Source: Bradyrhizobium cosmicum (lineage in GTDB: Bacteria > Pseudomonadota > Alphaproteobacteria > Rhizobiales > Xanthobacteraceae). Taken from it: a stretch of 64,000 nucleotides of DNA. A program made the position numbers and the translations under genes. The first letter of the stretch is position 1. Each line of letters starts with the position of its first letter. The DNA lies in contig NZ_CP041656.2 of the NCBI RefSeq assembly GCF_007290395.2, forward strand, positions 3,100,001 through 3,164,000, in the 5' to 3' direction. Below are positions 1 through 64,000 of the stretch, piece by piece. The notes under the pieces were generated by a model. The model worked only from the letters and a program-made list of their open reading frames with translations. It was not told the DNA's origin and did not search any database.

Positions 1-219
1 TTCAGTTCGAGGGATTCTTTCGACGAGAATTTCGGAGCGCCGATTTACTTCAGCTGGCAGACGCGAAGCGAAGCTAACTCGCGTCGCTGCCATCAGATTC
101 GCCGTGTGTCGTTCGTCCGAAATCCTGCAAGTGAGTTCGATGACCTTGGTCAGCGCGCCGCTATGATCAGGGCTTTATCAGATCGGGGCTTTGGGACCAG
201 GCCGCTGCAATCCGCTTAA
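1..219 (+). CDS. possible 3' end of a gene entering from the left
   Basis: Frame 1 is open from the first base to a TAA at 217-219, giving about 72 codons with a protein-like, mixed composition (for example FGAPIYFSWQTR near the start and a charged C-terminus). No family is recognised. Its third codon positions are less GC-rich than in neighbouring genes and frame 2 is also open over most of the stretch, so this may be non-coding. The sequence to the left of the window is needed to decide. Confidence 0.3.
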   Translation, partial: FSSRDSFDENFGAPIYFSWQTRSEANSRRCHQIRRVSFVRNPASEFDDLGQRAAMIRALSDRGFGTRPLQSA

Positions 220-224
220 CCAGT

Positions 225-377
225 CTACTTGCCTTGGATCTTCAGCCCATTGGGGCCGACATTAATCTGGACGCCGTCGGGCTGCTTTTTCTCTTGGTAG
301 AGATTGTAGCCGAGCACGCCTGCGGTGACGACCAGAGCGCCGATGATCAGAAACAACAAATTGCGGCTGATGGACAT
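225..377 (-). CDS. small single-pass membrane protein (50 aa)
   Basis: A 50-residue protein with one hydrophobic segment at about residues 6-24 (LLFLIIGALVVTAGVLGYNL), then a lysine-rich stretch and a polar tail ending in GLKIQGK. The start ATG is preceded on the minus strand by AAGGAAG. I remember very similar short proteins in many Bradyrhizobium and related genomes, where they are annotated as hypothetical. The N-terminus probably lies in the inner membrane with the short tail outside. Function unknown. It lies downstream of the AraC-type regulator on the same strand but beyond that gene's terminator, so it is probably transcribed separately. Confidence 0.75.
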   Translation of the reverse strand: MSISRNLLFLIIGALVVTAGVLGYNLYQEKKQPDGVQINVGPNGLKIQGK

Positions 378-409
378 TCGCTTCCTTGAACCGGGTTGAT
401 GACGGCCAG

Positions 410-437
410 AAAAACCCCGCGTTTGGGATTCGCGGGG
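410..437 (-). terminator. intrinsic terminator of the AraC-type gene
   Basis: On the minus strand a perfect 7-bp stem (CCCCGCG at 415-421 pairing with CGCGGGG at 431-437, 9-nt loop) is followed directly by five T residues (410-414). It lies 84 nt beyond the AraC stop codon. Confidence 0.8.
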
Positions 438-520
438 TGCCTGGCAAGCTAACGCGACTCAAGGGAACTGGTTCCAGGGCTCTAAATGCGAGTCCGAGGC
501 CGGCATCTGGCGCCGGGAGG

Positions 521-1519
521 TCAGTGTGCCGAAAGACCGGTTTGCCGGCCGCGCGCCAGCGTGGCGGAAGGAGCTTCGTGGAAGGTCGCACGGTAAGCGG
601 CGGCAAACTCGCCGAGGTGATGAAAGCCCTGGGCGCGTGCGCATGTGGCGACCGACGCACCACTGCTCCTGAGGAGCTGCGTGCGGGTCGCCCACAGCCG
701 CTTCAGGCGGATGTACTGGTGCAGGCTCATGCCGCGCACCTTGGTCACTGCGCCGCTGAGAGTCCGCACCGAGACTCCGAATGCACCGGCGAGATCGGCC
801 GTATAAATCGGCGCTGTCGGATAGGCCGCGATATAATCGTCGATCTGCTGCACGAGCTTCGCGCATCGGGCGCCCGCAATCGGAGCGCCGCCGACCGCCA
901 GCGGGTCAATGCGAAACAGATCATCCAGGGCGAGCAACAGGCCCTCCTGGAGATGTCCGGCGACCTCCGTCGTCTCGAACATGTGCGGCTCGACCGAGGC
1001 GGTGCGGAGGATGTCGAGCACGAGCTGCCTGGCATGAAGTTGAGCGGCGCTGTCCGCGACGCGAACCCACAATTTGTCGGCACGATCGAACCAGCCGCGA
1101 TCTCTGAGCAAGGGCGAGAACATGATCAGCGCGTGATAACTGATCTGGGGCTCGACGAAATGGCAGTCATGGTTGCCGCGCAGGGCCACGAAGAAACGTG
1201 CATCGAGATTCACCCCGCTCGACGTCGCGCGCAGATCGTCGGTCATCGGCAGGATCACCATGCCGCCTGGTGCGCGGTAGGAGGTATCGAGGATGCGCGC
1301 AAACGACTTCGCGACGATGATCCGGCACGCCGGCAGGTTCACGACCGCGCGCGCCGCCGCGAAATTGGTGACGTCTAGCGGAATGCTCCGGGCATCTTCG
1401 AGCGACTCGGCCGGTCGAAACGCGTCGACATCGGCAAAGCGGACCAACTGAAGGGCGGAAGAGGGGGCAAGCGCGTCGAAGAACATGCGTCCGGCCGGGT
1501 GCTGAAATGTGACAATCAA
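521..1519 (-). CDS. AraC family transcriptional regulator
   Basis: A 332-residue DNA-binding protein. The last ~100 residues form the two helix-turn-helix units of the AraC/XylS family: ADLAGAFGVSVRTL, then RTQLLRSSG...CARAQGFHHLGEFAAAYRATF, with the typical second-helix pattern before a terminal loop. The N-terminal ~210 residues resemble the ligand-binding half of AraC_binding_2-type regulators, such as those that sense aromatic or quaternary-amine compounds, but the ligand cannot be read from sequence. The longest frame starts at TTG (1519) without a clear ribosome binding site. ATG at 1486 is an alternative that removes 11 residues. It stands alone, with its own terminator downstream, so its target is not obvious from context. 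Confidence 0.88.
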   Translation of the reverse strand: MIVTFQHPAGRMFFDALAPSSALQLVRFADVDAFRPAESLEDARSIPLDVTNFAAARAVVNLPACRIIVAKSFARILDTSYRAPGGMVILPMTDDLRATSSGVNLDARFFVALRGNHDCHFVEPQISYHALIMFSPLLRDRGWFDRADKLWVRVADSAAQLHARQLVLDILRTASVEPHMFETTEVAGHLQEGLLLALDDLFRIDPLAVGGAPIAGARCAKLVQQIDDYIAAYPTAPIYTADLAGAFGVSVRTLSGAVTKVRGMSLHQYIRLKRLWATRTQLLRSSGASVATCARAQGFHHLGEFAAAYRATFHEAPSATLARGRQTGLSAH

Positions 1520-1632
1520 ATGAACGTCTGTACAGCGCCATCATTGGCGAAACACGACGATTCAGTAAACCGGATTCCGGGCCGTAGTATTGCGGACATC
1601 ATGCCACGTGGCCGGACGGATTGATGTCACCG

Positions 1633-1806
1633 TCAACGGTCTCGGTTCATCGGCTGGCCGGTGGCGAGGTCGATAAAGTGGAGCCTCGTGCATGCGGGAC
1701 AGGTGATGGACTCGAAGCTACGACCTTCAGGTCTGTGCTGCTTTTCCAAATGCGTTTGCACATTCATGCCCGTCTGGGGGCACCGGAAAACAATAAAATC
1801 CACCAT
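1633..1806 (-). CDS. small two-CxxC (zinc-ribbon-like) protein, 57 aa
   Basis: A 57-residue protein starting MVDFIVFRCPQTGMNVQ and continuing with ITCPACTRLHFIDLATGQP. The cysteines at residues 9, 36 and 39 and the following histidine suggest a small metal-binding fold, although the first half has only one Cys where a ribbon would have two. I recall short proteins of this pattern (FRCPxTGxNVQ...CxxCxRLHF) as very common paralogues in Bradyrhizobium. Function unknown. The ATG at 1804-1806 has no strong Shine-Dalgarno site. A FixK/FNR-like palindrome is centred 40 nt upstream. Confidence 0.7.
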   Translation of the reverse strand: MVDFIVFRCPQTGMNVQTHLEKQHRPEGRSFESITCPACTRLHFIDLATGQPMNRDR

Positions 1807-1839
1807 CAAGACAGCATGACTGGATGGCGCGCGGCGTCC

Positions 1840-1853
1840 TTGATCTAGATCAG
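1840..1853. promoter_or_regulatory. FixK/FNR-box-like palindrome
   Basis: TTGATCTAGATCAG contains the perfect 12-bp palindrome TGATCTAGATCA and differs from the FixK/FNR pattern TTGAT-N4-ATCAA only in the last base. Its centre is about 40 bp upstream of the start codon of the 57-residue protein, so a class II activator site would imply a very short or absent leader. Regulation by FixK is inference. Confidence 0.4.
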
Positions 1854-1907
1854 TTTTGGAACCGGTCTAGATTGGATCACGTCGCCATTCAGGATCTCTC
1901 AAAGCGA

Positions 1908-1927
1908 AGGGGCCCCGGAGGGCCCCT
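1908..1927 (-). terminator. hairpin terminator after the Tyr/Gly/Pro-rich protein gene
   Basis: AGGGGCCC (1908-1915) and GGGCCCCT (1920-1927) are perfect 8-bp complementary arms around a 4-nt loop, 7 nt beyond the stop codon at 1935. The T-tract on the minus strand is weak (TCGCTTT). Confidence 0.6.
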
Positions 1928-1934
1928 CTTGATG

Positions 1935-2231
1935 TCACCAGCCGCGATAGCCGTAATAGCGGGGCCCGTAGAGACGGGGTCCGTAAGGGCGGGGACCGTA
2001 ATAGCGCGGGCCATAATATCGGGGGCCATAGTACGGCCGCGGGCCGTAATATCCATAAACGTTCGGACGCCAGAAACAGCGCCCCCAGGCATCGCAGACC
2101 ATGCGGACCTGCTCGACGCCGGAGGCCTGCGGTGTCGCAGGCGCGGGTGCGATGGGCATGGCGGACGCCACCGGCGATGCCGCGATGGCACCGAACAGGG
2201 ATGCGGCGACGAGGCCAATCTTAATCTTCAT
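1935..2231 (-). CDS. secreted Tyr/Gly/Pro-rich small protein
   Basis: A 98-residue precursor. Residues 1-24 form a Sec signal peptide (MKIKIGLVAASLFGAIAASPVASA). After a short linker containing two cysteines (MVCDAWGRCFW), the last 40 residues are repeated YYGPR / YGPR units ending in YYGYRGW. Such aromatic- and arginine-rich low-complexity tails are common in small exported proteins of rhizobia and have no assigned function. The start codon is preceded by GGAGGAAGACATT, a strong ribosome binding site. The gene is divergent from the host-attachment-type gene and ends at its own hairpin. The repeats suggest an envelope- or polysaccharide-binding role, but this is only a guess. Confidence 0.82.
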   Translation of the reverse strand: MKIKIGLVAASLFGAIAASPVASAMPIAPAPATPQASGVEQVRMVCDAWGRCFWRPNVYGYYGPRPYYGPRYYGPRYYGPRPYGPRLYGPRYYGYRGW

Positions 2232-2539
2232 AATGTCTTCCTCCGCTTACGCAGGACAGGATATCGAAGTTGTTCTGATCAAATTGTGGCGGAACCGAAA
2301 TGTAATGCTGATGAACAAATCTTCAGCCGGTCCGCCGCAGGCCTGACCTTCGGTCTTGAGAGACTATCCCAGGTTCGGGCGCGTGACCAATGCTGCGCGG
2401 GCGCTGCCCTCAGCAAGCCGTTGCCGGCATCCTTGATCCTGCGCAATTCACCGGCGCGGCTTCGTCCCTAGTCTTGTCGCCGTGGCCTGGCTTTCGAGGA
2501 CATCGAAGGGCGGGCTCACGGATTGCTTGGAGCTGTGCA
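2232..2539. other. divergent intergenic region
   Basis: A 308-nt gap between two divergently transcribed genes. Apart from the FixK-type box at 2433-2446 and the two ribosome binding sites I see no further element, and no credible reading frame. Confidence 0.6.
2433..2446 (+). promoter_or_regulatory. candidate FixK2 box
   Basis: TTGATCCTGCGCAA matches TTG(A/C)-N6-(T/G)CAA, the consensus I know for Bradyrhizobium FixK2, at every fixed position. It is centred about 100 bp upstream of the host-attachment gene start (2540), compatible with activation from -41.5 and a leader of about 60 nt. This would place the gene under low-oxygen control. Confidence 0.45.
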
Positions 2540-3001
2540 ATGGACAAGATGAGATTAGACAAAGGTGACTGGCTGGTCGTGTGCGATGGGCGCAAGGCGC
2601 TCATTCTGGAAAACCTCGGCGACGGGATGTTTCCGAACCTCCACACCAAAGAGGTGCACGAGCAACCCAATCCGTCGACCAGCGCGCAAGGGACCGATGC
2701 GCCGGGCCGGTTGCATGCCGCGGCCGGCGGCGCGCGCAGTTCGGTCGAGCAGACCGATTGGCATGACGAGGCGGAGCGCGCTTTCCTGCGCAGCCTGGCC
2801 AGCCGGCTCGATGCCGCCGTCAGCACGGGCGAGACCACGGCCCTGACCATGGTGGCCTCACCGCGCGCGCTCGGCATGATACGCGCCGACTATTCGGACG
2901 CGGTGCGCAAAGCACTTCAGGGCGAAGTCGGCAAGGACCTCGTCAAGCTGCCGGTTTACGAAATCGAGAAGCAGTTGCTGCTGACGGGCGCCGCCAGATA
3001 G
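2540..3001 (+). CDS. host attachment family protein
   Basis: A 153-residue protein of the family annotated as host attachment protein in rhizobia and Agrobacterium (an eRF1/baeRF-like fold). Family features are the N-terminal WLVVCDGRKALILENLGD strand, a polar low-complexity middle (NPSTSAQGTDAPGR), and the C-terminal ALTMVASPRALGMIR core followed by KDLVKLPVYEIEKQL. The reading frame extends 50 codons further upstream, but the family start matches MDKMRLDKGDWLVV at 2540. MRLDKGDW at 2549 is an alternative. The biochemical role is not settled; the name comes from plant-attachment phenotypes of relatives. A FixK2-like box lies upstream. Confidence 0.85.
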   Translation: MDKMRLDKGDWLVVCDGRKALILENLGDGMFPNLHTKEVHEQPNPSTSAQGTDAPGRLHAAAGGARSSVEQTDWHDEAERAFLRSLASRLDAAVSTGETTALTMVASPRALGMIRADYSDAVRKALQGEVGKDLVKLPVYEIEKQLLLTGAAR

Positions 3002-3031
3002 GGACGCCCGTCAAGGACGCGCTGGCGCTCC

Positions 3032-3292
3032 TCAGTAGCAGGGGTGCCGGCGGCGGTCCTGGCCGACATAGGCGGCGGCGCTGCGGTAGCAGTGATTGGT
3101 CGAGGGGCCGTCGTAGAAGGCGAAGGTGCCGGGCGCGATGCCGGGGCCGTAATTGTGCACATAGCTGATCGGGTAGGGCAGCGGGTTGGCGTAGCGATGG
3201 TACCGGTGATGTCCCCGCGCCTCCGCGAGACCAGGGGCTAGTATTGCGGCCGACAAGGCAGCAACCGCGGCTACAAGCTTCAATTTGCTCAT
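3032..3292 (-). CDS. small secreted His/Tyr-rich protein
   Basis: An 86-residue precursor whose N-terminal ~25 residues (MSKLKLVAAVAALSAAILAPGLAEA) form a Sec signal peptide. The mature part starts with a His/Arg/Tyr cluster (RGHHRYHRY) and has two cysteines near the C-terminus (NHCYRSAAAYVGQD...HPCY) that could form one disulfide in the periplasm. The start was set at the signal peptide Met, preceded by GGAGAA; longer frames upstream are unsupported. Family not recognised beyond a general likeness to BA14K-like and other short rhizobial secreted proteins. Function unknown. It is convergent with the host-attachment gene. Confidence 0.75.
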   Translation of the reverse strand: MSKLKLVAAVAALSAAILAPGLAEARGHHRYHRYANPLPYPISYVHNYGPGIAPGTFAFYDGPSTNHCYRSAAAYVGQDRRRHPCY

Positions 3293-3584
3293 CTCGATTC
3301 TCCGGAACCCGCTCGAATAGGTGAGCCGTTTATAGCCAGTTCGAGCCGCCGGGACACCCGTCCGGGGGCGGTAAATCGGGGCCAATCCCGCAGATTCCCG
3401 GGTGAGTGTGACAGAATTGCCGGAATGGCCGTCCGTGGCTGCCCATTTTTGGCCTTTTCGGGATGCTTAACGAATTCCCCACACAAGTATGACCAAACAG
3501 AATTCGGTTGAGAATCCTATTGCCGGCCCTTTGGGGGTCCTTCGAGGCCGGTCCATTCCTGAAGGCTTTCGTCGTCACGCCGCC

Positions 3585-4031
3585 ATGCGCATCACGCTTC
3601 TGAGTCTGCTGTTGCTCTGCATCGCCGCCGCCACGCCGGCGCGCGCCGAGCTGCACATCACCCGCGACCACGGCGGCTACGTCGAGGAGTACAAGGCCAA
3701 GTACAAGCGCGTCCGCGAGAAGGGCGAGCGCGTCATCATCGACGGCATCTGTAACTCGGCCTGCACCCTGGTGCTCGGCATCGTGCCGATGAACAAGATC
3801 TGCGTGACGCCGCGCGCGAGCCTCGGCTTCCACCAGGCCTATTACGACAAGGCCTTCACCTTCGGCATCAAGGTCACCAGCGCGGAGGGGACCTCCGATT
3901 TGATGTCCTATTACCCTGATACGGTGAAGGACTGGATCCGCCGCAATGGCGGGCTCACCACCGACATGAAGAAGATCAAGAACGGTGTCGATCTCTGGAG
4001 GATCATCGATCCCTGTCCGGAAGAATGGTGA
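3585..4031 (+). CDS. periplasmic ClpP/crotonase-fold-like protein
   Basis: A 148-residue precursor with a signal peptide at residues 1-21 (MRITLLSLLLLCIAAATPARA). The mature part has a short strand-loop motif, VIIDGICNSACTLVLG (about residues 50-65), then PRASLGFHQAYYD (77-89). This Ser-Ala-Cys followed by Gly-Phe-His matches the nucleophile and histidine region of the ClpP-like, COG3904-type periplasmic proteins common in Rhizobiales. Activity has not been shown for these, and Ser58 and His83 are my candidates for the active residues. A reading frame runs 32 codons further upstream, but the signal peptide defines the start. A nearby partner is not evident. Confidence 0.72.
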   Translation: MRITLLSLLLLCIAAATPARAELHITRDHGGYVEEYKAKYKRVREKGERVIIDGICNSACTLVLGIVPMNKICVTPRASLGFHQAYYDKAFTFGIKVTSAEGTSDLMSYYPDTVKDWIRRNGGLTTDMKKIKNGVDLWRIIDPCPEEW

Positions 4032-4123
4032 GCGGGTGAACTGATCCGGCGCTTTCGCAATCTGTCGCGGCGCAGCATCTCTTACGTGGAAATTCGCATT
4101 GCCGCATAGGCCCCGGTGGGGCA

Positions 4124-5008
4124 ATGAGGGCGGCAATGAACCATAATCAAGAAGCCCTGACCGCCCGCGCCGCGCCGATCCTGTTCGTCGTGCTCTGGAG
4201 CACCGGATTCATCGGCACCAAATATGTCATCAATAACGCCGATCCCTTGACCTATCTCGCCATCCGCATGGCGGTGGTGGTCGGCCTGATGGCGATCATC
4301 GCGGCGATCGCGCGTCCGAAATGGCCCGATCGGATCGGGATCGCGCACAGCGCGGTGGCCGGCATCCTCGTCCACGGCTTCTATCTCGGCGGCACCGCGA
4401 TCGCGATCGCGCATTCGATTCCCGCCGGGCTGTCGGCGCTGATCCCGGGCCTGCAGCCGATCCTGACCTCGACCATCGCCAACCGCTGGCTCGGCGAGAA
4501 AGTGACCCCGGTGCAATGGGCCGGCCTCGTGCTCGGCCTCGGCGGCGTCGTGCTGATCCTGCATGGCCGCCCCATGACCGGCGAAGCCGGGCTCGGCTGG
4601 CTCGCCTCGGTGGTCTCGCTGATCTCCATCACGCTCGGCACGCTCTATCAGCGCCGCTACTGCAATCACATCGACTGGCGCGCCGGCAATCTGGTGCAAT
4701 ACGTCTCCGTCACGATCTTCTTCACGATCGGTGCTTTCCTGTTCGAGGATCGCGTCGTGCACTGGACGCGCGAGTTCGTGCTCGCGCTGGGCTGGCTCGC
4801 CGTGGCGCTTTCGATCGGATCGATCGGGCTGCTCTACTGGCTGATCCGTCACGCCGCGGCGACCTCGGTCGCGAGCCTGTTCTATCTGGTGCCGGCGGTG
4901 ACGGCGCTGATGGCGTATCTGCTGTTCGGGGAGAGGCTCGACGCGCTTGCGATTGCCGGCATGGTGATGTGCGCGGCGGCGGTGTTCGTAGTCAACCGGC
5001 GCTTCTAG
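4124..5008 (+). CDS. DMT family (EamA) transporter
   Basis: A 294-residue inner-membrane protein with ten predicted hydrophobic helices arranged as two EamA domains (about residues 15-145 and 155-292). Typical motifs are LFVVLWSTGFIGTKYVI in the first helix, SALIPGLQPILTSTIANRWLGE in the first domain, and SVASLFYLVPAVTALMAYLLFGE at the matching place of the second. The conserved Pro and Glu positions are those of the drug/metabolite exporter superfamily. Substrate unknown; many relatives export amino acids or metabolites. MNHNQ at 4136 has a better spaced AGGGCGG and is a possible start. Confidence 0.9.
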   Translation: MRAAMNHNQEALTARAAPILFVVLWSTGFIGTKYVINNADPLTYLAIRMAVVVGLMAIIAAIARPKWPDRIGIAHSAVAGILVHGFYLGGTAIAIAHSIPAGLSALIPGLQPILTSTIANRWLGEKVTPVQWAGLVLGLGGVVLILHGRPMTGEAGLGWLASVVSLISITLGTLYQRRYCNHIDWRAGNLVQYVSVTIFFTIGAFLFEDRVVHWTREFVLALGWLAVALSIGSIGLLYWLIRHAAATSVASLFYLVPAVTALMAYLLFGERLDALAIAGMVMCAAAVFVVNRRF

Positions 5009-5106
5009 AACGGTGGACCAAATGGCGGGAATACATCCCTGACGTGCGCGGCGCGTTCGTGTTAGGCTGGACGCATTTCAGTTTCCCTTTCGGAACGGTG
5101 ATTTCC

Positions 5107-5853
5107 ATGAAGAAGGCGCGGCGCGCACTGCTCGGCAGGTCCTTGAAGCCGGTCCGGATTGCCTGCATCAACTACGCGGAAGAGATGATGAGCGACCGGA
5201 TGATGGCGCGGCTCACCGCCGCGCTCCAGAAATGCTACGACGAGCATTTCCTGCCGGTCTGGGGCTATCCTGTCGATCTCGATGTCACGAGGAAGCCGAA
5301 ACCCACGGACTGGCAACTGGTCTATTTCGACGATGTTACCAACAAAAACTTCGGCGCGCGGCACGAGCTGACGCATCGCGGCCAGCCGATCTCGAAAATC
5401 TTCCTCAAGACGCTCGGCGAGGACGATCCGGTCAGCCTGGCGGCCTCACACGAGCTGTTCGAGATGGTGCTCGATCCCATGGCCAATCTCTGGGCCGACA
5501 AGAACAGGAACACGCAATACGCCTATGAGGTCTGCGACGCCGTGGAGGAGGACTCCTTCCTCGTCAACGGTTTTCCGATGTCGAACTTCGTCTATCCGTC
5601 CTGGTTCGAACCGTTCAAGCATCCCCGCGGCACTAGGTTCGACCACAAGGGAACGCTCAAGGAGCCTTTCTCGATGACCGAGGGCGGCTATGTCATCAAG
5701 AGGGTCAACGGCAGGAAGGTGATCAAGCAGTTCGGCTCGCCCGAGAAGCGGCGGCGCTTCGCCAAGGAGGACCGGCGCGGCCATCGCAGCGAATTCCGCG
5801 ATCCGCAAGGCGAGCATCACCCGGGCCGGCGCGCGGCCAGCAGGCGCGGGTAG
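5107..5853 (+). CDS. conserved hypothetical protein with SHELFEM metal-site-like motif
   Basis: A 248-residue soluble protein with no signal peptide. Around residues 114-123 it has SHELFEMVLDP and around 141-149 YEVCDAVEE. The pairing of (S)HE-xx-E-M with a downstream E-x-CD-x-VE is a pattern I recall from a family of uncharacterised bacterial proteins and looks like a metal-binding, protease-like site, but the classical HExxH is absent. The C-terminal 40 residues are Arg/Lys-rich and low-complexity. The frame is open far upstream, but the first sensible start after the preceding gene is ATG 5107. It is followed by a shared convergent terminator. Confidence 0.7.
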   Translation: MKKARRALLGRSLKPVRIACINYAEEMMSDRMMARLTAALQKCYDEHFLPVWGYPVDLDVTRKPKPTDWQLVYFDDVTNKNFGARHELTHRGQPISKIFLKTLGEDDPVSLAASHELFEMVLDPMANLWADKNRNTQYAYEVCDAVEEDSFLVNGFPMSNFVYPSWFEPFKHPRGTRFDHKGTLKEPFSMTEGGYVIKRVNGRKVIKQFGSPEKRRRFAKEDRRGHRSEFRDPQGEHHPGRRAASRRG

Positions 5854-5866
5854 GGCGCAGGAGCGA

Positions 5867-5893
5867 TCTCCGGGCGCCGCCCGCACCCGGAGA
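5867..5893. terminator. convergent hairpin terminator
   Basis: TCTCCGGG (5867-5874) and CCCGGAGA (5886-5893) are perfect 8-bp arms with an 11-nt loop between two convergent genes. There is no long T-tract on either side, so it may act weakly or protect mRNA ends. Confidence 0.5.
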
Positions 5894-5911
5894 CACGCTT
5901 GAGCGCTGCGA

Positions 5912-6214
5912 TCAGCGCTTGGCCTTCTTGGCCTTTTTCTTCTTGGCGACTTTCTTTGCAGTTTTCTTGGAAGCCTTCTTGGCGGTCTTCTTCGCCGATT
6001 TCTTCGAAGTCTTCTTGGCCGCCTTCTTCGACGACTTCTTGGCGGCCTTCTTCTTGGAAGCCTTCTTTGCCTTCTTCGGCGCTACTTTCTTCGCGGCCTT
6101 CTTGGCGGCTTTCTTCACCTTCTTGACGGCGGTGACAGCGGCGTCTTTGGTCGCCTCCACGGCGGTGGTGATGGTGTCCATCGCCTGTTCGGTGATCGTC
6201 TTCTCGTCGTCCAT
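5912..6214 (-). CDS. histone H1-like Lys/Ala-rich protein
   Basis: A 100-residue, extremely basic protein. A short acidic N-terminus (MDDEKTITEQ) and a small amphipathic segment are followed from about residue 24 by some 18 KKA/KKAAKK-type units to the C-terminus. This composition matches bacterial H1-like proteins (for example the C-terminal region of AlgP and Hc1-like proteins), which bind DNA non-specifically and compact or bridge it. The ATG at 6214 follows GTGGGGGA; an in-frame GTG at 6226 is an alternative that would absorb this ribosome binding site. Nucleoid or stress-phase function is inferred from composition alone. Confidence 0.82.
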   Translation of the reverse strand: MDDEKTITEQAMDTITTAVEATKDAAVTAVKKVKKAAKKAAKKVAPKKAKKASKKKAAKKSSKKAAKKTSKKSAKKTAKKASKKTAKKVAKKKKAKKAKR

Positions 6215-6280
6215 ATCGTCCCCCACGTTTTGTATGGAGCGATGACGATAGCGGGTTTCAAAATTGTGTCAAAGCAACGC

Positions 6281-7720
6281 TCAACCTTTGCGGATCTTCG
6301 CGTAGGCCGCGAGCGCGCGTTCGCGCCCCTTGGCGTGATCGACGATCGGTTGCGGATAGGTCTTGCCGAGCGTGACGCCGGCGCTCGCAAGCTCGATCGG
6401 CGTCGCCTGCCAGGGCTGGTGGATCAGCTTGGCCGGCATGTCCTTCAGCTCCGGCACCCAGCGCCGGACGTAGCTTCCGTCGGGGTCGAACTTCTCGCCC
6501 TGGAGGATCGGATTGAACACGCGGAAATAGGGCGCGGCGTCGGCGCCGCAGCCGGCGACCCATTGCCAGTTGGCCGGATTGCTGCCGGCATCCGCATCGA
6601 CCAGCGTGTCCCAGAACCAGCTCTCGCCGTCGCGCCAGTCGATCAGGAGATGCTTGACCAGGAAGGACGCCACCACCATCCGGACCCGGTTGTGCATCAC
6701 ACCGGTGTGCCAGAGCTCGCGTAGACCGGCATCGACGATGGGGTAGCCGGTGCGCCCGCGTCGCCAGGCGGCGAGCGCTGTCTTGTCGGGCTTCCAGGGG
6801 AAGCCGTCGAAATTCGCCTGCAGGTTCTCGGTGGCGAGGTCGGGGTGATCGTGCAGGAGGTGGCGGCAGAACTCGCGCCAACCAAGCTCGCTCAGGAACT
6901 TCTCGACGCCGGGGCCGATCGCTGGGTTCTCGGCCGCAGCGAACCGCGCGGCGTGCCAGACCTGGCGCGGGCTGAGCTCGCCGAACCTCAAATGCGGGGA
7001 GAGGCTTGAGGTGCCCTCCCGGTCCGGGCGGTCGCGATCGCCAGCATAGCTGTGCGCGGTGTGCTTGAGGAAGTCGCGCAGGCGCGTCCGTGCGGACGCC
7101 TCGCCGGGCTCCCAGCTCTCGCGCAGGCCGCCGGCCCAATCGGGCTTGCTCGGCTCGAGCTTCCAGCTCTCCCGCGCATCGCTGGCGATCTTCGGACCCG
7201 TAGGCAGCTCCTTCGGTGCGGGCAGGGGCTTTGGCGGATCGCCGAGCGCCAGCACGCGGCGCCAGAACGGGGTGAAGACGCGCAGGCCCCGACCTTCCTT
7301 GTTGCGGATCGCCGAGGGCGCGACCAGGAGGTCGCCGGGGAAGATATGCGAGTCGATGCCCAGCTTTGCCAGCGCCGCTTCGAGCGCTTTCTCGACCGAC
7401 TGATGCGGCGCCTGCGCGACCTCATTCCAGTAGACCGCAGTGGCTCCGATCGCGCGCGCCACCTCGGGGATCACCCTGGCTGCCGGCCCCTTGCGCAGGA
7501 TCAGCGATCCGCCACGCCTGGCGATGTCGGCCCCGAGCGCCCGCAGCGATTGCGCCAGCCACCAGCGCGCCGCGCCGCCCGGCGCACGCCCGGCCGCGTC
7601 GTCGAGCACATGGAGGCAGATAACCGGCGCACCGGTCTTCGCGGCAGCGTGAAGGGCGGGCTGATCGGACAGGCGGAGGTCATCGCGGAACCAGACGATG
7701 ATGGGAGTCGCGCTTGGCAT
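6281..7720 (-). CDS. phrB: deoxyribodipyrimidine photolyase
   Basis: A 479-residue class I CPD photolyase. The N-terminal Rossmann-like antenna domain starts with IIVWFRDDLRLSDQPAL. The C-terminal helical FAD domain shows the family signature blocks GWREFCRHLL, the helix TGYPIVDAGLRELWHTG, then MHNRVRMVVASFLVKHLL and DADAGSNPANWQWVAGCG. The Trp residues of the electron-transfer chain lie in these blocks. It repairs UV-induced cyclobutane dimers with blue light. Length is normal for the family (450-500). The gene stands alone between the H1-like gene and the peroxiredoxin, both on the same strand. Confidence 0.95.
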   Translation of the reverse strand: MPSATPIIVWFRDDLRLSDQPALHAAAKTGAPVICLHVLDDAAGRAPGGAARWWLAQSLRALGADIARRGGSLILRKGPAARVIPEVARAIGATAVYWNEVAQAPHQSVEKALEAALAKLGIDSHIFPGDLLVAPSAIRNKEGRGLRVFTPFWRRVLALGDPPKPLPAPKELPTGPKIASDARESWKLEPSKPDWAGGLRESWEPGEASARTRLRDFLKHTAHSYAGDRDRPDREGTSSLSPHLRFGELSPRQVWHAARFAAAENPAIGPGVEKFLSELGWREFCRHLLHDHPDLATENLQANFDGFPWKPDKTALAAWRRGRTGYPIVDAGLRELWHTGVMHNRVRMVVASFLVKHLLIDWRDGESWFWDTLVDADAGSNPANWQWVAGCGADAAPYFRVFNPILQGEKFDPDGSYVRRWVPELKDMPAKLIHQPWQATPIELASAGVTLGKTYPQPIVDHAKGRERALAAYAKIRKG

Positions 7721-7848
7721 GATCGGGAGTGTGTCTCGCGGAGCAGGTCCTTTATATACGAGACACAGGAGCAGAGTTTCATGCGCAGGTCACCCGGAGG
7801 ACATGCGTGCTCCGGGCTTCTGCTCATCTATCGGTGCGAGCGCAGCCG

Positions 7849-8508
<660 letters not shown>

Positions 8509-8901
8509 GGTTTTACCTCATCGCATTGAATTTACTTGGGAATTCATTTGTGGCCGTCGCCGTCAGTATAGGGGCTTGGCGAGGCTAAGTGAACGTCAAG
8601 TGAACCGCTTCAAGTAAAATGTGAATTCCTTCCTTGAAGGGCCGATTTCCTAGCACCTTTCTGTTACAGCCGCGCCTGCGACGAAACATCTCCACCGTGG
8701 ATGCACGGTCTCGATTGCCCCGAGAAAGCCTTTTATGACTCGCATCACGCTGGCCCGACGTTTGATGGAACCAAAACGATCCTGATAGCGACTAATTGGC
8801 AACCATCGAGAAAAGTCGCGATCCCCGTATCGAATCATTAACCACCTCTTTACGCCCGCATGAAAATGCTGGTCGGTCAGAAGAAATCTGGAAGTGAACT
8901 A
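8509..8901. other. divergent intergenic region
   Basis: A 393-nt AT-richer gap between the peroxiredoxin gene and a divergent hypothetical gene. It contains the direct repeat TCAAGTgAAccgctTCAAGTaAA at about 8599-8622, which may be a regulator site for one of the neighbours. I find no convincing ORF or RNA in it. Confidence 0.5.
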
Positions 8902-9474
8902 ATGTCCGCCGCTGCGCATATGTCTGTTGAGTCGCCGTCCCTCGAACCGTCCTGCCGCGATACCGCGGCTCATGCACTCTCCATCGTGCGCGACGGCGTG
9001 ATCACGGGCGAAGGCCCGACCACCAAGGGCCGGGTCCACTTTTCCCGCTCGCTCGATGCCGATGACACCGCCTGGTGCACCCGCATCCTGACCGCTACGG
9101 CCGTCAACGACCAGCCGGTCAGCCGCGCCGAAGCCGAAGCGCTGTTCGAGATCAACGAGGCCGCGACCGAGCGCACCGACGGTGGCCGGTTCGACGATCT
9201 GCTTGCCAAGGCCGTGGCGCACTATGCCGCCAGCGCCTCGGGCCTGAAGGTGCCGCCGCGCAGCGTCGCGCTGTCGGCCGAGTCCGACATCGAGAGCTGG
9301 GCGCCGTCCTATGCGTCCAAGGTCAACAGCGAGATGCTGGAGTGGATCGCCGGCCAGATGCGCGGCAAGCGCCAGAACAACCGTCGCCTGATGGCGATGG
9401 TGGCGACCTTCCTGGGCGCCACCGCGCTGCCTCTGGCGGGCCAGTTGCCGAACGTGTTCGACATCGGCATGTAA
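8902..9474 (+). CDS. hypothetical protein with C-terminal hydrophobic segment
   Basis: A 190-residue protein of unknown family. The N-terminal ~130 residues are polar and mixed (a phrase such as RAEAEALFEINEAATERTDGG recalls the small EF-hand/TerB-like helical modules, but I cannot confirm it). After a basic patch (GQMRGKRQNNRR) comes one hydrophobic segment, LMAMVATFLGATALPLAG, near residues 167-184. MSAAAHMS at 8902 was chosen because GGAAG lies 7 nt upstream; an in-frame ATG at 8860 would add 14 residues. It ends at a strong intrinsic terminator. Confidence 0.72.
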   Translation: MSAAAHMSVESPSLEPSCRDTAAHALSIVRDGVITGEGPTTKGRVHFSRSLDADDTAWCTRILTATAVNDQPVSRAEAEALFEINEAATERTDGGRFDDLLAKAVAHYAASASGLKVPPRSVALSAESDIESWAPSYASKVNSEMLEWIAGQMRGKRQNNRRLMAMVATFLGATALPLAGQLPNVFDIGM

Positions 9475-9508
9475 GAATTCCGCGCCTCTCTTGAGGATGC
9501 GAAAGAAG

Positions 9509-9536
9509 CGGCGGGGTCATTTCCCCGCCGTTTTTT
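9509..9536 (+). terminator. intrinsic terminator overlapping the end of the convergent gene
   Basis: CGGCGGGG (9509-9516) pairs perfectly with CCCCGCCG (9523-9530) across a 6-nt loop and is followed by TTTTTT (9531-9536). The loop contains the stop codon (9517-9519, minus strand) of the convergent phosphodiesterase gene, so the hairpin's right arm encodes that protein's last codons. Confidence 0.85.
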
Positions 9537-11376
9537 GTTTGGCGGTGTCCGGCTCGAGGCCGAGCGTGCGGCCCGGGAAGCCGGCGGCGTCGAAATAACG
9601 CTGGCTGCCAACGCGCTGCACGTTGAGCACGGTCTCCAGACCGTTCTCGGACTTCTTCTTCGACCTCTCCACGCTCTTGTACGCCTTCGGTACGATGCCG
9701 TTGGGCAGCGCCTCCGACATCACGCGGCCGACGAGCCCGCCGTTCTGCGAGCCCCGCAGGCCGAGGAGCTGGGCGGCGGTCATGCCGACGTCGGCATTGC
9801 TGACCGGGATCTCGCTGACATAGCCGGCTTTGAAGTCCGGACCGATGGCGGCCATGAAGTTCATGGTGTCGCCGCGGCTGAAGCTGCCATGCATGCCCTG
9901 GCCCTGGCGCAGCACCGTGTCGGCGACCTGCACCGAGCAGTTGGTCGGCGCCTCGCCGCATTCGCTGGCATAGGAGCGGAAGTTGACCACGATCGACGGC
10001 GTCGGCGTCGCCGACTTGCCGCGCAGATTGACGCTCGACAGAGGCAGCGTGCCCGGGAAGCGGCCGAGCGAATCCTCGACGAACAGGCCGGAGACGTAGT
10101 CCTGATCCAGCAGCGCCTTGATCGTTTTCGCAGCCAGCTTCTTGTCCTTGTTCGGCAGGTAGATCAGGTCCGAGCCGCCATTGGTGGCGACGACGAGATC
10201 GGGCTTCTCCGGATCCTTGCCGAGCACGCCGTTACCGGCTTTGGGATGCTTGTTGCCTTCGATCTTTGCGTTCTTGTCGTTGGGGTCGAACAGCGGCAGG
10301 TCGAGTGCCTTGGCGAGGTCGATCGCCAGAAAGCCCATCGGCAGGAAGTCCTTCGGCGTGTCGTCGTAGCTGACCTTGGCCGAGGGGCTGGTCTTGCTTT
10401 CCTTGGAGATGGTCGAGAAGCCGTGGTCGGCCTGCACCATGATGTTGGTGGTGGCCGCAAGGCCAAGCTCGTCGAGCGCCTTGCGGAGCTGGCCGAGGTT
10501 GTTGTCGGCGTTCCTGATGCCGGCCATCGAGGTCGGCCCGTTGATGCCGGGCAGGATCTGGTTGAGGCTGTCGCCGGTGTTGTGCTGGCTGCCGTCGGGG
10601 TCGCGCGACCAGAATACCAGCACGAACGGCTTGTTGCGCGCCTTGAACATCGGCAGCACCACCTTGGCGGCGACGTCGGCGAAATAGGCCTGCTGCGCCA
10701 CGTTGGCGACAATGGTGCCGGGCGTCTTGGCATCGCCCGCCTTGCTGTTGTCGCCGCGCGGCGGCGTGGCGAGGGGCAGGCCGGCCTTGGTCAGCGCCGC
10801 TTTCACCTCGTCCGACAGTGCTACGCCGTTCTTGCCGCCGGTGGAGTCGTCGAACACGACCGAATGCAGGCCGGGTTTCTCGGGCTTGTCGGTATGGTCG
10901 AACTGGTAGGTCGGACCGACTTTGCCGATCGCCGCCGTGCTCAGCCCCTTGTCGCGGGCCATCTTCAAAATGGTTTCTTCGTTGAGATAGTCGCCCTTGA
11001 AATGCTCGTCGATGTCGCCGAGCACGGCGTCGTTCTCGATGAAGGGGACCACGGTGTCGCCGGCCGGACCTGAGGTGTAGTTGGTCCAGATCGTGTTGGA
11101 GAACACGCCGGTGTCGCCGAGATAATGGCCGGTCGACATCGCCGAGCCGTTGGCCATGGTGAAGGTCGGGAACAGCGAGTGCGAGTTCTTGAAGTTGACG
11201 CCCTTGTCGCGAACCTCGGCCATTGCGGGTGCGGTTTCAGGAGTGACCTTCAGCGCGCGCAGTCCGTCGGGAATGAACAGGATCAGGTTGCGGGGCGTGT
11301 TGTTCTGGGCGGAGGCAAATCCGGTGGACAGCGCTGTCAGTCCGACGGACAGCAACACCAGTGAACGGCGGCGCAT
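9517..11376 (-). CDS. secreted alkaline phosphatase / nucleotide pyrophosphatase-phosphodiesterase family protein
   Basis: A 619-residue exported enzyme of the alkaline phosphatase superfamily. Residues 1-23 are a signal peptide. LILFIPDGLRA supplies the first metal-binding Asp (residue 37), and LFPTFTMANGSAMSTGHYLG (about 68-87) the Thr nucleophile and adjacent Asn, as in nucleotide pyrophosphatases. Further metal ligands are expected in SRDPDGSQHNTGDS and in MVQADHGFSTISK. It should hydrolyse phosphodiesters or phosphomonoesters in the periplasm. ATG 11376 has AGGAGAGAC well spaced; a TTG one codon upstream is less likely. A Pho-box-like sequence lies 66 nt upstream, consistent with induction by phosphate starvation. 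Confidence 0.9.
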   Translation of the reverse strand: MRRRSLVLLSVGLTALSTGFASAQNNTPRNLILFIPDGLRALKVTPETAPAMAEVRDKGVNFKNSHSLFPTFTMANGSAMSTGHYLGDTGVFSNTIWTNYTSGPAGDTVVPFIENDAVLGDIDEHFKGDYLNEETILKMARDKGLSTAAIGKVGPTYQFDHTDKPEKPGLHSVVFDDSTGGKNGVALSDEVKAALTKAGLPLATPPRGDNSKAGDAKTPGTIVANVAQQAYFADVAAKVVLPMFKARNKPFVLVFWSRDPDGSQHNTGDSLNQILPGINGPTSMAGIRNADNNLGQLRKALDELGLAATTNIMVQADHGFSTISKESKTSPSAKVSYDDTPKDFLPMGFLAIDLAKALDLPLFDPNDKNAKIEGNKHPKAGNGVLGKDPEKPDLVVATNGGSDLIYLPNKDKKLAAKTIKALLDQDYVSGLFVEDSLGRFPGTLPLSSVNLRGKSATPTPSIVVNFRSYASECGEAPTNCSVQVADTVLRQGQGMHGSFSRGDTMNFMAAIGPDFKAGYVSEIPVSNADVGMTAAQLLGLRGSQNGGLVGRVMSEALPNGIVPKAYKSVERSKKKSENGLETVLNVQRVGSQRYFDAAGFPGRTLGLEPDTAKQKTAGK

Positions 11377-11442
11377 CAAGTCTCTCCTGCGATGAGGCGA
11401 ATGGCCGCGGTCGCGGCCCCCGGCATCGTTTAGTTTCGCTGT

Positions 11443-11460
11443 ATGACAGTTTTGTTACAA
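11443..11460 (-). promoter_or_regulatory. Pho-box-like site
   Basis: On the minus strand TTGTAACAAAACTGTCAT consists of two 7-bp units (TTGTAAC and CTGTCAT) separated by AAAA. This is the arrangement of a PhoB box: two CTGTCAT-like repeats, 4-bp spacer, about 66 bp upstream of the phosphatase start. Confidence 0.55.
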
Positions 11461-11499
11461 GGCCTGCGACGAATGCAAGAGGGCTGGGGGAGGGGGATT

Positions 11500-12045
11500 G
11501 TTCTCACAGACTCGTCATTGCGCTCTACAGCGTGTTTGTGGTTCCAGACACGGCTTCGCCTTCTCGCGGCGCATTTCGCCCGAGCCTTGGCTGGTCGCGT
11601 CACCCCCAAAATGAAAGAGGGCGCAGGGAAGACCGGGTGCCGGCCGGGCACCCACGGTCCACTGTGCGAAGGTTGCGCTACAAGAGGCTGCACAGCGGCA
11701 TACAGGTGAAGCCAAGACATCCGGCCTTCCCTGCGCAGTGGTCTTACGGCTTATGTCGCGCTCTCCTCGGGGAGCGATGCACTATTGCCCCCGTCGCCTT
11801 GCGGCTGACGATGCGCGCGCCCGGTCGGGCCGCCGCATCACCGCAACGCTTGACGCCAGCCTGCGGGCGCCAGGACCACACGATTTTGCCGTACGCAGAT
11901 CACACCGGTCGTGCGCGCGACGCCTTCGCTCACGGTTGCCCGCCCTGCGAAGCTTTTCGCGCCGATGTGACCCACGTCCACCGCCGTCCGGCCCGCGTTC
12001 GTGACGATCGCGATACGCCCCTCTTCCTAGGGCCGGAGTGCGAAA
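11500..12045. repeat. dispersed non-coding repeat (Bradyrhizobium-type)
   Basis: About 550 nt with no credible gene and rich internal secondary structure. GCGCAGGGAAGACCGG (11621-11636) is an inverted match, with one mismatch, to CCGGCCTTCCCTGCGC (11721-11736), and inside it GTGCC/GGCAC (11637-11651) forms a small hairpin. I remember closely similar text (a phrase beginning GGTTCCAGACACGGCTTCGCC, then the two arms, then CACTATTGCCCCCGTCGCC, then CCACACGATTTTGCCGTACG) as a family repeated many times in Bradyrhizobium genomes. That memory, not a search, is the basis for calling it a repeat. It sits between the phosphatase promoter and the LuxR-type gene end. Confidence 0.6.
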
Positions 12046-12157
12046 TGTCTAACAAAAATCCGAATTCTAATAAAGAGAAATATTTTTCAGCCTGTCTCTT
12101 GACCCGTGCTTGGGTGTTTTGCCCGACGAGTTGCACAAGGGGTTGTTGCGGGAACGG

Positions 12158-12475
12158 TCATTCCGGCGCAATCGGCACTCGCGGATTCTGCGCGAGGGCC
12201 GGGGCTGGCTTGACTGTCGCCGGGGTAGCTCCGCTCCTGGTCAGATCGCGCCGCAGCGCAAGCGGGGCCGCCCTGAGTGCGTAGATGATCGCGATCTGAG
12301 TCCTGTTCTGGATGCGGTATTTGCGCATGATGTTGCCGATATGCGCCCGCACCGTGTTCTCCGAGATTTTCAGCTCGTAGGCGATGTTCTTGTTCTGCAT
12401 TCCGCGTGCGATCAGCATCATCAGTTCGCGTTCACGCGGCGTCGGCGTAATCGAGTCTTTCGGATCCGGGCTCAT
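12158..12475 (-). CDS. LuxR-type helix-turn-helix protein without receiver domain
   Basis: A 105-residue protein that is essentially a GerE/LuxR DNA-binding domain. It runs from TPRERELMMLIARGMQNKNI (about residues 12-31) through ISENTVRAHIGNIMRKYRI, the recognition helix, and ends in a 35-residue Pro/Ala-rich tail. There is no receiver or ligand domain, so activity must be set by expression level or partner proteins. The start at 12475 follows GGGAGGAG at ideal spacing; a longer frame to 12529 is not supported. It lies 50 nt downstream of the MacB-like permease on the same strand and is probably the last gene of that operon. Regulators of this family (CsgD in enterobacteria) control curli, and curlin-repeat genes are nearby. 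Confidence 0.87.
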   Translation of the reverse strand: MSPDPKDSITPTPRERELMMLIARGMQNKNIAYELKISENTVRAHIGNIMRKYRIQNRTQIAIIYALRAAPLALRRDLTRSGATPATVKPAPALAQNPRVPIAPE

Positions 12476-12525
12476 GACTGGCTCCTCCCTGGCCGTTGAG
12501 TTGTTGTCGCCGTCCCAGCACGTTC

Positions 12526-13749
12526 TCACTCCGTCTTGAGCGCTTCTATCGGACTGAGCCTGGACGCCTTATGCGCAGGATAAAAACCGAAGATGAGGCC
12601 GGTTGCGATCGAGAAGACAAGGGCCAGGGCAATTGCTTCGCTGTCGATCGATGTGATCCAGCCCGCCATGCGCGCGACCGTCATCGACAGCGTGATTCCA
12701 CCGACAACGCCGATGGCGCCGCCGAGAAGGCAGAGTACGAGCGCTTCGCAGAGAAACTGGAGGCGGATGTCCCGCATCCGGCCGCCGAGCGCGCGGCGAA
12801 TGCCGATCTCCCGGGTGCGCTCGGTGACCGACACGATCATGACATTCATGATGCTGATGCCGCCGACGAGCAGCGAGACCGAGGCGATGGCGACGAGCAG
12901 CAGCGCCACGGTGCGGATCGCGCCCTGCTGCGCTTCCATGGCAGCAGCCGGATCCTGGACCTTGAAGTCGTCCTCCTGGCCGGCAGGGATACGGTGGCGC
13001 TGTCGCAGCAGGCTTTCGATCTCCGATCGCGCGCCCGCCATCTGGCCATCCGCAGCCACCTTGGCGATGATGTAGGCGACCGAATCCCGGTTGATGTTGC
13101 TCGCGCTGCCGAGGAAGCGCAGCTTGGCCGTGCTGAGCGGCACGAAGGCAACGTCGTCCTGTGCCGGGCCCTTGCGATCGAGCACGCCGACCACTTCGAG
13201 TGGCACCTTCATGATCCTGATCTGCGCGCCGACAGGATCGTCGCCCGGCGCGAACAACTCGCGTGCGACGGTGCTTCCGAGGATCACGACCTTGCCGGCA
13301 CCGGCCTCCTCGGCGGCGGAAAAATAGCGTCCGGCCTCGAGCTGCCAGTCACGGACCATGAAGTGGCTGGTCGTCGTGCCGTTGATGGTCGTGTTCCAGT
13401 TCTTGCTCTCGTGGATGACCTGCGCCGTTCCGGCGATCGAGCCGGCCGCGGCCTGAATTTCCGGAATCTGCTCGAGAATGGCATGCACATCGCTCTCGGT
13501 CATCGTCAGCTTGCTGCCGTCCTTGAGACGTACGCCGCCCTGATAGACCGCCCCCGGCGTGATCATCAGCACATTGGCGCCGATCGAGCGGATCTGTTCC
13601 TGAAGGCGAAGCTGCGCGCCGGACCCGATCGCAAACACCGTCACGATGGAGGCGACGCCGATCACGATTCCGAGCATGGTGAGGAAGCTGCGCAGCGGGT
13701 TGAGGCGCAAGGCGTGCAGAGCAATCTGGAAGCCCTGGAGCATCGTCAT
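12526..13749 (-). CDS. MacB-like ABC transporter permease
   Basis: A 407-residue inner-membrane protein with the FtsX/MacB arrangement. There is one transmembrane helix near residues 20-42 (NPLRSFLTMLGIVIGVASIV), a periplasmic MacB_PCD-type domain of about 230 residues, and three helices in the C-terminal 130 residues with the conserved ISIMNVMIVSVTERTREIGI cytoplasmic joint. Such permeases do not transport through the membrane core but drive periplasmic substrates out mechanically with a membrane-fusion protein and an outer-membrane duct. The start overlaps the ATPase stop by ATGA (translational coupling). Substrate unknown. Confidence 0.92.
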   Translation of the reverse strand: MTMLQGFQIALHALRLNPLRSFLTMLGIVIGVASIVTVFAIGSGAQLRLQEQIRSIGANVLMITPGAVYQGGVRLKDGSKLTMTESDVHAILEQIPEIQAAAGSIAGTAQVIHESKNWNTTINGTTTSHFMVRDWQLEAGRYFSAAEEAGAGKVVILGSTVARELFAPGDDPVGAQIRIMKVPLEVVGVLDRKGPAQDDVAFVPLSTAKLRFLGSASNINRDSVAYIIAKVAADGQMAGARSEIESLLRQRHRIPAGQEDDFKVQDPAAAMEAQQGAIRTVALLLVAIASVSLLVGGISIMNVMIVSVTERTREIGIRRALGGRMRDIRLQFLCEALVLCLLGGAIGVVGGITLSMTVARMAGWITSIDSEAIALALVFSIATGLIFGFYPAHKASRLSPIEALKTE

Positions 13750-14471
13750 GGCGTAAGGCCCCGTTTCGGCAGGAGTTGCGCCGACGTCTCGTCGCTGACG
13801 AGCTCGCCATCGTGCAGGCGAATCGTGCGCCGGCACTGCGTCGCGATGCCGGGATCGTGCGTGATCATCACGATGGTCTGGCCGGTCCGGTTAAGCGCCG
13901 CGAACAGTCCCAGGATTTCGGCACCGGTGCGGCTGTCGAGCGCACCGGTCGGCTCGTCGGCGAGCACGATCAGCGGAGAGGCGATCAGCGCCCGCGCGAT
14001 CGCGACGCGCTGCTGCTCACCACCCGAGAGCTGTCGCGGAAAGTGATGGGCCCGGTGCAGCATGCCGACGGCCTGAAGGCTCTCTTCGGCGCGCGCCAGG
14101 CGCGCCTTGCGACCGACACCGCCATAGACCAGTGGCAGCGCGACGTTCTCGATCGCATTGTGGCGCGCCAGCAAATTGTAGGACTGGAACACGAAGCCGA
14201 TGCTGCGCGCCCGCAAAGACGACCGGCGATCTTCCGAGAGCTCGGCAACATTGGCACCCTCGAGATGAACCGCTCCTTCGCTCGGCAGGTCGAGCAGCCC
14301 GATCATGTTCATCAGTGTGGACTTTCCCGAGCCCGACGGGCCCATCACAGCCACGATCTCACCTTGCGCGATGTCGAAGCTGACGTTGCGCACCGCAGGC
14401 ACCGAGACTCCGTCGGTGCGATAGGTCCTGGATACGGACCGAAGACTGATCAGGGGCAGGGGAGTGCTCAT
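13746..14471 (-). CDS. ABC transporter ATP-binding protein (LolD/MacB type)
   Basis: A 241-residue ATPase with Walker A GPSGSGKS (residues 44-51), Q-loop FVFQSYNLL, signature LSGGEQQRVAIARAL, Walker B and D-loop VLADEPTGALD and switch His in ITHD. The RSxNLL-type Q-loop region and overall length match the MacB/LolD/FtsE group that works with MacB-like permeases. It overlaps the membrane-fusion gene upstream and the permease gene downstream by four bases each (ATGA), so the three proteins are made in step. A longer reading frame upstream lies within the fusion-protein gene and is not used. Confidence 0.95.
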   Translation of the reverse strand: MSTPLPLISLRSVSRTYRTDGVSVPAVRNVSFDIAQGEIVAVMGPSGSGKSTLMNMIGLLDLPSEGAVHLEGANVAELSEDRRSSLRARSIGFVFQSYNLLARHNAIENVALPLVYGGVGRKARLARAEESLQAVGMLHRAHHFPRQLSGGEQQRVAIARALIASPLIVLADEPTGALDSRTGAEILGLFAALNRTGQTIVMITHDPGIATQCRRTIRLHDGELVSDETSAQLLPKRGLTP

Positions 14472-15904
14472 GATCCGAACCTGATTCCGAGGAACTCCAT
14501 GCCTGCGGGCCTGATGGCCTGGCCGACGGCGACCTGACTGCCCTCGACAAGGTTTCCGCTCTTGAGCGCAACCTGTTCTGTGCCGGCCGCGCCGACCGTC
14601 ACCGCAATGCGCTGCAGCGAGCCGCTGGAAGTGCGGACCCAAACGCCGCTGTTCGCAGTGATTGCATCCGGCCGCATGCCGGATGGCTGGAAACGCAACG
14701 CGGCGAGCGGCACTTTCAGCACGTCGTCCTGCCGCTCGATCACGATCTTCACCAGAGCGGTCATGCCGGGCAGCAACGCGCCGTCGAGATTGGAGGTCGA
14801 CAGCACCACGGTGTAGGTGACGACGTGCTGCTGATTTTGCGGTGCCTTGCGCACCTGCCGGACCACGGCCTCGAAGCGGCGGTCGGGATAGGCATCTACG
14901 GTGAAATGAGCGCGCTGGCCGGGGACGATGCGCCCGATATCGGCTTCGTCGACCTGGGCATGGATCTCCATGTCTTCCAGGCGGTGGGCAACCACGAAGG
15001 TGGTGCGCGACTCCAGGCCCACCGCAAGAGTCTGGCCCTCGTTGACGAACCTGCCGACAATGACACCGTCGATCGGCGAACGGATCACGGTGCGGTCGAG
15101 ATCGGCCTGGGCCGCAGCAAGCACGGCCCCCTTTTCCGGCACGGCCATTCGCGCCTGCTGCAACTCGGCCTCGATCCGGCGAACGTCGGCCTGCGCGCCA
15201 TCCACGGAATAGGCATTGAGGGACATCATGATCTCGGCCTCGCGCTCCTGGGCGAGCCGGGCGGTGAATTCCGTCTGGGCGTCGTCGACCGTCGAGGTCG
15301 CCACCACATTCTGCGACTGCAGGGCGAGTTTGCGCTGCAAAGTCTTCTGCGCCGACGTCTTGACCGCTTGGGCGCTCTCGAGTTTGGCGGCAAGCACGTC
15401 GCGGCTGCCCCTGGCGTTCTGCAGGTCGATCCGGGCCCGATCGAGCTTGGCCCGCGCGATATCGACCAGCGAGTTGGCAACGGCCATCGAAGCCCTGGCT
15501 TCATCGACCTTGGCTGCGAAGCTGCGCGGATCGATCAGGGCGAGCGGCTCGTCCTTGCTGACGGTATCGTTGAAGTCGACATAGACCCGAGCGAGTTGCC
15601 CCGATAGCTGGGAACCCACCTCGATCGTCTTGACCGGTTGGAGCGCTCCCGTCACCGTCACGGTCTGCTCGATGCTGCCGCGCTGGATCGCGGCGTAGCG
15701 GAACATCGGTGCATCCGAGCCGAGAGTAGGAGAGGTACGCCCGTCCGGTGCAAGGAACCGCTTCGTCGCTTCGTAGGCGCGGGCCATCCCGTCCGCCGCA
15801 TTTCCGGTCGCGCCCGCGATGATGGCTGGTGGCGCGACGTAGGGCAGGGCGAGGCCGCATCCAGTGCCGAGCAACACCATGATTGGTACAAATCGCATAT
15901 GCAT
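14468..15904 (-). CDS. HlyD/MacA-type membrane-fusion (periplasmic adaptor) protein
   Basis: A 478-residue periplasmic adaptor. An N-terminal hydrophobic anchor or signal (residues 4-26) is followed by a barrel strand, VTVTGALQPVKTIEVGSQLSG, then a long helical hairpin of about 150 residues (including AKLESAQAVKTSAQKTLQRK) and the returning lipoyl half, DRTVIRSPIDGVIVGRFVNEGQ. A further beta-barrel follows, with PDRRFEAVVRQVRKAPQNQQ and LLPGMTALVKIVIE. This is the MacA/RND adaptor pattern. No TolC-like outer-membrane gene is present, so a partner must be encoded elsewhere. It is the first gene of the exporter operon, divergent from the FixJ-type regulator across a 594-nt gap. Confidence 0.92.
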   Translation of the reverse strand: MHMRFVPIMVLLGTGCGLALPYVAPPAIIAGATGNAADGMARAYEATKRFLAPDGRTSPTLGSDAPMFRYAAIQRGSIEQTVTVTGALQPVKTIEVGSQLSGQLARVYVDFNDTVSKDEPLALIDPRSFAAKVDEARASMAVANSLVDIARAKLDRARIDLQNARGSRDVLAAKLESAQAVKTSAQKTLQRKLALQSQNVVATSTVDDAQTEFTARLAQEREAEIMMSLNAYSVDGAQADVRRIEAELQQARMAVPEKGAVLAAAQADLDRTVIRSPIDGVIVGRFVNEGQTLAVGLESRTTFVVAHRLEDMEIHAQVDEADIGRIVPGQRAHFTVDAYPDRRFEAVVRQVRKAPQNQQHVVTYTVVLSTSNLDGALLPGMTALVKIVIERQDDVLKVPLAALRFQPSGMRPDAITANSGVWVRTSSGSLQRIAVTVGAAGTEQVALKSGNLVEGSQVAVGQAIRPAGMEFLGIRFGS

Positions 15905-16498
15905 ATCAAGCCCCGCCTCTTGAAATGACGTTGAGAGCGGAAAAGTCGAATATCGCGCTATGGTTGTATTTCGATCGAGGCGATGGTGGCGCCTCGGCAA
16001 TATGTCGTCGTTCTTAGTGCGACGGACGGGTGCGCTCCATGATCCAGAAGTAAACTACGAAGCTGTGAGCTTTCGCGACTTGCGCGGATCGCATACCGGG
16101 CGTATTCAAAACGTAGCGCGCGGTATCGAACTCGATAGCTGACTTTACGTCCCGGCTGGTCCAATCGGCGAGCTGATGGTGTTCAAGTTGGCGCAGAGTG
16201 GCGGCGTCATGATGCAAGTGGCGAGATCACGGCCGGAGACGCCTGATTTCCGCATTTCGGTGACGGCATTTCGCCGGCAGACCGCACCTGTCGGCGTCAA
16301 AGCTCTCCCATCACGAAGCCTGATTTGTGAACGCCTTCACTCTTGCCGACGGAGTGTTGGCCTTAAAGACGTCAAGTTGGGGAGCCGACGAAGCTCGTCC
16401 GTTCCGTGCCGACGCATTCAAGCACCTTGTTGTCGCTTGCAAGAACAATGGATGGCTCGCGCTGGGCTATCGAGCGCAAAGTCCGGGAGTCTGTCGCA
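15905..16498. other. long divergent intergenic region
   Basis: 594 nt between the exporter operon and the response regulator. Two short frames (16014-16217 minus, TTG start; and 16327-16533 plus) have plausible composition but no good start, ribosome binding site or recognised similarity. The region probably holds divergent promoters; no obvious operator was found. Confidence 0.4.
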
Positions 16499-17158
16499 AT
16501 GAATTCAAATCAAGCTACAGTTTATGTCGTTGACGACGAAATCCAGATACGAAACGCGATCGGGCGCCTTTGCGAGGAGACGGGACATCAGGTGAGGCTG
16601 TTTGCCTCGACGGATGAATTCCTGAGCGAGAACCTGTCTGAAGGCCCGTCATGTCTCGTGCTCGACGTTCGCTTTCCCGGAACGTCGCCGACCGGGCTCG
16701 AGCTTCAGCACAGGCTCGCCGAAACGGGCGTGCTCATACCGATCGTTTTCATCAGCGGCCATTTGGACATCCGGGTCTCGGTCGAGGCCATGAAGTACGG
16801 CGCGGTCGAATTCTTGCCAAAACCCTTCCGCGAACAGGAGATTCTCGATGCGATCCGGCACGGCATCGAGCGCGATCGCAGGCGCATCGAGCGCGAGAAC
16901 GCGGTGCGCGAGGCGCGCCGGCGCGTTGAAACGCTGACGGCCCGCGAGCGGGAGATCATGCTGCTGATGGCTGAGGGGCTCGTGGCCAAGCAGATTGCGG
17001 CAAGACTCGGCGTCAGCGAGGTGACCGCCAAGGTTCATCGCGCCAGGATGATGCGGAAGCTGGCGCTGCGTTCGCCGATCGAAGTGGTGAGATTGATCGA
17101 TTGCATGGGGCGAGAAGCCGCTACGATGCGGATCGGCGCGAGCCATTCGCTGACCTAG
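16499..17158 (+). CDS. FixJ/NarL-family response regulator
   Basis: A 219-residue two-domain regulator. The receiver (about 5-120) has the acidic pair D12/D13, phosphoacceptor D56 (CLVLDVRFPG), T/S-switch residue in FISGH and K108 (FLPKPF). A linker with a charged helix leads to the GerE helix-turn-helix at about 145-205 (LTAREREIMLLMAEGLVAKQ and VSEVTAKVHRARMMRKL). The pattern is that of FixJ/NodW/TodT regulators, which pair with PAS kinases; no kinase gene is adjacent. ATG 16499 has GGGAG about 9 nt upstream. It is followed 166 nt later by the curlin-repeat genes on the same strand and is their most likely regulator. Confidence 0.9.
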   Translation: MNSNQATVYVVDDEIQIRNAIGRLCEETGHQVRLFASTDEFLSENLSEGPSCLVLDVRFPGTSPTGLELQHRLAETGVLIPIVFISGHLDIRVSVEAMKYGAVEFLPKPFREQEILDAIRHGIERDRRRIERENAVREARRRVETLTAREREIMLLMAEGLVAKQIAARLGVSEVTAKVHRARMMRKLALRSPIEVVRLIDCMGREAATMRIGASHSLT

Positions 17159-17324
17159 AGCTGCCGGCGGCGAGATGCAGCACAACGTTTAGTCCTTACT
17201 GATTAGCATGAACTGCAGTCTATCGCACCGAGCACCATCGGTTCACAGTCGTCCCTGCGATGTCGGCATCCTCCAAGACGGCATCCGAACCCAGTCAGAC
17301 AACTTGGCTAGAAAGGGATATTCC

Positions 17325-17723
17325 ATGCGCAAATTGTTTTTTGCCTCCGTTGCCGTGTTCGCTCTGTCTTCCGCCGCTCAAGCGGCCAACACCGCCAATA
17401 CAGTTCAGATCGGTGGCGCCAACAGCTCCTCCGTGACGCAGAACGGTGTGACGAATGACACCTCCAACACGACCCAGCTCGGCTTCTTCAATTCCGCGAC
17501 CACTTCGCAGGGTCTCGCCACTCCGTCACTCAACAATGCCAGCACGGTGACCCAGGTCGGCGGTATCGTCAATACGGCCACCACCATGCAGAACGCCTTC
17601 GGCGGCAACAGCAGCTCGATCTCTCAGAGCTCGTTCCCATTGCTGCCGCCGAGCAACAGCGCAACCGTCGGGCAGAACTCGATCCTGCTCTTCGGGAACA
17701 CCAGCGTCATCAACCAGCACTAG
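17325..17723 (+). CDS. secreted curlin-repeat protein 1
   Basis: A 132-residue precursor with a Sec signal peptide (MRKLFFASVAVFALSSAAQA). The mature part is Asn/Ser/Thr/Gln-rich and contains curlin-type units of the pattern Q-x-G-x2-N-x-(A/S)-x3-Q, e.g. QIGGANSSSVTQ and QLGFFNSATTSQ, plus one-residue-longer variants (QVGGIVNTATTMQ). These repeats are the strand-turn-strand steps of the CsgA/CsgB amyloid. The last two units are degenerate. It should be exported and could polymerise at the cell surface. First of five consecutive genes; none resembles the CsgE/F/G export factors. Confidence 0.85.
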   Translation: MRKLFFASVAVFALSSAAQAANTANTVQIGGANSSSVTQNGVTNDTSNTTQLGFFNSATTSQGLATPSLNNASTVTQVGGIVNTATTMQNAFGGNSSSISQSSFPLLPPSNSATVGQNSILLFGNTSVINQH

Positions 17724-17844
17724 TCCAGCCCCGAACGGTCCCGGGCGCCTCCCAGCGCGGTGCGTCCGGGCCGTCTCTGAAAGTACCGCACCCGAGCGGC
17801 CCGCCCGATGACGGATCGACGGCTGATATTCGCGGAGGAATCAC

Positions 17845-18243
17845 ATGCGCATCAAATTCATCATTGCGACGGTCGGCGCCCTCGGCGCGTTGACAGCTGT
17901 CGAGGCTCATGCCGGAAATTCGGCGAGCGTGCTGCAGTTCGGTGGAACGAACAGCTCCTTCATCTCCCAGAGCGGGGGCACCAGCAACACGGCCACCACC
18001 CTGCAATTCGGCACCACGAACTGGGCGACGACCCTACAAACGGGATCGCCGTTCTCGGTAAACTCGCTGACGATCGGGCAAGGCGGCTCGTCGACCGGCC
18101 CTGCGATCAACAATACGATCCTGGCCGGTCAGGGCGGCGGCTCGAACACGAGCCTGATCGGCCAGATCGGCACCAACAATGCAGCCTTGCTGTCTCAGTT
18201 CGGGCTTTTGAACGGATCGACGATTCTCCAGCAGACACCGTGA
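17845..18243 (+). CDS. secreted curlin-repeat protein 2
   Basis: A 132-residue precursor with a signal peptide (MRIKFIIATVGALGALTAVEAHA). It carries the cleanest curlin repeats of the group. QFGTTNWATTLQ fits Q-x-G-x2-N-x-A-x3-Q exactly, and the C-terminal third runs three units without interruption (QGGGSNTSLIGQ, QIGTNNAALLSQ, QFGLLNGSTILQ). A non-repeat insertion (SPFSVNSLTIGQGGSSTGPA) separates the two blocks. The start has an excellent GGAGGAATCAC. It is 121 nt downstream of curlin protein 1. By analogy it is a candidate major amyloid subunit. Confidence 0.88.
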   Translation: MRIKFIIATVGALGALTAVEAHAGNSASVLQFGGTNSSFISQSGGTSNTATTLQFGTTNWATTLQTGSPFSVNSLTIGQGGSSTGPAINNTILAGQGGGSNTSLIGQIGTNNAALLSQFGLLNGSTILQQTP

Positions 18244-18288
18244 CCGGGTGGTTCGTCCCTGATTTCCGCAACTGTGCAGAGGCCTGCC

Positions 18289-18702
18289 ATGAAATACCGC
18301 CTTCCCCCCGCCGCCAGTATCGCAGTTCTGATTGTCTGTTGCATGCAAGGTAGCCTGGCGCAGGCGCAAACCTTCGACTTCAAGAACGTCGTGTCGGTCA
18401 ACGGTCCTCCCGTCGTTGTGAACCAGAGCAGCCAGTTCAACATGACCGGCCTGTTCATGGTCGGCGGCAACACAAGCGGGACCGTCGTGCAAACCGGGAC
18501 CACGAACGCCGTCGGAATCCTGCAGTTCGGCGGAACGACGTCGGCATCGATCAGTCAGACCGGGATTTTCAATTCCGCATCGGTTGGCCAGACCGGCCAG
18601 TCGGCCACCAGCTTGCTGTCCCAGCTCGGCACCATGAACGCGGGGGCGATCGCGCAGTTCGGAACGATCAACTCGTCGACGGTGATCCAGAAAAGCCCAT
18701 AA
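18289..18702 (+). CDS. secreted curlin-repeat protein 3
   Basis: A 137-residue precursor with a signal peptide to about residue 30 (after SLAQAQ). After a non-repetitive N-terminal segment (FDFKNVVSVNGPPVVVNQSS), curlin units continue almost in phase to the C-terminus: QTGTTNAVGILQ, QFGGTTSASISQ, QTGIFNSASVGQ, QLGTMNAGAIAQ and QFGTINSSTVIQ. It differs from proteins 1 and 2 in its N-terminal half, which may make it a specialised subunit. Start at ATG 18289 with GAGG upstream, 45 nt after protein 2. Confidence 0.87.
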   Translation: MKYRLPPAASIAVLIVCCMQGSLAQAQTFDFKNVVSVNGPPVVVNQSSQFNMTGLFMVGGNTSGTVVQTGTTNAVGILQFGGTTSASISQTGIFNSASVGQTGQSATSLLSQLGTMNAGAIAQFGTINSSTVIQKSP

Positions 18703-18746
18703 GACGCGCGCATCGTTGCGATGTGAAGATGAATGGGGGAAGCGCA

Positions 18747-19196
18747 ATGAGATGCGGCAGGCAGATCTTGGCGACGACCGCAGCGTTCGCAGTCATGTGC
18801 GCGGTGACCGAAGCATCCGCGGGATCCGTCCAGCGCAGCGTGACGAACCGGAACGTGAGCATCGAAACGATCGTGCAATTCGGCGACAATGTTCAGCCGG
18901 TCACGATCGAGGAGAACAGCCGCATCAATATCGCGCGGGTGATCCAGATCGGCGGCACTGGTACCGTGGATGCGACGATCATCCAGAACGGTACCCGCAA
19001 CTATGCTAACGTGATCCAGGTGGGCGGCACTACCAATGCGGCGATCGGTCAATCTGGTGCGAGCAATACCGCCGACATCACCCAGATCGGTAATTCGACC
19101 AATGCTCTCCTGCTGCAGATCGGGGACATGAACTCGGGCGCGGTAAGGCAGTTCGGACGCTTCAACTGGCTCGCGATATTTCAATTTGGCCGATGA
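18747..19196 (+). CDS. secreted curlin-repeat protein 4
   Basis: A 149-residue precursor with a signal peptide (MRCGRQILATTAAFAVMCAVTEASA). It contains about seven curlin-type units: QFGDNVQPVTIE, QIGGTGTVDATIIQ, QNGTRNYANVIQ, QVGGTTNAAIGQ, QSGASNTADITQ, QIGNSTNALLLQ, QIGDMNSGAVRQ. It ends abruptly in QFGR, with more charged residues (E, R, D) than its sisters. In enterobacterial curli, charged repeats mark the nucleator CsgB, so this may be the nucleator-like member (inference). The ATG follows GGGGGAAG. Its stop overlaps a possible earlier start of gene 5. Confidence 0.86.
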   Translation: MRCGRQILATTAAFAVMCAVTEASAGSVQRSVTNRNVSIETIVQFGDNVQPVTIEENSRINIARVIQIGGTGTVDATIIQNGTRNYANVIQVGGTTNAAIGQSGASNTADITQIGNSTNALLLQIGDMNSGAVRQFGRFNWLAIFQFGR

Positions 19197-19216
19197 CCGA
19201 AACAAAGAGGTGTGAC

Positions 19217-19507
19217 ATGAAGTTTCTGCTGCTCGCATCCGGGATGAGCCTCATGGCCATGATCGGGATCGCTTCGGCCGGGGCCGGCGAATCCGGCGAT
19301 GGCCACACCACCGCTGTCCAGGACGAGAACGGGACAGCGGTGATCACGCAAAGCGGCGATCCTGCGCACGCCGAGGTCAGGGTCGACAAGGAGCCCGGCC
19401 GCACGACGATCACCCGCCGCAGCGGCGGCAATACCGCCATCGTCTCGCAAGGCAATGGAAATGCGCAGGACATGCTCGACTGGCTGCGCAAACAGCAGGG
19501 CCGCTGA
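19217..19507 (+). CDS. secreted protein 5 of the curlin cluster
   Basis: A 96-residue precursor with a signal peptide (MKFLLLASGMSLMAMIGIASA). The mature part has only weak repeat traces (VQDENGTAVITQSG and SGGNTAIVSQGNGNAQ) and is rich in charged residues, ending in MLDWLRKQQGR. It is encoded 20 nt after protein 4 with AGAGGTG as ribosome binding site, so it is almost surely co-transcribed. It might be an assembly, nucleation or capping factor; there is no sequence basis for naming it CsgC, E or F. Confidence 0.8.
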   Translation: MKFLLLASGMSLMAMIGIASAGAGESGDGHTTAVQDENGTAVITQSGDPAHAEVRVDKEPGRTTITRRSGGNTAIVSQGNGNAQDMLDWLRKQQGR

Positions 19508-19652
19508 GCGAGCAGAGGCTGCGATTCTGCCGCACCGGGTTCCCCGTTAATCTCGTGCCTTAACCAATAATTAATTATAGGTTTGCGGCTGGGCGACGGC
19601 CCGGCCTAGCGTGCAATGGGGAGCCGCGAAGCCAAACGAGTTGGTGCGTATC

Positions 19653-20105
19653 ATGATGTCCAGATCATTTGGGGCGCTCGTCGCCTCGTTCAGCGCCGCC
19701 GCGCTGCTCCTTGCCTCCAGCGACAGTTTTGCAAGACCTGGCGGCGCCGCGCCGCATGGTGTTGCAATTGGCGCTGCGCCGTCCGGCCCGGGGGCGCGTC
19801 CGTCGATTTCGCCGGGCGCCCGTTTCCGCGGCCGCAACACGCCCTGGGTCTACTGGCCGGGCGGTGGCGGGTTCTTCTACGACAATGCCGGCTATAACCA
19901 GCCCTTCGTCGATGCCGGGCAGCCGGCCTCGACCGATATCCGCTACACCTACACCTATGACGTTCCTTGGGACTGGACCCATCGCTTCCCACCTAACGTG
20001 GTGCCGTCCGACCGGCCCTATGTGCCGAGTTGCCCGACGGAGCAGGTGACGGTGCCTGGCCGCGGCGGCGGCGAGCACACCGTCAACATCATGCGCTGTT
20101 ACTGA
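19653..20105 (+). CDS. secreted Gly/Pro-rich hypothetical protein
   Basis: A 150-residue precursor beginning MMSRSFGALVASFSAAALLL with a signal peptide ending near the SFA of residues 25-27. The mature chain starts with a Pro/Gly/Ala-rich stretch, then YWPGGGGFFYDNAG, an aromatic segment with YTYTYDVPWDW, and ends VNIMRCY with two Cys (CPTEQ, RCY). Family not recognised. It is in the same direction as the curlin genes but separated by 145 nt that include an AT-rich promoter-like stretch, so it may be separate. The ribosome binding site is weak. Confidence 0.7.
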   Translation: MMSRSFGALVASFSAAALLLASSDSFARPGGAAPHGVAIGAAPSGPGARPSISPGARFRGRNTPWVYWPGGGGFFYDNAGYNQPFVDAGQPASTDIRYTYTYDVPWDWTHRFPPNVVPSDRPYVPSCPTEQVTVPGRGGGEHTVNIMRCY

Positions 20106-20111
20106 GCGGCG

Positions 20112-20954
20112 CTAGCCGAGCTCGAAGCTGGTCACGCCGAAGACGCGGTCGATCCGCAGCGGCGCGATCGGCCCTGTGTACATCCGCGCCGTCTCGAACA
20201 CCGGCTTGAGGCCGAGCGTTTCGGCGAGCGCGATGGCCTCGCGATTGACGGCGGGGACGTCGAGGAAAACGTCGCCGCCGCCTGTGCTCGCGAGCAAGGC
20301 CTGCACGACGGCCTCTGCCGACGCGCGGTCGTCGGCGACGAGCGGGCCGATCTTGTGGCCGCTCCGGCACGGCCGGATCACGCCCCACGCAGCAAGCTTG
20401 CCATCGCGCATCAGCGCGCGGCCGACATGACCCGATGTCGTGATCCAGGCGCGCAGGAACGCGCTGCGCGGAGCCGGGAAGACCGTGGAATCATCGGCTT
20501 CCACAAGCGCGAACGGGATCGTGTCCAGCGCGACGAGGTCGGCGGGCAGTTTCGTCGAGGCGGTGACGATGCCGCCGTAGCGGATGTTGGCATAAGAGAG
20601 CCGGAAACCGGATTTTCTGTAATTGTCCTGCTGTGCCGCGACACCGTCGAGCCCGATCACCCGCGCGCCCGCATGCGCGACCGCCGCGTTCCAGATCCGC
20701 AGGCCGTGGCCCGCGCCGCGCAAGCCTGAGCGCACGATGTAGAAACCGAGGAAGGCGAAGCGATCGTCGTAGTTGACGCAGGAGACGGTGGCGACCGGCT
20801 CGCCGTCGATCTCTCCGACGAAGAAGCCCGCCGGGTCGGGAATCGCGAAACAGGCGGCGTCGGAGCGGCCCGGATTCCAGCCCTCGGCCGCCGCCCAGTC
20901 GACGGCGAGGGCGATCTCCTCGGGACGCAAATTGCGGATTTGCAAATCGCTCAT
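20112..20954 (-). CDS. GNAT family N-acetyltransferase with C-terminal extra domain
   Basis: A 280-residue protein. The N-terminal GNAT fold (residues 1-130) shows FVGEIDGEPVATVS and FYIVRSGLRGAGHGLRIWNAA, which contains the acetyl-CoA loop, followed by IGLDGVAAQQDNYRKSGFRL. The C-terminal ~140 residues match the second domain found in two-domain GNAT proteins (Acetyltransf_18 type), with RALMRDGKLAAWGVIRPCRSGHKIGPLVADD. The acceptor substrate is unknown. It is convergent with the preceding gene with a 6-nt gap. Confidence 0.9.
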   Translation of the reverse strand: MSDLQIRNLRPEEIALAVDWAAAEGWNPGRSDAACFAIPDPAGFFVGEIDGEPVATVSCVNYDDRFAFLGFYIVRSGLRGAGHGLRIWNAAVAHAGARVIGLDGVAAQQDNYRKSGFRLSYANIRYGGIVTASTKLPADLVALDTIPFALVEADDSTVFPAPRSAFLRAWITTSGHVGRALMRDGKLAAWGVIRPCRSGHKIGPLVADDRASAEAVVQALLASTGGGDVFLDVPAVNREAIALAETLGLKPVFETARMYTGPIAPLRIDRVFGVTSFELG

Positions 20955-21068
20955 GACGCATGCCCTCGGCTGTGGACCTGCCGGCAGGTCCGGCGGTAGA
21001 AGGCCTGATGATAGGCCGGGCCATAGCAGACTGAAACCGGGCTCGCCTCAACATGGGGATGATCGGTC

Positions 21069-21773
21069 ATGGCAGCAGAGAAGGTCGCACTCGTCACCGC
21101 CGGCGGCAGCGGCATGGGAGCAGGAGCCGCGCGTCGGCTCGCGGCCGATGGTTTTCGTGTCGCGATCCTGTCGTCCTCCGGCAAGGGCGAGGCGCTGGCG
21201 GCCGAGCTCGGCGGGCTTGGCATCACAGGCTCCAACAAGTCGAATGACGATCTGAAACGCCTCGTCGACGGCGCGATGGCGAAGTGGGGACGCATCGACG
21301 TGCTCGTCAACAGCGCGGGTCACGGTCCGCGCGCGGCGATCACCGAGATTACCGACGAGCAGTGGCACACCGGCCTCGATACCTATCTGCTCAACGTGAT
21401 CCGTCCGACCCGGCTGGTGACGCCGGTGATGCAGGCGCAGAAGGCCGGCGCCATCATCAACATCTCGACCGCCTGGGCGTTCGAGCCGAGCGCGATGTTT
21501 CCGACCTCCGCGGTGTTCCGGGCGGGCCTTGCCGCCTTCACGAAGATCTTCACCGACACCCACGCCGCCGACAACATCCGCATGAACAACGTGCTGCCGG
21601 GCTGGATCGACAGCCTGCCGCAGCTGGATGCGCGCCGCGACAGCGTGCCGATGAAGCGCTACGGCAAGGTCGAGGAGATCGCGGCGACGATCGCGTTTTT
21701 GGCGTCTGACGGCGCCGCCTACATCACCGGCCAGAACATCCGCGTCGACGGCGGACTGACGCGCTCGGTCTGA
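21069..21773 (+). CDS. SDR family protein lacking the YxxxK motif
   Basis: A 234-residue Rossmann-fold protein of the short-chain dehydrogenase/reductase family. Cofactor site TAGGSGMG (residues 10-17), NSAG (81-84), NIST (131-134) and the C-terminal ITGQNIRVDGGLTRSV are conserved. The segment that should contain Tyr-x3-Lys reads TSAVFRAGL, so Ser147 and Arg151 stand in their places. Either catalysis is altered or the protein is a binding or regulatory paralogue. The next gene follows after a 342-nt gap, and no operon partner is present. I recall relatives with this SAVFRAG sequence in Rhizobiales, annotated as oxidoreductases. Confidence 0.85.
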   Translation: MAAEKVALVTAGGSGMGAGAARRLAADGFRVAILSSSGKGEALAAELGGLGITGSNKSNDDLKRLVDGAMAKWGRIDVLVNSAGHGPRAAITEITDEQWHTGLDTYLLNVIRPTRLVTPVMQAQKAGAIINISTAWAFEPSAMFPTSAVFRAGLAAFTKIFTDTHAADNIRMNNVLPGWIDSLPQLDARRDSVPMKRYGKVEEIAATIAFLASDGAAYITGQNIRVDGGLTRSV

Positions 21774-22115
21774 ACCGGGGAGATTCGAGCCGCGCTGGCG
21801 CGGCCTTGTCGTGACGCGACGCGGACGTGCGTTGCGCGTCGCTGCTGACGGGTGATGCGTGGCTGGCTCCGGCCTTGCCGGGGCTATCTGTTGTTGAGTG
21901 CCACGCGCGAGCTTCGGCAGGTCATTGCGTGTCGGTTCAGTCACACCCCTCACGTTTCGTGCGCGCGGGATCATTCAGTTCGCCATAGTCCGGGAGGGTT
22001 CGCTGCAGTCCAAGACGCGAAGCAGTCGGCCACTCCATACCCGATCCGAGCCGGATGTCGTCCATCCGCAGATTCGGTAACGCGATGTTCGATCGCGTGA
22101 GGCAAGGGGACTGGA
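21774..22115. other. intergenic region with no identified gene
   Basis: 342 nt upstream of the outer-membrane protein gene. Short open frames here have no supporting start or similarity. It should contain the barrel-protein promoter; no clear box was found. Confidence 0.4.
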
Positions 22116-22940
22116 ATGAAGACTTTTTCGCTGGCAGTGGCCATGGTTGTTACGGCCACCGCATCCGTGCAGGCGGCCGACCTTGCGGCGCACTACACCA
22201 AGGCGCCAGCCGCCAACTGGACCGGTTTCTACGTTGGCGCCAATGTCGGTGGGCAGTGGGGCAGTGGGGACCCGAGCACCTCGACCATCGCGATCCCGGG
22301 GGGCTATTTCGATCCTACCAGCATTCCCGCCGTCAACGCGGTCGGCGCCCAGAGCATCAATAGCTCCAGCGTCACCGGCGGATTCTCGGCAGGTTATAAC
22401 TGGCAGGTCAACCACGCCGTGCTGGGTCTCGAAGGCGACATCAACTACTTCGGCTTCAGGGGGAGTGCGGCGGGCACGGCCTTGTACCCCTGCTGCGCAC
22501 CGGACACCTTCACCGTCAATTCGTCGGTCTCGGCGGACTGGCTCGCCACCATCCGCGGCCGCCTTGGTTTCCTGGTGGCTCCGGCCTGGTTGATCTACGG
22601 CACGGGCGGCGCAGCAATTGCGGAGGTCAAGGGCAGTTTCAACTTCAGCGACACGTCGTCGGCGGCAATGAGGGAGTCCGCCGTGATCCGCGACACCCGC
22701 CTCGGCTGGACCGCGGGCGTCGGCACCGAATACGCCTTTGGCGGGGGCTGGTCTCTGAAGGCGGAATATCTCTATGTCGATCTCGGCCGTGCCTCGGCGA
22801 CCAGCACCAATCTGGTTCGCTCTATCGATGGGCTGCAATTCCCGGGCAACGTCTACACGCACTTGCTCGACCTCAAGGCGAACATCGTGCGGGTCGGCGT
22901 GAACTACAAGTTCGGTGAACCGGGTGCCGCCAGGTACTGA
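22116..22940 (+). CDS. outer membrane beta-barrel protein (Omp25/Omp31 family)
   Basis: A 274-residue precursor with a 20-residue signal peptide (MKTFSLAVAMVVTATASVQA). WTGFYVGANVGGQWG at the mature N-terminus is the first strand of the Omp31/Omp25 barrels found in Rhizobiales. Later strands include NHAVLGLEGDINYFGF, LGWTAGVGTEYAFGGGWSLK and AEYLYVDLGRAS. The final strand NIVRVGVNYKF is followed by eight extra residues (GEPGAARY), so the chain does not end on the usual Phe. The ATG follows AGGGGACTGGA. Role probably structural or porin-like. Confidence 0.93.
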   Translation: MKTFSLAVAMVVTATASVQAADLAAHYTKAPAANWTGFYVGANVGGQWGSGDPSTSTIAIPGGYFDPTSIPAVNAVGAQSINSSSVTGGFSAGYNWQVNHAVLGLEGDINYFGFRGSAAGTALYPCCAPDTFTVNSSVSADWLATIRGRLGFLVAPAWLIYGTGGAAIAEVKGSFNFSDTSSAAMRESAVIRDTRLGWTAGVGTEYAFGGGWSLKAEYLYVDLGRASATSTNLVRSIDGLQFPGNVYTHLLDLKANIVRVGVNYKFGEPGAARY

Positions 22941-22968
22941 ACTTCATCCCGTTCCTATTCTGGCGGCG

Positions 22969-22995
22969 AAAGCCCCGGCGTGAAGCCGGGGCTTT
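22969..22995 (+). terminator. intrinsic terminator after the barrel protein gene
   Basis: AAAGCCCCGGC (22969-22979) pairs with GCCGGGGCTTT (22985-22995), an 11-bp stem with a 5-nt loop; the stem itself supplies the A/T ends, followed by CTGCTT. Confidence 0.85.
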
Positions 22996-23133
22996 CTGCT
23001 TGATGGCACTGTTCAGTGCGCAGCCGCCAGCTGCGCCGGCGCAAGCAGGATCTTGTGGCGGGCGAAAGAAGACGAGGTCCCGATTCACGCTTGCGCGTTA
23101 CGGGTTCCGCCATCGGCTCGCGAATTTAACTTA

Positions 23134-23197
23134 GCTAACCGGCTAACAATTATTGACGCTCAGGCCCCCGGCTTGTATAGTTAGCTTCATGGCTAAC
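23134..23197 (+). promoter_or_regulatory. ArsR gene promoter with overlapping operator; probable leaderless transcript
   Basis: TTGACG (23153-23158) and TATAGT (23176-23181), 17 bp apart, form a good sigma-70 promoter. Transcription should begin 6-7 nt after the -10 box, at or next to the ATG (23189), so the mRNA would have essentially no leader. GTTAGC-ttcatg-GCTAAC (23180-23197) is a perfect 6+6 inverted repeat that spans the -10 edge and the start codon, and two more GCTAAC copies lie at 23134-23139 and 23142-23147. These fit an ArsR-type autoregulatory operator. Confidence 0.7.
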
Positions 23198-23572
23198 CAA
23201 TTATCCCGCCTCGACCAGGTTTTCGCCGCCCTTGCCGATCCCACAAGGCGGGCGATCGTGATGCGGCTCTGCGCCGGCGAGGCGTCGGTCGGCGAGCTTG
23301 CCGATCCCTTCGACATGGCGCTGCCAAGCCTGATGAAACACATCCATGTGCTGGAGACGAGCGGGCTCGTGCAGTCGGAGAAATCCGGCCGCGTGCGCAC
23401 CTGCCGCCTCAGTCCCGACGCGCTCCTTGGTGCGGAAGACTGGTTCCAGCAGCAGCGCGCGATCTGGGAGGCCCGGCTCGACCGGTTCGAGGCTTACGTA
23501 ATGAAGCTCAAGAAGGAGCGGGAGCCGGCCGGAAAGCCGTCCCGAACACGCAAACGGAAAGGTGCCAAGTGA
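23189..23572 (+). CDS. ArsR family transcriptional regulator
   Basis: A 127-residue winged-helix repressor. LDQVFAALADPTRRAIVMRL opens the domain, ELADPFDMALPSLMKHIHVLE is the recognition region and EKSGRVRTCRL the wing. The lack of the usual metal-binding Cys pair (CVC) suggests this belongs to the ArsR subgroup that accompanies SRPBCC proteins rather than metal sensors. The start codon is inside the likely operator and the transcript is probably leaderless. It overlaps the next gene (TGATG), so both are one operon. Confidence 0.93.
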   Translation: MANQLSRLDQVFAALADPTRRAIVMRLCAGEASVGELADPFDMALPSLMKHIHVLETSGLVQSEKSGRVRTCRLSPDALLGAEDWFQQQRAIWEARLDRFEAYVMKLKKEREPAGKPSRTRKRKGAK

Positions 23573-24063
23573 TGACGAACTCTCCCAATCCCGCCCTGTC
23601 GCAATGGTCGCTCGACCGCGAGATCGTGATGTCGCGCGTGGTCGACGCGCCGCGCGATCTCGTGTTCGAGGCGTGGTCCGACCCGAAGCATCTGCCGCAA
23701 TGGTTCGGCCCGAAGGGCTTCAAGGTCGAGACCTTCGAGATCGACGTGCGCGTCGGCGGTGTCTGGCGCTTCAACATGATCGGCCCGGACGGCACGGTCT
23801 ATCCGAACCGGATGCGCTTTCGCCGCATCGAGCGGCCGTCCCTGATGGAGATGGACCATGGTGTCGACCAGGACGAGGATCCCGGCATGTTCCGCTTCAC
23901 CGTCACGTTCGCCGAGCAGAGCAACGGCAAGACCGTGCTGATGATGCGGCAGCTGGCCTCGAGCGCCGAGCAGCGCGACGGCATGATCGGCTTCGGTGCT
24001 GTCGAATACGGCTACCAGACGCTGGACAAGCTAGCGGCGTATGTCGGTGGGATGAAGAGGTAG
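23572..24063 (+). CDS. SRPBCC (AHSA1-like) protein
   Basis: A 163-residue START/AHSA1-like protein. RVVDAPRDLVFEAWSDPKHL is the typical first strand and helix, followed by QWFGPKGFKVETFEIDVRVG and the last helix YGYQTLDKLAAYV. These small proteins bind hydrophobic ligands in a deep cavity and are very often encoded after an ArsR regulator, as here (ATG overlaps the regulator's TGA). Ligand unknown. Confidence 0.93.
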   Translation: MTNSPNPALSQWSLDREIVMSRVVDAPRDLVFEAWSDPKHLPQWFGPKGFKVETFEIDVRVGGVWRFNMIGPDGTVYPNRMRFRRIERPSLMEMDHGVDQDEDPGMFRFTVTFAEQSNGKTVLMMRQLASSAEQRDGMIGFGAVEYGYQTLDKLAAYVGGMKR

Positions 24064-24067
24064 ACCC

Positions 24068-24109
24068 GCCGTCTCAGTCGTCAAGCCCGGCCATGACGGA
24101 TGAGACGGC
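24068..24109. terminator. nested palindrome between convergent genes
   Basis: GCCGTCTCA (24068-24076) and TGAGACGGC (24101-24109) are a perfect 9-bp inverted repeat. Inside, CGTCA (24079-24083) and TGACG (24094-24098) pair again around AGCCCGGCCA. The inside resembles half of the CGTCATGGCCGGG palindrome seen at 62544-62574, so this may be a degraded dispersed element used as a two-way terminator. Confidence 0.55.
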
Positions 24110-24133
24110 AGGAGCGCGCTTCACTCGCAGCCT

Positions 24134-25354
24134 TCACTCCTTCGCCTCATCCGCGACGATGCCGCCGAGCTTCTGCCAGCGCTGGCCGTCGAACTGCACC
24201 ATCTGGAACTGCTTGTTGACGCGGTAGTCGGTCGGCGTCGTCGTCACCGAGATGCCCGGGAGCGTCAGGTCGAGCTCGATGTTCTTGAGGTTGGCGGCCT
24301 GACGCATCACGTTCTCGCGGGTAAGGTCGTCGCCGCATTGCTTCAGCACCTGCGCCAGAAGCTGTGCGGTGATGTAGCCGTACACGTTCAGGTTCGAATC
24401 CTTGTCGCCATCCGGGTAGTATTTCGACATGAAGGCGAGATAGCGCTTCATGCCGGGATCGTCCTTCCACTCGGGATCGGCGGAATCCTTGACATAGCCG
24501 ACGCTGACGACCCCCTTGGCGTTGTCGAGTCCGGCGGGCTTCAGCACCGCGCTGACCGAGGAGGCGTTGATGTCGATGATGTGCAGCGGCTTCCAGCCGA
24601 TCTCGGCGACCTTCTTGATCGCCTGCGCCGCCTGTTTCGGCGTCGTGGCGCTGAACAGCACGTCCGCACCGGCGTCCTTCAGGCGCAGGATCTGGGAGTC
24701 GATCGTCGGCTCGGTGATCTCGTAAGAGGTCTCGGCCACGACCATCTTCGCCTTGTCGCCGAGACCGGCTTTGAGGCCAGCGAGGTAGTCCTTGCCGAGA
24801 TCGTCGTTCTGGTAAAGCACGCCGATTTTCGCGTTCGGATGGTTCTTCAGGAGATATTGCGCGTAGATCCGGCCTTCGACGAGGTAGGACGGGTTGAAGC
24901 CCATGGTCCAGGGAAAGTTCTTCGGATCGGTGAAGCGCGCTGCGCCCGTCGCTGCGAAGAGTTGCGGGACCTTCTTGGCGTTGAGATATTTCTGCACGGC
25001 GACGTTTGGCGCCGTGCCGATGATCTGGAAGGTCAGCAGCACCTCGTCGCTCTCGACCAGCCTGCGGGTCTGCTCGACGGTCTTCGGCGGCGAATAGGCG
25101 TCGTCATACTGGATCAGCTCGACCTTGCGGCCGTTCACGCCGCCCTCGTCGTTGATCATCTTCATGTAGGCGGCCTGGGTCTTGCCGATCACGGCATAGG
25201 CGGAGGCCGGACCGCTGAGCGGCACCGTTTGGCCGACCTTGATCTGGGTGTCGGAGGCGCCCGGATCGTATTTCTTCTGGGCCTGGGCGGCCGGAATCGA
25301 CAGCGCGAGAACCAGCGCGGAGGCCGCAGCGCATTTGAGAAGTGCTTTTTTCAT
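24134..25354 (-). CDS. ABC transporter substrate-binding protein, branched-chain amino acid (LivK) type
   Basis: A 406-residue periplasmic protein with a signal peptide (MKKALLKCAAASALVLALSI...AQA). The type I binding fold begins with SDTQIKVGQTVPLSGPASAYAVIGK and the hinge region includes KIGVLYQNDDLGKDYLAGLK. Family members bind amino acids, but many homologues in catabolic loci bind aromatic or aliphatic acids. It is the last gene of an operon with an IclR regulator, a CoA transferase and a Bug-type protein, and no permease or ATPase is in the window. The start at 25354 has AGGA well spaced; an ATG two codons upstream is too close to it. Confidence 0.9.
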   Translation of the reverse strand: MKKALLKCAAASALVLALSIPAAQAQKKYDPGASDTQIKVGQTVPLSGPASAYAVIGKTQAAYMKMINDEGGVNGRKVELIQYDDAYSPPKTVEQTRRLVESDEVLLTFQIIGTAPNVAVQKYLNAKKVPQLFAATGAARFTDPKNFPWTMGFNPSYLVEGRIYAQYLLKNHPNAKIGVLYQNDDLGKDYLAGLKAGLGDKAKMVVAETSYEITEPTIDSQILRLKDAGADVLFSATTPKQAAQAIKKVAEIGWKPLHIIDINASSVSAVLKPAGLDNAKGVVSVGYVKDSADPEWKDDPGMKRYLAFMSKYYPDGDKDSNLNVYGYITAQLLAQVLKQCGDDLTRENVMRQAANLKNIELDLTLPGISVTTTPTDYRVNKQFQMVQFDGQRWQKLGGIVADEAKE

Positions 25355-25376
25355 ATCCATTTCCTGCTCGTTACGG

Positions 25377-26363
25377 TCATTCGCCCTTGAGGCCGGCCGC
25401 GCGGATCAGCCCGGCCCATTTCTGCGTCTCGCTGTCGATGAACTGGCCGAATTCGGCGGCGCTGCCGGCGCGGACCTCGAGGCCCTGGGCGGTCAGCCTG
25501 TCCTTGATCGCGGGCACGGCGAGCGCGCGCAGAATCTCGGCCTGTAGCTTGTCGACGATCGCGCGCGGCGTCGTCGATGGCACCATGAAGCCATACCAGC
25601 CGGCGGCAGCCACGTTGGGGAAGCCCTGCTCGCGCAGGGTTGGCGCTTGCGGGTAGAGCGCGCTGCGCTCGGGTGAGGCGACGCCAAGCACGATGAACTT
25701 GCCGCTCTGGATATAGGGCAGCGCGGTCGGCAGCGCCGTCAGCGTGGCGTCGACGCGTCCGGCGAGCAGCTCGGTGTAGGAGGCCGCGTCGCCGCGGAAG
25801 GGGATGTTGAGGCCCTTGACGCCGGCATCCCGGAACAGGAGCTCGCCGGCGAGATGCGGCTGCGAGCCGGCGCCGGGCGAGGCGAAGGTGAGGCCGTCCG
25901 GTTTCGATTTGCCGTAGGCGATCAGCTCCGGCAACGTCTTGAACGGCGCATCGGCGCTGATGATCAGGAACAGGGGCGCGATCACGGCCATCGCGACCGG
26001 CTGGAGATCCTTGCGGTCGTAGGTCAGCTTGCCGAACAGAGCTTCCGCAGTGGCATAGGGCGCGGCGACGTAGAGGATCGTATAACCGTCGCCAGGCGCA
26101 TGCGCGACGAGATCGTTCGCAATGCGCGTGCCCGCGCCCGGCTTGTTTTCGACGATGAACTGCTGGTGGAGGCTGCGGCCGAACTCTTCAGCGAGCAGGC
26201 GAAGCGAGATGTCATTGGAGCCGCCGGGCCCGTAGGGCGAGATCAGCCGCACCATGCGCGACGGCCAGGCGTCCTCGGCGTGCGCCGTCAGGCCCGAGCC
26301 GGCGGCAAGCCCGCCTGCGAGTGTGCCCAGCAGGGTTCGGCGTGTGACCTTGAATGATGCCAC
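25377..26363 (-). CDS. Bug/TctC-type solute-binding protein
   Basis: A 328-residue periplasmic binding protein of the tripartite tricarboxylate transporter family. The N-terminus has a twin-arginine-like signal (FKVTRRTLLGTLAGGLAAG), suggesting Tat export. ENKPGAGTRIANDLVAHAPG and DGYTILYV are the family core. It lies 16 nt before the LivK-type gene and 39 nt after the CoA-transferase gene. No TctA/TctB membrane partner is present. GTG start with GGGAGGAA. Ligand probably a carboxylic acid linked to the operon's pathway. Confidence 0.9.
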   Translation of the reverse strand: MASFKVTRRTLLGTLAGGLAAGSGLTAHAEDAWPSRMVRLISPYGPGGSNDISLRLLAEEFGRSLHQQFIVENKPGAGTRIANDLVAHAPGDGYTILYVAAPYATAEALFGKLTYDRKDLQPVAMAVIAPLFLIISADAPFKTLPELIAYGKSKPDGLTFASPGAGSQPHLAGELLFRDAGVKGLNIPFRGDAASYTELLAGRVDATLTALPTALPYIQSGKFIVLGVASPERSALYPQAPTLREQGFPNVAAAGWYGFMVPSTTPRAIVDKLQAEILRALAVPAIKDRLTAQGLEVRAGSAAEFGQFIDSETQKWAGLIRAAGLKGE

Positions 26364-26402
26364 TGTTCTCTTCCTCCCTTTTGTTTTTGTCTTGTTTCGA
26401 CG

Positions 26403-27599
26403 TCAGATCACCTTTCGCTCGGTGAGCTGTTCGATCTCCCGGTCCGAGAGGCCCAGCCAATCCCGGTAGACCTCGCGATTGTCCTTGCCGACGTCGCCGG
26501 CGGCGTGACGTAGTCGCGCGGGGTCGACGGTGAAGCGCGGAACGACGTTGGTCATGGCGACGGTGCCGAAATCCTTGTCCGCGACGCGCGTGATGACCTC
26601 GCGCGCCACCACTTGCGGATCGCTCGCGATCTGGTCGATCGCGTAGATCGGTGCGAGCGTGCCCTGCGCGGCATTGAATTTGGCGAGGACCTCGTCGAGG
26701 GGATGCGCCGCGCACCAGGCGGCGAAGACGTCGTTGAGCTCGCCGGCGTGCGCGACGCGCTGGTCGTTGGTGGCGAAGCGCGGATCGTCGATGAGATCGG
26801 GCCGTCCGATCGCCCGGCAGTTCGCTGCATAGAGTGCGTTGGTCGATCCTGCGAGCGTCACCCAGTGATTGTCGCTGGTCCGAAATACGGCGGCCGGCGC
26901 CGAATAGCCGTTGGCGTTGCCGATGCGGCCGCGAATGGAGCCGAGCTGGTCGTGCTCGATGGCGAGGACGTCGAGCAGCCGAAAGACGGCTTCGGTGAGC
27001 GCGAGGTCGATCTCCTCGCCGGGCGCATTCGGGTCGCGCGCCCGCTTCCACAGCGCCGCGAGCACGCCGACGGCGCCGAACAGGCCGCCGATCGAATCCC
27101 CGATCGGGTAGCCGGGGTGGGTCGGTTCGCCGTCGCTCTCACCGGTGATGTAGGTGAGCCCGCCCATCGCCTCGAAGATCCGGGCGAAGCCCGGTCGCTC
27201 GCGGTAGGGCCCATCCTGCCCGAAGGCGGTGGCGCGCAGAATCACGAGGCGCGGCTGGATCGACCACAGCACCTCTTTGGAAAGGCCCCAGCGATCGAGC
27301 GTTCCCGGACGGAAATTCTCGATCAGCACGTCGAAGCGCGGAAGCAACTGCTTGAACAGCGCGAGTCCGTCCGGTGTGCGCAGATCGAGGGTGGCAAACT
27401 TCTTGTTGCGGTTGGCGGCTTTCCACCACAGCGGCTTGCCGTCCTTGAACGGCGGAAACGATCGCACGCCGTCGCCATGTCCGGGCATTTCGATCTTCAG
27501 CACCTCGGCGCCGTAGTCGGCCAGCAATGTTGCGGCAAACGGCGCGGCGATGATCGTCGCGATGTCGAGAACCTTCAATCCGTCGAGCGGACCAGCCAT
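26403..27599 (-). CDS. family III CoA-transferase (CaiB/formyl-CoA transferase type)
   Basis: A 398-residue enzyme that moves CoA from one acyl-CoA to another carboxylate. LKVLDIATIIAAPFAATLLADYGAEVLKIE is the typical N-terminal strand and helix. The catalytic Asp is most likely D168 in PIGDSIGGLFGAVG, and DLRTPDGLALFKQLLP and VLIENFRPGTLDRWGL follow the family pattern. Substrate unknown; here it probably activates the compound imported for this operon. Start has AAGGAAATGTC. Confidence 0.92.
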   Translation of the reverse strand: MAGPLDGLKVLDIATIIAAPFAATLLADYGAEVLKIEMPGHGDGVRSFPPFKDGKPLWWKAANRNKKFATLDLRTPDGLALFKQLLPRFDVLIENFRPGTLDRWGLSKEVLWSIQPRLVILRATAFGQDGPYRERPGFARIFEAMGGLTYITGESDGEPTHPGYPIGDSIGGLFGAVGVLAALWKRARDPNAPGEEIDLALTEAVFRLLDVLAIEHDQLGSIRGRIGNANGYSAPAAVFRTSDNHWVTLAGSTNALYAANCRAIGRPDLIDDPRFATNDQRVAHAGELNDVFAAWCAAHPLDEVLAKFNAAQGTLAPIYAIDQIASDPQVVAREVITRVADKDFGTVAMTNVVPRFTVDPARLRHAAGDVGKDNREVYRDWLGLSDREIEQLTERKVI

Positions 27600-27616
27600 G
27601 ACATTTCCTTGGATCC

Positions 27617-28489
27617 CTATGATTTTCTTTGTTGTTTACGCAGCGGCATCGCGGGTGCCGCTTGCTTGACGACGGCGCGGATGCTGTCTGCCAGCGCTAC
27701 GATGCGCGGGCCGATCTCGCTCTCCAGCTGGCCAGGCTGGAGCCGGAACGCGGGGATGCCGCAATTGATGGAGAACGACCGCTTCGTCTCGCTGGTGTGA
27801 AACAGCGGCGCGGCGACTGCGTGGATCGAGGCCATGTACTCGCCCCAGCAGGTGCAGAAGCCGCGGCTCGTGCATTGCGCGATCCCTGCGCGGAATCTGT
27901 CGCGGAATGCCGACCATAGCTCGGCGTCGTCGGCCTCGATGCGCCTTTCGAGCAAGGCGGAATCAGCCGGCGGCAGGGTTGCCGCCGCGGCGCGGCCCAT
28001 CGCGGTCATCACCACGGGGATGGGCATGCCGATATCGGGGACGTGCGGGCCGACGTCGCCGGAGCGCGCGGTCTCGACATAGATCATCGATGTGCCGTCG
28101 AGCAGGCCGATCGAGACCGTGCCGCGCACGCTCTGCGCCAGTTCCTGCATCATCGGGCGCGCGACCTGCCGGAAGGGCATGTCGGCGAGCAGCGGATGGG
28201 CCATGCGTAGCGCATGGGCACCGACGCGATATTTCGCGCGCTCGGATTCGTAAGTGAGGTAGCCGAGCTCGGCCAGCGTATGCGTCAGCCGCGCCACCGT
28301 CGGCCGCGGAATCCCCGTGAGCGTCGACAGCTCCATGTTGCCGAGCAGCGTCGTCCCGGCCTTGAAGGCTTCGAGCACCACGAGGCCTTTTGCGAGTGTC
28401 GATGCAAAAGCGGCGTCATCGGCGCTCGACGCCAGCACCGTGGCGGCGGAGGAGGACGCGTGGGGCGGTTTGGACGCGGTCTGAGCCAT
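27617..28489 (-). CDS. IclR family transcriptional regulator (operon-leading)
   Basis: A 290-residue regulator. The helix-turn-helix lies at about residues 25-95 (FASTLAKGLVVLEAFKAG and TGIPRPTVARLTHTLAELGYL), and the C-terminal ligand domain contains GTVSIGLLDGTSMIYVETAR and the ADSIRAVVKQ end. Family members sense aromatic acids or small carboxylates. It leads the operon IclR-CoA transferase-Bug-LivK. A 12-bp inverted repeat encloses a CGTCC-N7-GGACA palindrome just upstream, consistent with self-control. The ribosome binding site is weak. Confidence 0.92.
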   Translation of the reverse strand: MAQTASKPPHASSSAATVLASSADDAAFASTLAKGLVVLEAFKAGTTLLGNMELSTLTGIPRPTVARLTHTLAELGYLTYESERAKYRVGAHALRMAHPLLADMPFRQVARPMMQELAQSVRGTVSIGLLDGTSMIYVETARSGDVGPHVPDIGMPIPVVMTAMGRAAAATLPPADSALLERRIEADDAELWSAFRDRFRAGIAQCTSRGFCTCWGEYMASIHAVAAPLFHTSETKRSFSINCGIPAFRLQPGQLESEIGPRIVALADSIRAVVKQAAPAMPLRKQQRKS

Positions 28490-28531
28490 CCACGATTAAT
28501 GGACCGGCAGGCACCGTCTGTCCAATAGATT

Positions 28532-28583
28532 CCAGAGATGCGCTTGTATCGTCCAATATGTGGACAATATCGCGTATCTCTGG
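28532..28583. promoter_or_regulatory. nested palindromic operator upstream of IclR gene
   Basis: CCAGAGATGCGC (28532-28543) and GCGTATCTCTGG (28572-28583) form a 12-bp inverted repeat with one mismatch. Centred within it is GTCC-aatatgt-GGAC (28551-28565), the same palindrome type as in the 33.3-kb promoter. It lies between the IclR gene (minus) and the membrane-protein gene (plus). Confidence 0.6.
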
Positions 28584-28699
28584 CGCAGACAAAAGATGCG
28601 CGCAGAGCGCCCCGCACACAGAATTTTGTCGTGATTGCATGGCCCGTTGTGACAGGATTATTACGAAGACGTGTCACATCGATTACAGCGGAGCGATTC

Positions 28700-29542
28700 A
28701 TGTTGCAGTGGCAGGCGCGGTCCAATCCTCTCGCATGGTGGTGGGGGTCCCTGACGCTTGTCAGCAACGTCAACATCCTGGTCTGGTTCATGCTTTACCG
28801 GGAGTTCTACCAGCCGGTCGGCGGCAACTTCGCCGTGCCGTCGGGGATGGGCGTGATGCTGGTGCTCTGCGCAGGTTATGTCTTCGGCTGCGCCTTCCGT
28901 TCGTTCCTGCCGCGCGCTGACGTGCAGCGCATCTGCCTGTTCGACACCTGGCTCTCCAGCGTGTTCGTCGGCCGCACCGTGGCGACCGTCGCCGAAGTGT
29001 GCTTCGCCGCGCAGTGGGCCATCATCCTGCATCAGCTCGGCGGCATGGCCGGTGCCGAGACCACGCTGAACATCGCGCTCGTGATCGTGCCCGTGATCAT
29101 CATCGCGGAATGCTTCTCCTGGTACGCGGTCGTGACCACCAACTATCTCTACAACGCGATCGAGAATTCGTTGTGGGCGGTAACCTTCTTCCTCGTCGGG
29201 ATCGCGCTGTGCCGCCTGATGCCGGAATTCCAGGGCGTGGTGCGTTGGGCGCTGATGTCAGGCATCTTCGGCATCGCCTGCTTCCTCGCCTTCCTCGTCA
29301 CCGTCGATGTGCCGATGTATCTCAGCCGCTGGCGGGCAGGGCATGCCGAGGGCGGTCGATTTTTGGGCTTGCTCGAAGGCCTGCATGACGTCTCGACGCG
29401 CTGGGTGGTGACCCACGACATCGCGCACTGGAAGGGTGAGTTGACCTGGATGTTCCTGTATTTCAGCGCTGCTGTGTGGTCCAGCCTTGCGCTTTGCGCG
29501 CTCTACGCCATGGAAGGCTATCTCACGCGCTATCTGGCCTGA
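28700..29542 (+). CDS. multi-pass membrane protein of unknown function
   Basis: A 280-residue integral membrane protein with about seven hydrophobic segments, beginning WWWGSLTLVSNVNILVWFML and including MGVMLVLCAGYVFGCAF, LNIALVIVPVIIIAECFSWY, LWAVTFFLVGIALC, LMSGIFGIACFLAFLVTV and FLYFSAAVWSSLALC. Conserved polar positions include SRW, HDIAHW and NYLYNAIENS, which resemble those of a family I know only as hypothetical. The start at 28700 was chosen because GGAG precedes it and upstream sequence is regulatory. It is divergent from the IclR gene and shares that operator region. Transport or enzymatic role unknown. Confidence 0.75.
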   Translation: MLQWQARSNPLAWWWGSLTLVSNVNILVWFMLYREFYQPVGGNFAVPSGMGVMLVLCAGYVFGCAFRSFLPRADVQRICLFDTWLSSVFVGRTVATVAEVCFAAQWAIILHQLGGMAGAETTLNIALVIVPVIIIAECFSWYAVVTTNYLYNAIENSLWAVTFFLVGIALCRLMPEFQGVVRWALMSGIFGIACFLAFLVTVDVPMYLSRWRAGHAEGGRFLGLLEGLHDVSTRWVVTHDIAHWKGELTWMFLYFSAAVWSSLALCALYAMEGYLTRYLA

Positions 29543-29602
29543 GATTTCTTTTTTGACGCGTTTTCCTGACGCGAACCGGTATCCACTTCGCTTGAAAACG
29601 CT

Positions 29603-30814
29603 CTATTTGCCGACCAGGCTGCACTTGCTGCGCTCGAGCGGGCGGAAGGCCTGGTCGGGCGGGATGGTCGCGACCAGCTTGACGAAATCCCAGGGACCTC
29701 TGGACTCTTCCGGCGTCTTGACCTGCACGAGATAGAGATCGTGCACCATGCGCTGGTCCTCGCGGATGCGGCCGTTGGTGGTGTAGGCGTCCGAGACCGG
29801 CGTCGCCTTCATCTTCGCCATCACGGCCGCGCTGTCGTCCGAGTCAGTGTCCTTGACGGCCTGCAGGTAGTGGCGCACGGCGGAATAGACGCCGGCCTGG
29901 ATCTGCGACGGCATCGCCTTGCGTCGGGCATAGAATGCGTCGGAGAATTTCCGCGCCGCCGGCGAGACGTCCTCGAAGAACGAGGTGACGATGAGATCGC
30001 CGCGCGTGGCTTTCAGCCCGACCGCCTCGATATCGACGTTCTGGAACGACATCGGCACGATCTTCATGCCCTGCGCGGCAAGACCGAATTCCTCAGCCTG
30101 CTTGATCGCGGTGGCGTTGTCGCCCGCGACGTTGATCGCGAGGATCTTGGCGCCCGAGGACTGCGCCTGGAGCAGGAACGAGCTGTAGTCGGGCGTGCCA
30201 AGCTGCGCCTTGACGCCGCCCGCGACCTTGCCGCCAAGTTCAATGATACGGGCGCGCGCGGTTGCCTCGATCGAATGGCCGAAGGCATAGTCGCCGGTGA
30301 TGAAGAACCACGGTTCCTTGCTGGTCTGCATGATGCCGGAGACGACCGCGGTCGCGGTGGAGTAGGCGTCCTGGGTCCATTGCACGCTGGTCGGCGCGCA
30401 GGCTTCGTCGGTGAGCTGATTGGCGCCGGCACCGGAGACGAGGAAGATCTTGCCGTTGCCGCGCACCAGCTCCTGCACCGCGAGCGCCGCGCCGGAGCTG
30501 CCGCCGTCCGCGATTGCCTGCACGCCGTCGCTGAACCATTTGCGGGCGAGCGAGGCGGCGAGGTCCGGCTTGTTCTGGTGATCGGCCTGCAGGATCTCGA
30601 TCGGCTTGCCGTTGATCTTGCCGCCGAACTCCTCCGCCGCCATCCGCGCCGCCTCGAACGAGCCCGGGCCCATGGCGGTCGCGAAAATGCCGTTCATGTC
30701 GGTGAGGACGCCGATGCGGATAGCATCGCCCTTGATCTCGGCGCGCGCGGTGGTGCCTGCGAGCGCCAGCGTGACCAGCAGAATGGCGGTCGATGCCGTG
30801 CGGAGTGTGGCCAT
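29603..30814 (-). CDS. ABC transporter substrate-binding protein (LivK type), second copy
   Basis: A 403-residue periplasmic protein. The signal peptide runs to about TTARA (residue 26). DAIRIGVLTDMNGIFATAMG is the N-terminal strand, followed by KINGKPIEILQADHQNKPDL and the hinge FFITGDYAFGHSIEATARAR. The sequence is distant from the other two LivK-type proteins here. Encoded 46 nt after the FAH-type hydrolase in the hydroxylase operon; no membrane components nearby. Likely ligand is the operon's aromatic substrate or a related acid (inference). Confidence 0.9.
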   Translation of the reverse strand: MATLRTASTAILLVTLALAGTTARAEIKGDAIRIGVLTDMNGIFATAMGPGSFEAARMAAEEFGGKINGKPIEILQADHQNKPDLAASLARKWFSDGVQAIADGGSSGAALAVQELVRGNGKIFLVSGAGANQLTDEACAPTSVQWTQDAYSTATAVVSGIMQTSKEPWFFITGDYAFGHSIEATARARIIELGGKVAGGVKAQLGTPDYSSFLLQAQSSGAKILAINVAGDNATAIKQAEEFGLAAQGMKIVPMSFQNVDIEAVGLKATRGDLIVTSFFEDVSPAARKFSDAFYARRKAMPSQIQAGVYSAVRHYLQAVKDTDSDDSAAVMAKMKATPVSDAYTTNGRIREDQRMVHDLYLVQVKTPEESRGPWDFVKLVATIPPDQAFRPLERSKCSLVGK

Positions 30815-30860
30815 GGCGTTTCCCGATTTTGTTGTCGTTGCGATTGATCGGCGTCGAAGG

Positions 30861-31712
30861 TCAGGCCGTCTCGGCGACGACCTTGTTGCGCAGGATTCCG
30901 ATGCCGGAGATTTCGACCTCGACGGTGTCGCCGGGGCGCATCCACAGCGGCGGCGTGCGCTTGGCGCCGACACCGCCGGGCGTCCCAGTCACGATGACGT
31001 CGCCGGGGACGAGCGGGCAGATCGTCGAGATGTAGGCGATCAAATCAGGGATGGCGGTGATCAGGAGATCGGTGGTGGTGTCCTGCACTACGGTGCCGTT
31101 CAGGCGCGTCTGCAAGGTGAGCTTTGACGGATCGGGGATCTCGTCCGCCGTCACCAGCCACGGACCGAAGCTGCCGCTCTCCGCAAAAGTCTTGCCGGAG
31201 AGGAACTGGCTGGTGTGGCGCTGCCAGTCGCGGATGCTGCCTTCATTGTAGCAGGAATAGCCGGCGATGTGCTCGAACGCGCGGCTCGCGGGGATATGCC
31301 GGCCTTCCTTGCCGATCACGAGCGCCAGCTCGCCCTCATAATCGAAATCGTTACTCACGTTCGGCTTCACGATCGGCTGAAGATGGCCGACCTGGCTGCA
31401 GGGAAAGCGGACGAACAGCGCCGGCTTCTCGGTGACGGTGCGTCCGGTTTCGGCGACGTGGTCGCGATAGTTGAGGCCGACGCATATGATCTTGCCGGGA
31501 TCTGGGATCACGGGCGCGAAGGCGATCTTGTCGAGCGAATGATCCGGGGCCGTCGACGCGACCAGCTTGGCCGCCTCGGCAACACGGCCGGATTCGAGCA
31601 ATTGCCGCAGCGTCGTGCAGGGCGCCATGCGCGTGCCGAGATCGACGATGCCGTCGTCCTTGACGGCTCCGAAGGAGGCGCGTCCGCCGGCGATGAAAGA
31701 GAGCAGCTTCAT
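30861..31712 (-). CDS. fumarylacetoacetate hydrolase family protein
   Basis: A 283-residue enzyme. IICVGLNYRDHVAETGR, FDYEGELALVIGKEGRHI (Glu126 and Glu128 being metal ligands) and the C-terminal GDVIVTGTPGGVGAKRTPPLWMRPGD are the FAH signatures. The GSIRDWQRHTSQFLSGKTF block follows the usual SARDWQ pattern. Family members hydrolyse 2,4-diketo acids or hydrate ring-cleavage products such as 2-hydroxymuconate derivatives. Its place 19 nt after a flavin aromatic hydroxylase supports that role. Start at 31712; longer frames run into the upstream gene. Confidence 0.94.
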   Translation of the reverse strand: MKLLSFIAGGRASFGAVKDDGIVDLGTRMAPCTTLRQLLESGRVAEAAKLVASTAPDHSLDKIAFAPVIPDPGKIICVGLNYRDHVAETGRTVTEKPALFVRFPCSQVGHLQPIVKPNVSNDFDYEGELALVIGKEGRHIPASRAFEHIAGYSCYNEGSIRDWQRHTSQFLSGKTFAESGSFGPWLVTADEIPDPSKLTLQTRLNGTVVQDTTTDLLITAIPDLIAYISTICPLVPGDVIVTGTPGGVGAKRTPPLWMRPGDTVEVEISGIGILRNKVVAETA

Positions 31713-31731
31713 GAGATGTCCTGGTGTTCGG

Positions 31732-33243
31732 TCAGGCCGCTGACGGCGCTTGGTTTGAAGAGATTTGGGTTGGAGGCGTGATGGCGGCGATGAGCCGGTC
31801 GAGGTCGCTGACGTCGCGCGCGGTGCCGCGGACATAGCGGTCGGGGCGAACCAGCGCGGCGATGATGCCGTGCGAGCGGAGCCAGGGTCCGACGCCATCG
31901 GCATCGTCGGCGGCCAGGATCTTGATTCCTGACTGCGGAACAGCGTGACGCGCGGCGCTGTCGATGAGCAGCACGTGGTCGTAGCCGATCGCGTCGTCGC
32001 CGCGGCGGCCGTCCTTCATGTCGAATTGCGGCGCGAGATGGCCGGCCAATCGAAGGTCGCCGAGCGCGAGCCCGGGGCCGAGCAGGGGCTTCTTCACCTC
32101 GAGCTTGACCGGCGCATTCTCCCGGGCTTGCCCGGCGGCAAGGCCGGCCTCGATCGCCTTGGTGTTGATGACGCCGCCGAGGCGGATGGCGAGCTCGATG
32201 AACTCGCGCACGTGCGGCTGGCGCTCGCTTTGATAGGTGTCGAGCAGGTCGGGCGAGGCGCCGACGCGGATGATCGCGGCCAGCTTCCAGGCAAGGTTGG
32301 CGGCATCGCGGATGCCGGCGCACATGCCCTGGCCGAGGAAAGGCGGGGTCTGGTGCGCGGAATCGCCCGCCAGTAACAGCCGTTCATTTCGCCACTGCTG
32401 CGCGATGACGGAATGAAACGTGTAGACCGCGGCGCGCTCGATCTCGGCATCGTCGGGGGTGATCCAGCGCGACAGCAGCTCCCACACCTGTGCCGGCTGC
32501 GCCACCTCCTGAGAGTCCTCATTGGGGAGGACCGTGATCTCCCAGCGCCGCCGTGTGCCGGTGCCGCGGACATAGGTTGCCGGCCGGCGCGGATCGCAAT
32601 GCTGGAGGCTGTAATCGCCGAGATCGTCGCGCGCGCGCTTCAGCAGGACGTCGATCACCAGCCAGCGCTCGTGAAAGCCGAGATCGTCCATGCCGGAGCC
32701 GATGAAGCGGCGGACCAGCGAGCGGGCGCCATCGCAGCCGACGACATAGGCCGCGCGGACCTCGCTGAGCTTTCCACTCGTGAGGTCCTCGTAGCGCACG
32801 CGCACCCCGGTCTCGTCCTGGTCCAGCGCGAACACGTCGCAGCGGTTGCGCAAGGCGACGTGCGGCCAGCGCGAAAGGCCGGCGATCAACGCGTCCTCCA
32901 GGTCGGGCTGGTGGAAGCGATAGCTGAGATTCCAGCCCATCGGCGTCAGTGTCTGCGGCCGCGACCAGTCCAGCAGCATCCGGCCGTCCGCGTCGAGGAA
33001 GAGCATGCCGGGACTGAGGATGACATGCGGCAGGATGTCGTCCGCAAGACCAATGGTCTGGAACACGCGCATGCATTCGTCGTCGAAATGCACCGCGCGC
33101 GGCAAATGATACGTCCGCGCCTCGCGCTCCAGCACCAGCGTTCGCACGCCGCACAGGCCGAGCAGATTGGCAAGGGTCGCGCCGACCGGACCACGGCCGA
33201 CGATCACGACATCAAACTCTTCGGGGGCGGATTTATCTTGCAT
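31732..33243 (-). CDS. FAD-dependent aromatic monooxygenase (MhpA-like)
   Basis: A 503-residue class A flavoprotein hydroxylase. DVVIVGRGPVGATLANLL (residues 11-28) binds FAD, VVGCDGARSLVRRFIG is the DG motif and LLLAGDSAHQTPPFLGQGM, near 295, the second FAD motif. Similarity is closest to the 3-(3-hydroxyphenyl)propionate / resorcinol-type hydroxylases, with the C-terminal thioredoxin-like extension present. It would add a hydroxyl ortho to an existing phenol, giving a substrate for extradiol cleavage. First gene of the operon; the promoter region holds two operator palindromes. Confidence 0.92.
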   Translation of the reverse strand: MQDKSAPEEFDVVIVGRGPVGATLANLLGLCGVRTLVLEREARTYHLPRAVHFDDECMRVFQTIGLADDILPHVILSPGMLFLDADGRMLLDWSRPQTLTPMGWNLSYRFHQPDLEDALIAGLSRWPHVALRNRCDVFALDQDETGVRVRYEDLTSGKLSEVRAAYVVGCDGARSLVRRFIGSGMDDLGFHERWLVIDVLLKRARDDLGDYSLQHCDPRRPATYVRGTGTRRRWEITVLPNEDSQEVAQPAQVWELLSRWITPDDAEIERAAVYTFHSVIAQQWRNERLLLAGDSAHQTPPFLGQGMCAGIRDAANLAWKLAAIIRVGASPDLLDTYQSERQPHVREFIELAIRLGGVINTKAIEAGLAAGQARENAPVKLEVKKPLLGPGLALGDLRLAGHLAPQFDMKDGRRGDDAIGYDHVLLIDSAARHAVPQSGIKILAADDADGVGPWLRSHGIIAALVRPDRYVRGTARDVSDLDRLIAAITPPTQISSNQAPSAA

Positions 33244-33295
33244 GGGGCTATCTCTTCGCCAAGCCGCGCCGCAGCATCAATCCCGCCGCATCAAG

Positions 33296-33351
33296 TGTCC
33301 GCCCAGCGGACACCAGTCGTCTTTCGGCCAGTTGTCCACCAGCCGGACAAC
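33296..33351. promoter_or_regulatory. paired TGTCC-N7-GGACA operators
   Basis: Two copies of the same palindrome, TGTCC-gcccagc-GGACA (33296-33312) and TGTCC-accagcc-GGACA (33333-33349), with arms extending to GTGTCCGC/GCGGACAC and GTTGTCC/GGACAAC. Centres are 37 bp apart. They sit between the divergent monooxygenase and binding-protein genes. The same motif, one base weaker, appears at 28550-28566 and 36572-36588. Confidence 0.65.
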
Positions 33352-33454
33352 TCGATGATAGCGCTAAGCGCTGCAGGCTCGTGTGGCTAAGGAAGAGAAC
33401 AACAAGCAATAAAGTGCAGGCCGCCCGCGAGGCGGCCGACGGGAGGAGACAGCG

Positions 33455-34603
33455 ATGCTGCGATCTATGCTGGGCGTGTGCCTTGCGGTGCAACTGTGTG
33501 CGGCGCCGGCGCTCGCTGCCGATATCAATGTCGGGATCATCCTGTCGGCTACCGGACCTGCCGCAGCGATCGGCAATGCCGAGCGGAACGGTACGCTTTT
33601 CGGCCCGACCGAGATTGCCGGCAAGAAGGTCAACTATCTCTTCCTTGACGAGGCGTCCGACAGTACCGCGGCGGTCGCCGCGCTGCGGAAGCTCTACCAG
33701 GAGAGCAAGATAGACATCCTTGTCGGACCGACCTCGACGCCGGGCTCCTTTGCCGCGATCGATCCGGCGGTCGAATACAGGCTGCCGATGATCACGCTGG
33801 CGCCCGTCAACGCACTGGTCGCCCCGGTCGATGCCAGGCGGCGCTGGATTTTCAAGACCACGACCAATGACGATCACGAAGCCACGCCTCTGTTTGCGAA
33901 CATGAGGAAGACCGGCGTCAAGAAGCTCGCGCTGATCGGCTTTGGCGACTCCTACGGCGATGCCTGGAGCAAGGTCAGCGCCGACATGTGCGCGGCCGCC
34001 GGCATCGAGCTCGTCGCCGACGAGAAATATGCACGGACAGATACCACGGTCGTTGGGCAGATCCTCAAGGTCATCGCGGCGCGGCCCGATGCAGTTCTGA
34101 TTGCGGCCTCGGGCGCACCGGCGGCCCTTCCGCTGCTGCAATTGCGGGAGAAAGGATATGAAGGGCAGATCTACGGCACGCTCGGCGCCACATTCGGTGA
34201 TTTCCGCAAACTGACCGGCGTGCAGGGCGACGGCATTTTCGTGCCGCTGAGCCCGGCAGTGGGCGCGGCGTCTTTCCCGGACGACTATCCGGCCAAGAAG
34301 GCGGCGCTCGAGTTCATCCAGCGCTACGAGGCCAAATTCGGGCCCGGCAGCCGCAACATCTTTGCGGGCTCGGCCTATGACGCACTGCTTCTGATCGAGC
34401 GTGCGGTGCCTGCGGCGTTGAAGGCGGGAGAGCCCGGAACGGCGGAATTTCGGGAAGGTTTGCGGAGCGCGATCGAGGGGCTCAAGGGCGTTGCTGGATC
34501 GCGCGGTGTCTACAATTACGGGCCGAACGACCACACCGGACTGGACCAGAGTGCGCTGACGCTCGGCAAGCTCGACAAGGGCGAATGGATCGCAGTGCGC
34601 TGA
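33455..34603 (+). CDS. ABC transporter substrate-binding protein (LivK type), third copy
   Basis: A 382-residue periplasmic protein with a signal peptide (MLRSMLGVCLAVQLCAAPALA). DINVGIILSATGPAAAIGN starts the type I fold, and KKLALIGFGDSYGDAWSKV is the inter-domain region. GGGAGGAGACAGCG gives a strong start. It is divergent from the hydroxylase operon and followed after 22 nt by the P450 gene, so ligand capture and oxidation are likely linked. As with the other two, no cognate permease or ATPase is in the window. Confidence 0.9.
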   Translation: MLRSMLGVCLAVQLCAAPALAADINVGIILSATGPAAAIGNAERNGTLFGPTEIAGKKVNYLFLDEASDSTAAVAALRKLYQESKIDILVGPTSTPGSFAAIDPAVEYRLPMITLAPVNALVAPVDARRRWIFKTTTNDDHEATPLFANMRKTGVKKLALIGFGDSYGDAWSKVSADMCAAAGIELVADEKYARTDTTVVGQILKVIAARPDAVLIAASGAPAALPLLQLREKGYEGQIYGTLGATFGDFRKLTGVQGDGIFVPLSPAVGAASFPDDYPAKKAALEFIQRYEAKFGPGSRNIFAGSAYDALLLIERAVPAALKAGEPGTAEFREGLRSAIEGLKGVAGSRGVYNYGPNDHTGLDQSALTLGKLDKGEWIAVR

Positions 34604-34625
34604 GCAGCAGAACGGAGCAGGGATC

Positions 34626-35801
34626 ATGCCCGTAACGGAGTGTCCGGTCTACGACGTCGATCTCTACAGCGACGAGGTCCTGCGCCAACCCTATCAGCAC
34701 TATCGCGCGCTGCGCGATCTGGGCGCGGCGGTCTGGCTTCCGCGCAACGGACTCTACGCGGTCGGCCGTTTCGAGGACGTCCGGGCAGCTTTACGCAGCC
34801 CCGTCCTGTTCTCCTCCGCGCAAGGCGTTGCCGCCAACGACCACGTCAACGAGATGTCGAAAGGCACGACGCTCGCGAGCGATGCGCCGCTGCACGACCG
34901 GTTGCGTGCGATCATCGCGGCGCCCTTGCTGCCGAGAGCGCTGGAGCAGATCGGCCCGGAGATCAGGGCCGAGGCGCGGCGGCTCGTTGAGGATCTCGTC
35001 AGCCGGGGGCGGTTCGACGCCGTGACAGACCTGGCACAGCATCTGCCGCTGACCATCGTCTCCAAGCTCGTGGGTCTGGAGGACTATGGGCGCGGCAGCA
35101 TGCTGCGATGGGCCTCGGCGACGTTCAATGTGCTCGGTGCGATGAATGACCGCGGCTGCGCGGCGATGACCGACGTGCAGGAGATGCGTCACTATCTCGG
35201 CGGCTCCGGGATCCGCGAGCGCTTGCGGCCGGGCAGTTGGGGCGAGCGGATTTTCGAGGCTGCAGACCGCGGAGAAGTCGAGGCGGAGCGCTGCCCGGTC
35301 CTGATGCGTGATTATCTGGGGCCGAGTCTCGACACCACGATCTTTGCGACGGCCAACCTGATCCTTTTGTTCGGGACATATCCCGATCAATGGGATCTGG
35401 TGCGGAAGGACCCGGCGCTGATCCCGGGCGCGATCAACGAGGCACTGCGCCTGGAATCGCCGATTCGAGGATTTACGCGACATCTGACCGACAACGCGAC
35501 GATCGGGGACGTAACCGTCCCAAACGCAAGCCGCGTGCTGCTACTCTATGCATCAGCCAATCGCGACGAGCGGAAGTGGGAGGACCCGGAACGCTTCGAT
35601 GTGCGCCGTCGTGCCAGCGATCATCTCGGGTTCGGCAATGGCACGCATATGTGCGTGGGCCTGCATCTGGCCCGGTTGGAGATGACCGCGCTTCTCGAAG
35701 TTCTGGTCGAGAAGGTGCGGCACTTCGATATCGGCGAGCCCATGCTGGCGCTCAACAACGTGCTGCGGGGCCTCGCATCCTTGCCCGTGCGGGTGAGCTA
35801 G
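34626..35801 (+). CDS. cytochrome P450
   Basis: A 391-residue soluble bacterial P450. LGFGNGTHMCVGLHLARLEM contains the heme-binding Cys343. EALRLESPIRGFTR gives the ExxR (E272-R275) and DYLGPSLDTTI the oxygen-activating Thr region (D236-T237-T238). Length and N-terminus match soluble class I enzymes, which need a ferredoxin and reductase; neither is encoded in this window. Its position suggests a first hydroxylation or demethylation of an aromatic acid (CYP199-like activity is a guess). Its stop shares the tetranucleotide CTAG with the stop of the convergent IclR gene. Confidence 0.93.
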   Translation: MPVTECPVYDVDLYSDEVLRQPYQHYRALRDLGAAVWLPRNGLYAVGRFEDVRAALRSPVLFSSAQGVAANDHVNEMSKGTTLASDAPLHDRLRAIIAAPLLPRALEQIGPEIRAEARRLVEDLVSRGRFDAVTDLAQHLPLTIVSKLVGLEDYGRGSMLRWASATFNVLGAMNDRGCAAMTDVQEMRHYLGGSGIRERLRPGSWGERIFEAADRGEVEAERCPVLMRDYLGPSLDTTIFATANLILLFGTYPDQWDLVRKDPALIPGAINEALRLESPIRGFTRHLTDNATIGDVTVPNASRVLLLYASANRDERKWEDPERFDVRRRASDHLGFGNGTHMCVGLHLARLEMTALLEVLVEKVRHFDIGEPMLALNNVLRGLASLPVRVS

Positions 35802-36589
35802 GGACTGACCGGGATCGCTTCGGACGCATCGCGCATCGGGCCGACGAACTGTGCCACCGCTTCCTCGATCCCCAGGGCCGAGCGGATCCAGATGATGGAG
35901 ATGCAGCCGAACACGGCGCCGTTGCGCATGATGGGGACCGCGATCGAGGCCGTCTTGGGATTGTACTCGCCCTCGCTGCGGATAGCGTAGCCGCGCGCTG
36001 CGGTTTCCGCGATCATGCGGTCGAGGCGGGTATCGTCGAGGAAGGGGCGGTCGTCGGCCTCGTCGATCCGGCGCAGATGACCGACGATCAGGTCGCGCTC
36101 GCGCGCCGGGCAGGCGGCGAGATAGGCGCGGCCCGCGGACGTCCGCAGCATCGGCAGGCGCTTGCCGATCATGCCGCGGTCGATCGAAAGCGGGCTGCGC
36201 GAATGGGTGGTCTCCTGCACCACCATCGCGGCGTTCTCGTAAGTCGACAGATCGACCGGCCAGACCAGGGTCTTGCTGAGTTCGGCGAGAAAAGGCGCAG
36301 CCGCCTGGCAGATCACCACGCCAGGATCGTAACCGTCGCCGAGACTGAGCGCGAGCCGCGTGACGCGAAAGCGGTCGTCGCTGGCGCTGCGCGCGACATA
36401 GCCGAGTTCCTCCAGCGTCTCGAGCAGGCGATAGACGGTCGGGCGAGGCAGGTCGAGCGCGCGGGCGACGTCGCCGGCGCGGATGCCGCCGGAGCGGTTG
36501 ACCTCCTGCAGCACGTCCAGCCCGCGCTTGAAGGCGCGGACGCCCTCCGACTGCCGCGGCCGATCGGCACGCGTCCGCTCCTTGGACAC
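35798..36589 (-). CDS. IclR family transcriptional regulator (second)
   Basis: A 263-residue regulator. AFKRGLDVLQEVNRSGGIRA and LDLPRPTVYRLLETLEELGYV form the winged helix, and the ligand domain shows RTSAGRAYLAACPARERDLI and the AALGIEEAV-like end, SALGIEEAVAQFVGPM. GTG start preceded by GGGAGGAA. A CGTCC-N7-GGACA palindrome lies in its first codons. It is divergent from the extradiol-type dioxygenase gene and convergent with the P450, so it is a good candidate regulator of one or both. Confidence 0.92.
   Translation of the reverse strand: MSKERTRADRPRQSEGVRAFKRGLDVLQEVNRSGGIRAGDVARALDLPRPTVYRLLETLEELGYVARSASDDRFRVTRLALSLGDGYDPGVVICQAAAPFLAELSKTLVWPVDLSTYENAAMVVQETTHSRSPLSIDRGMIGKRLPMLRTSAGRAYLAACPARERDLIVGHLRRIDEADDRPFLDDTRLDRMIAETAARGYAIRSEGEYNPKTASIAVPIMRNGAVFGCISIIWIRSALGIEEAVAQFVGPMRDASEAIPVSP
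36572..36588. promoter_or_regulatory. operator-like palindrome in the IclR start region
   Basis: CGTCC-gctcctt-GGACA overlaps the start codon region of the second IclR gene and differs from the 33.3-kb operators by one base. As coding sequence it could be coincidental, though repressor sites at start codons are known. Confidence 0.35.
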
Positions 36590-36747
36590 TTCGCATTTCC
36601 TCCCTTGTGCCGCGTCGCCTCGCGACTATCGTCGTTGCAAACGCGAAGCGATTGCGGAGGCCACCGTAAGAGCGTGCGCGGCCGGTATCAAGTTCGCCGC
36701 ACTGCAGCGGATGCGATGCCTCAATGCGATTCCTTGGGAGGAATTCG

Positions 36748-37731
36748 ATGGAAATCACCGCACTCGGCTATGTCGGGATCAACTCGACCCAGCTCGATCA
36801 GTGGGGCCGGATGGCGACCGGACTGCTCGGCATGCAGCAGGTTGATCGCGGCGGCAAGATGCGTGCGTTCCGCATGGACGATCGCAAGCAGCGGTTGATC
36901 GTCGACGGCAGCAGCGATGCCGGGCTCGCGGTGATGGGATGGGAAGTGCCCTCGACCGCCGAGCTCGACCGTCTCGCCGGCCGCCTGGAACGCCACGGCG
37001 TGAAGGTGACGCGCGGCTCGCGCGCGCTCGCCGACGAGCGCCATGTCGCCGAACTGATCGGGTTCGAGGACCCCGCCGGCAACTGGCTCGAGGCCTTCTG
37101 CAAGCCGGAGCTCGCGAGCGAACCCTTCAAGCCGGGACGGCCGATCTCGGGTTTTCGCACGGGCGCGCTCGGCATGGGCCATGTCGTGCTCAACGTCGAG
37201 GACGTCGAGCCGCTGCTGCCGTTCTACCGCGATGTGCTCGGCTTCCACGTCTCCGACTTTGGCCTGAAGCCCTATGGGCTGTATTTCTTCCACGTGAACG
37301 GCCGGCACCACAGCTTTGCGATGGTCGGCTCGGGACGAAAGGCGCTGCACCATTTCATGGTCGAGCTCGGCAGCCTCGACGATGTCGGGCAGGGCTACGA
37401 CCTCGCGCAGATGGACGATGGCCGCGTTGCCTATACGCTGGGCCGGCACACCAACGATCACATGACGTCGTTCTACGTGAACACGCCGTCGGGTTTCTTC
37501 ATAGAGTATGGCTGGGGTGCGCGCGTGATCGATCCCGAAACGTGGCAGCCGCACGAGACTTTTGACGGACCGTCGCTGTGGGGCCACGAGCGGCTGTACA
37601 TGCCGGAAGAGCAGCGCAAGCGCCTGCGCGACATGCGGCTGGATGCGGCCGCGCGCGGTGTCCGCGTCGCCGATCCGCGCGTGCCGCCGCTGAACTGTGC
37701 GTGGCTCGACCAGGTGGTCGCACGCGAATGA
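36748..37731 (+). CDS. extradiol-type (VOC) ring-cleavage dioxygenase
   Basis: A 327-residue protein with two vicinal-oxygen-chelate domains, as in BphC (2,3-dihydroxybiphenyl 1,2-dioxygenase) and related type I extradiol enzymes. The expected iron ligands are present: H145 (GMGHVVLNV), H202 (LHHFMVEL) and E253 (FFIEYGW). It should open a catechol-like ring next to the hydroxyls, using Fe(II) and O2. The start has GGGAGGAATTCG. Together with the flavin hydroxylase and the FAH-type hydrolase it completes a meta-cleavage route. Exact substrate unknown. Confidence 0.93.
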   Translation: MEITALGYVGINSTQLDQWGRMATGLLGMQQVDRGGKMRAFRMDDRKQRLIVDGSSDAGLAVMGWEVPSTAELDRLAGRLERHGVKVTRGSRALADERHVAELIGFEDPAGNWLEAFCKPELASEPFKPGRPISGFRTGALGMGHVVLNVEDVEPLLPFYRDVLGFHVSDFGLKPYGLYFFHVNGRHHSFAMVGSGRKALHHFMVELGSLDDVGQGYDLAQMDDGRVAYTLGRHTNDHMTSFYVNTPSGFFIEYGWGARVIDPETWQPHETFDGPSLWGHERLYMPEEQRKRLRDMRLDAAARGVRVADPRVPPLNCAWLDQVVARE

Positions 37732-37774
37732 TCCGCCGTGGGGCGGCAATGATCTGACATCTGGAAGGAACGAT

Positions 37775-38737
37775 ATGCTCAAGGCTCTCTTGCGGGCCGG
37801 CCTCCTGCTGCTCGCGTTCACAACATCTGCCTTGGCCGAACCGATCAAGGTGACGCTGCTCGGCACCGGCGTGCCGACGCCGCGGCCGTCCAGCTTCAGC
37901 GCCTCGACGCTGGTCGAGGCAGGAAGCGAAAAGCTGCTGTTCGATCTCGGCCGCGGTTCGACCATGCAGCTCTACAAGCTGAAGATTCCGCTCGGTGCGA
38001 TCACGGCGAACTTCATCACCCATATGCATTCCGACCACCTCGTCGGGCTTCCCGACATGTGGCTGACCGGCTGGCTCGCCACGCCCTGGGCCTCGCGCAA
38101 GGGGCCGATGAAGCTCTACGGCCCCAAGGGCACCGTGGCGATGACGGAGAACCTGACCAGGGCATTCGCCGACGACATCCGGATTCGCATCGACGACGAG
38201 CACCTCGAGCCCGCGGCGATCGCCTTTGCGGCGAAGGATATCGAGCCCGGGCGCGTCTATGACAGCAACGGTGTGAAGGTCACCGCAATCGAGGTCAATC
38301 ACGGCGACAAAATCAAGCCGTCGTTCGGCTACGTCATTGAATATGACGGCCACAAGGTCGTGCTGTCGGGCGACACCAAATATGACGAGCGCATCGCCAG
38401 GGCGGCCGAAGGCGCCGATCTGCTCATCCACGAAGTGGCTGTCATCGAGCCGGAACTGCTGGTCAGGAATCCCGTCTACAAGGACATCGGTGCCCACCAT
38501 ACTTCGCCGGAGGAAGCCGGCCGCATCTTTGCGTCCGCCAGGCCGAAGCTGGCTATCTACTCCCACATCGTGTTCGGCACGGTGAAACCGGCGCCCGACA
38601 TTCCGGAGGAGCCGCTGATCCTGCGCACGCGAACGGAGTACAAGGGGCCGCTTCTCGTCGGCCGGGACATGATGTCGTTCAGGATCGGCGACACGGTGGA
38701 GGCGTTCGCGCCCGGCGGTGCCAGGCTCGAGCCGTAA
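37775..38737 (+). CDS. secreted metallo-beta-lactamase-fold hydrolase
   Basis: A 320-residue protein with an N-terminal signal peptide (MLKALLRAGLLLLAFTTSALA). ITHMHSDHLVGLP gives the HxHxDH zinc motif (H83, H85, D87, H88), and VLSGDTKYDERI supplies the bridging Asp. LLGTGVPTPRPSSFSAS is the first strand of ribonuclease Z / arylsulfatase-like members. Such secreted members (AtsA- or lactonase-like) hydrolyse esters or lactones, and it follows the dioxygenase gene by 43 nt in the same direction. Whether it processes a pathway intermediate or an imported ester is open. Confidence 0.9.
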   Translation: MLKALLRAGLLLLAFTTSALAEPIKVTLLGTGVPTPRPSSFSASTLVEAGSEKLLFDLGRGSTMQLYKLKIPLGAITANFITHMHSDHLVGLPDMWLTGWLATPWASRKGPMKLYGPKGTVAMTENLTRAFADDIRIRIDDEHLEPAAIAFAAKDIEPGRVYDSNGVKVTAIEVNHGDKIKPSFGYVIEYDGHKVVLSGDTKYDERIARAAEGADLLIHEVAVIEPELLVRNPVYKDIGAHHTSPEEAGRIFASARPKLAIYSHIVFGTVKPAPDIPEEPLILRTRTEYKGPLLVGRDMMSFRIGDTVEAFAPGGARLEP

Positions 38738-38749
38738 CGCAGCCGGCAA

Positions 38750-39412
38750 TCAGGCCTCGCCGAGATCGACCTGCGTCAACAGTCCCTGCCGCAGCGCCAG
38801 CCGGACCAGCTCGATGTCGGAGCCGACGCCGAGCTTGTCCTTGATCAGCGAATGCAGATTCGCCACCGTCTTCGGGCTGACGTGCAGCGTCTCGGCGATC
38901 TCGTCGGTCGTCTTTTCGGCCAGCAGCAGCCGCAGCACCTCGAATTCGCGCGGCGTGAGCACGTCGGCGGCCGAGCTTTCGCCAGCAAGGCGGCTGAGCG
39001 CAAGCTCGTGGTCGATGTCGGGGCTGATGGCGATCTTGCCGGCGAGCACGTCCATCACCGCGCGCACCAACGTCTCCGGCGGGCTCATCTTGGTGACATA
39101 ACCTCTCGCGCCGGCGCGGATCGCCTGCACTGCGAATCCGGCATTCTGGTGCATGGTGAAGACCAGGATCCTTGCCGCCTTGTCCCATTGCCGGATGCGC
39201 CTGATGGCCTCGATGCCGCCGATCCCGGGCATGCTCAGATCCATGATGACGAGGTCGGGTGCCTCGGACTTGAACAGGCGATAGGCCTCGGCGCCGTCGG
39301 CGGCCTCGGCGATGACGCGAAGTCCCGGCTGCTTCTGGAGCACCGAGCGATAACCCTCGCGGACGACGGAGTGGTCGTCGACCAGCAGAATCGTCGCGTC
39401 GGCCGCGCTCAT
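38750..39412 (-). CDS. NarL/FixJ-type response regulator
   Basis: A 220-residue regulator. Receiver with D12/D13, D58 (LVIMDLSMPG) and a later Lys (YVTKMSPPE), then a GerE DNA-binding domain (LTPREFEVLRLLLAEKTTDE and VSPKTVANLHSLIKDKL). It overlaps the histidine kinase gene upstream by ATGA, so kinase and regulator are coupled. It is convergent with the metallo-hydrolase gene (12-nt gap). Confidence 0.94.
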   Translation of the reverse strand: MSAADATILLVDDHSVVREGYRSVLQKQPGLRVIAEAADGAEAYRLFKSEAPDLVIMDLSMPGIGGIEAIRRIRQWDKAARILVFTMHQNAGFAVQAIRAGARGYVTKMSPPETLVRAVMDVLAGKIAISPDIDHELALSRLAGESSAADVLTPREFEVLRLLLAEKTTDEIAETLHVSPKTVANLHSLIKDKLGVGSDIELVRLALRQGLLTQVDLGEA

Positions 39413-40794
39413 GCCGCGCGCTCCAGCACCGGCGGATCGGCGGTGGAGACCGGAATGACGACGCGCAGCGCGGAGCCTCCGTTGGAGCCGGTCTCAAAGC
39501 TCAACTGGCCGCGCAAGGCTGCGACGCGCTCGCGCATGCCGAGCAGGCCCATTCCGGATTTCGCGGCGGGGTCGTTCGATCGTCCGTCGTCGTCGATCGC
39601 AAGCGCGATCTCGCCGGCCCGCATCGCCAGTTCGAGGCTGACCCGCGTGGCGCCGGCATGCTTGGCGGCGTTGGTGAGTGCTTCCTGCACGATGCGGTAC
39701 AGGTTGTCGCTGATCGCGGCCGGCAGGGTCTCGAACGCGCCGTCGAACCGGATCGAAAAACGCGTCTCGCCGCGGCTGCGCCCGTTCCAGCCCGCAACGA
39801 GGCCTTCGAGGCTGGCGACAAGTCCGAGTTCCTCGACGTCGGGCGGGCGCAGCCGGAACAGCGTGCCACGCAGCATCTCCATCATCCCGGTCGCGGTCCG
39901 CGCGATGCCGTCGCATTCAGAGAGCAGGGAAGGGCACTCCTGCGCCGCAGTCGTACGGGCGGATGAGGCGAGCGCGCGGATGGCCGCCAGCGACTGGCCG
40001 AACTCGTCGTGCAGCTCGCGCGCCAGATGGCGGCGCTCCTCGTCCTGAAGCGCGATCAGCTTTCGCGTCAGTTCGGCGCGCTCGGCCAGTGCGGTGTCGA
40101 GGCTTTCAGCGAGATGGTTGAAGACGTCGCGGATGGCGGACAGCTCGGCGAGATCGAACGGCGGCAGCCGCGCGCTGAGATCGTTGGCGGCGATCCGTTC
40201 GAGGCCATTGCGGATCATGCGGGTCGGGCGCAGCGCGCGGGCGAGCACGGCATAGACCAGCGCGCATAACAGCGGCAACGCGATTGCCAGTGCGATCATC
40301 AGGCGGCCGGCCTCGTGCCAGGCCTCCGCCGTCTGCACGGCCGGATCGACCGAGACCACGACCTCGCCGAGCTTCGCACCGCGCACGACCACGGGCCTTG
40401 CCGCCTCGCGGCCGGGGTCGAACATGCCGCGATAGAAGGCCGCGAAAGCCTGCGGTGGCAGGTCCGCAGGACTGGGCGCGCCGCTGCAGAACCGCTGGAG
40501 CATGTCGCCGCTCGTGCCGCGAAATGCCAGACACAGGCCGGGCGTCATCACGTAGGCCGAAACCGGGTCGAGGTTCGGAAAGTCCGAGCGCGGGCTCGCC
40601 ACCCACTGGATCTTGCCCTGTTGCAGCTCCAGCGTCTTGGCCACGATGGCGGCTATCCCGTCGATCCGCGCATGCGCCGCGCGGTCAGCCGTGACAAGGA
40701 AGTAGGCGGAGATCGCGGCGAAGCAGGCAGCCGATATGGCAGCCACGCGCAACGTCAGACGGACCTTGAGATCGAATCTCGGGCGGTTCCACAT
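39409..40794 (-). CDS. NarX/UhpB-type sensor histidine kinase
   Basis: A 461-residue membrane sensor. One helix near residues 14-34, a periplasmic domain of ~130 residues with two Cys (GLCLAFRG and RFCSGAPS), a second helix near 165-187, and a HAMP-like linker. The HisKA_3 box DEERRHLARELHDEFGQSLA has His262, and the ATPase part shows YRIVQEALTNAAKHAGATR and GMGLLGMRERVAALRG. This is the short family that partners NarL-type regulators. The signal is unknown; relatives occur next to PQQ-dependent alcohol dehydrogenase genes, which are not seen here. Confidence 0.93.
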   Translation of the reverse strand: MWNRPRFDLKVRLTLRVAAISAACFAAISAYFLVTADRAAHARIDGIAAIVAKTLELQQGKIQWVASPRSDFPNLDPVSAYVMTPGLCLAFRGTSGDMLQRFCSGAPSPADLPPQAFAAFYRGMFDPGREAARPVVVRGAKLGEVVVSVDPAVQTAEAWHEAGRLMIALAIALPLLCALVYAVLARALRPTRMIRNGLERIAANDLSARLPPFDLAELSAIRDVFNHLAESLDTALAERAELTRKLIALQDEERRHLARELHDEFGQSLAAIRALASSARTTAAQECPSLLSECDGIARTATGMMEMLRGTLFRLRPPDVEELGLVASLEGLVAGWNGRSRGETRFSIRFDGAFETLPAAISDNLYRIVQEALTNAAKHAGATRVSLELAMRAGEIALAIDDDGRSNDPAAKSGMGLLGMRERVAALRGQLSFETGSNGGSALRVVIPVSTADPPVLERAA

Positions 40795-40971
40795 CGGCGG
40801 GCACCTGGTGCGAGCGGGTTTGTCGCCCCCGCATTAAACGGCAGAACGGAAGCGGCGGAAAGCGCGACGCCATACCGCGGTGCAGCGTCGTGAAATTTTC
40901 CCGGCGCTCGCCGGGACGGGCCCGGCTGCATGACGCCAATCCTTGGTCCAGATATGCGGGGCCGCTCCCTC

Positions 40972-41853
40972 ATGCGAGGCCTGTTCATGCATCTTTCCCG
41001 CTCGATCCTCTCTGCGCTTCTCCTCATCGCCTTCCCGGCGGCTCATTCCCCGGCGGGGGCCGAGGCCGCCATCGGCGTTGCCATGGACGACTTCAGCTAT
41101 ACCGATACGTCGGCCGAGCCGGCCAACCAGACCGCCGCCCACGAGCGGCGGCTGTCCGCGTTCATGGCCGCGCTCAGGCGGGATATCGGCGCGGACGGCC
41201 GGTACCGGCCCGTGGCGTCGGCCCAGGATGGCGCTGCGTTCAAGGTCATCGGCGGCATCCAGAAGACGAGCACCCTGGTGCAATGGGCCAAGGTCGCCGT
41301 GATCGACGTCGGTGCCAGGAAGCTGGTGATGGACAAGCTCTACACCTTCCGCGGCGACAATGATGAATCATGGCAGCGCGCCGAGATGTTCGTGTCGCGC
41401 GAAGTCATGGCTGCGTTCGCCACACCCGCTCCGGTCGCGCTGGCGGTGTTTGAGTTCGAGCTTGAGGACAACACCGCGGCGCCTGCCGCCGGCCTTGTAG
41501 CCTCGGATGCGTCCTATCTGGCCGAAGTCACCGCCAGCGTCCGCGAAGCGCTGGGCCAGTCGGGCCGCTATCGCATCGTCGATGTCAGCGGCGAGGCGAC
41601 CAAGGCGCGCGCCTTGCGCGACTGCGACGGCTGCGAGGCTGCGATCGCGCAGAAGCTCGGCGCGGATCAGTCGCTGATCGGCGTAGTGCGGCGGGTCAGC
41701 CGTACCGAATACACGCTCGGCTTCCAGGTGCGCGATGCCAGGACCGGTGCGGTGCTGGCGCGCGGCGACAGCGGCCTGCGCCTCGGCGCGGACTATTCGT
41801 GGAAGCGCGGCGCCGTGCGGCTGGTCAGCGAACGGCTGGTCGAGACCAGGTAG
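40972..41853 (+). CDS. secreted DUF3280/DUF2380-like protein
   Basis: A 293-residue precursor with a signal peptide starting MRGLFMHLSRSILSALLLIA. Two similar halves follow: VAMDDFSYTDTSAEPANQTA ... WAKVAVIDVGARKLVMDKLY and VFEFELEDNTAAPAAGLVAS ... YTLGFQVRDARTGAVLARGD, matching tandem DUF2380/3280 domains. A D-C-D-G-C motif (RDCDGCEAAIAQKLGADQSL) may form a disulfide or bind metal. Function unknown. It is divergent from the two-component pair and is a likely target or accessory of it. Starts at 40930 or 40987 are also possible. Confidence 0.82.
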   Translation: MRGLFMHLSRSILSALLLIAFPAAHSPAGAEAAIGVAMDDFSYTDTSAEPANQTAAHERRLSAFMAALRRDIGADGRYRPVASAQDGAAFKVIGGIQKTSTLVQWAKVAVIDVGARKLVMDKLYTFRGDNDESWQRAEMFVSREVMAAFATPAPVALAVFEFELEDNTAAPAAGLVASDASYLAEVTASVREALGQSGRYRIVDVSGEATKARALRDCDGCEAAIAQKLGADQSLIGVVRRVSRTEYTLGFQVRDARTGAVLARGDSGLRLGADYSWKRGAVRLVSERLVETR

Positions 41854-41865
41854 CGCCGACTTGGC

Positions 41866-42897
41866 TCAGAACGTGAGTTGCACCTTCATCGACTGCGAGC
41901 GGTCGCTGGCAAGCTCGAACGCGGCGACCGCGTTCTCGAACGGCATGGTGGCCGTGATCAGCGGCTTCACGTCGATCAGGCCTTCGCCCATCAGCCGCAC
42001 CGCGAGCTCGAACTCGGGATCGAACCGGAAGGTGCCGCGCAGCTGCAATTCCTTGGCGACGATGGAATTGATCGGCAGCGTCATCTCGCCGCCGAGGCCG
42101 AGCTGCACCAGCGTCGCGCCGGGCCGGAGCACGTCGAGCGCGGCGCGCAGCGCGGTCTGGTTGCCGGAGGCTTCGAACAGCGTGTCGAACACGCCCTTGC
42201 CGGCGCGCCAGGGATCGAGCGCAGCGGCGTCGGTCGCGACATTGATGGCGTGGGTGGCGCCGAGTTTCCTTGCGACCGCCAGCGGCGCATCGGCGACGTC
42301 GGTGACGACGATTTCCGAGGCGCCGCCGAAGCGCGAGACCAGGATCATCAGCGCGCCGATCGGGCCGCAGCCGGTGATCAGCACGCGCTTGCCGAGCAGG
42401 GGGCCGGCCTGCTTGCCGGCATGCAGGCACACCGCGAGCGGCTCGGCGACCGCGGCCTCCGCCAGCGAGAGCTTGTCCGCGATAGGCACGGCCTGCGTCG
42501 CATCGACCGTGATGAATTCGCGAAAGCCGCCTTGCACATGGGGAAAGCGCATCGCGCTGCCGAGGAAGCGCATGTCGAGGCACTGGTTGCGCATGCCCTC
42601 CTGGCAATGCAGGCACTGGCCGCACGGCTTGCTCGGATTGACCGCGACGCGCGTGCCCGCACTTACATTGGTGACGCCGTCACCGACGGCTGCAACCACG
42701 CCGGCGATCTCGTGCCCCAGCGCCATCGGCTGCTGGATGCGGACGACGCCGAAGCCGCCGTGATGGTAGTAGTGCAGGTCCGAGCCGCAGATGCCGCCAT
42801 TGGCGATTCTAACGCGGACCTCGCCCGGGCCCGGTGCCGGATCGGGGTAGCTATCGATCCGCAAATCCTTCGGGGCGTGGATGACGACGGCGCGCAT
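41866..42897 (-). CDS. zinc-dependent alcohol dehydrogenase, L-idonate 5-dehydrogenase-like
   Basis: A 343-residue medium-chain dehydrogenase. GGICGSDLHYYHHGGFG and GHEIAGVVAAVGDG form the catalytic zinc region, KPCGQCLHCQEGMRNQC the structural zinc site, and ITGCGPIGALMILVSRFGGA the NAD(P) fold. The YYHHGGFG stretch is typical of idonate/xylitol-type enzymes. It likely oxidises the 5-OH of a sugar acid. Last gene of the sugar-acid operon, 20 nt after the SDR. The start at 42897 removes an unsupported long upstream frame. Confidence 0.92.
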   Translation of the reverse strand: MRAVVIHAPKDLRIDSYPDPAPGPGEVRVRIANGGICGSDLHYYHHGGFGVVRIQQPMALGHEIAGVVAAVGDGVTNVSAGTRVAVNPSKPCGQCLHCQEGMRNQCLDMRFLGSAMRFPHVQGGFREFITVDATQAVPIADKLSLAEAAVAEPLAVCLHAGKQAGPLLGKRVLITGCGPIGALMILVSRFGGASEIVVTDVADAPLAVARKLGATHAINVATDAAALDPWRAGKGVFDTLFEASGNQTALRAALDVLRPGATLVQLGLGGEMTLPINSIVAKELQLRGTFRFDPEFELAVRLMGEGLIDVKPLITATMPFENAVAAFELASDRSQSMKVQLTF

Positions 42898-42917
42898 GGT
42901 TCGCTCCTTGTTCGCGA

Positions 42918-43685
42918 TTACATCGCGGCGATCATGCCGCCATCGACATAGATGATCTGGCCGTTGACATAGGTCGAGGCCTCCGACGCGAGGAAGATCG
43001 CCGCGCCGACCAGCTCGTCCGGCTTGCCCCAGCGCTTGCTGGGGATGCGGCCCATCAGCCAGCTGTTGAACTCGGTGTTGTTGACCAGCGCCTCGTTCAT
43101 GTCGGTGAGCATGTAGCCGGGGCCGATCGCGTTGGCCGTGATGCCGTGCTGGGCCCATTCCACCGCCATCGAGCGGGTCAGGTTCTTGATGCCGCCCTTG
43201 GCGGCGGTGTAGGGCGCAATGGTGGGGCGCGCGAGCTCGCTGCCGAGCGAGCCGATATTGATGATCTTGCCGTGCTTGCGCGGGATCATGCGCTTGGCCG
43301 CCTCGCGGCCGATCACGAAGGCGCTAGTGAGGTTGGTTTCGATCACCTTGCGCCATTCGTCTGTGGTGAACTCCACCAGCGGCTTGCGATGCTGGATGCC
43401 GGCATTGTTGACGAGAATGTCGACGGCAATGCCCTTCTTGTCGAAGTCGTCGAAGGCGGCGACGATCGCTGGCTCGTCGGTGACGTTGAACGCGGCGCCT
43501 TCGGCCTGATGACCGGCGGCACGAAAATCGGCGACGGCCTGCTCGACGCGCTTGGGATCGACGCCGTTGATGATGATCTTTGCGCCGGCTTTCGCCATGC
43601 CCTCGGCAATGGCGCGGCCGAGGCCGCGGGAGGAGCCGGTGACGAGTGCGGTGCGGCCGGAGAGGTCGAACAAGGCGGTGCTCAT
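42918..43685 (-). CDS. SDR oxidoreductase, gluconate 5-dehydrogenase-like
   Basis: A 255-residue short-chain dehydrogenase with all expected residues: TGSSRGLG for NAD(P), NNAGIQHRKP, NIGSLGSELARPTIAPYTAAK (catalytic Ser, Tyr, Lys), and the C-terminal YVNGQIIYVDGG. NAGIQHRKPLVEF is characteristic of gluconate 5-dehydrogenase (IdnO) homologues. It would interconvert 5-ketogluconate and gluconate. Lies between the dehydratase (12-nt gap) and the zinc dehydrogenase. Confidence 0.93.
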   Translation of the reverse strand: MSTALFDLSGRTALVTGSSRGLGRAIAEGMAKAGAKIIINGVDPKRVEQAVADFRAAGHQAEGAAFNVTDEPAIVAAFDDFDKKGIAVDILVNNAGIQHRKPLVEFTTDEWRKVIETNLTSAFVIGREAAKRMIPRKHGKIINIGSLGSELARPTIAPYTAAKGGIKNLTRSMAVEWAQHGITANAIGPGYMLTDMNEALVNNTEFNSWLMGRIPSKRWGKPDELVGAAIFLASEASTYVNGQIIYVDGGMIAAM

Positions 43686-43697
43686 CTCAAATGATCC

Positions 43698-44897
43698 TCA
43701 GACGTTGGAGCGGCGCACGGTGAGATCGCTGCGATCGAACACCGCGGGCAGGAGGTCGACGCCGAGGCCGGGTCCTTCCATCGGATAGACGAAACCGTCC
43801 TTGATCGTCGGCATCGTGGTCACGAGCTCATTGTACCAGCCCCTGTAGAAGGCGCGCACCGATTCCTGGATCAGCGTGTTGGGCTGGCTGAACGACATGT
43901 GGATGGCCGCGATGAAGCCGATCGGGCCGATGCAATCGTGCGGTGCGAAGGGCCGGTGATAGGTCTCGGCCATCGCCGCGATCTTTCGGCCCTCGGTGAG
44001 GCCGCCGGTCCAGCACAAATCGGCCATCACCACATGCATGGCGTCGCGGTCGAGCATGTCCTTGTAGGGGAAGCGCGAGCCAAGCGTCTCGCTGGCGCAG
44101 ACCCAGACGTCGGTCGACCGCGCATATTCGGCCAGCGCCTGCGGCGAGTTCATGCGGATCGGGTCTTCGTACCAGGTCGGCTTGTAGGGCTCGATCGCGC
44201 GCGCGATCTGCTTGGCGGTCGGCAGGTTCCAGAGCGAATGGAGCTCGACCATGATCTCCATCTTGTCGCCGACGGCCTTGCGGATTTTTTCGAACGGCTC
44301 GAGCGCCTGCTTCATCTGCGCGGCGGTGATGTAGAGTCCCTTGTTCTCCTGGGCCGCCGGATCGAACGGCCAGATCTTCATCGCGGAGATGCCGCTTTCC
44401 AGCAGGCTTTCGGCCAGTGCATCAGCGTGGTTCATAAAGCCGTCGAGGTCTTCGTACGGCCCCTTGGAGGCGCCGAGATTCCAGTTGGCGACCGGACTGA
44501 TATTGGTCGAGCGGACATATTGCGTGCCGGCGCAGGTGTTGTAGATGCGCTGCTTGTCGCGGCAGAGGCCGCCGAGCATCTGGTGCACCGGTTGATTGCA
44601 GACCTTGCCGAACAGGTCCCACAGCGCGATGTCGATCGCGGAGGCCGCGCGATATTCGACGCCGGTCGATGACTGCGCCATCGGCAGGTTCAGCATGTCG
44701 CGATGGATGGCTTCGATATGCAGGGGATTGCGGCCGAGCAGGCGGCCGGCAAAGGTGTCGTGGATCTGCGCTTCGACCGCGCCTGCGCCGTAGAAGGTTT
44801 CGCCGAGACCGATCATGCTCGTGTCGGTGTGAACGCGAACCCAGATGACGTTGGAGAATTCCTCGGTACGCAGCGTCTCGATCGACGTGATCTTCAC
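43698..44897 (-). CDS. mandelate racemase / muconate lactonizing (enolase) superfamily dehydratase
   Basis: A 399-residue enzyme. N-terminal capping region with VRVHTDTSMIGLGETFYGAG, then the barrel with AIDIALWDLFGKV. ISAMKIWPFD holds the catalytic Lys region, IMVELHSLW, WYEDPIR and ASETLGSR provide the metal ligands Glu/Asp, and FAPHDCIGP the general acid/base His. It probably dehydrates a sugar acid; the exact sugar is not identifiable. GTG start at 44897 is preferred because GGGAGGAAC lies 7 nt upstream; the frame is open further. First gene of the minus-strand operon. Confidence 0.92.
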   Translation of the reverse strand: MKITSIETLRTEEFSNVIWVRVHTDTSMIGLGETFYGAGAVEAQIHDTFAGRLLGRNPLHIEAIHRDMLNLPMAQSSTGVEYRAASAIDIALWDLFGKVCNQPVHQMLGGLCRDKQRIYNTCAGTQYVRSTNISPVANWNLGASKGPYEDLDGFMNHADALAESLLESGISAMKIWPFDPAAQENKGLYITAAQMKQALEPFEKIRKAVGDKMEIMVELHSLWNLPTAKQIARAIEPYKPTWYEDPIRMNSPQALAEYARSTDVWVCASETLGSRFPYKDMLDRDAMHVVMADLCWTGGLTEGRKIAAMAETYHRPFAPHDCIGPIGFIAAIHMSFSQPNTLIQESVRAFYRGWYNELVTTMPTIKDGFVYPMEGPGLGVDLLPAVFDRSDLTVRRSNV

Positions 44898-44950
44898 GGC
44901 AATGTTCCTCCCGTCACAGGCGCCTCGCGCCCGTCGTCTCGTTTTGCACT

Positions 44951-45010
44951 GCAACATGTTGCAGATGGCGCGGAAGTCTTACCTCTGCTTGTAATATATC
45001 ACAACATGTT
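44951..45010. promoter_or_regulatory. two AACATGTT operators in divergent promoter
   Basis: GCAACATGTTGC (44951-44962, perfect 12-bp palindrome) and CAACATGTT (45002-45010) share the core AACATGTT. Cores lie exactly 50 bp apart, about five helical turns, so two GntR dimers on the same face could loop or cooperate. They sit between the dehydratase gene and the GntR gene. Confidence 0.7.
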
Positions 45011-45074
45011 TTAAGGCTGCGACAAATAGGGCGCCATCCAGCAACGAGAGCGCGGGCTGACGGGAGAGAACGAC

Positions 45075-45842
45075 ATGGCAAAGCGCAAGCGCGCGCTCGA
45101 GGTGGTGAGAAACGACGACGACGGCGAGGGCAAGCCCTCGCGGCGCAACCGGCTCAATTTCTTCGAGCTGGCCTATCAGAAGATCGAAGAGCTCCTTGTT
45201 CACTGCGAGCTCAAGCCCGGACAATTCATGACGATGCTGGAATTGCAGCACATCACCGGCTTCGGGCGCACGCCGGTGCATCACGCCGTCAATCGTCTCT
45301 CCGCCGACACGCTCATCATCATCCGTCCGCGTCACGGCCTGCACATCGCGCCGATCGATCTCGCCCGCGAACGCATGCTGCTGGCCTTGCGCCGCGACAT
45401 GGAGCGCTTCGTCGTCCGGCTTGCGGCGGATCGCGCCAGCCTCTCGCATCGCAATCAGGCGCTGCACATCGAGCGTGTCTTGCGCGAGCGCCGCGGCAGC
45501 CTGACCCTCGACGAATTCAACAGCATCGATCGCCGCATCGACGCACTGGTGCTGGAAGCAGCCGGCGAACCCTTCCTCGTGCACACGCTGCGACCGCTGC
45601 ACACGCTGTACCGCCGCATCGGCTACATCCACCACCGCTTCATGCCGGGACAGGCCGAGCTGTCAGGCACGATCGATCGCCACCTCGCCATCCTCAGTGC
45701 GGTCGCCGGCCGCCACGTCGAGGACGCCGTGAAGGCGAGCGATGCGCTGATCGACTACATGGACCAGATGTTCACGGGCATGGAGGCGGGAATCGATCCG
45801 CGCCTGCTCGATTGCAGCATCGAGCCGCTGCTCGGCACTTGA
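45075..45842 (+). CDS. GntR family (FCD-type) transcriptional regulator
   Basis: A 255-residue regulator. The winged helix occupies roughly residues 28-88 (ELAYQKIEELLVHCELKPGQ and ITGFGRTPVHHAVNRLSADT). The all-helical FCD-type ligand domain includes ALRRDMERFVVRLAADRAS and GYIHHRF...HLAILSAVAGRHVEDAVKAS. Its usual Asp/His metal-binding residues are partly visible (H186 region, HLAIL). It probably represses the dehydratase operon and MFS gene, releasing on a sugar acid. The N-terminal ~20 residues are charged and low-complexity. Confidence 0.92.
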   Translation: MAKRKRALEVVRNDDDGEGKPSRRNRLNFFELAYQKIEELLVHCELKPGQFMTMLELQHITGFGRTPVHHAVNRLSADTLIIIRPRHGLHIAPIDLARERMLLALRRDMERFVVRLAADRASLSHRNQALHIERVLRERRGSLTLDEFNSIDRRIDALVLEAAGEPFLVHTLRPLHTLYRRIGYIHHRFMPGQAELSGTIDRHLAILSAVAGRHVEDAVKASDALIDYMDQMFTGMEAGIDPRLLDCSIEPLLGT

Positions 45843-45885
45843 AAAGTACCTGGCGTAGAGAGTTTCGAAGAGAGGACCCAAGAAA

Positions 45886-47250
45886 ATGTCGACGATGGCC
45901 ATGCCACAACCGACCGCGAGCGAAGCCGCGGTCCGCTACCTCATCACGAACTACAGTCCAAAGGGCAACAAGGTCGGCTGGCTGATGATGGCCTCGATCC
46001 TGGTCGAGGCCTGGGATCTCTATTCGATCGCCTTCGTGCTGATCTTCATCAAGGAGCAGTTCAATCCCGATCCCTTGATGTTGGGCCTTGCCGCCGCTGG
46101 TACGCAGGGCGGCGCCCTGATCGGCGCGCTGCTCGGCGGCTGGCTCTCCGACAAGATCGGCCGCCGCGTGATGTTCCTGGTGACGATGGTGATGTTCATC
46201 GTGCTGGCGCTGGCGCAGGCCTTCGTGCCGAACGTGACCTGGCTGATCGTGATCCGCTTCCTGCTCGGCATCCCGCTCGGCTCGGACATCTCGACCGGCT
46301 ACACCTACATCATGGAATCCATGGCCAAGGGTGAGCGCGAGGTCATGGGCAACCGCTGGCAATTCATGTTCGCCGTCGGCGAGGTGCTGACCATTGGCGT
46401 CATCGTGATCTTCCTGCTGCTCGACATCAACCACGAGACGCTGTGGCGCGTGACGCTCGGCCTCGGCGCGCTGCCGGCGCTGATCATCCTGATCATGCGT
46501 CACGACGTGCCGGAGACGGCGGTGTGGCTGGTGCAGAAGGGACGCTACCGCGAGGCCAAGAAGGTCGCGCGCGAAATGTTCAACGACGATCTCGCCATGC
46601 TGCCGGATCAGGACGTGGTGATGCCGAAGGTCTCTACCAGCGCCTTCATCGCCGACCTCAGGAAGGATCCGATCCGCTGGCGCGCCACGATCTACGGCTG
46701 GATCGCCTGCTTCATGCAAGCCAGCGAGTTCTCGACCTTCGCGTTCTATCTGCCGGTGCTCTTTGTCATGGTCGGCGTGTCGAGCATTCTGGGCATCAAT
46801 CTGGTGACGATGGCGCTGTTCTCCTTCGCTGCGCTGTCGGGCTGGGTTGGCCCGCTGCTGACGCCGAAGATCGGCCACCGCGGCATTTCGATCGCAGGCT
46901 TCGGCATCGTGCTGGCCTCGCTGCTCGTCGCGGCGTTTGCACTCTACACCGACAACAAGGTCCTGCTGCCGTTCGCGGCGGCCGCGATGTTGTGGGGCCA
47001 TTATTGGGACGCGTCGAACTGCATGACGATCCCGACCATGGTCGCCAAGCCGAAGTACCGCGGCACCGCCAGCGGCTTCGCGTACATGTTCGTGAAGCTG
47101 CCGTCGTTCCTGGCGATCTTCCTGTTCCCGACGGTGTTCGCCGCGATCGGGCAGGCCAATGCCACGCTGATGGTCGCTATCTTCCCGCTGATCGGATTGC
47201 TCGCCGCAATCTTCATCCTGCCGGAAGTCTACGGCTACGAGAACGACTGA
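45886..47250 (+). CDS. MFS transporter, sugar-acid/aromatic-acid type
   Basis: A 454-residue 12-helix major facilitator. The inter-helix 2-3 loop reads GGWLSDKIGRRVMFLVTMV, the family A motif. The N-terminal half has the DXYSIAFVLIF pattern (EAWDLYSIAFVLIFIKEQF) seen in sugar-acid and aromatic-acid importers. It follows the GntR gene by 43 nt on the same strand and belongs to the sugar-acid locus, so it likely brings in the substrate. Substrate specificity is not provable from sequence. Confidence 0.92.
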   Translation: MSTMAMPQPTASEAAVRYLITNYSPKGNKVGWLMMASILVEAWDLYSIAFVLIFIKEQFNPDPLMLGLAAAGTQGGALIGALLGGWLSDKIGRRVMFLVTMVMFIVLALAQAFVPNVTWLIVIRFLLGIPLGSDISTGYTYIMESMAKGEREVMGNRWQFMFAVGEVLTIGVIVIFLLLDINHETLWRVTLGLGALPALIILIMRHDVPETAVWLVQKGRYREAKKVAREMFNDDLAMLPDQDVVMPKVSTSAFIADLRKDPIRWRATIYGWIACFMQASEFSTFAFYLPVLFVMVGVSSILGINLVTMALFSFAALSGWVGPLLTPKIGHRGISIAGFGIVLASLLVAAFALYTDNKVLLPFAAAAMLWGHYWDASNCMTIPTMVAKPKYRGTASGFAYMFVKLPSFLAIFLFPTVFAAIGQANATLMVAIFPLIGLLAAIFILPEVYGYEND

Positions 47251-47269
47251 CGATGCGAGATACCCCGGT

Positions 47270-47288
47270 CGCGGCCGTCACGGCCGCG
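47270..47288. terminator. hairpin after the MFS gene
   Basis: CGCGGCC (47270-47276) and GGCCGCG (47282-47288) are 7-bp arms with a 5-nt loop, between the convergent MFS gene and the small membrane-protein gene. Following T-tract is short (TTCTTT). Confidence 0.55.
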
Positions 47289-47302
47289 ATCGGTTCTTTC
47301 CG

Positions 47303-47539
47303 CTACGGGCTTAGGAAGACGGGATCGATCCCTGTGCCATGGCTGAGCAGGCCGATGGCCTGAAGCTGGGCGCTGTGCAGGTCGATTTGCACGATCGCGA
47401 ACAGGGTCAGCAGCACCACGACCGAGACGATCAGCAGGGGATGGGACGTCTCCGCGCGGCCCTGGTCCGGCGCGGTGAAGCTCCGAAACGAGCGGCGCAG
47501 GGAGAAGCTCTGCGGCAATGCCTTTGACTGGATCTGCAT
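47303..47539 (-). CDS. small single-pass membrane protein, 78 aa
   Basis: A 78-residue protein with a basic N-terminal half (SLRRSFRSFTAPDQGRAE) and one hydrophobic segment, HPLLIVSVVVLLTLFAIVQ, near residues 33-51. The Met at 47539 has an ideal AGGAGG upstream. It lies 97 nt after the ArsB-like gene on the same strand and may be the last gene of that operon, possibly a small subunit. No family recognised. Confidence 0.68.
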   Translation of the reverse strand: MQIQSKALPQSFSLRRSFRSFTAPDQGRAETSHPLLIVSVVVLLTLFAIVQIDLHSAQLQAIGLLSHGTGIDPVFLSP

Positions 47540-47636
47540 GATGGACCTCCTTGCCACGCGATATCGGTCTGCGCGACAATTCGAAGTATAGGTCCGCCGC
47601 GGCCAGCGACATTGATGCGCCGCAAATTGCGCGCGA

Positions 47637-48887
47637 TTACCGGATGGCGGCGGCCAGCGCGGCGATCAAAGCAGGCGGCGTCACCAGCATGCCGAGCTTG
47701 AGGAACGGCCAGGCGCCGACCTCGATCTTTTCCCGCCGCAGTGCGACCAGCCACAGGATGGTGGCGAGCGAACCCGTCACCGAAAGATTGGGTCCGAGAT
47801 CGACACCGATCAGGATGGCGCTGACGACGGGCGCTGGCAGATGATCGCTGGCGGCGACGGAGCCGGCGACGAGGCCGACGGGAAGATTGTTGGCGATGTT
47901 GGTGGCGACACCTGTCGTGATGCCCACGCTCCAGGCCGCCTTCGGGATCGATTGGGCGACGGCCTCGTTGAGCAGCGCGCTCAGCTGCCCGATCACGCCG
48001 GTCTTCACCAGCGTCTCCACCATGACGAAGAGCCCGCCGACCAGCGGCAGCACGCTCCAGGACACGCCGCGCAGCACGGGCAGCGGCGATTGCCGGCTGA
48101 CGAGCAGCACGATCGCTGCCGTCGCTACGCCGCAAATGAAGGTCGGCAGGCCGAGCTGCTTGTCGAGCGCGGAGGCCGTGACCAGCACGACGCCGATGGC
48201 GACGATACCGAGCGCGGTCAACTTGCCGCCGCGGCCGAGTTTCGGGTGCGGCACGCTGCGCGCGATCGTTTCTTCCTTCAGCGCGCGGTGCTGGGTCAGG
48301 CGCAGCACGATGTAGGTCAGCAAAACCGAGGCCGCCGACGGCAGTGCGAACAGGCGCAGCCATTCCGTCAGCTGCGGCATGCGCGCGCCGAACACGACGA
48401 GATTGGCCGGATTGGAGATAGGCAGCACGAAGCTCGCGGCGTTGGCGATGAAGGCGCAGACGAACAGATAAGGCAGCGGCTTGGCGCCGGCGGCGCGCGT
48501 CGCGGCGTAGACGGCGGGCGTCAGCACGATCGCGGTGGCATCGTTCGAGAGCAGAACCGTCACGACCGTGCCGACGATATAGATCAGCAGGAACAGCCGC
48601 TGCGGCGAGCCGGCCGCATATTCGACCGCGAGGGCGGCGAGATAATCGAACAGGCCTTCGAGCCGCGCCAGCTCGGCGATCAACATCATGCCGATCAGGA
48701 AGAGATAGACGTCGACGCCTTTCTCGATGCCGACGAGCGCATCCTGCCACGACAGGAATCCGAGCAGCACGAGCGCCACGGCGCCGAGCATGGCCCAGAT
48801 CGCTTCCGGGAGCCGAAAAGGGCGGATGATGACGCCTGCGGTCGCGGCGACGATGATGCTCCAGGCCCAGATGGCGTCAGACGGCAC
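47637..48887 (-). CDS. ArsB/ion-transporter-superfamily permease
   Basis: A 416-residue inner-membrane protein with about ten to eleven helices. VLLSNDATAIVLTPAVYAAT and NAASFVLPISNPANLVVFGARMPQLTEW are the paired hairpin motifs of the ArsB / NhaD / CitM ion-transporter superfamily. NIANNLPVGLVAGSVAAS and VTGSLATILWLVALRREK repeat them in the second half. The closest match is to arsenite/antimonite efflux permeases, but no ars regulator or arsC gene is nearby, so the ion may differ. GTG start. Apparently the last large gene of the sigma-54 operon, 22 nt after the MFS gene. Confidence 0.88.
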   Translation of the reverse strand: MPSDAIWAWSIIVAATAGVIIRPFRLPEAIWAMLGAVALVLLGFLSWQDALVGIEKGVDVYLFLIGMMLIAELARLEGLFDYLAALAVEYAAGSPQRLFLLIYIVGTVVTVLLSNDATAIVLTPAVYAATRAAGAKPLPYLFVCAFIANAASFVLPISNPANLVVFGARMPQLTEWLRLFALPSAASVLLTYIVLRLTQHRALKEETIARSVPHPKLGRGGKLTALGIVAIGVVLVTASALDKQLGLPTFICGVATAAIVLLVSRQSPLPVLRGVSWSVLPLVGGLFVMVETLVKTGVIGQLSALLNEAVAQSIPKAAWSVGITTGVATNIANNLPVGLVAGSVAASDHLPAPVVSAILIGVDLGPNLSVTGSLATILWLVALRREKIEVGAWPFLKLGMLVTPPALIAALAAAIR

Positions 48888-48909
48888 GTTCAGTCCTCAG
48901 GATACGGAT

Positions 48910-50181
48910 TCATTCGGCAGCGATAGCGGATGCGGACGCCGCTGTCTTCCCCCGCGGGCGCGGACCGCCATCTGCGATTTGCCGCGTCTCGGGCAATGCG
49001 AGGAAGCAGACGACGGCGCCGAAGGCAGCCACCGCGCCGAGCGTGATGAACGCCGCGCTGTAGCCGGCGCCGACCACGACGAAGCCGGCCAGTGTCGTCG
49101 ATAGGGCCGCGCCAATGCTTTGGGCGGTGATCACCGCGCCTTGCGCGACGTTGAAGCGGCCGGTGTTGCGCATGAGGTCGGCGACGATGACGGGGAAGAT
49201 CGCGCCAAAAATGCCGGCGCCGACGCCGTCGAGCATCTGCACGCCGACCAGCCAGAACGGATTGTCCGAAAGCGTATAGAGCGCCGCCCTCAGCGGCAGG
49301 ATCAGGAGGGCGGCAAGGAAGAAGCGCTTGTGGCCCCAGCTGTCGGCCCTGGCGCCGACCAGCATCGCGAACGGCACCATCACCAACTGGGCGGCAACGA
49401 TGCAGGCCGACATCAGGCTGGTGCCGGTGTTCTTGTCCTGAAGCGCGAGCTTCTGCCCGACCAGCGGCAGCATCGCCGCATTGGAGAGATGGAAGAGCAG
49501 GGCGCAGATCGCGAACACGAGCAGGGGGCGGCAGGTCAGCAGGACAGCGAGGCCCGACGGCTGCTCGGTCTGTGTCTCGGCGCCGTCCAACCCGCGAGCA
49601 AGGTCGTGATCGATCGCGCCTTCGGGAATGGCGAGGATGCTGACAAGGCTTGCGATCGCCATCGCGCCGAGAAGGTAGAACACGACGGTCGGGCCAAACC
49701 AATAGGCGCTCAGTCCCGCAAGCCCGGCCGCGACCGCATTGCCGGCGTGATTGAACGTCTCGTTGCGGCCGATCCGCCGGGTGAAGGCGGCATGGCCGAA
49801 AATGCCGAGCGAGACGGCGGCGATTGCAGGCGGGAAGACCACGGCAGCAGCCTGCGCGATGCCTTGCGAGATCGCGACCGGCACGAAGCCCGGAAACAGG
49901 GGCAGGGATAGCGAGGCAAGCGTCACCATGATTGCGGCGATCACCATCACCAGGCGCTTTGCCCGCGTCGCATCGACCAGCGCACCCGCGGGTGTCTGCG
50001 CCACGATGCCGGCGATGGTCGCAATCGACATCACGAGGCCGATGCGCGCCTCGTTCCAGTGCTGCTCGGTGAGGAGATAGACGGCGAGATAGGGGCCGAG
50101 CCCGTCGCGGACGTCGGCGAGGAAGAAATTGGCCGCATCCAGCGCACGGCCGGCGCGTCCCTTTTCGTCATTGTCAGACAT
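48910..50181 (-). CDS. MFS transporter (MFS_1 type)
   Basis: A 423-residue 12-helix transporter. NFFLADVRDGLGPYLAVYL opens helix 1, GALVDATRAKRLVMVIAAI follows, and MDGVGAGIFGAIFPVIVADL lies in the second half (written LDGVGAGIFG in the sequence). The phrase FFLADVRDGLGPYLAVYLL is distinctive for a group of MFS proteins known in proteobacteria without assigned substrate. It lies 31 nt downstream of the 201-residue OB-repeat protein and 22 nt upstream of the ArsB-like permease, on the same strand. Confidence 0.88.
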   Translation of the reverse strand: MSDNDEKGRAGRALDAANFFLADVRDGLGPYLAVYLLTEQHWNEARIGLVMSIATIAGIVAQTPAGALVDATRAKRLVMVIAAIMVTLASLSLPLFPGFVPVAISQGIAQAAAVVFPPAIAAVSLGIFGHAAFTRRIGRNETFNHAGNAVAAGLAGLSAYWFGPTVVFYLLGAMAIASLVSILAIPEGAIDHDLARGLDGAETQTEQPSGLAVLLTCRPLLVFAICALLFHLSNAAMLPLVGQKLALQDKNTGTSLMSACIVAAQLVMVPFAMLVGARADSWGHKRFFLAALLILPLRAALYTLSDNPFWLVGVQMLDGVGAGIFGAIFPVIVADLMRNTGRFNVAQGAVITAQSIGAALSTTLAGFVVVGAGYSAAFITLGAVAAFGAVVCFLALPETRQIADGGPRPRGKTAASASAIAAE

Positions 50182-50212
50182 GAAAGGTTTCCTTCCTCGC
50201 CATCGTCTCTTG

Positions 50213-50818
50213 TCAGGCCGCGTGAGCGTCTTCGCCGTGGCCGTCTTTCGGTTTCCTCGGCTTCTTCACCGGCTTCAGCCGCTGGGAGTCAGGGCCGATC
50301 GCTTGCGCGTGGATCACGCGCCCGTGCCTGGTCTGAAGTCCGTCGCCACGGCCGGCAAGCCTGGCGCCCGGTGCAAGCAGAGCCGCAAAGTGCTCAGCTT
50401 CCTTCGGGCCGACGCGCAGGACGGTGCCGTCCGACAGCAGCGCGCCGCGCAGCTCGCCCTTCGGACCGAACAGCGAAAGCTCGACGCTATCCTGGACGGA
50501 CATCGGCTCGTGCTTCACCTTCGGATGTTTGCGGTCGTGGTCTGGACCCTCGTCGACGATCTCGCGTCCACCCGCCGTGATCACGGCGACTGCTGTGAGC
50601 AGGTTTGCGCCGCGCGGCCGTACCCCGCGCACGCGGACCTTGTCCCCCGGCGAGAGATGCCGGGTGAGCTCGCCCTCCATATGCGGCGGCGTGTGAACCA
50701 GGGTGGCGGCCTGCTTGTCTTTCATGACGAAGCCGTCGACCTCACCGTGGGGATTCATAACGAAGCGCTCGAGGGTGCCTGCGACTTCCGGCAGGCTTTC
50801 GGGATCGATCCAGTGCAT
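50213..50818 (-). CDS. OB-repeat protein 2 (cytoplasmic, 201 aa)
   Basis: A 201-residue protein without signal peptide, built of two similar units: (1) MNPHGEVDGFVMKDKQAATLVHTPPH ... GDKVRVRGVRP in split form, i.e. GEVDGFVMKD then LVHTPPHME then PGDKVRVRG; (2) GPKGELRGALLSDGTVLRVG then LLAPGARLAGRGDG. Each looks like a small OB-type barrel. The C-terminus is basic (PVKKPRKPKDGHGEDAHAA) and His/Lys-rich. The sequence is clearly related to the next gene upstream, suggesting duplication. Function unknown; located between a sigma-54-driven secreted paralogue and two transporters. Confidence 0.78.
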   Translation of the reverse strand: MHWIDPESLPEVAGTLERFVMNPHGEVDGFVMKDKQAATLVHTPPHMEGELTRHLSPGDKVRVRGVRPRGANLLTAVAVITAGGREIVDEGPDHDRKHPKVKHEPMSVQDSVELSLFGPKGELRGALLSDGTVLRVGPKEAEHFAALLAPGARLAGRGDGLQTRHGRVIHAQAIGPDSQRLKPVKKPRKPKDGHGEDAHAA

Positions 50819-50853
50819 GTTGGCGTCCTGTCTGTTTCAGCTTTGAATGAGCA

Positions 50854-51594
50854 TCAGCCGCGCGGCGGCGGGGGCGGCGGTGGGCCGAAGCCGGGAGGCG
50901 GTGGCGGTGCGCGACGGTCCGGTCCATCCTTTGGTCCATCCTTGGGTCCGGGCGGGCGCGGGCCGCGTAGCTCGGTCATCTGCTCCGGGGACGCGCCGAT
51001 GGCGCGCACGCCGACGACCTTGCCAAGCGCGGTATCGAGAATGTCGCCGCGCGCGGAGACGGTTTGACCCTGGCGCAGCTGGTCTTGCAGGCGCTCGGCC
51101 TCCGGCGGCGGCAGGCGCAGCGTGGTCCCGTCGTCGAGCAGTGCACCGTTCACTTCACCGCGCTTGCCGTGCAACAGCGCCGCGATCCTGCCGCTGACGA
51201 CCTGATCATCATTGTTCGCACGCCGGTCCGGCGGGCCGTTGTCAACGACGCTCTTGCCGGTCGCGATGTTGGTGATCGAGGCTGCGTCGAGCAGCGGCAT
51301 GGCGCGGGCGCGCAATCCCCGGATCGAGACGTTGTCGCCGGGGCGGATCGCAAACACGATCTGGGCGGTGAGATGCGGGGGCAGCTTCACCTCGGTGCCG
51401 TCGGTGAGAATGACGCCGTCGACGTCGCCGCGCGGCGTCAGCGTGTATTGCCGGACGGTTCCGCGGGTCTCCGGAAGCTGCGAGGAATCCCACATCGGAT
51501 CCCTTGACTGCGAGTAAGCGGCCGCACCGCCGCCGATCGCCGTGGTGGCGAGCAGCACGCAGAACAGCGCGCGCATGCGTGTCATCTTCTTCAT
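50854..51594 (-). CDS. OB-repeat protein 1 (secreted, 246 aa)
   Basis: A 246-residue precursor. Signal peptide MKKMTRMRALFCVLLATTAI to about residue 28, then two repeats of the same OB-like unit (GDVDGVILTDGTEVKLPPHL ... RPGDNVSIRGLRA and GEVNGALLDDGTTLRLPPPE ... RQGQTVSARGDI). The C-terminal 35 residues are Pro/Gly/Asp-rich (PKDGPKDGPDRRAPPPPPGF). The protein should be periplasmic. The Met at 51594 has AAAGGATTCG upstream. It is the first gene after a sigma-54 promoter and beside the NtrC-type regulator gene. Confidence 0.8.
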   Translation of the reverse strand: MKKMTRMRALFCVLLATTAIGGGAAAYSQSRDPMWDSSQLPETRGTVRQYTLTPRGDVDGVILTDGTEVKLPPHLTAQIVFAIRPGDNVSIRGLRARAMPLLDAASITNIATGKSVVDNGPPDRRANNDDQVVSGRIAALLHGKRGEVNGALLDDGTTLRLPPPEAERLQDQLRQGQTVSARGDILDTALGKVVGVRAIGASPEQMTELRGPRPPGPKDGPKDGPDRRAPPPPPGFGPPPPPPPRG

Positions 51595-51643
51595 GGAACG
51601 AATCCTTTCAATTTCGCGACGTCGGTCGCTTGCGGTAACTTCA

Positions 51644-51658
51644 GCAAGCGACATGCCA
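51644..51658 (-). promoter_or_regulatory. sigma-54 (-24/-12) promoter
   Basis: On the minus strand TGGCATGTCGCTTGC matches TGGCAC-N5-TTGC with GG and GC at the correct 10-bp spacing and one mismatch in the -24 box. Transcription would start near 51632 and read the OB-repeat gene 38 nt further. A pair of inverted copies of CCTTTCAAtTTCGC-like sequence (51604-51617 and 51662-51678) flanks it and may be activator sites. Confidence 0.8.
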
Positions 51659-51705
51659 GCGGCGAAATCATTGAAAGGAAAGAGAAAATCCGGGAGGTGG
51701 AGATG

Positions 51706-53051
<1,346 letters not shown>

Positions 53052-53067
<16 letters not shown>

Positions 53068-54506
53068 GGCACTTCAATCTCGAAAATCGCCCCGCCGACG
53101 TCCCGGAGCAGGCGAACATTGCCATGATGATGCCGTGCGATTTCGCGAACGATGGCAAGTCCGAGGCCAGTGCCGTCGGCGCGTCCCGTGACGAACGGTT
53201 CGAACAGGCGCTCCCGCACCTCGTCGGCAATGCCGGGGCCGGTGTCTGCCACCCGCAGCAGCAGGCTGCCGTCCCGCCGGCCTGCGTCCACGGCGATCGT
53301 CCCGCCGGCCGGGGTGTTCTGGATGGCGTTGATGATCAAATTGTCGAGCGCACGCTGCATCTGGGACGGATCCAGTTGCGGTAACGGCGAGGATGCGGGC
53401 CCGGTTCCCGCAGTCAAGGTTATGCCCCGGGCCGCGGCGAGGTCGCGATGGCTTTCCACCGTTCGCGCCAGGAAAGTCTCGAGATCGACCTCCGCCATCC
53501 TGGGCTCGCGGGCCTGCGTCATCTCCAGGAGGTCGCGCAACAGGGTGTCGAGCCGGTCAACCTGCTGGAGAATGGCGTTCAGCGCCGCTTCGCTACGCGA
53601 GCCGTCTGCAACGGCCAGCGCGTTCTCCGCCTTAAGCCGCATTGCGGCGATGGGGTTGCGGATTTCGTGGGCGAGGCCGGCCGACATACGGCCAAGCGCT
53701 GCGAGCCGCTCGGCGGCAGCGGCACGCCGGCGCTCCACGGACAGGCGCTCGCCAGTGCTGTTGAGCGCATCGACCAGCCGGTCGAGCTCGGGCGCTCCTG
53801 TCCGCGCCAGCTTCGGCAGATCGATCGTGCCCTCGCGGCGCTCGTCCAGGGCGGTTTCGATCTGACTGATCTTGCCCGACCAGACATAAAGCATGCGTGC
53901 AAGCCACGCGGCCGAACCGAAAATGGTCAGAGCGAGCAGAATGAGGCCCGACAGCAACTGATTGTAGGCGGGACCTTCCGACGTGATGGCGCGGGTCATG
54001 GTCCACCCGGTGACCCCCGTCAGCGGGCCTCGCAAGGGGCAGGCATGCACGATCAGCACCTGAGAGCGGCCGTATTGCCTGATCGATGCCGTGCGTCCCG
54101 ACCGCAGCGCCTCGGCATTGACATCGCGGATGGTGCTGAGCTCGGCCGAGGGAAGGTCGGTTTTCGGTCCGGTGCCTTCATAGGTCGGGAATGCGTAGGC
54201 GAGGGAGCCCTGATCGGCCTGCCAGACGCCGCCTTCGACGCCGGGGGCGCCTGCAAGCGCAGTCCGGGTGACGGTTGTCAGTTGCTGCTTCAATTGATCG
54301 TCGATCGGTTCGCCGGTCCAACCCACCACGAAGAACTGATAGCGGTCGGCAAGGTCGCGGCAGGCGCGTGCCACCAGCTCTTCGGACCGGGCCAGCCGGG
54401 CGTTCGCCGTCTGCTGGAAGGATTCAAACAGCAGATAGCCGGTGGCGGCACCGGATACGACCAGCATGATCCAGAGGGCCAGCAATCGAGTGCGGAGTGA
54501 ACGCAT
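53052..54506 (-). CDS. membrane sensor histidine kinase of the sigma-54 system
   Basis: A 484-residue kinase. First helix at residues 8-28, periplasmic sensor of ~145 residues with one Cys (VHACPLRG), second helix at 186-208, HAMP-like linker, then His280 in GLAHEIRNPIAAMRLKAEN and the ATPase blocks DNLIINAIQNTPAGG, DTGPGIADEVRERLFEPF and GTGLGLAIVREIARHHHG. The ATG at 54506 is chosen over a GTG five codons upstream. Kinase and regulator genes overlap. The signal detected in the periplasm is unknown. Confidence 0.93.
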
Positions 54507-54539
54507 GCACCTAGAACTCACGGTTTCGGATCAGGTGCC

Positions 54540-54980
54540 TCAAAACCTCACCGCCAGCAGCACCGCGCCGGCACCGATCATGGCGATCCCGATCCAGCCC
54601 TGCGCCGTCGGCCGCTCGCCGAGAAAGGCGAAGGCGAAGAGAGCGACCAGGACGACACTGAGCTTGTCGATCGGCGCCACCAGCGTGGCGGGACCGAGCT
54701 TCAGGGCGCGAAAATAGCACAGCCAGGACGCGCCCGTCGCAAGCCCCGACAGCACCAGGAACAGCCAGGTCTTCGACGGGACCGCCGAGGGTGTCGCGAA
54801 CTGGCCGGTGAAGAACAGCAGCACCGCGAAGGCGAGCAGCACCACGATGGTGCGGATGAAGGTGGCCAGATCCGGATTGATGTTCTCGACGCCGACCTTG
54901 GCGAAGATCGCGGTCAGCGCCGCAAAGCAGGCCGAGAGCAGCGCCCAGCTCTGCCAGGCGGAGAATAGGGCGGGTTTCAT
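54540..54980 (-). CDS. half-size EamA-domain membrane protein
   Basis: A 146-residue protein with about five helices forming one EamA domain (WALLSACFAALTAIFAKVG, SWLCYFRALKLGPATLVAP, then the C-terminal IGIAMIGAGAVLLAV). The full DMT proteins have two domains; such single-domain proteins act as homo- or heterodimers, as in the EmrE-like or 4-TMS relatives. Start at 54980 just upstream of a palindromic repeat. It lies 33 nt after the kinase start on the same strand, probably a separate transcript. Substrate unknown. Confidence 0.88.
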   Translation of the reverse strand: MKPALFSAWQSWALLSACFAALTAIFAKVGVENINPDLATFIRTIVVLLAFAVLLFFTGQFATPSAVPSKTWLFLVLSGLATGASWLCYFRALKLGPATLVAPIDKLSVVLVALFAFAFLGERPTAQGWIGIAMIGAGAVLLAVRF

Positions 54981-55017
54981 AGATGTGTTGCTTTCGTCTG
55001 GTCGCTCGCACTCCGCC

Positions 55018-55165
55018 GTCGTCCCGGACAAGCTAAGCGCAGATCCGGGACCCATAATGCGGAAGCTATCTTGGGGCACATACGTCGTCGTTCTTCGCCA
55101 AACACCATCCTGTGGTTATGGATCCCGGATCGGCGCGCCGCTTCGCGGCGCTTGTCCGGGACGAC
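55018..55165. repeat. palindromic dispersed element (16-bp terminal inverted repeats)
   Basis: GTCGTCCCGGACAAGC (55018-55033) and GCTTGTCCGGGACGAC (55150-55165) are a perfect 16-bp inverted repeat. Inside them lies a second, imperfect pair around GATCCGGGACCCATAA and TTATGGATCCCGGATC. I recall this kind of CCGGACAAG...CTTGTCCGG block as a common intergenic element of Bradyrhizobium and Rhodopseudomonas. It sits in the gap between the EamA gene and the PAS kinase end, with no coding capacity. Confidence 0.75.
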
Positions 55166-55186
55166 AGCGGTGCGCGTGACTTACAC

Positions 55187-57664
55187 TCACCTTGCCACTG
55201 ACAGTTTTTCGCTGATCGCCTTGCGCAGGATGCGCGACAGCGACTCCACCGAATAAGGCTTCTGGATCAGCTCGAAGCCGCGATGGGCGTTTTCGGCGAG
55301 CACGTTGCTGTAGCCGGAGGTGAGCACGACCGGGAGACCCGGATAGCGCTCGCGGATGATGCCAGCGAGCTCGACGCCGTTCATGCCGGGCATGATGACG
55401 TCGGAGAAAACGAGGTCGACGGCAAATTCATTCTCGCCGAGGATGGCAAGCGCGGCGTTGGCATTGGCAACGCGGCGGACGACATAGCCGAGATCTTCCA
55501 ATAGTTCGGTCGAGAACTGGCCGACATCGTCATTGTCCTCGACCACCAGCACGCGATAGCCGCGCCCCGTCGTGGCGGCCTCGCTGATCAGCGCCGCGGC
55601 TTCCTTCTCGGCGGCAGGGCTCTGCGCCTGCGGCAGGTAGATGGTGAAGGTCGCGCCCTTGCCCTGCGTGCTCGTCACCGCGATGTCGCCCTCGGACTGC
55701 TTTGCGAAACCGAACGCCTGGCTGAGGCCGAGGCCGGTGCCTTTGCCGACTTCCTTGGTGGTGAAGAACGGCTCGAAGATGGCGTCGATATTTTCAGGCG
55801 CGATGCCGCTGCCGGTATCCGCAACGGAGATCGCGACATAGTCGCCGCCGCGCGCCGACTGTGCGCGAAGCCCCGGTATGCCAGCGACCTTGCGCACGGC
55901 GATGGTGAGGCAGCCTTCGCCGTCCATGGCGTCGCGGGCGTTGATGGCGAGGTTGATCAGTGCGGTCTCGAATTGCGCGATGTCGGCGACGGTGAAGCAA
56001 TCGGCATCGTCGATCTCGACGACGATCTCGATGCGGCCGCCGACCAGGGGACGGACCAGCTGCGCCACGCCCTCGACCTGGGCGCCGACGTTGAAGATCT
56101 GCGGCTTCAGAGGCTGCCGGCGTGCGAAAGCCAGTAGCTGCGCGGTCAGCTTGGAGGCGCGTTCGACGGTGTCGGAGATGGCATCGACATAGCGGCGGCG
56201 GCGCTCCTCCGGCAGCTCGCGCCGGCGCAGGAAGTCGGTCGCCGAACGGATGATGGTGAGGAGGTTGTTGAAATCGTGTGCGACGCCGCCGGTGAGCTGG
56301 CCGATCGCCTCCATCTTCTGCGACTGGCGCAGCGCTTCCTCGCCGCGGCGGCGCTCGGTGATGTCGACGGCCTCGGGCACGGCGCCGGTGATGTTGCCGT
56401 GGCGGTCGAGCACCGGGCGCATGCCGAACTCGAAATCGCGCTCGCCGACGGGAAGGCGCAGCCGCATCTCCATCCGCACCGCTTCGCCTTTCAGCACGGT
56501 GTCGAAGGCCCCGCGCACGGTTGCGCTCATGCCTGGCGTCCCGGTGAACCAGGGCGTGTCCCAGAACGGCTTGCCGATCACGTCGGCAGAGCTGGCCTTG
56601 ATGCCGTCGAGCGCGGTCTTGTTGGCGTAGAGCAATTCGCCCTTGAGATTGACCAGGCCCTGATACTGGTTGCTGGTACCCAGGATCGCGCGCAGCCGTG
56701 CCTCGTTGGATTCGAGCTCGGCGGTGCGTTCGGCAATGCGCTCCTCCAGCGTCTCGTTGAGCCGGCGCAGCTCGATCTCGGCCTGCTTGGCGACGGTGAT
56801 GTCGTGGGCGACGCCGATGAAGCCGATATGCTTGCCGGTCGGGTCCCAGCGCGGCTGCGATTCCGAGCGCAGCCAGCGCCACTCGCCATGGGCGTCCTTG
56901 TAGCGCGCTTCCAGCACGAACGGTTTCAGCGAGGCTTCGCCCTGGACGGACTGCTGCAGCACATGCGGCAGATCGTCGGGATGCAGCACCTTGCGCCAGT
57001 CGAAGGCGATGGCCTCGTCGTAGGGCAGGCCGACGAAGTCGACATAGGCCCGGTTGGCGAAGGAGCGCGTGCGGTCGAGTTTTGTCACCCAGATCGGCAC
57101 CGGCGCGCTGTCGGCGATCAGCCGGAAGCGCTCCTCGCTCTCGCGCAGCGTTTCGCGCACCAGCATCTGGTCGGTGATATCGATATGGGCGCCGACGAGT
57201 CGGATGGCGCGCCGGTCGCCGCCACGCTCGATCTTGGCGACGACGCGGATCCAGCGGGTCTCGCCGTCGCTCGGGCGGATGATGCGGTATTCGGCTGTGT
57301 AATCCTCGCTGATCCCGGCCAGCGCGTCGAGGAAATGCTTGACCGTCGCGTCGCGGTCATCGGGGTGAATGCGGTTGACCCAGTTCTCGTGGGACTCGTC
57401 GGCGGCCTCCGGAGGCAGCCCATGGAGCATCAGATATTCGGGCGAGCGGCGGTTCTTGAAGCCCTCGCGGAAGTCGACCTCGAGCCCGCCGACCTTGCCG
57501 ATACGCTGGATCCGCGCCAGCTCCGCCTCACGCTCCTGGAGCGCGCGATAGGCGTCGTCGCGCTGGCGCGCGATGTCGTCGAGGTGTTGGCGCAGCCTTT
57601 CGGCGGCGGTGGTGTCGGGCGAAGAATCGTTCAAGGCGTCGGCCGTTGTGATGCGGGTGCGCAC
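55187..57664 (-). CDS. PAS hybrid histidine kinase with receiver domain
   Basis: An 825-residue cytoplasmic protein: N-terminal coiled-coil, three PAS domains (about 60-175 with ENWVNRIHPDDRD, 180-305 with FDWRKVLHPDDLPHVLQQ, and ~325-450 with FWDTPWFTGTPGM), kinase core with phospho-His in [14 protein letters not shown], ATPase blocks NLAINARDAMDGEG and [18 protein letters not shown], and a C-terminal receiver (LVVEDNDDVGQFSTELLEDL and DLVFSDVIMPGMNGVELAG). GTG start. Its kinase and receiver blocks are closely related to those of the partial protein at the right edge. No regulator gene adjoins it; the receiver is covalently attached. Divergent from the metallopeptidase gene over a region with two palindromes. 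Confidence 0.92.
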   Translation of the reverse strand: MRTRITTADALNDSSPDTTAAERLRQHLDDIARQRDDAYRALQEREAELARIQRIGKVGGLEVDFREGFKNRRSPEYLMLHGLPPEAADESHENWVNRIHPDDRDATVKHFLDALAGISEDYTAEYRIIRPSDGETRWIRVVAKIERGGDRRAIRLVGAHIDITDQMLVRETLRESEERFRLIADSAPVPIWVTKLDRTRSFANRAYVDFVGLPYDEAIAFDWRKVLHPDDLPHVLQQSVQGEASLKPFVLEARYKDAHGEWRWLRSESQPRWDPTGKHIGFIGVAHDITVAKQAEIELRRLNETLEERIAERTAELESNEARLRAILGTSNQYQGLVNLKGELLYANKTALDGIKASSADVIGKPFWDTPWFTGTPGMSATVRGAFDTVLKGEAVRMEMRLRLPVGERDFEFGMRPVLDRHGNITGAVPEAVDITERRRGEEALRQSQKMEAIGQLTGGVAHDFNNLLTIIRSATDFLRRRELPEERRRRYVDAISDTVERASKLTAQLLAFARRQPLKPQIFNVGAQVEGVAQLVRPLVGGRIEIVVEIDDADCFTVADIAQFETALINLAINARDAMDGEGCLTIAVRKVAGIPGLRAQSARGGDYVAISVADTGSGIAPENIDAIFEPFFTTKEVGKGTGLGLSQAFGFAKQSEGDIAVTSTQGKGATFTIYLPQAQSPAAEKEAAALISEAATTGRGYRVLVVEDNDDVGQFSTELLEDLGYVVRRVANANAALAILGENEFAVDLVFSDVIMPGMNGVELAGIIRERYPGLPVVLTSGYSNVLAENAHRGFELIQKPYSVESLSRILRKAISEKLSVAR

Positions 57665-57794
57665 GTGCCGGACCGATATTCACACAGACGCAGCGTGATA
57701 GCCATTGCTCAAAGGGGAATGAATTGTCGGAAAAGGTCCGCAGCCAGTCTGAACGCGGTAAAGTCCGATCAGCCAACGCCGGGTCTGGATATTT

Positions 57795-57828
57795 GTTCCA
57801 AACATTGGAACGATGCGTCCGCGGACGC
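57795..57828. promoter_or_regulatory. two adjacent palindromes between divergent genes
   Basis: GTTCCAA-aca-TTGGAAC (57795-57811), a perfect 7+7 inverted repeat, is followed 3 nt later by the perfect 14-bp palindrome GCGTCCGCGGACGC (57815-57828). They lie midway between the PAS kinase start (57664) and the metallopeptidase start (57888), a likely binding site for an unidentified regulator. Confidence 0.55.
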
Positions 57829-57887
57829 GTCTTTGCGAGGCGTCACAACTCCTATTGATAAAACTCTGTTTCCGAAGAGGCTAAACC

Positions 57888-59006
57888 TTGAAGCTCTTTG
57901 TCTGCCAGTCCTGCGGCAACGTCCTCTATTTCGAGAACCGCGCCTGCGAACGCTGCGGCCACCGTGTCGCCTTCCTGCCGGAGCGGGAGACGATGTCGGC
58001 GCTCGAGCCCGACGGGGAGGGCTGGGCCACGCTTGCCGACAAGGGCCGGGGGCGGATGCTGTGCCGGAACGCGGAGTATGATTCCTGCAACTGGTTGACC
58101 GACGCGGACGACAGCACCGGCTATTGCCGCGCCTGCCGCCACAACGGCATCGTGCCTGACCTCTCCGACCCCGCGCAGCTCGCCGGCTGGCGCGAGCTGG
58201 AGGTGGCCAAGCACCGCCTGTTCTACTCCCTGATCCGCTGGAAGCTGCCGCTCCGGACCCGGCAGGAGGACGCCGAGCACGGCCTCATCTTCAACTTCCT
58301 CGCCGACGATCCAAACAGCGGTCAAAAAATCCTGACCGGGCATGACAACGGCCTGATCACGATCGCGCTCACCGAGACGGACGCCATTGAGCGCGAGCGG
58401 CGCCGGCTGGAGATGGGGGAGCCGTACCGGACGCTGCTCGGGCATTTCCGCCACGAGGTCGGACATTATTTCTGGGACGTGCTGGTGCGCGACGGCGGCA
58501 AGCTGGACGACTGTCGTGCCGTGTTCGGCGACGATTCGCTCGATTACGGCCAGGCCTTGCAACGCCATTATGCCGAAGGCGCGCCGGCGGACTGGCAGCA
58601 GAACTACGTCTCGGCCTATGCCACGACCCACCCCTGGGAAGACTTCGCCGAAACCTGGGCGCACTACCTCCACATCGTCGATACCTTGGAGATGGCCTCG
58701 GAGTTCGGCATGGAGGTTCGCCCCAAGGTCGACCGCGACGGGGAGTTGACGGCGCGCATTCGTTTCAATCCCTACGAAGCCAGGGACGTCGAGGCGCTCG
58801 TCAACGCATGGCTGCCCTTCACCTTCGCCATGAACAGCGTCAACCGCGCCATGGGTATGCGCGATCTTTATCCCTTCATCCTGTCGCCGGCCGTCGTCGC
58901 CAAACTGGGCTTCATCCATGGCCTGGTCCGGGACGTGGCCAAGGGCACGCCCAAGGATGCGTCCAAGGCCGCGTCAACGGACCTGCCCAAGCCCGGGAAG
59001 CCGTAA
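57888..59006 (+). CDS. zinc-ribbon metallopeptidase (peptidase_Mx type)
   Basis: A 372-residue protein. Two pairs of cysteines at the N-terminus (CQSCG, CERCG, residues 6-24) form a zinc ribbon, with more Cys at 59-84. FRHEVGHYFWDVLV holds HExxH (H189, E190, H193), and the downstream ETWAHYLHIVDTLEMA supplies further ligands. This is the putative zinc-binding metallopeptidase family (Peptidase_Mx) common in rhizobia. Substrate unknown. The C-terminus is a short charged tail. Separate transcript with divergent palindromes upstream. Confidence 0.88.
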   Translation: MKLFVCQSCGNVLYFENRACERCGHRVAFLPERETMSALEPDGEGWATLADKGRGRMLCRNAEYDSCNWLTDADDSTGYCRACRHNGIVPDLSDPAQLAGWRELEVAKHRLFYSLIRWKLPLRTRQEDAEHGLIFNFLADDPNSGQKILTGHDNGLITIALTETDAIERERRRLEMGEPYRTLLGHFRHEVGHYFWDVLVRDGGKLDDCRAVFGDDSLDYGQALQRHYAEGAPADWQQNYVSAYATTHPWEDFAETWAHYLHIVDTLEMASEFGMEVRPKVDRDGELTARIRFNPYEARDVEALVNAWLPFTFAMNSVNRAMGMRDLYPFILSPAVVAKLGFIHGLVRDVAKGTPKDASKAASTDLPKPGKP

Positions 59007-59179
59007 GCCGCCCAAGGGCTTGCCGGGCAGGCTTCGGTCTTGCGCTGGTACGCCAGAGGGGCCGGATTTAGACCGTTGCCTCCGGCCTATTTTGATGTAC
59101 CACGGGGGGCACACGGCCCGTCCGAACGGCCCCAACGGCCAGGGAAGGGTCCCGCCCAAGGTCGAGATTCAAGAAAAGC

Positions 59180-61195
59180 ATGTTCAAGAAGATCCTGATC
59201 GCCAATCGCGGCGAAATCGCCTGCCGGGTCATCAAGACCGCGCGCCGCATGGGAATTCAGACGGTTGCGGTCTATTCCGAGGCCGACCGCGATGCGCTCC
59301 ATGTCGAGATGGCCGATGAGGCCGTGCTGATCGGGCCGCCCGCCGCGGCCGAGAGCTATCTGGTGATCGAGAAGATCGTCGAGGCCTGCCGCAAGACGGG
59401 CGCCGAGGCGGTGCATCCCGGCTACGGCTTCCTGTCCGAGCGCGAGGCATTTCCGCGCGCCCTTGAAGCGGCCGGCATCGTCTTCATCGGACCGAACCCG
59501 GGTGCGATCGCCGCGATGGGCGACAAGATCGAATCCAAGAAGGCCGCCGCCAAGGCCAAGGTCTCGACCGTGCCGGGCTATCTCGGCGTCATCGAGGACG
59601 ACAAGCACGCGGTCAAGATCGCCGAAGAGATCGGCTATCCCGTCATGATCAAGGCCTCCGCCGGCGGTGGCGGCAAGGGCATGCGCATCGCGCATTCGAC
59701 AGCCGAGGTCGCCGAGGGGTTCAATCTCGCCAAGGCGGAAGCGAAAGCCTCGTTCGGCGACGACCGCGTCTTCGTCGAAAAGTTCATCGTCGATCCCCGC
59801 CACATCGAGATCCAGGTGCTGGGCGACAAGCACGGCAACGTGATCTATCTCGGCGAACGCGAATGCTCGATCCAGCGCCGCAACCAGAAGGTCATCGAAG
59901 AGGCGCCGTCGCCGCTGCTCGATGAGGCCACCCGCCGCAAGATGGGTGAGCAAGCGGTCGCATTGGCCAAGGCCGTGAACTACGACTCTGCCGGCACCGT
60001 CGAGTTCGTCGCGGGGCAGGACAAGAGCTTCTACTTCCTGGAGATGAACACGCGCCTCCAGGTCGAGCATCCCGTCACCGAGCTCGTCACCGGCGTCGAT
60101 CTCGTCGAGCAGATGATCCGCGTTGCCGCCGGCGAGAAGCTCGCGATCGCGCAGAAGGACGTCTCGCTGAAGGGCTGGGCCGTGGAATCGCGCCTCTACG
60201 CCGAGGATCCCTTCCGCAACTTCCTGCCCTCGATCGGGCGCTTGGTGAAATACCGCCCGCCGGCGGAAGTCAGCAAGGACGGCATCACCGTCCGCAACGA
60301 CACCGGCGTGCAGGAGGGCGGCGAGATCTCGATCCACTACGATCCGATGATCGCCAAGCTCGTCACCCATGCGCCGTCGCGCGCCGCGGCGATCGAAGCG
60401 CAGGCGACCGCGCTGGACTCGTTCTATGTCGACGGCATCAGGCACAATATCCCGTTCCTGTCCGCGCTGATGCATCATCCGCGCTGGCGCGAGGGCAATC
60501 TGTCGACCGGCTTCATCGCCGAGGAGTTTCCCAAAGGCTTTGCCGTCCGCGTGCCGGAAGGCGAGGTCGCACGTCGGATCGCTGCGGTCGGCGCCGCCAT
60601 CGATCACGTGCTCGGCGAGCGCAAGCGGCAGATCTCGGGACAGATGGGCGGCCGCGTCGTGCAGCGCGAGCGGCGCCGAGCGGTCTGGCTCGACCGACAG
60701 GAGATCTTGCTCGAGGTCGCCCGTGAGGGCGAGGCGATCGCGATCCGCTTCGTTGACCATGATGGCAAAACCGGCAATGCACATCTGTTGCAGTCCGCGT
60801 GGAAGCCGGGCGATCCGGTCTGGCAGGGCACCATCGACGGTCACGTCGTCGCGGTGCAGACACGCCCGATCGCCAATGGCATTCGCCTCGCGCATCAGGG
60901 CGTCGAGGTTCCGGTCTATGTCTGGACCGAAGCGGAAGCCGCGTCGGCCCGGCTGATGCCGGTGACGACGGCCTCCGACACCGGCAAGAAGCTGCTGTGC
61001 CCGATGCCCGGGCTCATCGTCTCGATCGCGGTGACCGAGGGGCAGGAGGTCAAGGCCGGCGAGACGCTCGCGGTGGTCGAGGCCATGAAGATGCAGAACG
61101 TGCTCCGCGCCGAGCAGGACGGCACCGTGAAGAAAATCCACGCCAGCGCGGGCGCGACGCTCGCGGTGGACGCGCTGATTTTGGAGTTTGCGTAG
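59180..61195 (+). CDS. pccA: propionyl-CoA carboxylase alpha (biotin carboxylase) subunit
   Basis: A 671-residue acyl-CoA carboxylase alpha chain. Biotin carboxylase domain: ILIANRGEIACRVIKTARRM, ATP-grasp loop KASAGGGGKGMRI, FLEMNTRLQVEHPVTELVTG. A C-terminal biotin carrier has the biotinyl Lys637 in EAMKMQN. The middle linker (residues ~450-600) is that of propionyl/methylcrotonyl-type enzymes; PccA is favoured over the 3-methylcrotonyl type by general likeness. It makes methylmalonyl-CoA from propionyl-CoA, with the beta subunit encoded elsewhere. Followed by a 31-bp inverted-repeat element. Confidence 0.93.
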   Translation: MFKKILIANRGEIACRVIKTARRMGIQTVAVYSEADRDALHVEMADEAVLIGPPAAAESYLVIEKIVEACRKTGAEAVHPGYGFLSEREAFPRALEAAGIVFIGPNPGAIAAMGDKIESKKAAAKAKVSTVPGYLGVIEDDKHAVKIAEEIGYPVMIKASAGGGGKGMRIAHSTAEVAEGFNLAKAEAKASFGDDRVFVEKFIVDPRHIEIQVLGDKHGNVIYLGERECSIQRRNQKVIEEAPSPLLDEATRRKMGEQAVALAKAVNYDSAGTVEFVAGQDKSFYFLEMNTRLQVEHPVTELVTGVDLVEQMIRVAAGEKLAIAQKDVSLKGWAVESRLYAEDPFRNFLPSIGRLVKYRPPAEVSKDGITVRNDTGVQEGGEISIHYDPMIAKLVTHAPSRAAAIEAQATALDSFYVDGIRHNIPFLSALMHHPRWREGNLSTGFIAEEFPKGFAVRVPEGEVARRIAAVGAAIDHVLGERKRQISGQMGGRVVQRERRRAVWLDRQEILLEVAREGEAIAIRFVDHDGKTGNAHLLQSAWKPGDPVWQGTIDGHVVAVQTRPIANGIRLAHQGVEVPVYVWTEAEAASARLMPVTTASDTGKKLLCPMPGLIVSIAVTEGQEVKAGETLAVVEAMKMQNVLRAEQDGTVKKIHASAGATLAVDALILEFA

Positions 61196-61229
61196 AGGGT
61201 GAGTGGGGCCCTTATCGGCCCGCCAATCT

Positions 61230-61309
61230 CGTCATTGCGAGCGCAGCGAAGCAATCCAGACTGCCTCGGCGGAAAGATTCTGGATTGCTTCGCTGCGCTC
61301 GCAATGACG
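61230..61309. repeat. 31-bp perfect inverted repeat element
   Basis: Positions 61230-61260 and 61279-61309 are perfect 31-bp inverted copies (starting CGTCATTGCGAGCGCAGCGA) around an 18-nt centre. The motif with the CATTGCGAGC...GCTCGCAATGACG ends is a frequent palindromic intergenic element in Rhizobiales. Placed 35 nt after the carboxylase stop it can also act as a transcription terminator or mRNA stabiliser. Confidence 0.85.
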
Positions 61310-61349
61310 GAGTATGTTGTGGGGGCGTCGCGTCAGCCGAGACAGCACC

Positions 61350-62216
61350 ATGGCCTTCCGTTCCCGTCGCGAAAAACTGCGTATCATCCTATCAGGCTCG
61401 GCCTGCGTCCATCCCGGCTCGGTCTACGATGCGATCTCGATCCGCATCGCCGAGGATCTCGGTTTTCCCCTCGGCATGTTCGGCGGCTCGGTGGCCTCGC
61501 TCGCGGTGCTCGGCGATCCCGACATCACGCTGATCACGCTTACGGAGCTGGCAGAGCAGATGCGGCGAATGTCGCGCGCCGCAAGCCTGCCCGTGCTGGT
61601 CGATGCCGATCACGGCTATGGCAACGCGCTCAATGTGCGCCGTACCGTGCAGGAGCTGGAGACCGCGGGTGCCGCCGGCCTCACCATCGAGGACACGCTG
61701 CTGCCGGCCGGCTTTGGCGAAGCGAAGGCGCAACTGATCTCGCTTGAGGAGGGCGTCGGCAAGATGAAGGCGGCGCTCGACGGTCGTGGCGACCCCTCGC
61801 TGGTCATCATGGGTCGTACTGGAGCTGCCTCCATCACCTCGGTCGAGGATGCGATCCGCCGCGCCAAGGCCTACGAGGCCGTCGGCGTCGATGCGCTGTT
61901 CTTCACCGGCATCAAGTCGCGCGCCGAGCTCGAGGCGGTTGCGGCTGCGACGCATCTTCCGATCGTGCTGGGCGGAGCGCCGGAGGACATGAACGCGCTC
62001 GATTATCTCGCCGGCCAGCGCGTACGCATCGCGCTCCAGGGCCACGCGCCGATCGCGGCGGCCATGCAGGCCGTCTACGAGACGCAGAAGGCACTACGCG
62101 AAGGCACGCCGCCGAAGGCGCTCAAGGGATTGCCCTCGGCGGAACTGACCAACCGCGTCACGCGCGAGGCCGACGTCAAGGCACGCAGCGCCGATGTGCT
62201 CGGGCTGAAAAAATGA
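61350..62216 (+). CDS. isocitrate lyase / PEP mutase superfamily protein, oxaloacetate decarboxylase-like
   Basis: A 288-residue TIM-barrel enzyme. [20 protein letters not shown] and [20 protein letters not shown] hold the metal and substrate-binding residues, and [16 protein letters not shown] the loop that usually carries the catalytic Cys/His pair of isocitrate lyase, absent here. The sequence follows the oxaloacetate decarboxylase branch ([15 protein letters not shown]). It would cleave or decarboxylate a 3-carbon-branched keto acid. Overlaps the acylphosphatase start by ATGA. Confidence 0.92.
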
Positions 62217-62512
62217 GCCAGGCGATCCTCCAGGTCATGATCCGCGGGCGCGTGCAGGGGGTCGGCTATCGGGCCTGGGTCGAGTCCCAGGCGGTCACCT
62301 GCGGCCTCGAAGGCTGGGTTCGCAACCGCCGTGACGGTGGCGTGGAAGCGCTGTTCGCAGGTCCGCCGAACCATGTCGCCGAAATGGTCGCTCTGTGCCG
62401 CCACGGGCCGCCGTCCTCGCGCGTGGACAGCGTCACCAGCGAGACGGCGAGCGTGGACGAGTTGAACCTGCGCCGAGCAGGGGAGACGTTTTCGGTGTTG
62501 CCGACGGTGTAG
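62213..62512 (+). CDS. acyP: acylphosphatase
   Basis: A 99-residue alpha/beta enzyme hydrolysing carboxyl phosphates. [16 protein letters not shown] carries the substrate-binding Arg and [20 protein letters not shown] the catalytic Asn. Overlaps the preceding gene by ATGA, so translation is coupled. Length is typical (90-100). No structural partner; presumably housekeeping. Confidence 0.95.
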
Positions 62513-62543
62513 GATATTACGGGAGCGATGGGCCGTAAGAGTT

Positions 62544-62574
62544 CGTCATGGCCGGGACAAGCCCGGCCATGACG
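62544..62574. repeat. short palindromic repeat (13-bp arms)
   Basis: CGTCATGGCCGGG (62544-62556) and CCCGGCCATGACG (62562-62574) are perfect 13-bp arms around ACAAG. Same core as part of the palindrome near 24.1 kb. It lies between convergent genes and may also be a terminator for both. Confidence 0.8.
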
Positions 62575-62607
62575 CCGTGGAGGGTTGAGGGTTGGTGCGT
62601 CCAACAA

Positions 62608-64000
62608 TCACCGAGGCAACTTCGCGATCGCCTCGCTCAGCTCGTGGATCTCGTACGGCTTGCGCAGGATCGGGAAGTCGCCGCGCGCGTCGGCGGCGGC
62701 CTCGCTGTAGCCGGTGGCGAGCAGGATCGGCAGGCCGGGGTGGATCTGGCGCAGATGATGGGCGAGGCTGAGACCGTCCATCTTGCCGGGCATCACAATG
62801 TCGGAGAACACGAAGTCGACGCCGTTCTGCTCGAGCTCGCGCAAGGCCGACTCGGCGTCGGGAACGCGGCGGACGCGGTAGCCGAGCTGCTCGAGCAGCC
62901 CGATGCTGACGACCGCGACGTCCGGATTGTCTTCCACCAGCAGCACCGTGCCACTGCCGCGGAACGGCGTGGCTTCCGGTATCTCCCTCGTCGGCGCATC
63001 CGTGCCACGCGGCAACAGGACGGTGAAGGTCGTGCCCTTGCCGAGCTCGCTTGCGACCTTCACGGTGCCACCAGCCTGATGCGCGAAGCCGTGCACCTGC
63101 GACAGGCCGAGGCCCGTGCCCTTGCCGATCGGCTTGGTCGTGAAGAACGGCTCGAAGATCTTGTCGACGACGTCGGAGGGAATGCCGAGCCCGGTGTCGG
63201 CGATGTCGATGGCGACGAACTGGCCGGTCAGCAGCGTCTCGTCCAGCACGACGTTGCGCGCGCTGACTGTCACGGTGCCGCCGTCAGGCATCGCATCGCG
63301 GGCATTGATGACGAGGTTGAGCAGCGCCGTCTCGAACTCGGAAGCGTCGGTCCTGATTGGCCAGAGATCGTGGTCGATGTCGAAGGCAAGGCGAATGGAG
63401 CTGCCGACGCCGGCATCGAGCACCTCGCGGATCGAAGCGATGCGCTCGGCGAAATCGATCGCCTGCGGATTGACGCTCTGCCGCCGCGCGAAGCTCAGGA
63501 GCTGGCCGGTCAGCGCGGCGCCGCGCTTGGTCGCGGTCTCGATCGCCGAAATCGCGCGGTGAAGCTTGGCGTCGTCCTGGGTGCCCTTCTTCAGGATGTG
63601 AAGGCTGCCGCTGATGATCATCAGGAGGTTGTTGAAATCGTGCGCGACGCCGCCGGTCAGCTGGCCGAGCGCGTCGAATTTCTGCGACTCGGCAAGCTGC
63701 GTCTGCATTGCCTCGAGCCTGACCTGCGTATTGCGGCGCTCGGTGATGTCGCGGGTGATCTTGGCATAGCCGACGAGGGCGCCATCCTCGTAGATCGGGT
63801 CGATAATGACGCTCGCCCAGAAGAACGTGCCGTCCTTGCGGACGCGCCAGCCTTCCTCCTCGTAGCGGCCCTGGTCCCGCGCGATGCCGAGCGCGCGGGC
63901 GGGCTTGCCGTTGGCCCGGTCGGCCTCGGTGTAAAATCGGGAAAAGTGCTGGCCGACGATCTCGTCGGAGGAGTAGCCCTTGATGCGCTCGCCGCCGATA
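62608..64000 (-). CDS. PAS hybrid histidine kinase, 5' end outside the window
   Basis: The frame is open to the right edge, so the start is missing. The visible part begins with the end of a PAS domain ([48 protein letters not shown]). Then come the kinase core ([20 protein letters not shown] with phospho-His), [18 protein letters not shown] and [20 protein letters not shown], and a C-terminal receiver ([21 protein letters not shown] and [20 protein letters not shown]). It is closely related to the 825-residue kinase 5 kb to the left. Role unknown. Confidence 0.9.

Follow-up and report, generated by a model that had tools for sequence, protein, structure and literature searches.

A ten-gene block of Bradyrhizobium couples curlin-repeat genes to a MacAB-type pump: a candidate CsgG-free export route for a curli-like system

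The five-gene array of secreted proteins found in the window (the whole 64,000-nucleotide stretch of Bradyrhizobium cosmicum DNA that was analysed) is one half of a ten-gene block. Its plus strand carries a FixJ-like response regulator followed by cur1 to cur5, and its minus strand carries a MacA-type adaptor, an ABC ATPase, a MacB-type permease and a small LuxR-type regulator. The block is most likely a curli-like system with a MacAB-type exporter; to the full reading, in which the ten genes form a module for a CsgG-free curli-like surface fibre exported by the MacAB-type pump together with a TolC-type channel, we assign a probability of about 60%. The original prediction had considered the five-gene array alone, a frame that was too narrow, as it missed the adjoining divergent MacA/ABC/MacB/LuxR operon with which the array is co-inherited.

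Within that frame what the prediction had observed is confirmed: the array is real, and its five members, all on the plus strand, carry Sec-type signal peptides (judged by eye). The secreted curlin-repeat proteins are encoded by cur1 (17325–17723), cur2 (17845–18243), cur3 (18289–18702) and cur4 (18747–19196; the open reading frame begins at 18723, and the start at 18747 agrees with the orthologues). When the curlin-repeat model PF07012 was run on each array protein, cur2 (E 2.2e-14, three stretches), cur3 (E 2.5e-7, three stretches) and cur4 scored above the cut-off, cur1 fell below it at 13.7 bits and cur5 gave no match; the Q-x-G-x2-N ladder of cur1 is nevertheless kept across 12 aligned sequences. 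The mature curlins contain no cysteine, and their length, read off the cleavage sites by eye, is approximately 109–124 residues. For cur4, which is better conserved than the other three, a β-solenoid fold is predicted; a Foldseek comparison of the cur4 model with known structures returned no significant match, and in a second comparison CsgA ranked first for cur4, by VIA-align 2 only. Purifying selection acts on the block genes (median dN/dS 0.06–0.36), with the lowest conservation in cur1 to cur3 (75–77% mean pairwise identity) and the highest in MacB (95%), as would be expected of variable surface subunits served by a fixed machine. Upstream of cur1, base runs within positions 17187–17226 (plus strand) are conserved in at least 95% of 44 sequences, and this stretch is a possible regulator or promoter site.

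The fifth gene, cur5 (19217–19507), had been described as a small partner, and it does define a family of small, charged, secreted partner proteins that lack a Pfam match. A core of the form ITQSGDP...PG.T...GGN is invariant in an alignment of cur5 proteins from the block and from a second type of CsgG-free locus (below). There are 304 relatives and, among the 120 listed, those with a name are from Bradyrhizobium. A weak match (E 0.003) links the cur5 profile to the sequence of the CsgA fibril; when the profiles of cur5 and cur4 were compared, no real similarity emerged (probability approximately 1%), and AlphaFold gave a cur5 model of too low a quality for use (pLDDT 51.6). An identification of cur5 as CsgH was rejected given the lack of a Pfam match and of cysteines, CsgH being described by a disulphide pattern. 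We regard cur5 as a candidate chaperone, cap or nucleator.

The divergent operon comprises the MacA-type periplasmic adaptor of the HlyD/RND_mfp family (14468–15904), the MacB-family ABC ATPase (13746–14471), the MacB-type permease (12526–13749) and the small LuxR-type regulator (12158–12475), all on the minus strand. The adaptor matches HlyD_D23 (E 1.8e-15), RND_mfp (141 bits, above the cut-off of 94.9) and the MacA structures 9qgy (E 8.1e-27) and 5nik (E 6.7e-26); against the MacA equivalog model it scores 135 bits, below the cut-off of 342. For the ATPase (ABC_tran, E 1.5e-33), which retains intact Walker A, signature, Walker B and H-loop motifs, the best NCBIfam model is MacB, at 242.6 bits and below a cut-off of 966 that was set for the fused protein. 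The permease, in which MacB_PCD (E 6.3e-47) and FtsX (E 1.4e-18) were identified, matches the MacB structure 5gko (E 4.2e-64), has a median dN/dS of 0.06, and is encoded by a gene separate from, and overlapping with, that of the ATPase. Searches with Pfam found neither a TolC homologue, nor an acyltransferase, nor any other export gene among the ten block genes. Outside the block, seven OEP/TolC-type proteins are encoded in the genome (of 15 matches, 14 were above the cut-off, with two in each of seven reading frames), and each of them is a possible channel partner of the pump.

The block holds two regulators. The response regulator (16499–17158, plus strand), directly before cur1, combines a receiver (Response_reg, E 2.9e-20) with a GerE domain (E 2.4e-16) and scores 165 bits against the NCBIfam FixJ model, below its cut-off of 255. 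The small LuxR-type protein consists of the GerE DNA-binding domain only (E 2.5e-19) and is 68–92% identical in the 42 type-I loci that extend that far; against the CsgD model it reaches 44 bits with a cut-off of 250, the MadR, ErdR and NarL models scoring slightly better. As the receiver of the response regulator has the residues that phosphorylation would require (acidic, Asp, Ser and Lys), the block may, to judge from its sequence, be regulated in a manner different in kind from that by CsgD, as the latter is generally understood.

The lack of a CsgG match extends well beyond the window. The genome, a single contig of 7,271,215 bases with a listed completeness of 100%, contains no match to CsgG, a result obtained with PF03783, which detected the E. 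coli and Caulobacter positive controls and would miss a CsgG too diverged for that model. The genome has six PF07012 matches at E ≤ 0.001, all of them within the array; at this threshold, repeats as weak as those of cur1 would go undetected. Among the ten block genes, Pfam searches found no match to CsgE or CsgF, nor to CsgH (PF21112), which the same library detects at other loci. The earlier statement that the window lacks csgG thus applies, by PF03783, to the complete genome. A csgA duplication that relies on a recognisable csgG at another site, one of the outcomes named as fatal to the prediction, is therefore excluded: the genome shows neither a CsgG match nor another PF07012 locus. The proposal of a diversified system with several non-identical curlin subunits and no CsgG stands, though it was incomplete in overlooking the MacAB operon. 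The prediction had also left export as either encoded elsewhere or working differently; with no CsgG match in the genome, and an adjoining operon that is inherited with the array, the second option gains a specific candidate.

Four results show that the ten genes are inherited together. They occur in identical order and orientation in the nine congeners first examined. Among the 47 loci found with cur5 in the genome collection (several of which are from the same genomes as those nine, so that the sets overlap), 43 are of the ten-gene-block type, and in 41 of these all ten genes are present at more than 60% coverage in one order and orientation. The two exceptions are L132, which is cut by a contig end, and L100, which gave only partial ABC and MacA matches; in addition, MacA is above threshold yet partial in L125, and is split into two pieces in L079, where the contig is as long as that of L125. 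A search with cur5 across 84,980 species, built on two short peptide patterns and thus able to miss distant relatives, placed 45 of 47 named loci in Bradyrhizobium, with one in a Bradyrhizobiaceae MAG and one in ‘Frankia sp. RB7’, which is probably mislabelled.

The same association is seen when whole genomes of the genus are compared. Of 146 sampled genomes, 49 contain PF07012, seven contain CsgG and 40 contain the block MacA (E ≤ 1e-100; 74–91% identical, apart from the window itself, with G134 included by a partial match). PF07012 was found in 40/40 genomes with the block MacA and in 9/106 without it (Fisher p 1.6e-27, related species being counted as independent), and in all 40 the MacA and curlin genes are on one contig within approximately 5 kb of each other, according to a comparison by eye of the two listings. 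Of the nine curlin genomes that lack the block MacA, five have CsgG, three (G082, G094 and G140) have another locus type, and G168 has a decayed copy of the block. CsgG occurs in 0/40 block carriers and 7/106 other genomes, including two with no PF07012 match at threshold; this difference is not significant (p 0.19), and mutual exclusion of CsgG and the block was dropped as an interpretation. The complete co-occurrence comes from one genus. We regard a functional link between pump and curlins as nearly certain.

The block can also be missing in its entirety. In four genomes the flanks are retained (alkP on one side; dn1, GNAT and SDR on the other) with no block gene between them; one of these, G016 (B. 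iriomotense), has the block at another place, without those flanks. The GNAT gene was located in nine of the 12 genomes tried, in five of which the other flank is absent from the stretch, making these uninformative on the empty site. In G168, a single deletion has joined mid-cur4 to the last part of macB, such that cur1 to cur3, the response regulator, macA, the ATPase gene and most of macB were lost together; cur5 and the small LuxR gene are retained, without a pump.

Outside the genus we found curlins and MacAB genes, in other arrangements. A block-type MacA (87–100% identical) was found in 5/397 genomes of the order, all of the same genus; in two of them, congeners additional to those counted before, a cur1 begins at the edge of the piece examined. 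More distant MacA homologues (36–41% identical) are present in 15/397 genomes, including two within the genus, and around five of the 15 there were no matches to cur1 to cur5, MacAB genes being present. Among 385 genomes of the class, PF07012 occurs in 11 and CsgG in 66. In five of the 11 a strong CsgG match lies within a few kilobases on the curlin contig, in three the CsgG matches are weaker and on other contigs only, and three have no CsgG match, one of these genomes being 82% complete. csgG is also on record for Methylobacterium, in a published extract (PMC5017803). At all five tested non-genus loci without a linked csgG, CsgH (PF21112) lies beside the curlins, which is the arrangement outlined in passages of Dueholm et al. 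2012 (PMC3521004), where many Alphaproteobacteria are reported to have curlin subunits (with CsgH) only and other amyloid biogenesis pathways are inferred. No MacAB operon was found beside these loci in the stretches read. At one of them, L045, an adaptor-like open reading frame lies approximately 1.2 kb from the curlin and shares 25% identity with MacA across 203 residues.

Pumps of the MacB type are considered to take their substrates from the periplasm, and a two-step route for the curlins on the model of known systems would not need CsgG. Proteins cur1 to cur4 would be made with Sec signal peptides and delivered to the periplasm, from where MacA, the ABC ATPase, MacB and one of the genomic TolC-type channels would carry them across the outer membrane in place of CsgG. 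The cur5 protein may escort the curlins through the outer membrane, outside which they would assemble, and the response regulator and the small LuxR protein would control the module, in the position held by CsgD in E. coli. We consider export of the curlins by the pump somewhat more probable than the contrary; together with the pairing with TolC, the role of cur5, the regulation and the amyloid-fibre nature of the product, it is what we infer from the genes and their neighbourhood. The products would be curli-like surface proteins, probably sticky and amyloid. Precedent for the expulsion of Sec-exported proteins from the periplasm is provided by MacAB-TolC, which expels the Sec-delivered enterotoxin STII, according to an extract of PMC5985334, and by the Aat system (AatPABCD), which expels Sec-delivered Aap/CexE with AatB and AatPC as MacA and MacB homologues, according to one of PMC7943197. 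Against export by the pump, the known peptide substrates of MacB homologues are, in the former extract (PMC5985334), commonly small and disulphide-bonded, whereas the mature curlins of the block have some 109–124 residues and are cysteine-free. The protein substrates known for MacAB are likewise smaller than these curlins.

Gene linkage points to a functional link and not to the identity of the substrate that is moved; a conserved neighbour need not be the exporter, and a MacAB-type pump could serve peptide defence or envelope stress. The pump may thus belong to the module and yet clear toxic or misfolded curlin, or shield the envelope from peptides, whilst the curlins take an unlinked way out. 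Resistance to macrolides and peptide antibiotics is a further known role of MacAB pumps (in an extract of PMC5985334), and unlinked routes probably exist, given that no adjoining MacAB operon was seen at the non-genus curlin loci without linked csgG in the stretches read. We nonetheless consider this reading unlikely, since in the genus sample the pump clade of the block is found only beside the array (40/40), and the ten genes include no other export gene. The curlins might instead never be secreted, and form a structural or storage amyloid in the periplasmic space or on the inner side of the outer membrane; their signal peptides serve the first membrane only and the block has no gene for an outer-membrane exporter, but four diversified subunits and a tripartite-pump adaptor would fit the outer surface better, which makes retention quite improbable.

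Two further explanations would assimilate the block to known csg arrangements. It would be an instance of the CsgG-poor csgA/csgB and csgH arrangement if the sets of curlin subunits plus CsgH only that passages of Dueholm et al. (PMC3521004) ascribe to many Alphaproteobacteria, with other biogenesis pathways inferred, included it. The contrast between CsgH at 5/5 of such non-genus loci and at 0/10 block genes, with a cysteine-free cur5 where CsgH has its disulphide pattern, renders this very improbable. We give almost no credence to a csgA duplication that depends on a canonical csg locus at another site: CsgG does occur in 7/146 sampled congeners, but the complete genome has no CsgG match or second PF07012 locus, and no block carrier has CsgG (0/40, p 0.19, not significant).

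Compared with curli, or type VIII secretion, in E. coli (csgBAC-csgDEFG), the block is similar in its signal-peptide-bearing curlin-repeat subunits, the nearby LuxR-type regulators and the β-solenoid predicted for cur4, and differs in the lack of a CsgG match in the genome and of CsgF and CsgH in the block. A csgG locus of another Bradyrhizobium, L041, has CsgG, CsgF and CsgH, all absent from the block, and a 585-residue open reading frame with many QxG motifs in place of four short divergent subunits. With the CsgG-less csgA-csgH-csgB loci covered by passages of PMC3521004, the block shares curlins without a linked csgG; in the five such loci tested, CsgH is present and the stretch read shows no MacAB operon, whereas the block has MacAB, cur5 and two regulators. 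Like MacAB-TolC and Aat, it encodes an adaptor, a MacB-type permease and an ATPase; unlike the fused MacB of E. coli, the ATPase and permease are on separate genes, and the block is linked to curlin subunits and lacks a TolC homologue and an acyltransferase.

We know of no energised secretion route for any other curlin, and in the portions seen of the literature on curlins with Bradyrhizobium, CsgG-free export, autotransporters or MacAB there was no account of such a block. If curlin export by the pump is correct, an energised tripartite pump is able to move curlin subunits, the substrate range of the MacB family widens to amyloid proteins, and a surface structure of root-nodule bacteria is identified that may matter for attachment and biofilm formation. 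Passages of Dueholm et al. (PMC3521004) point to many Alphaproteobacteria that have curlins and lack other Csg homologues, and infer further routes of amyloid biogenesis; the block names a concrete candidate exporter.

The second type of CsgG-free locus was found in G082, G094 and G140, which lack the block, and in G070, G089 and G016, which carry it. It encodes two short curlins (111 residues each in the locus L072), a 146-residue cur5 relative, and a long protein of 474–494 residues with a curlin repeat followed by an autotransporter β-domain; two long proteins run on Pfam matched PF03797 (E 1.1e-42 and 1.6e-39), and the curlin repeat passes the cut-off in one of them and narrowly misses it in the other. 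This fusion is reminiscent of type V autotransporters, and the locus is not part of the block; the cur5 family and the curlin repeats are all that ties the two together. No MacAB genes adjoin the second type, so the block pump is dispensable for curlins accompanied by a cur5 relative. If the autotransporter barrel carries its curlin outward, the genus holds two different CsgG-free solutions. We give slightly less than even odds to the broader proposal that Bradyrhizobium replaced CsgG by a dedicated ATP-driven MacAB-type pump, with a parallel second type that uses an autotransporter-barrel curlin and shares the cur5 family. An ABC transporter was considered as a mark of the second type and dropped: L072 has a C39-peptidase transporter, L073 a different kind of ABC ATPase, and L070 and L075 no match. 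In a tblastn search the four L072 proteins occurred together in 9/9 loci, some of which represent the same genome twice and one of which (L136) is L072 again, and the first three of the four are duplicated in L071, L075, L076 and L137.

A second type of curlin locus lacking CsgG, the outer-membrane channel of canonical curli, is formed by a curlin-autotransporter gene, two short curlins and a relative of cur5 (the small charged secreted partner) as its neighbours. The product of the first gene joins the curlin repeat and a C-terminal autotransporter β-domain in one protein of 474–494 amino acids, as tested with Pfam at loci L072 (9319–10803, plus strand) and L075 (10424–11848, minus strand); at other loci the long protein was found by tblastn (L070, 5863–7347, minus strand; L073, 10608–12089, plus strand; L071, L076 and L137). 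In some genomes, this second locus is partially duplicated.

Within the ten-gene block itself, cur1–3 (window 17325–18702) split into two classes by identity to the window sequence, with those of L039, L097, L107 and L112 at about 74–89% and those of the remaining loci at about 52–73%. The macAB genes show no such split, which suggests that subunit alleles have been exchanged. The GC content is 0.59–0.62 over the regulator and curlin genes (15500–19500), and 0.63–0.69 in most of the surroundings. Two intergenic stretches, one between macA and the response regulator gene (16005–16150) and one between the latter and cur1 (17187–17226), are kept across 44 sequences and are possible regulator binding or promoter sites.

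One copy of the block has decayed: in L074 (genome G168), at 10028–10445, a single deletion has brought the central part of cur4 up against the C-terminal ~56 residues of MacB, with cur5 and the small LuxR gene retained. MacA is broken or incomplete in a few copies (L079 of G134, L100 and L125), as are cur4 in L079, which is interrupted or partial, and the ABC ATPase gene in L100; these reflect either decay or assembly error. A record titled Frankia sp. RB7 (L096) carries the Bradyrhizobium block and its flanks at the identity seen in ordinary congeners, and is probably mislabelled or contaminated.

In G014, a genome with CsgG, the curlin-repeat model PF07012 gave no match at the threshold used; weak curlin-like similarity to cur2–4 lies a few kb from csgG (L043, 12821–13852). 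In G050, a csgH-type curlin locus to which no csgG is linked has an efflux-pump adaptor-like ORF (L045, 7775–9016; 25% identity to MacA over 203 residues) some 1.2 kb away.
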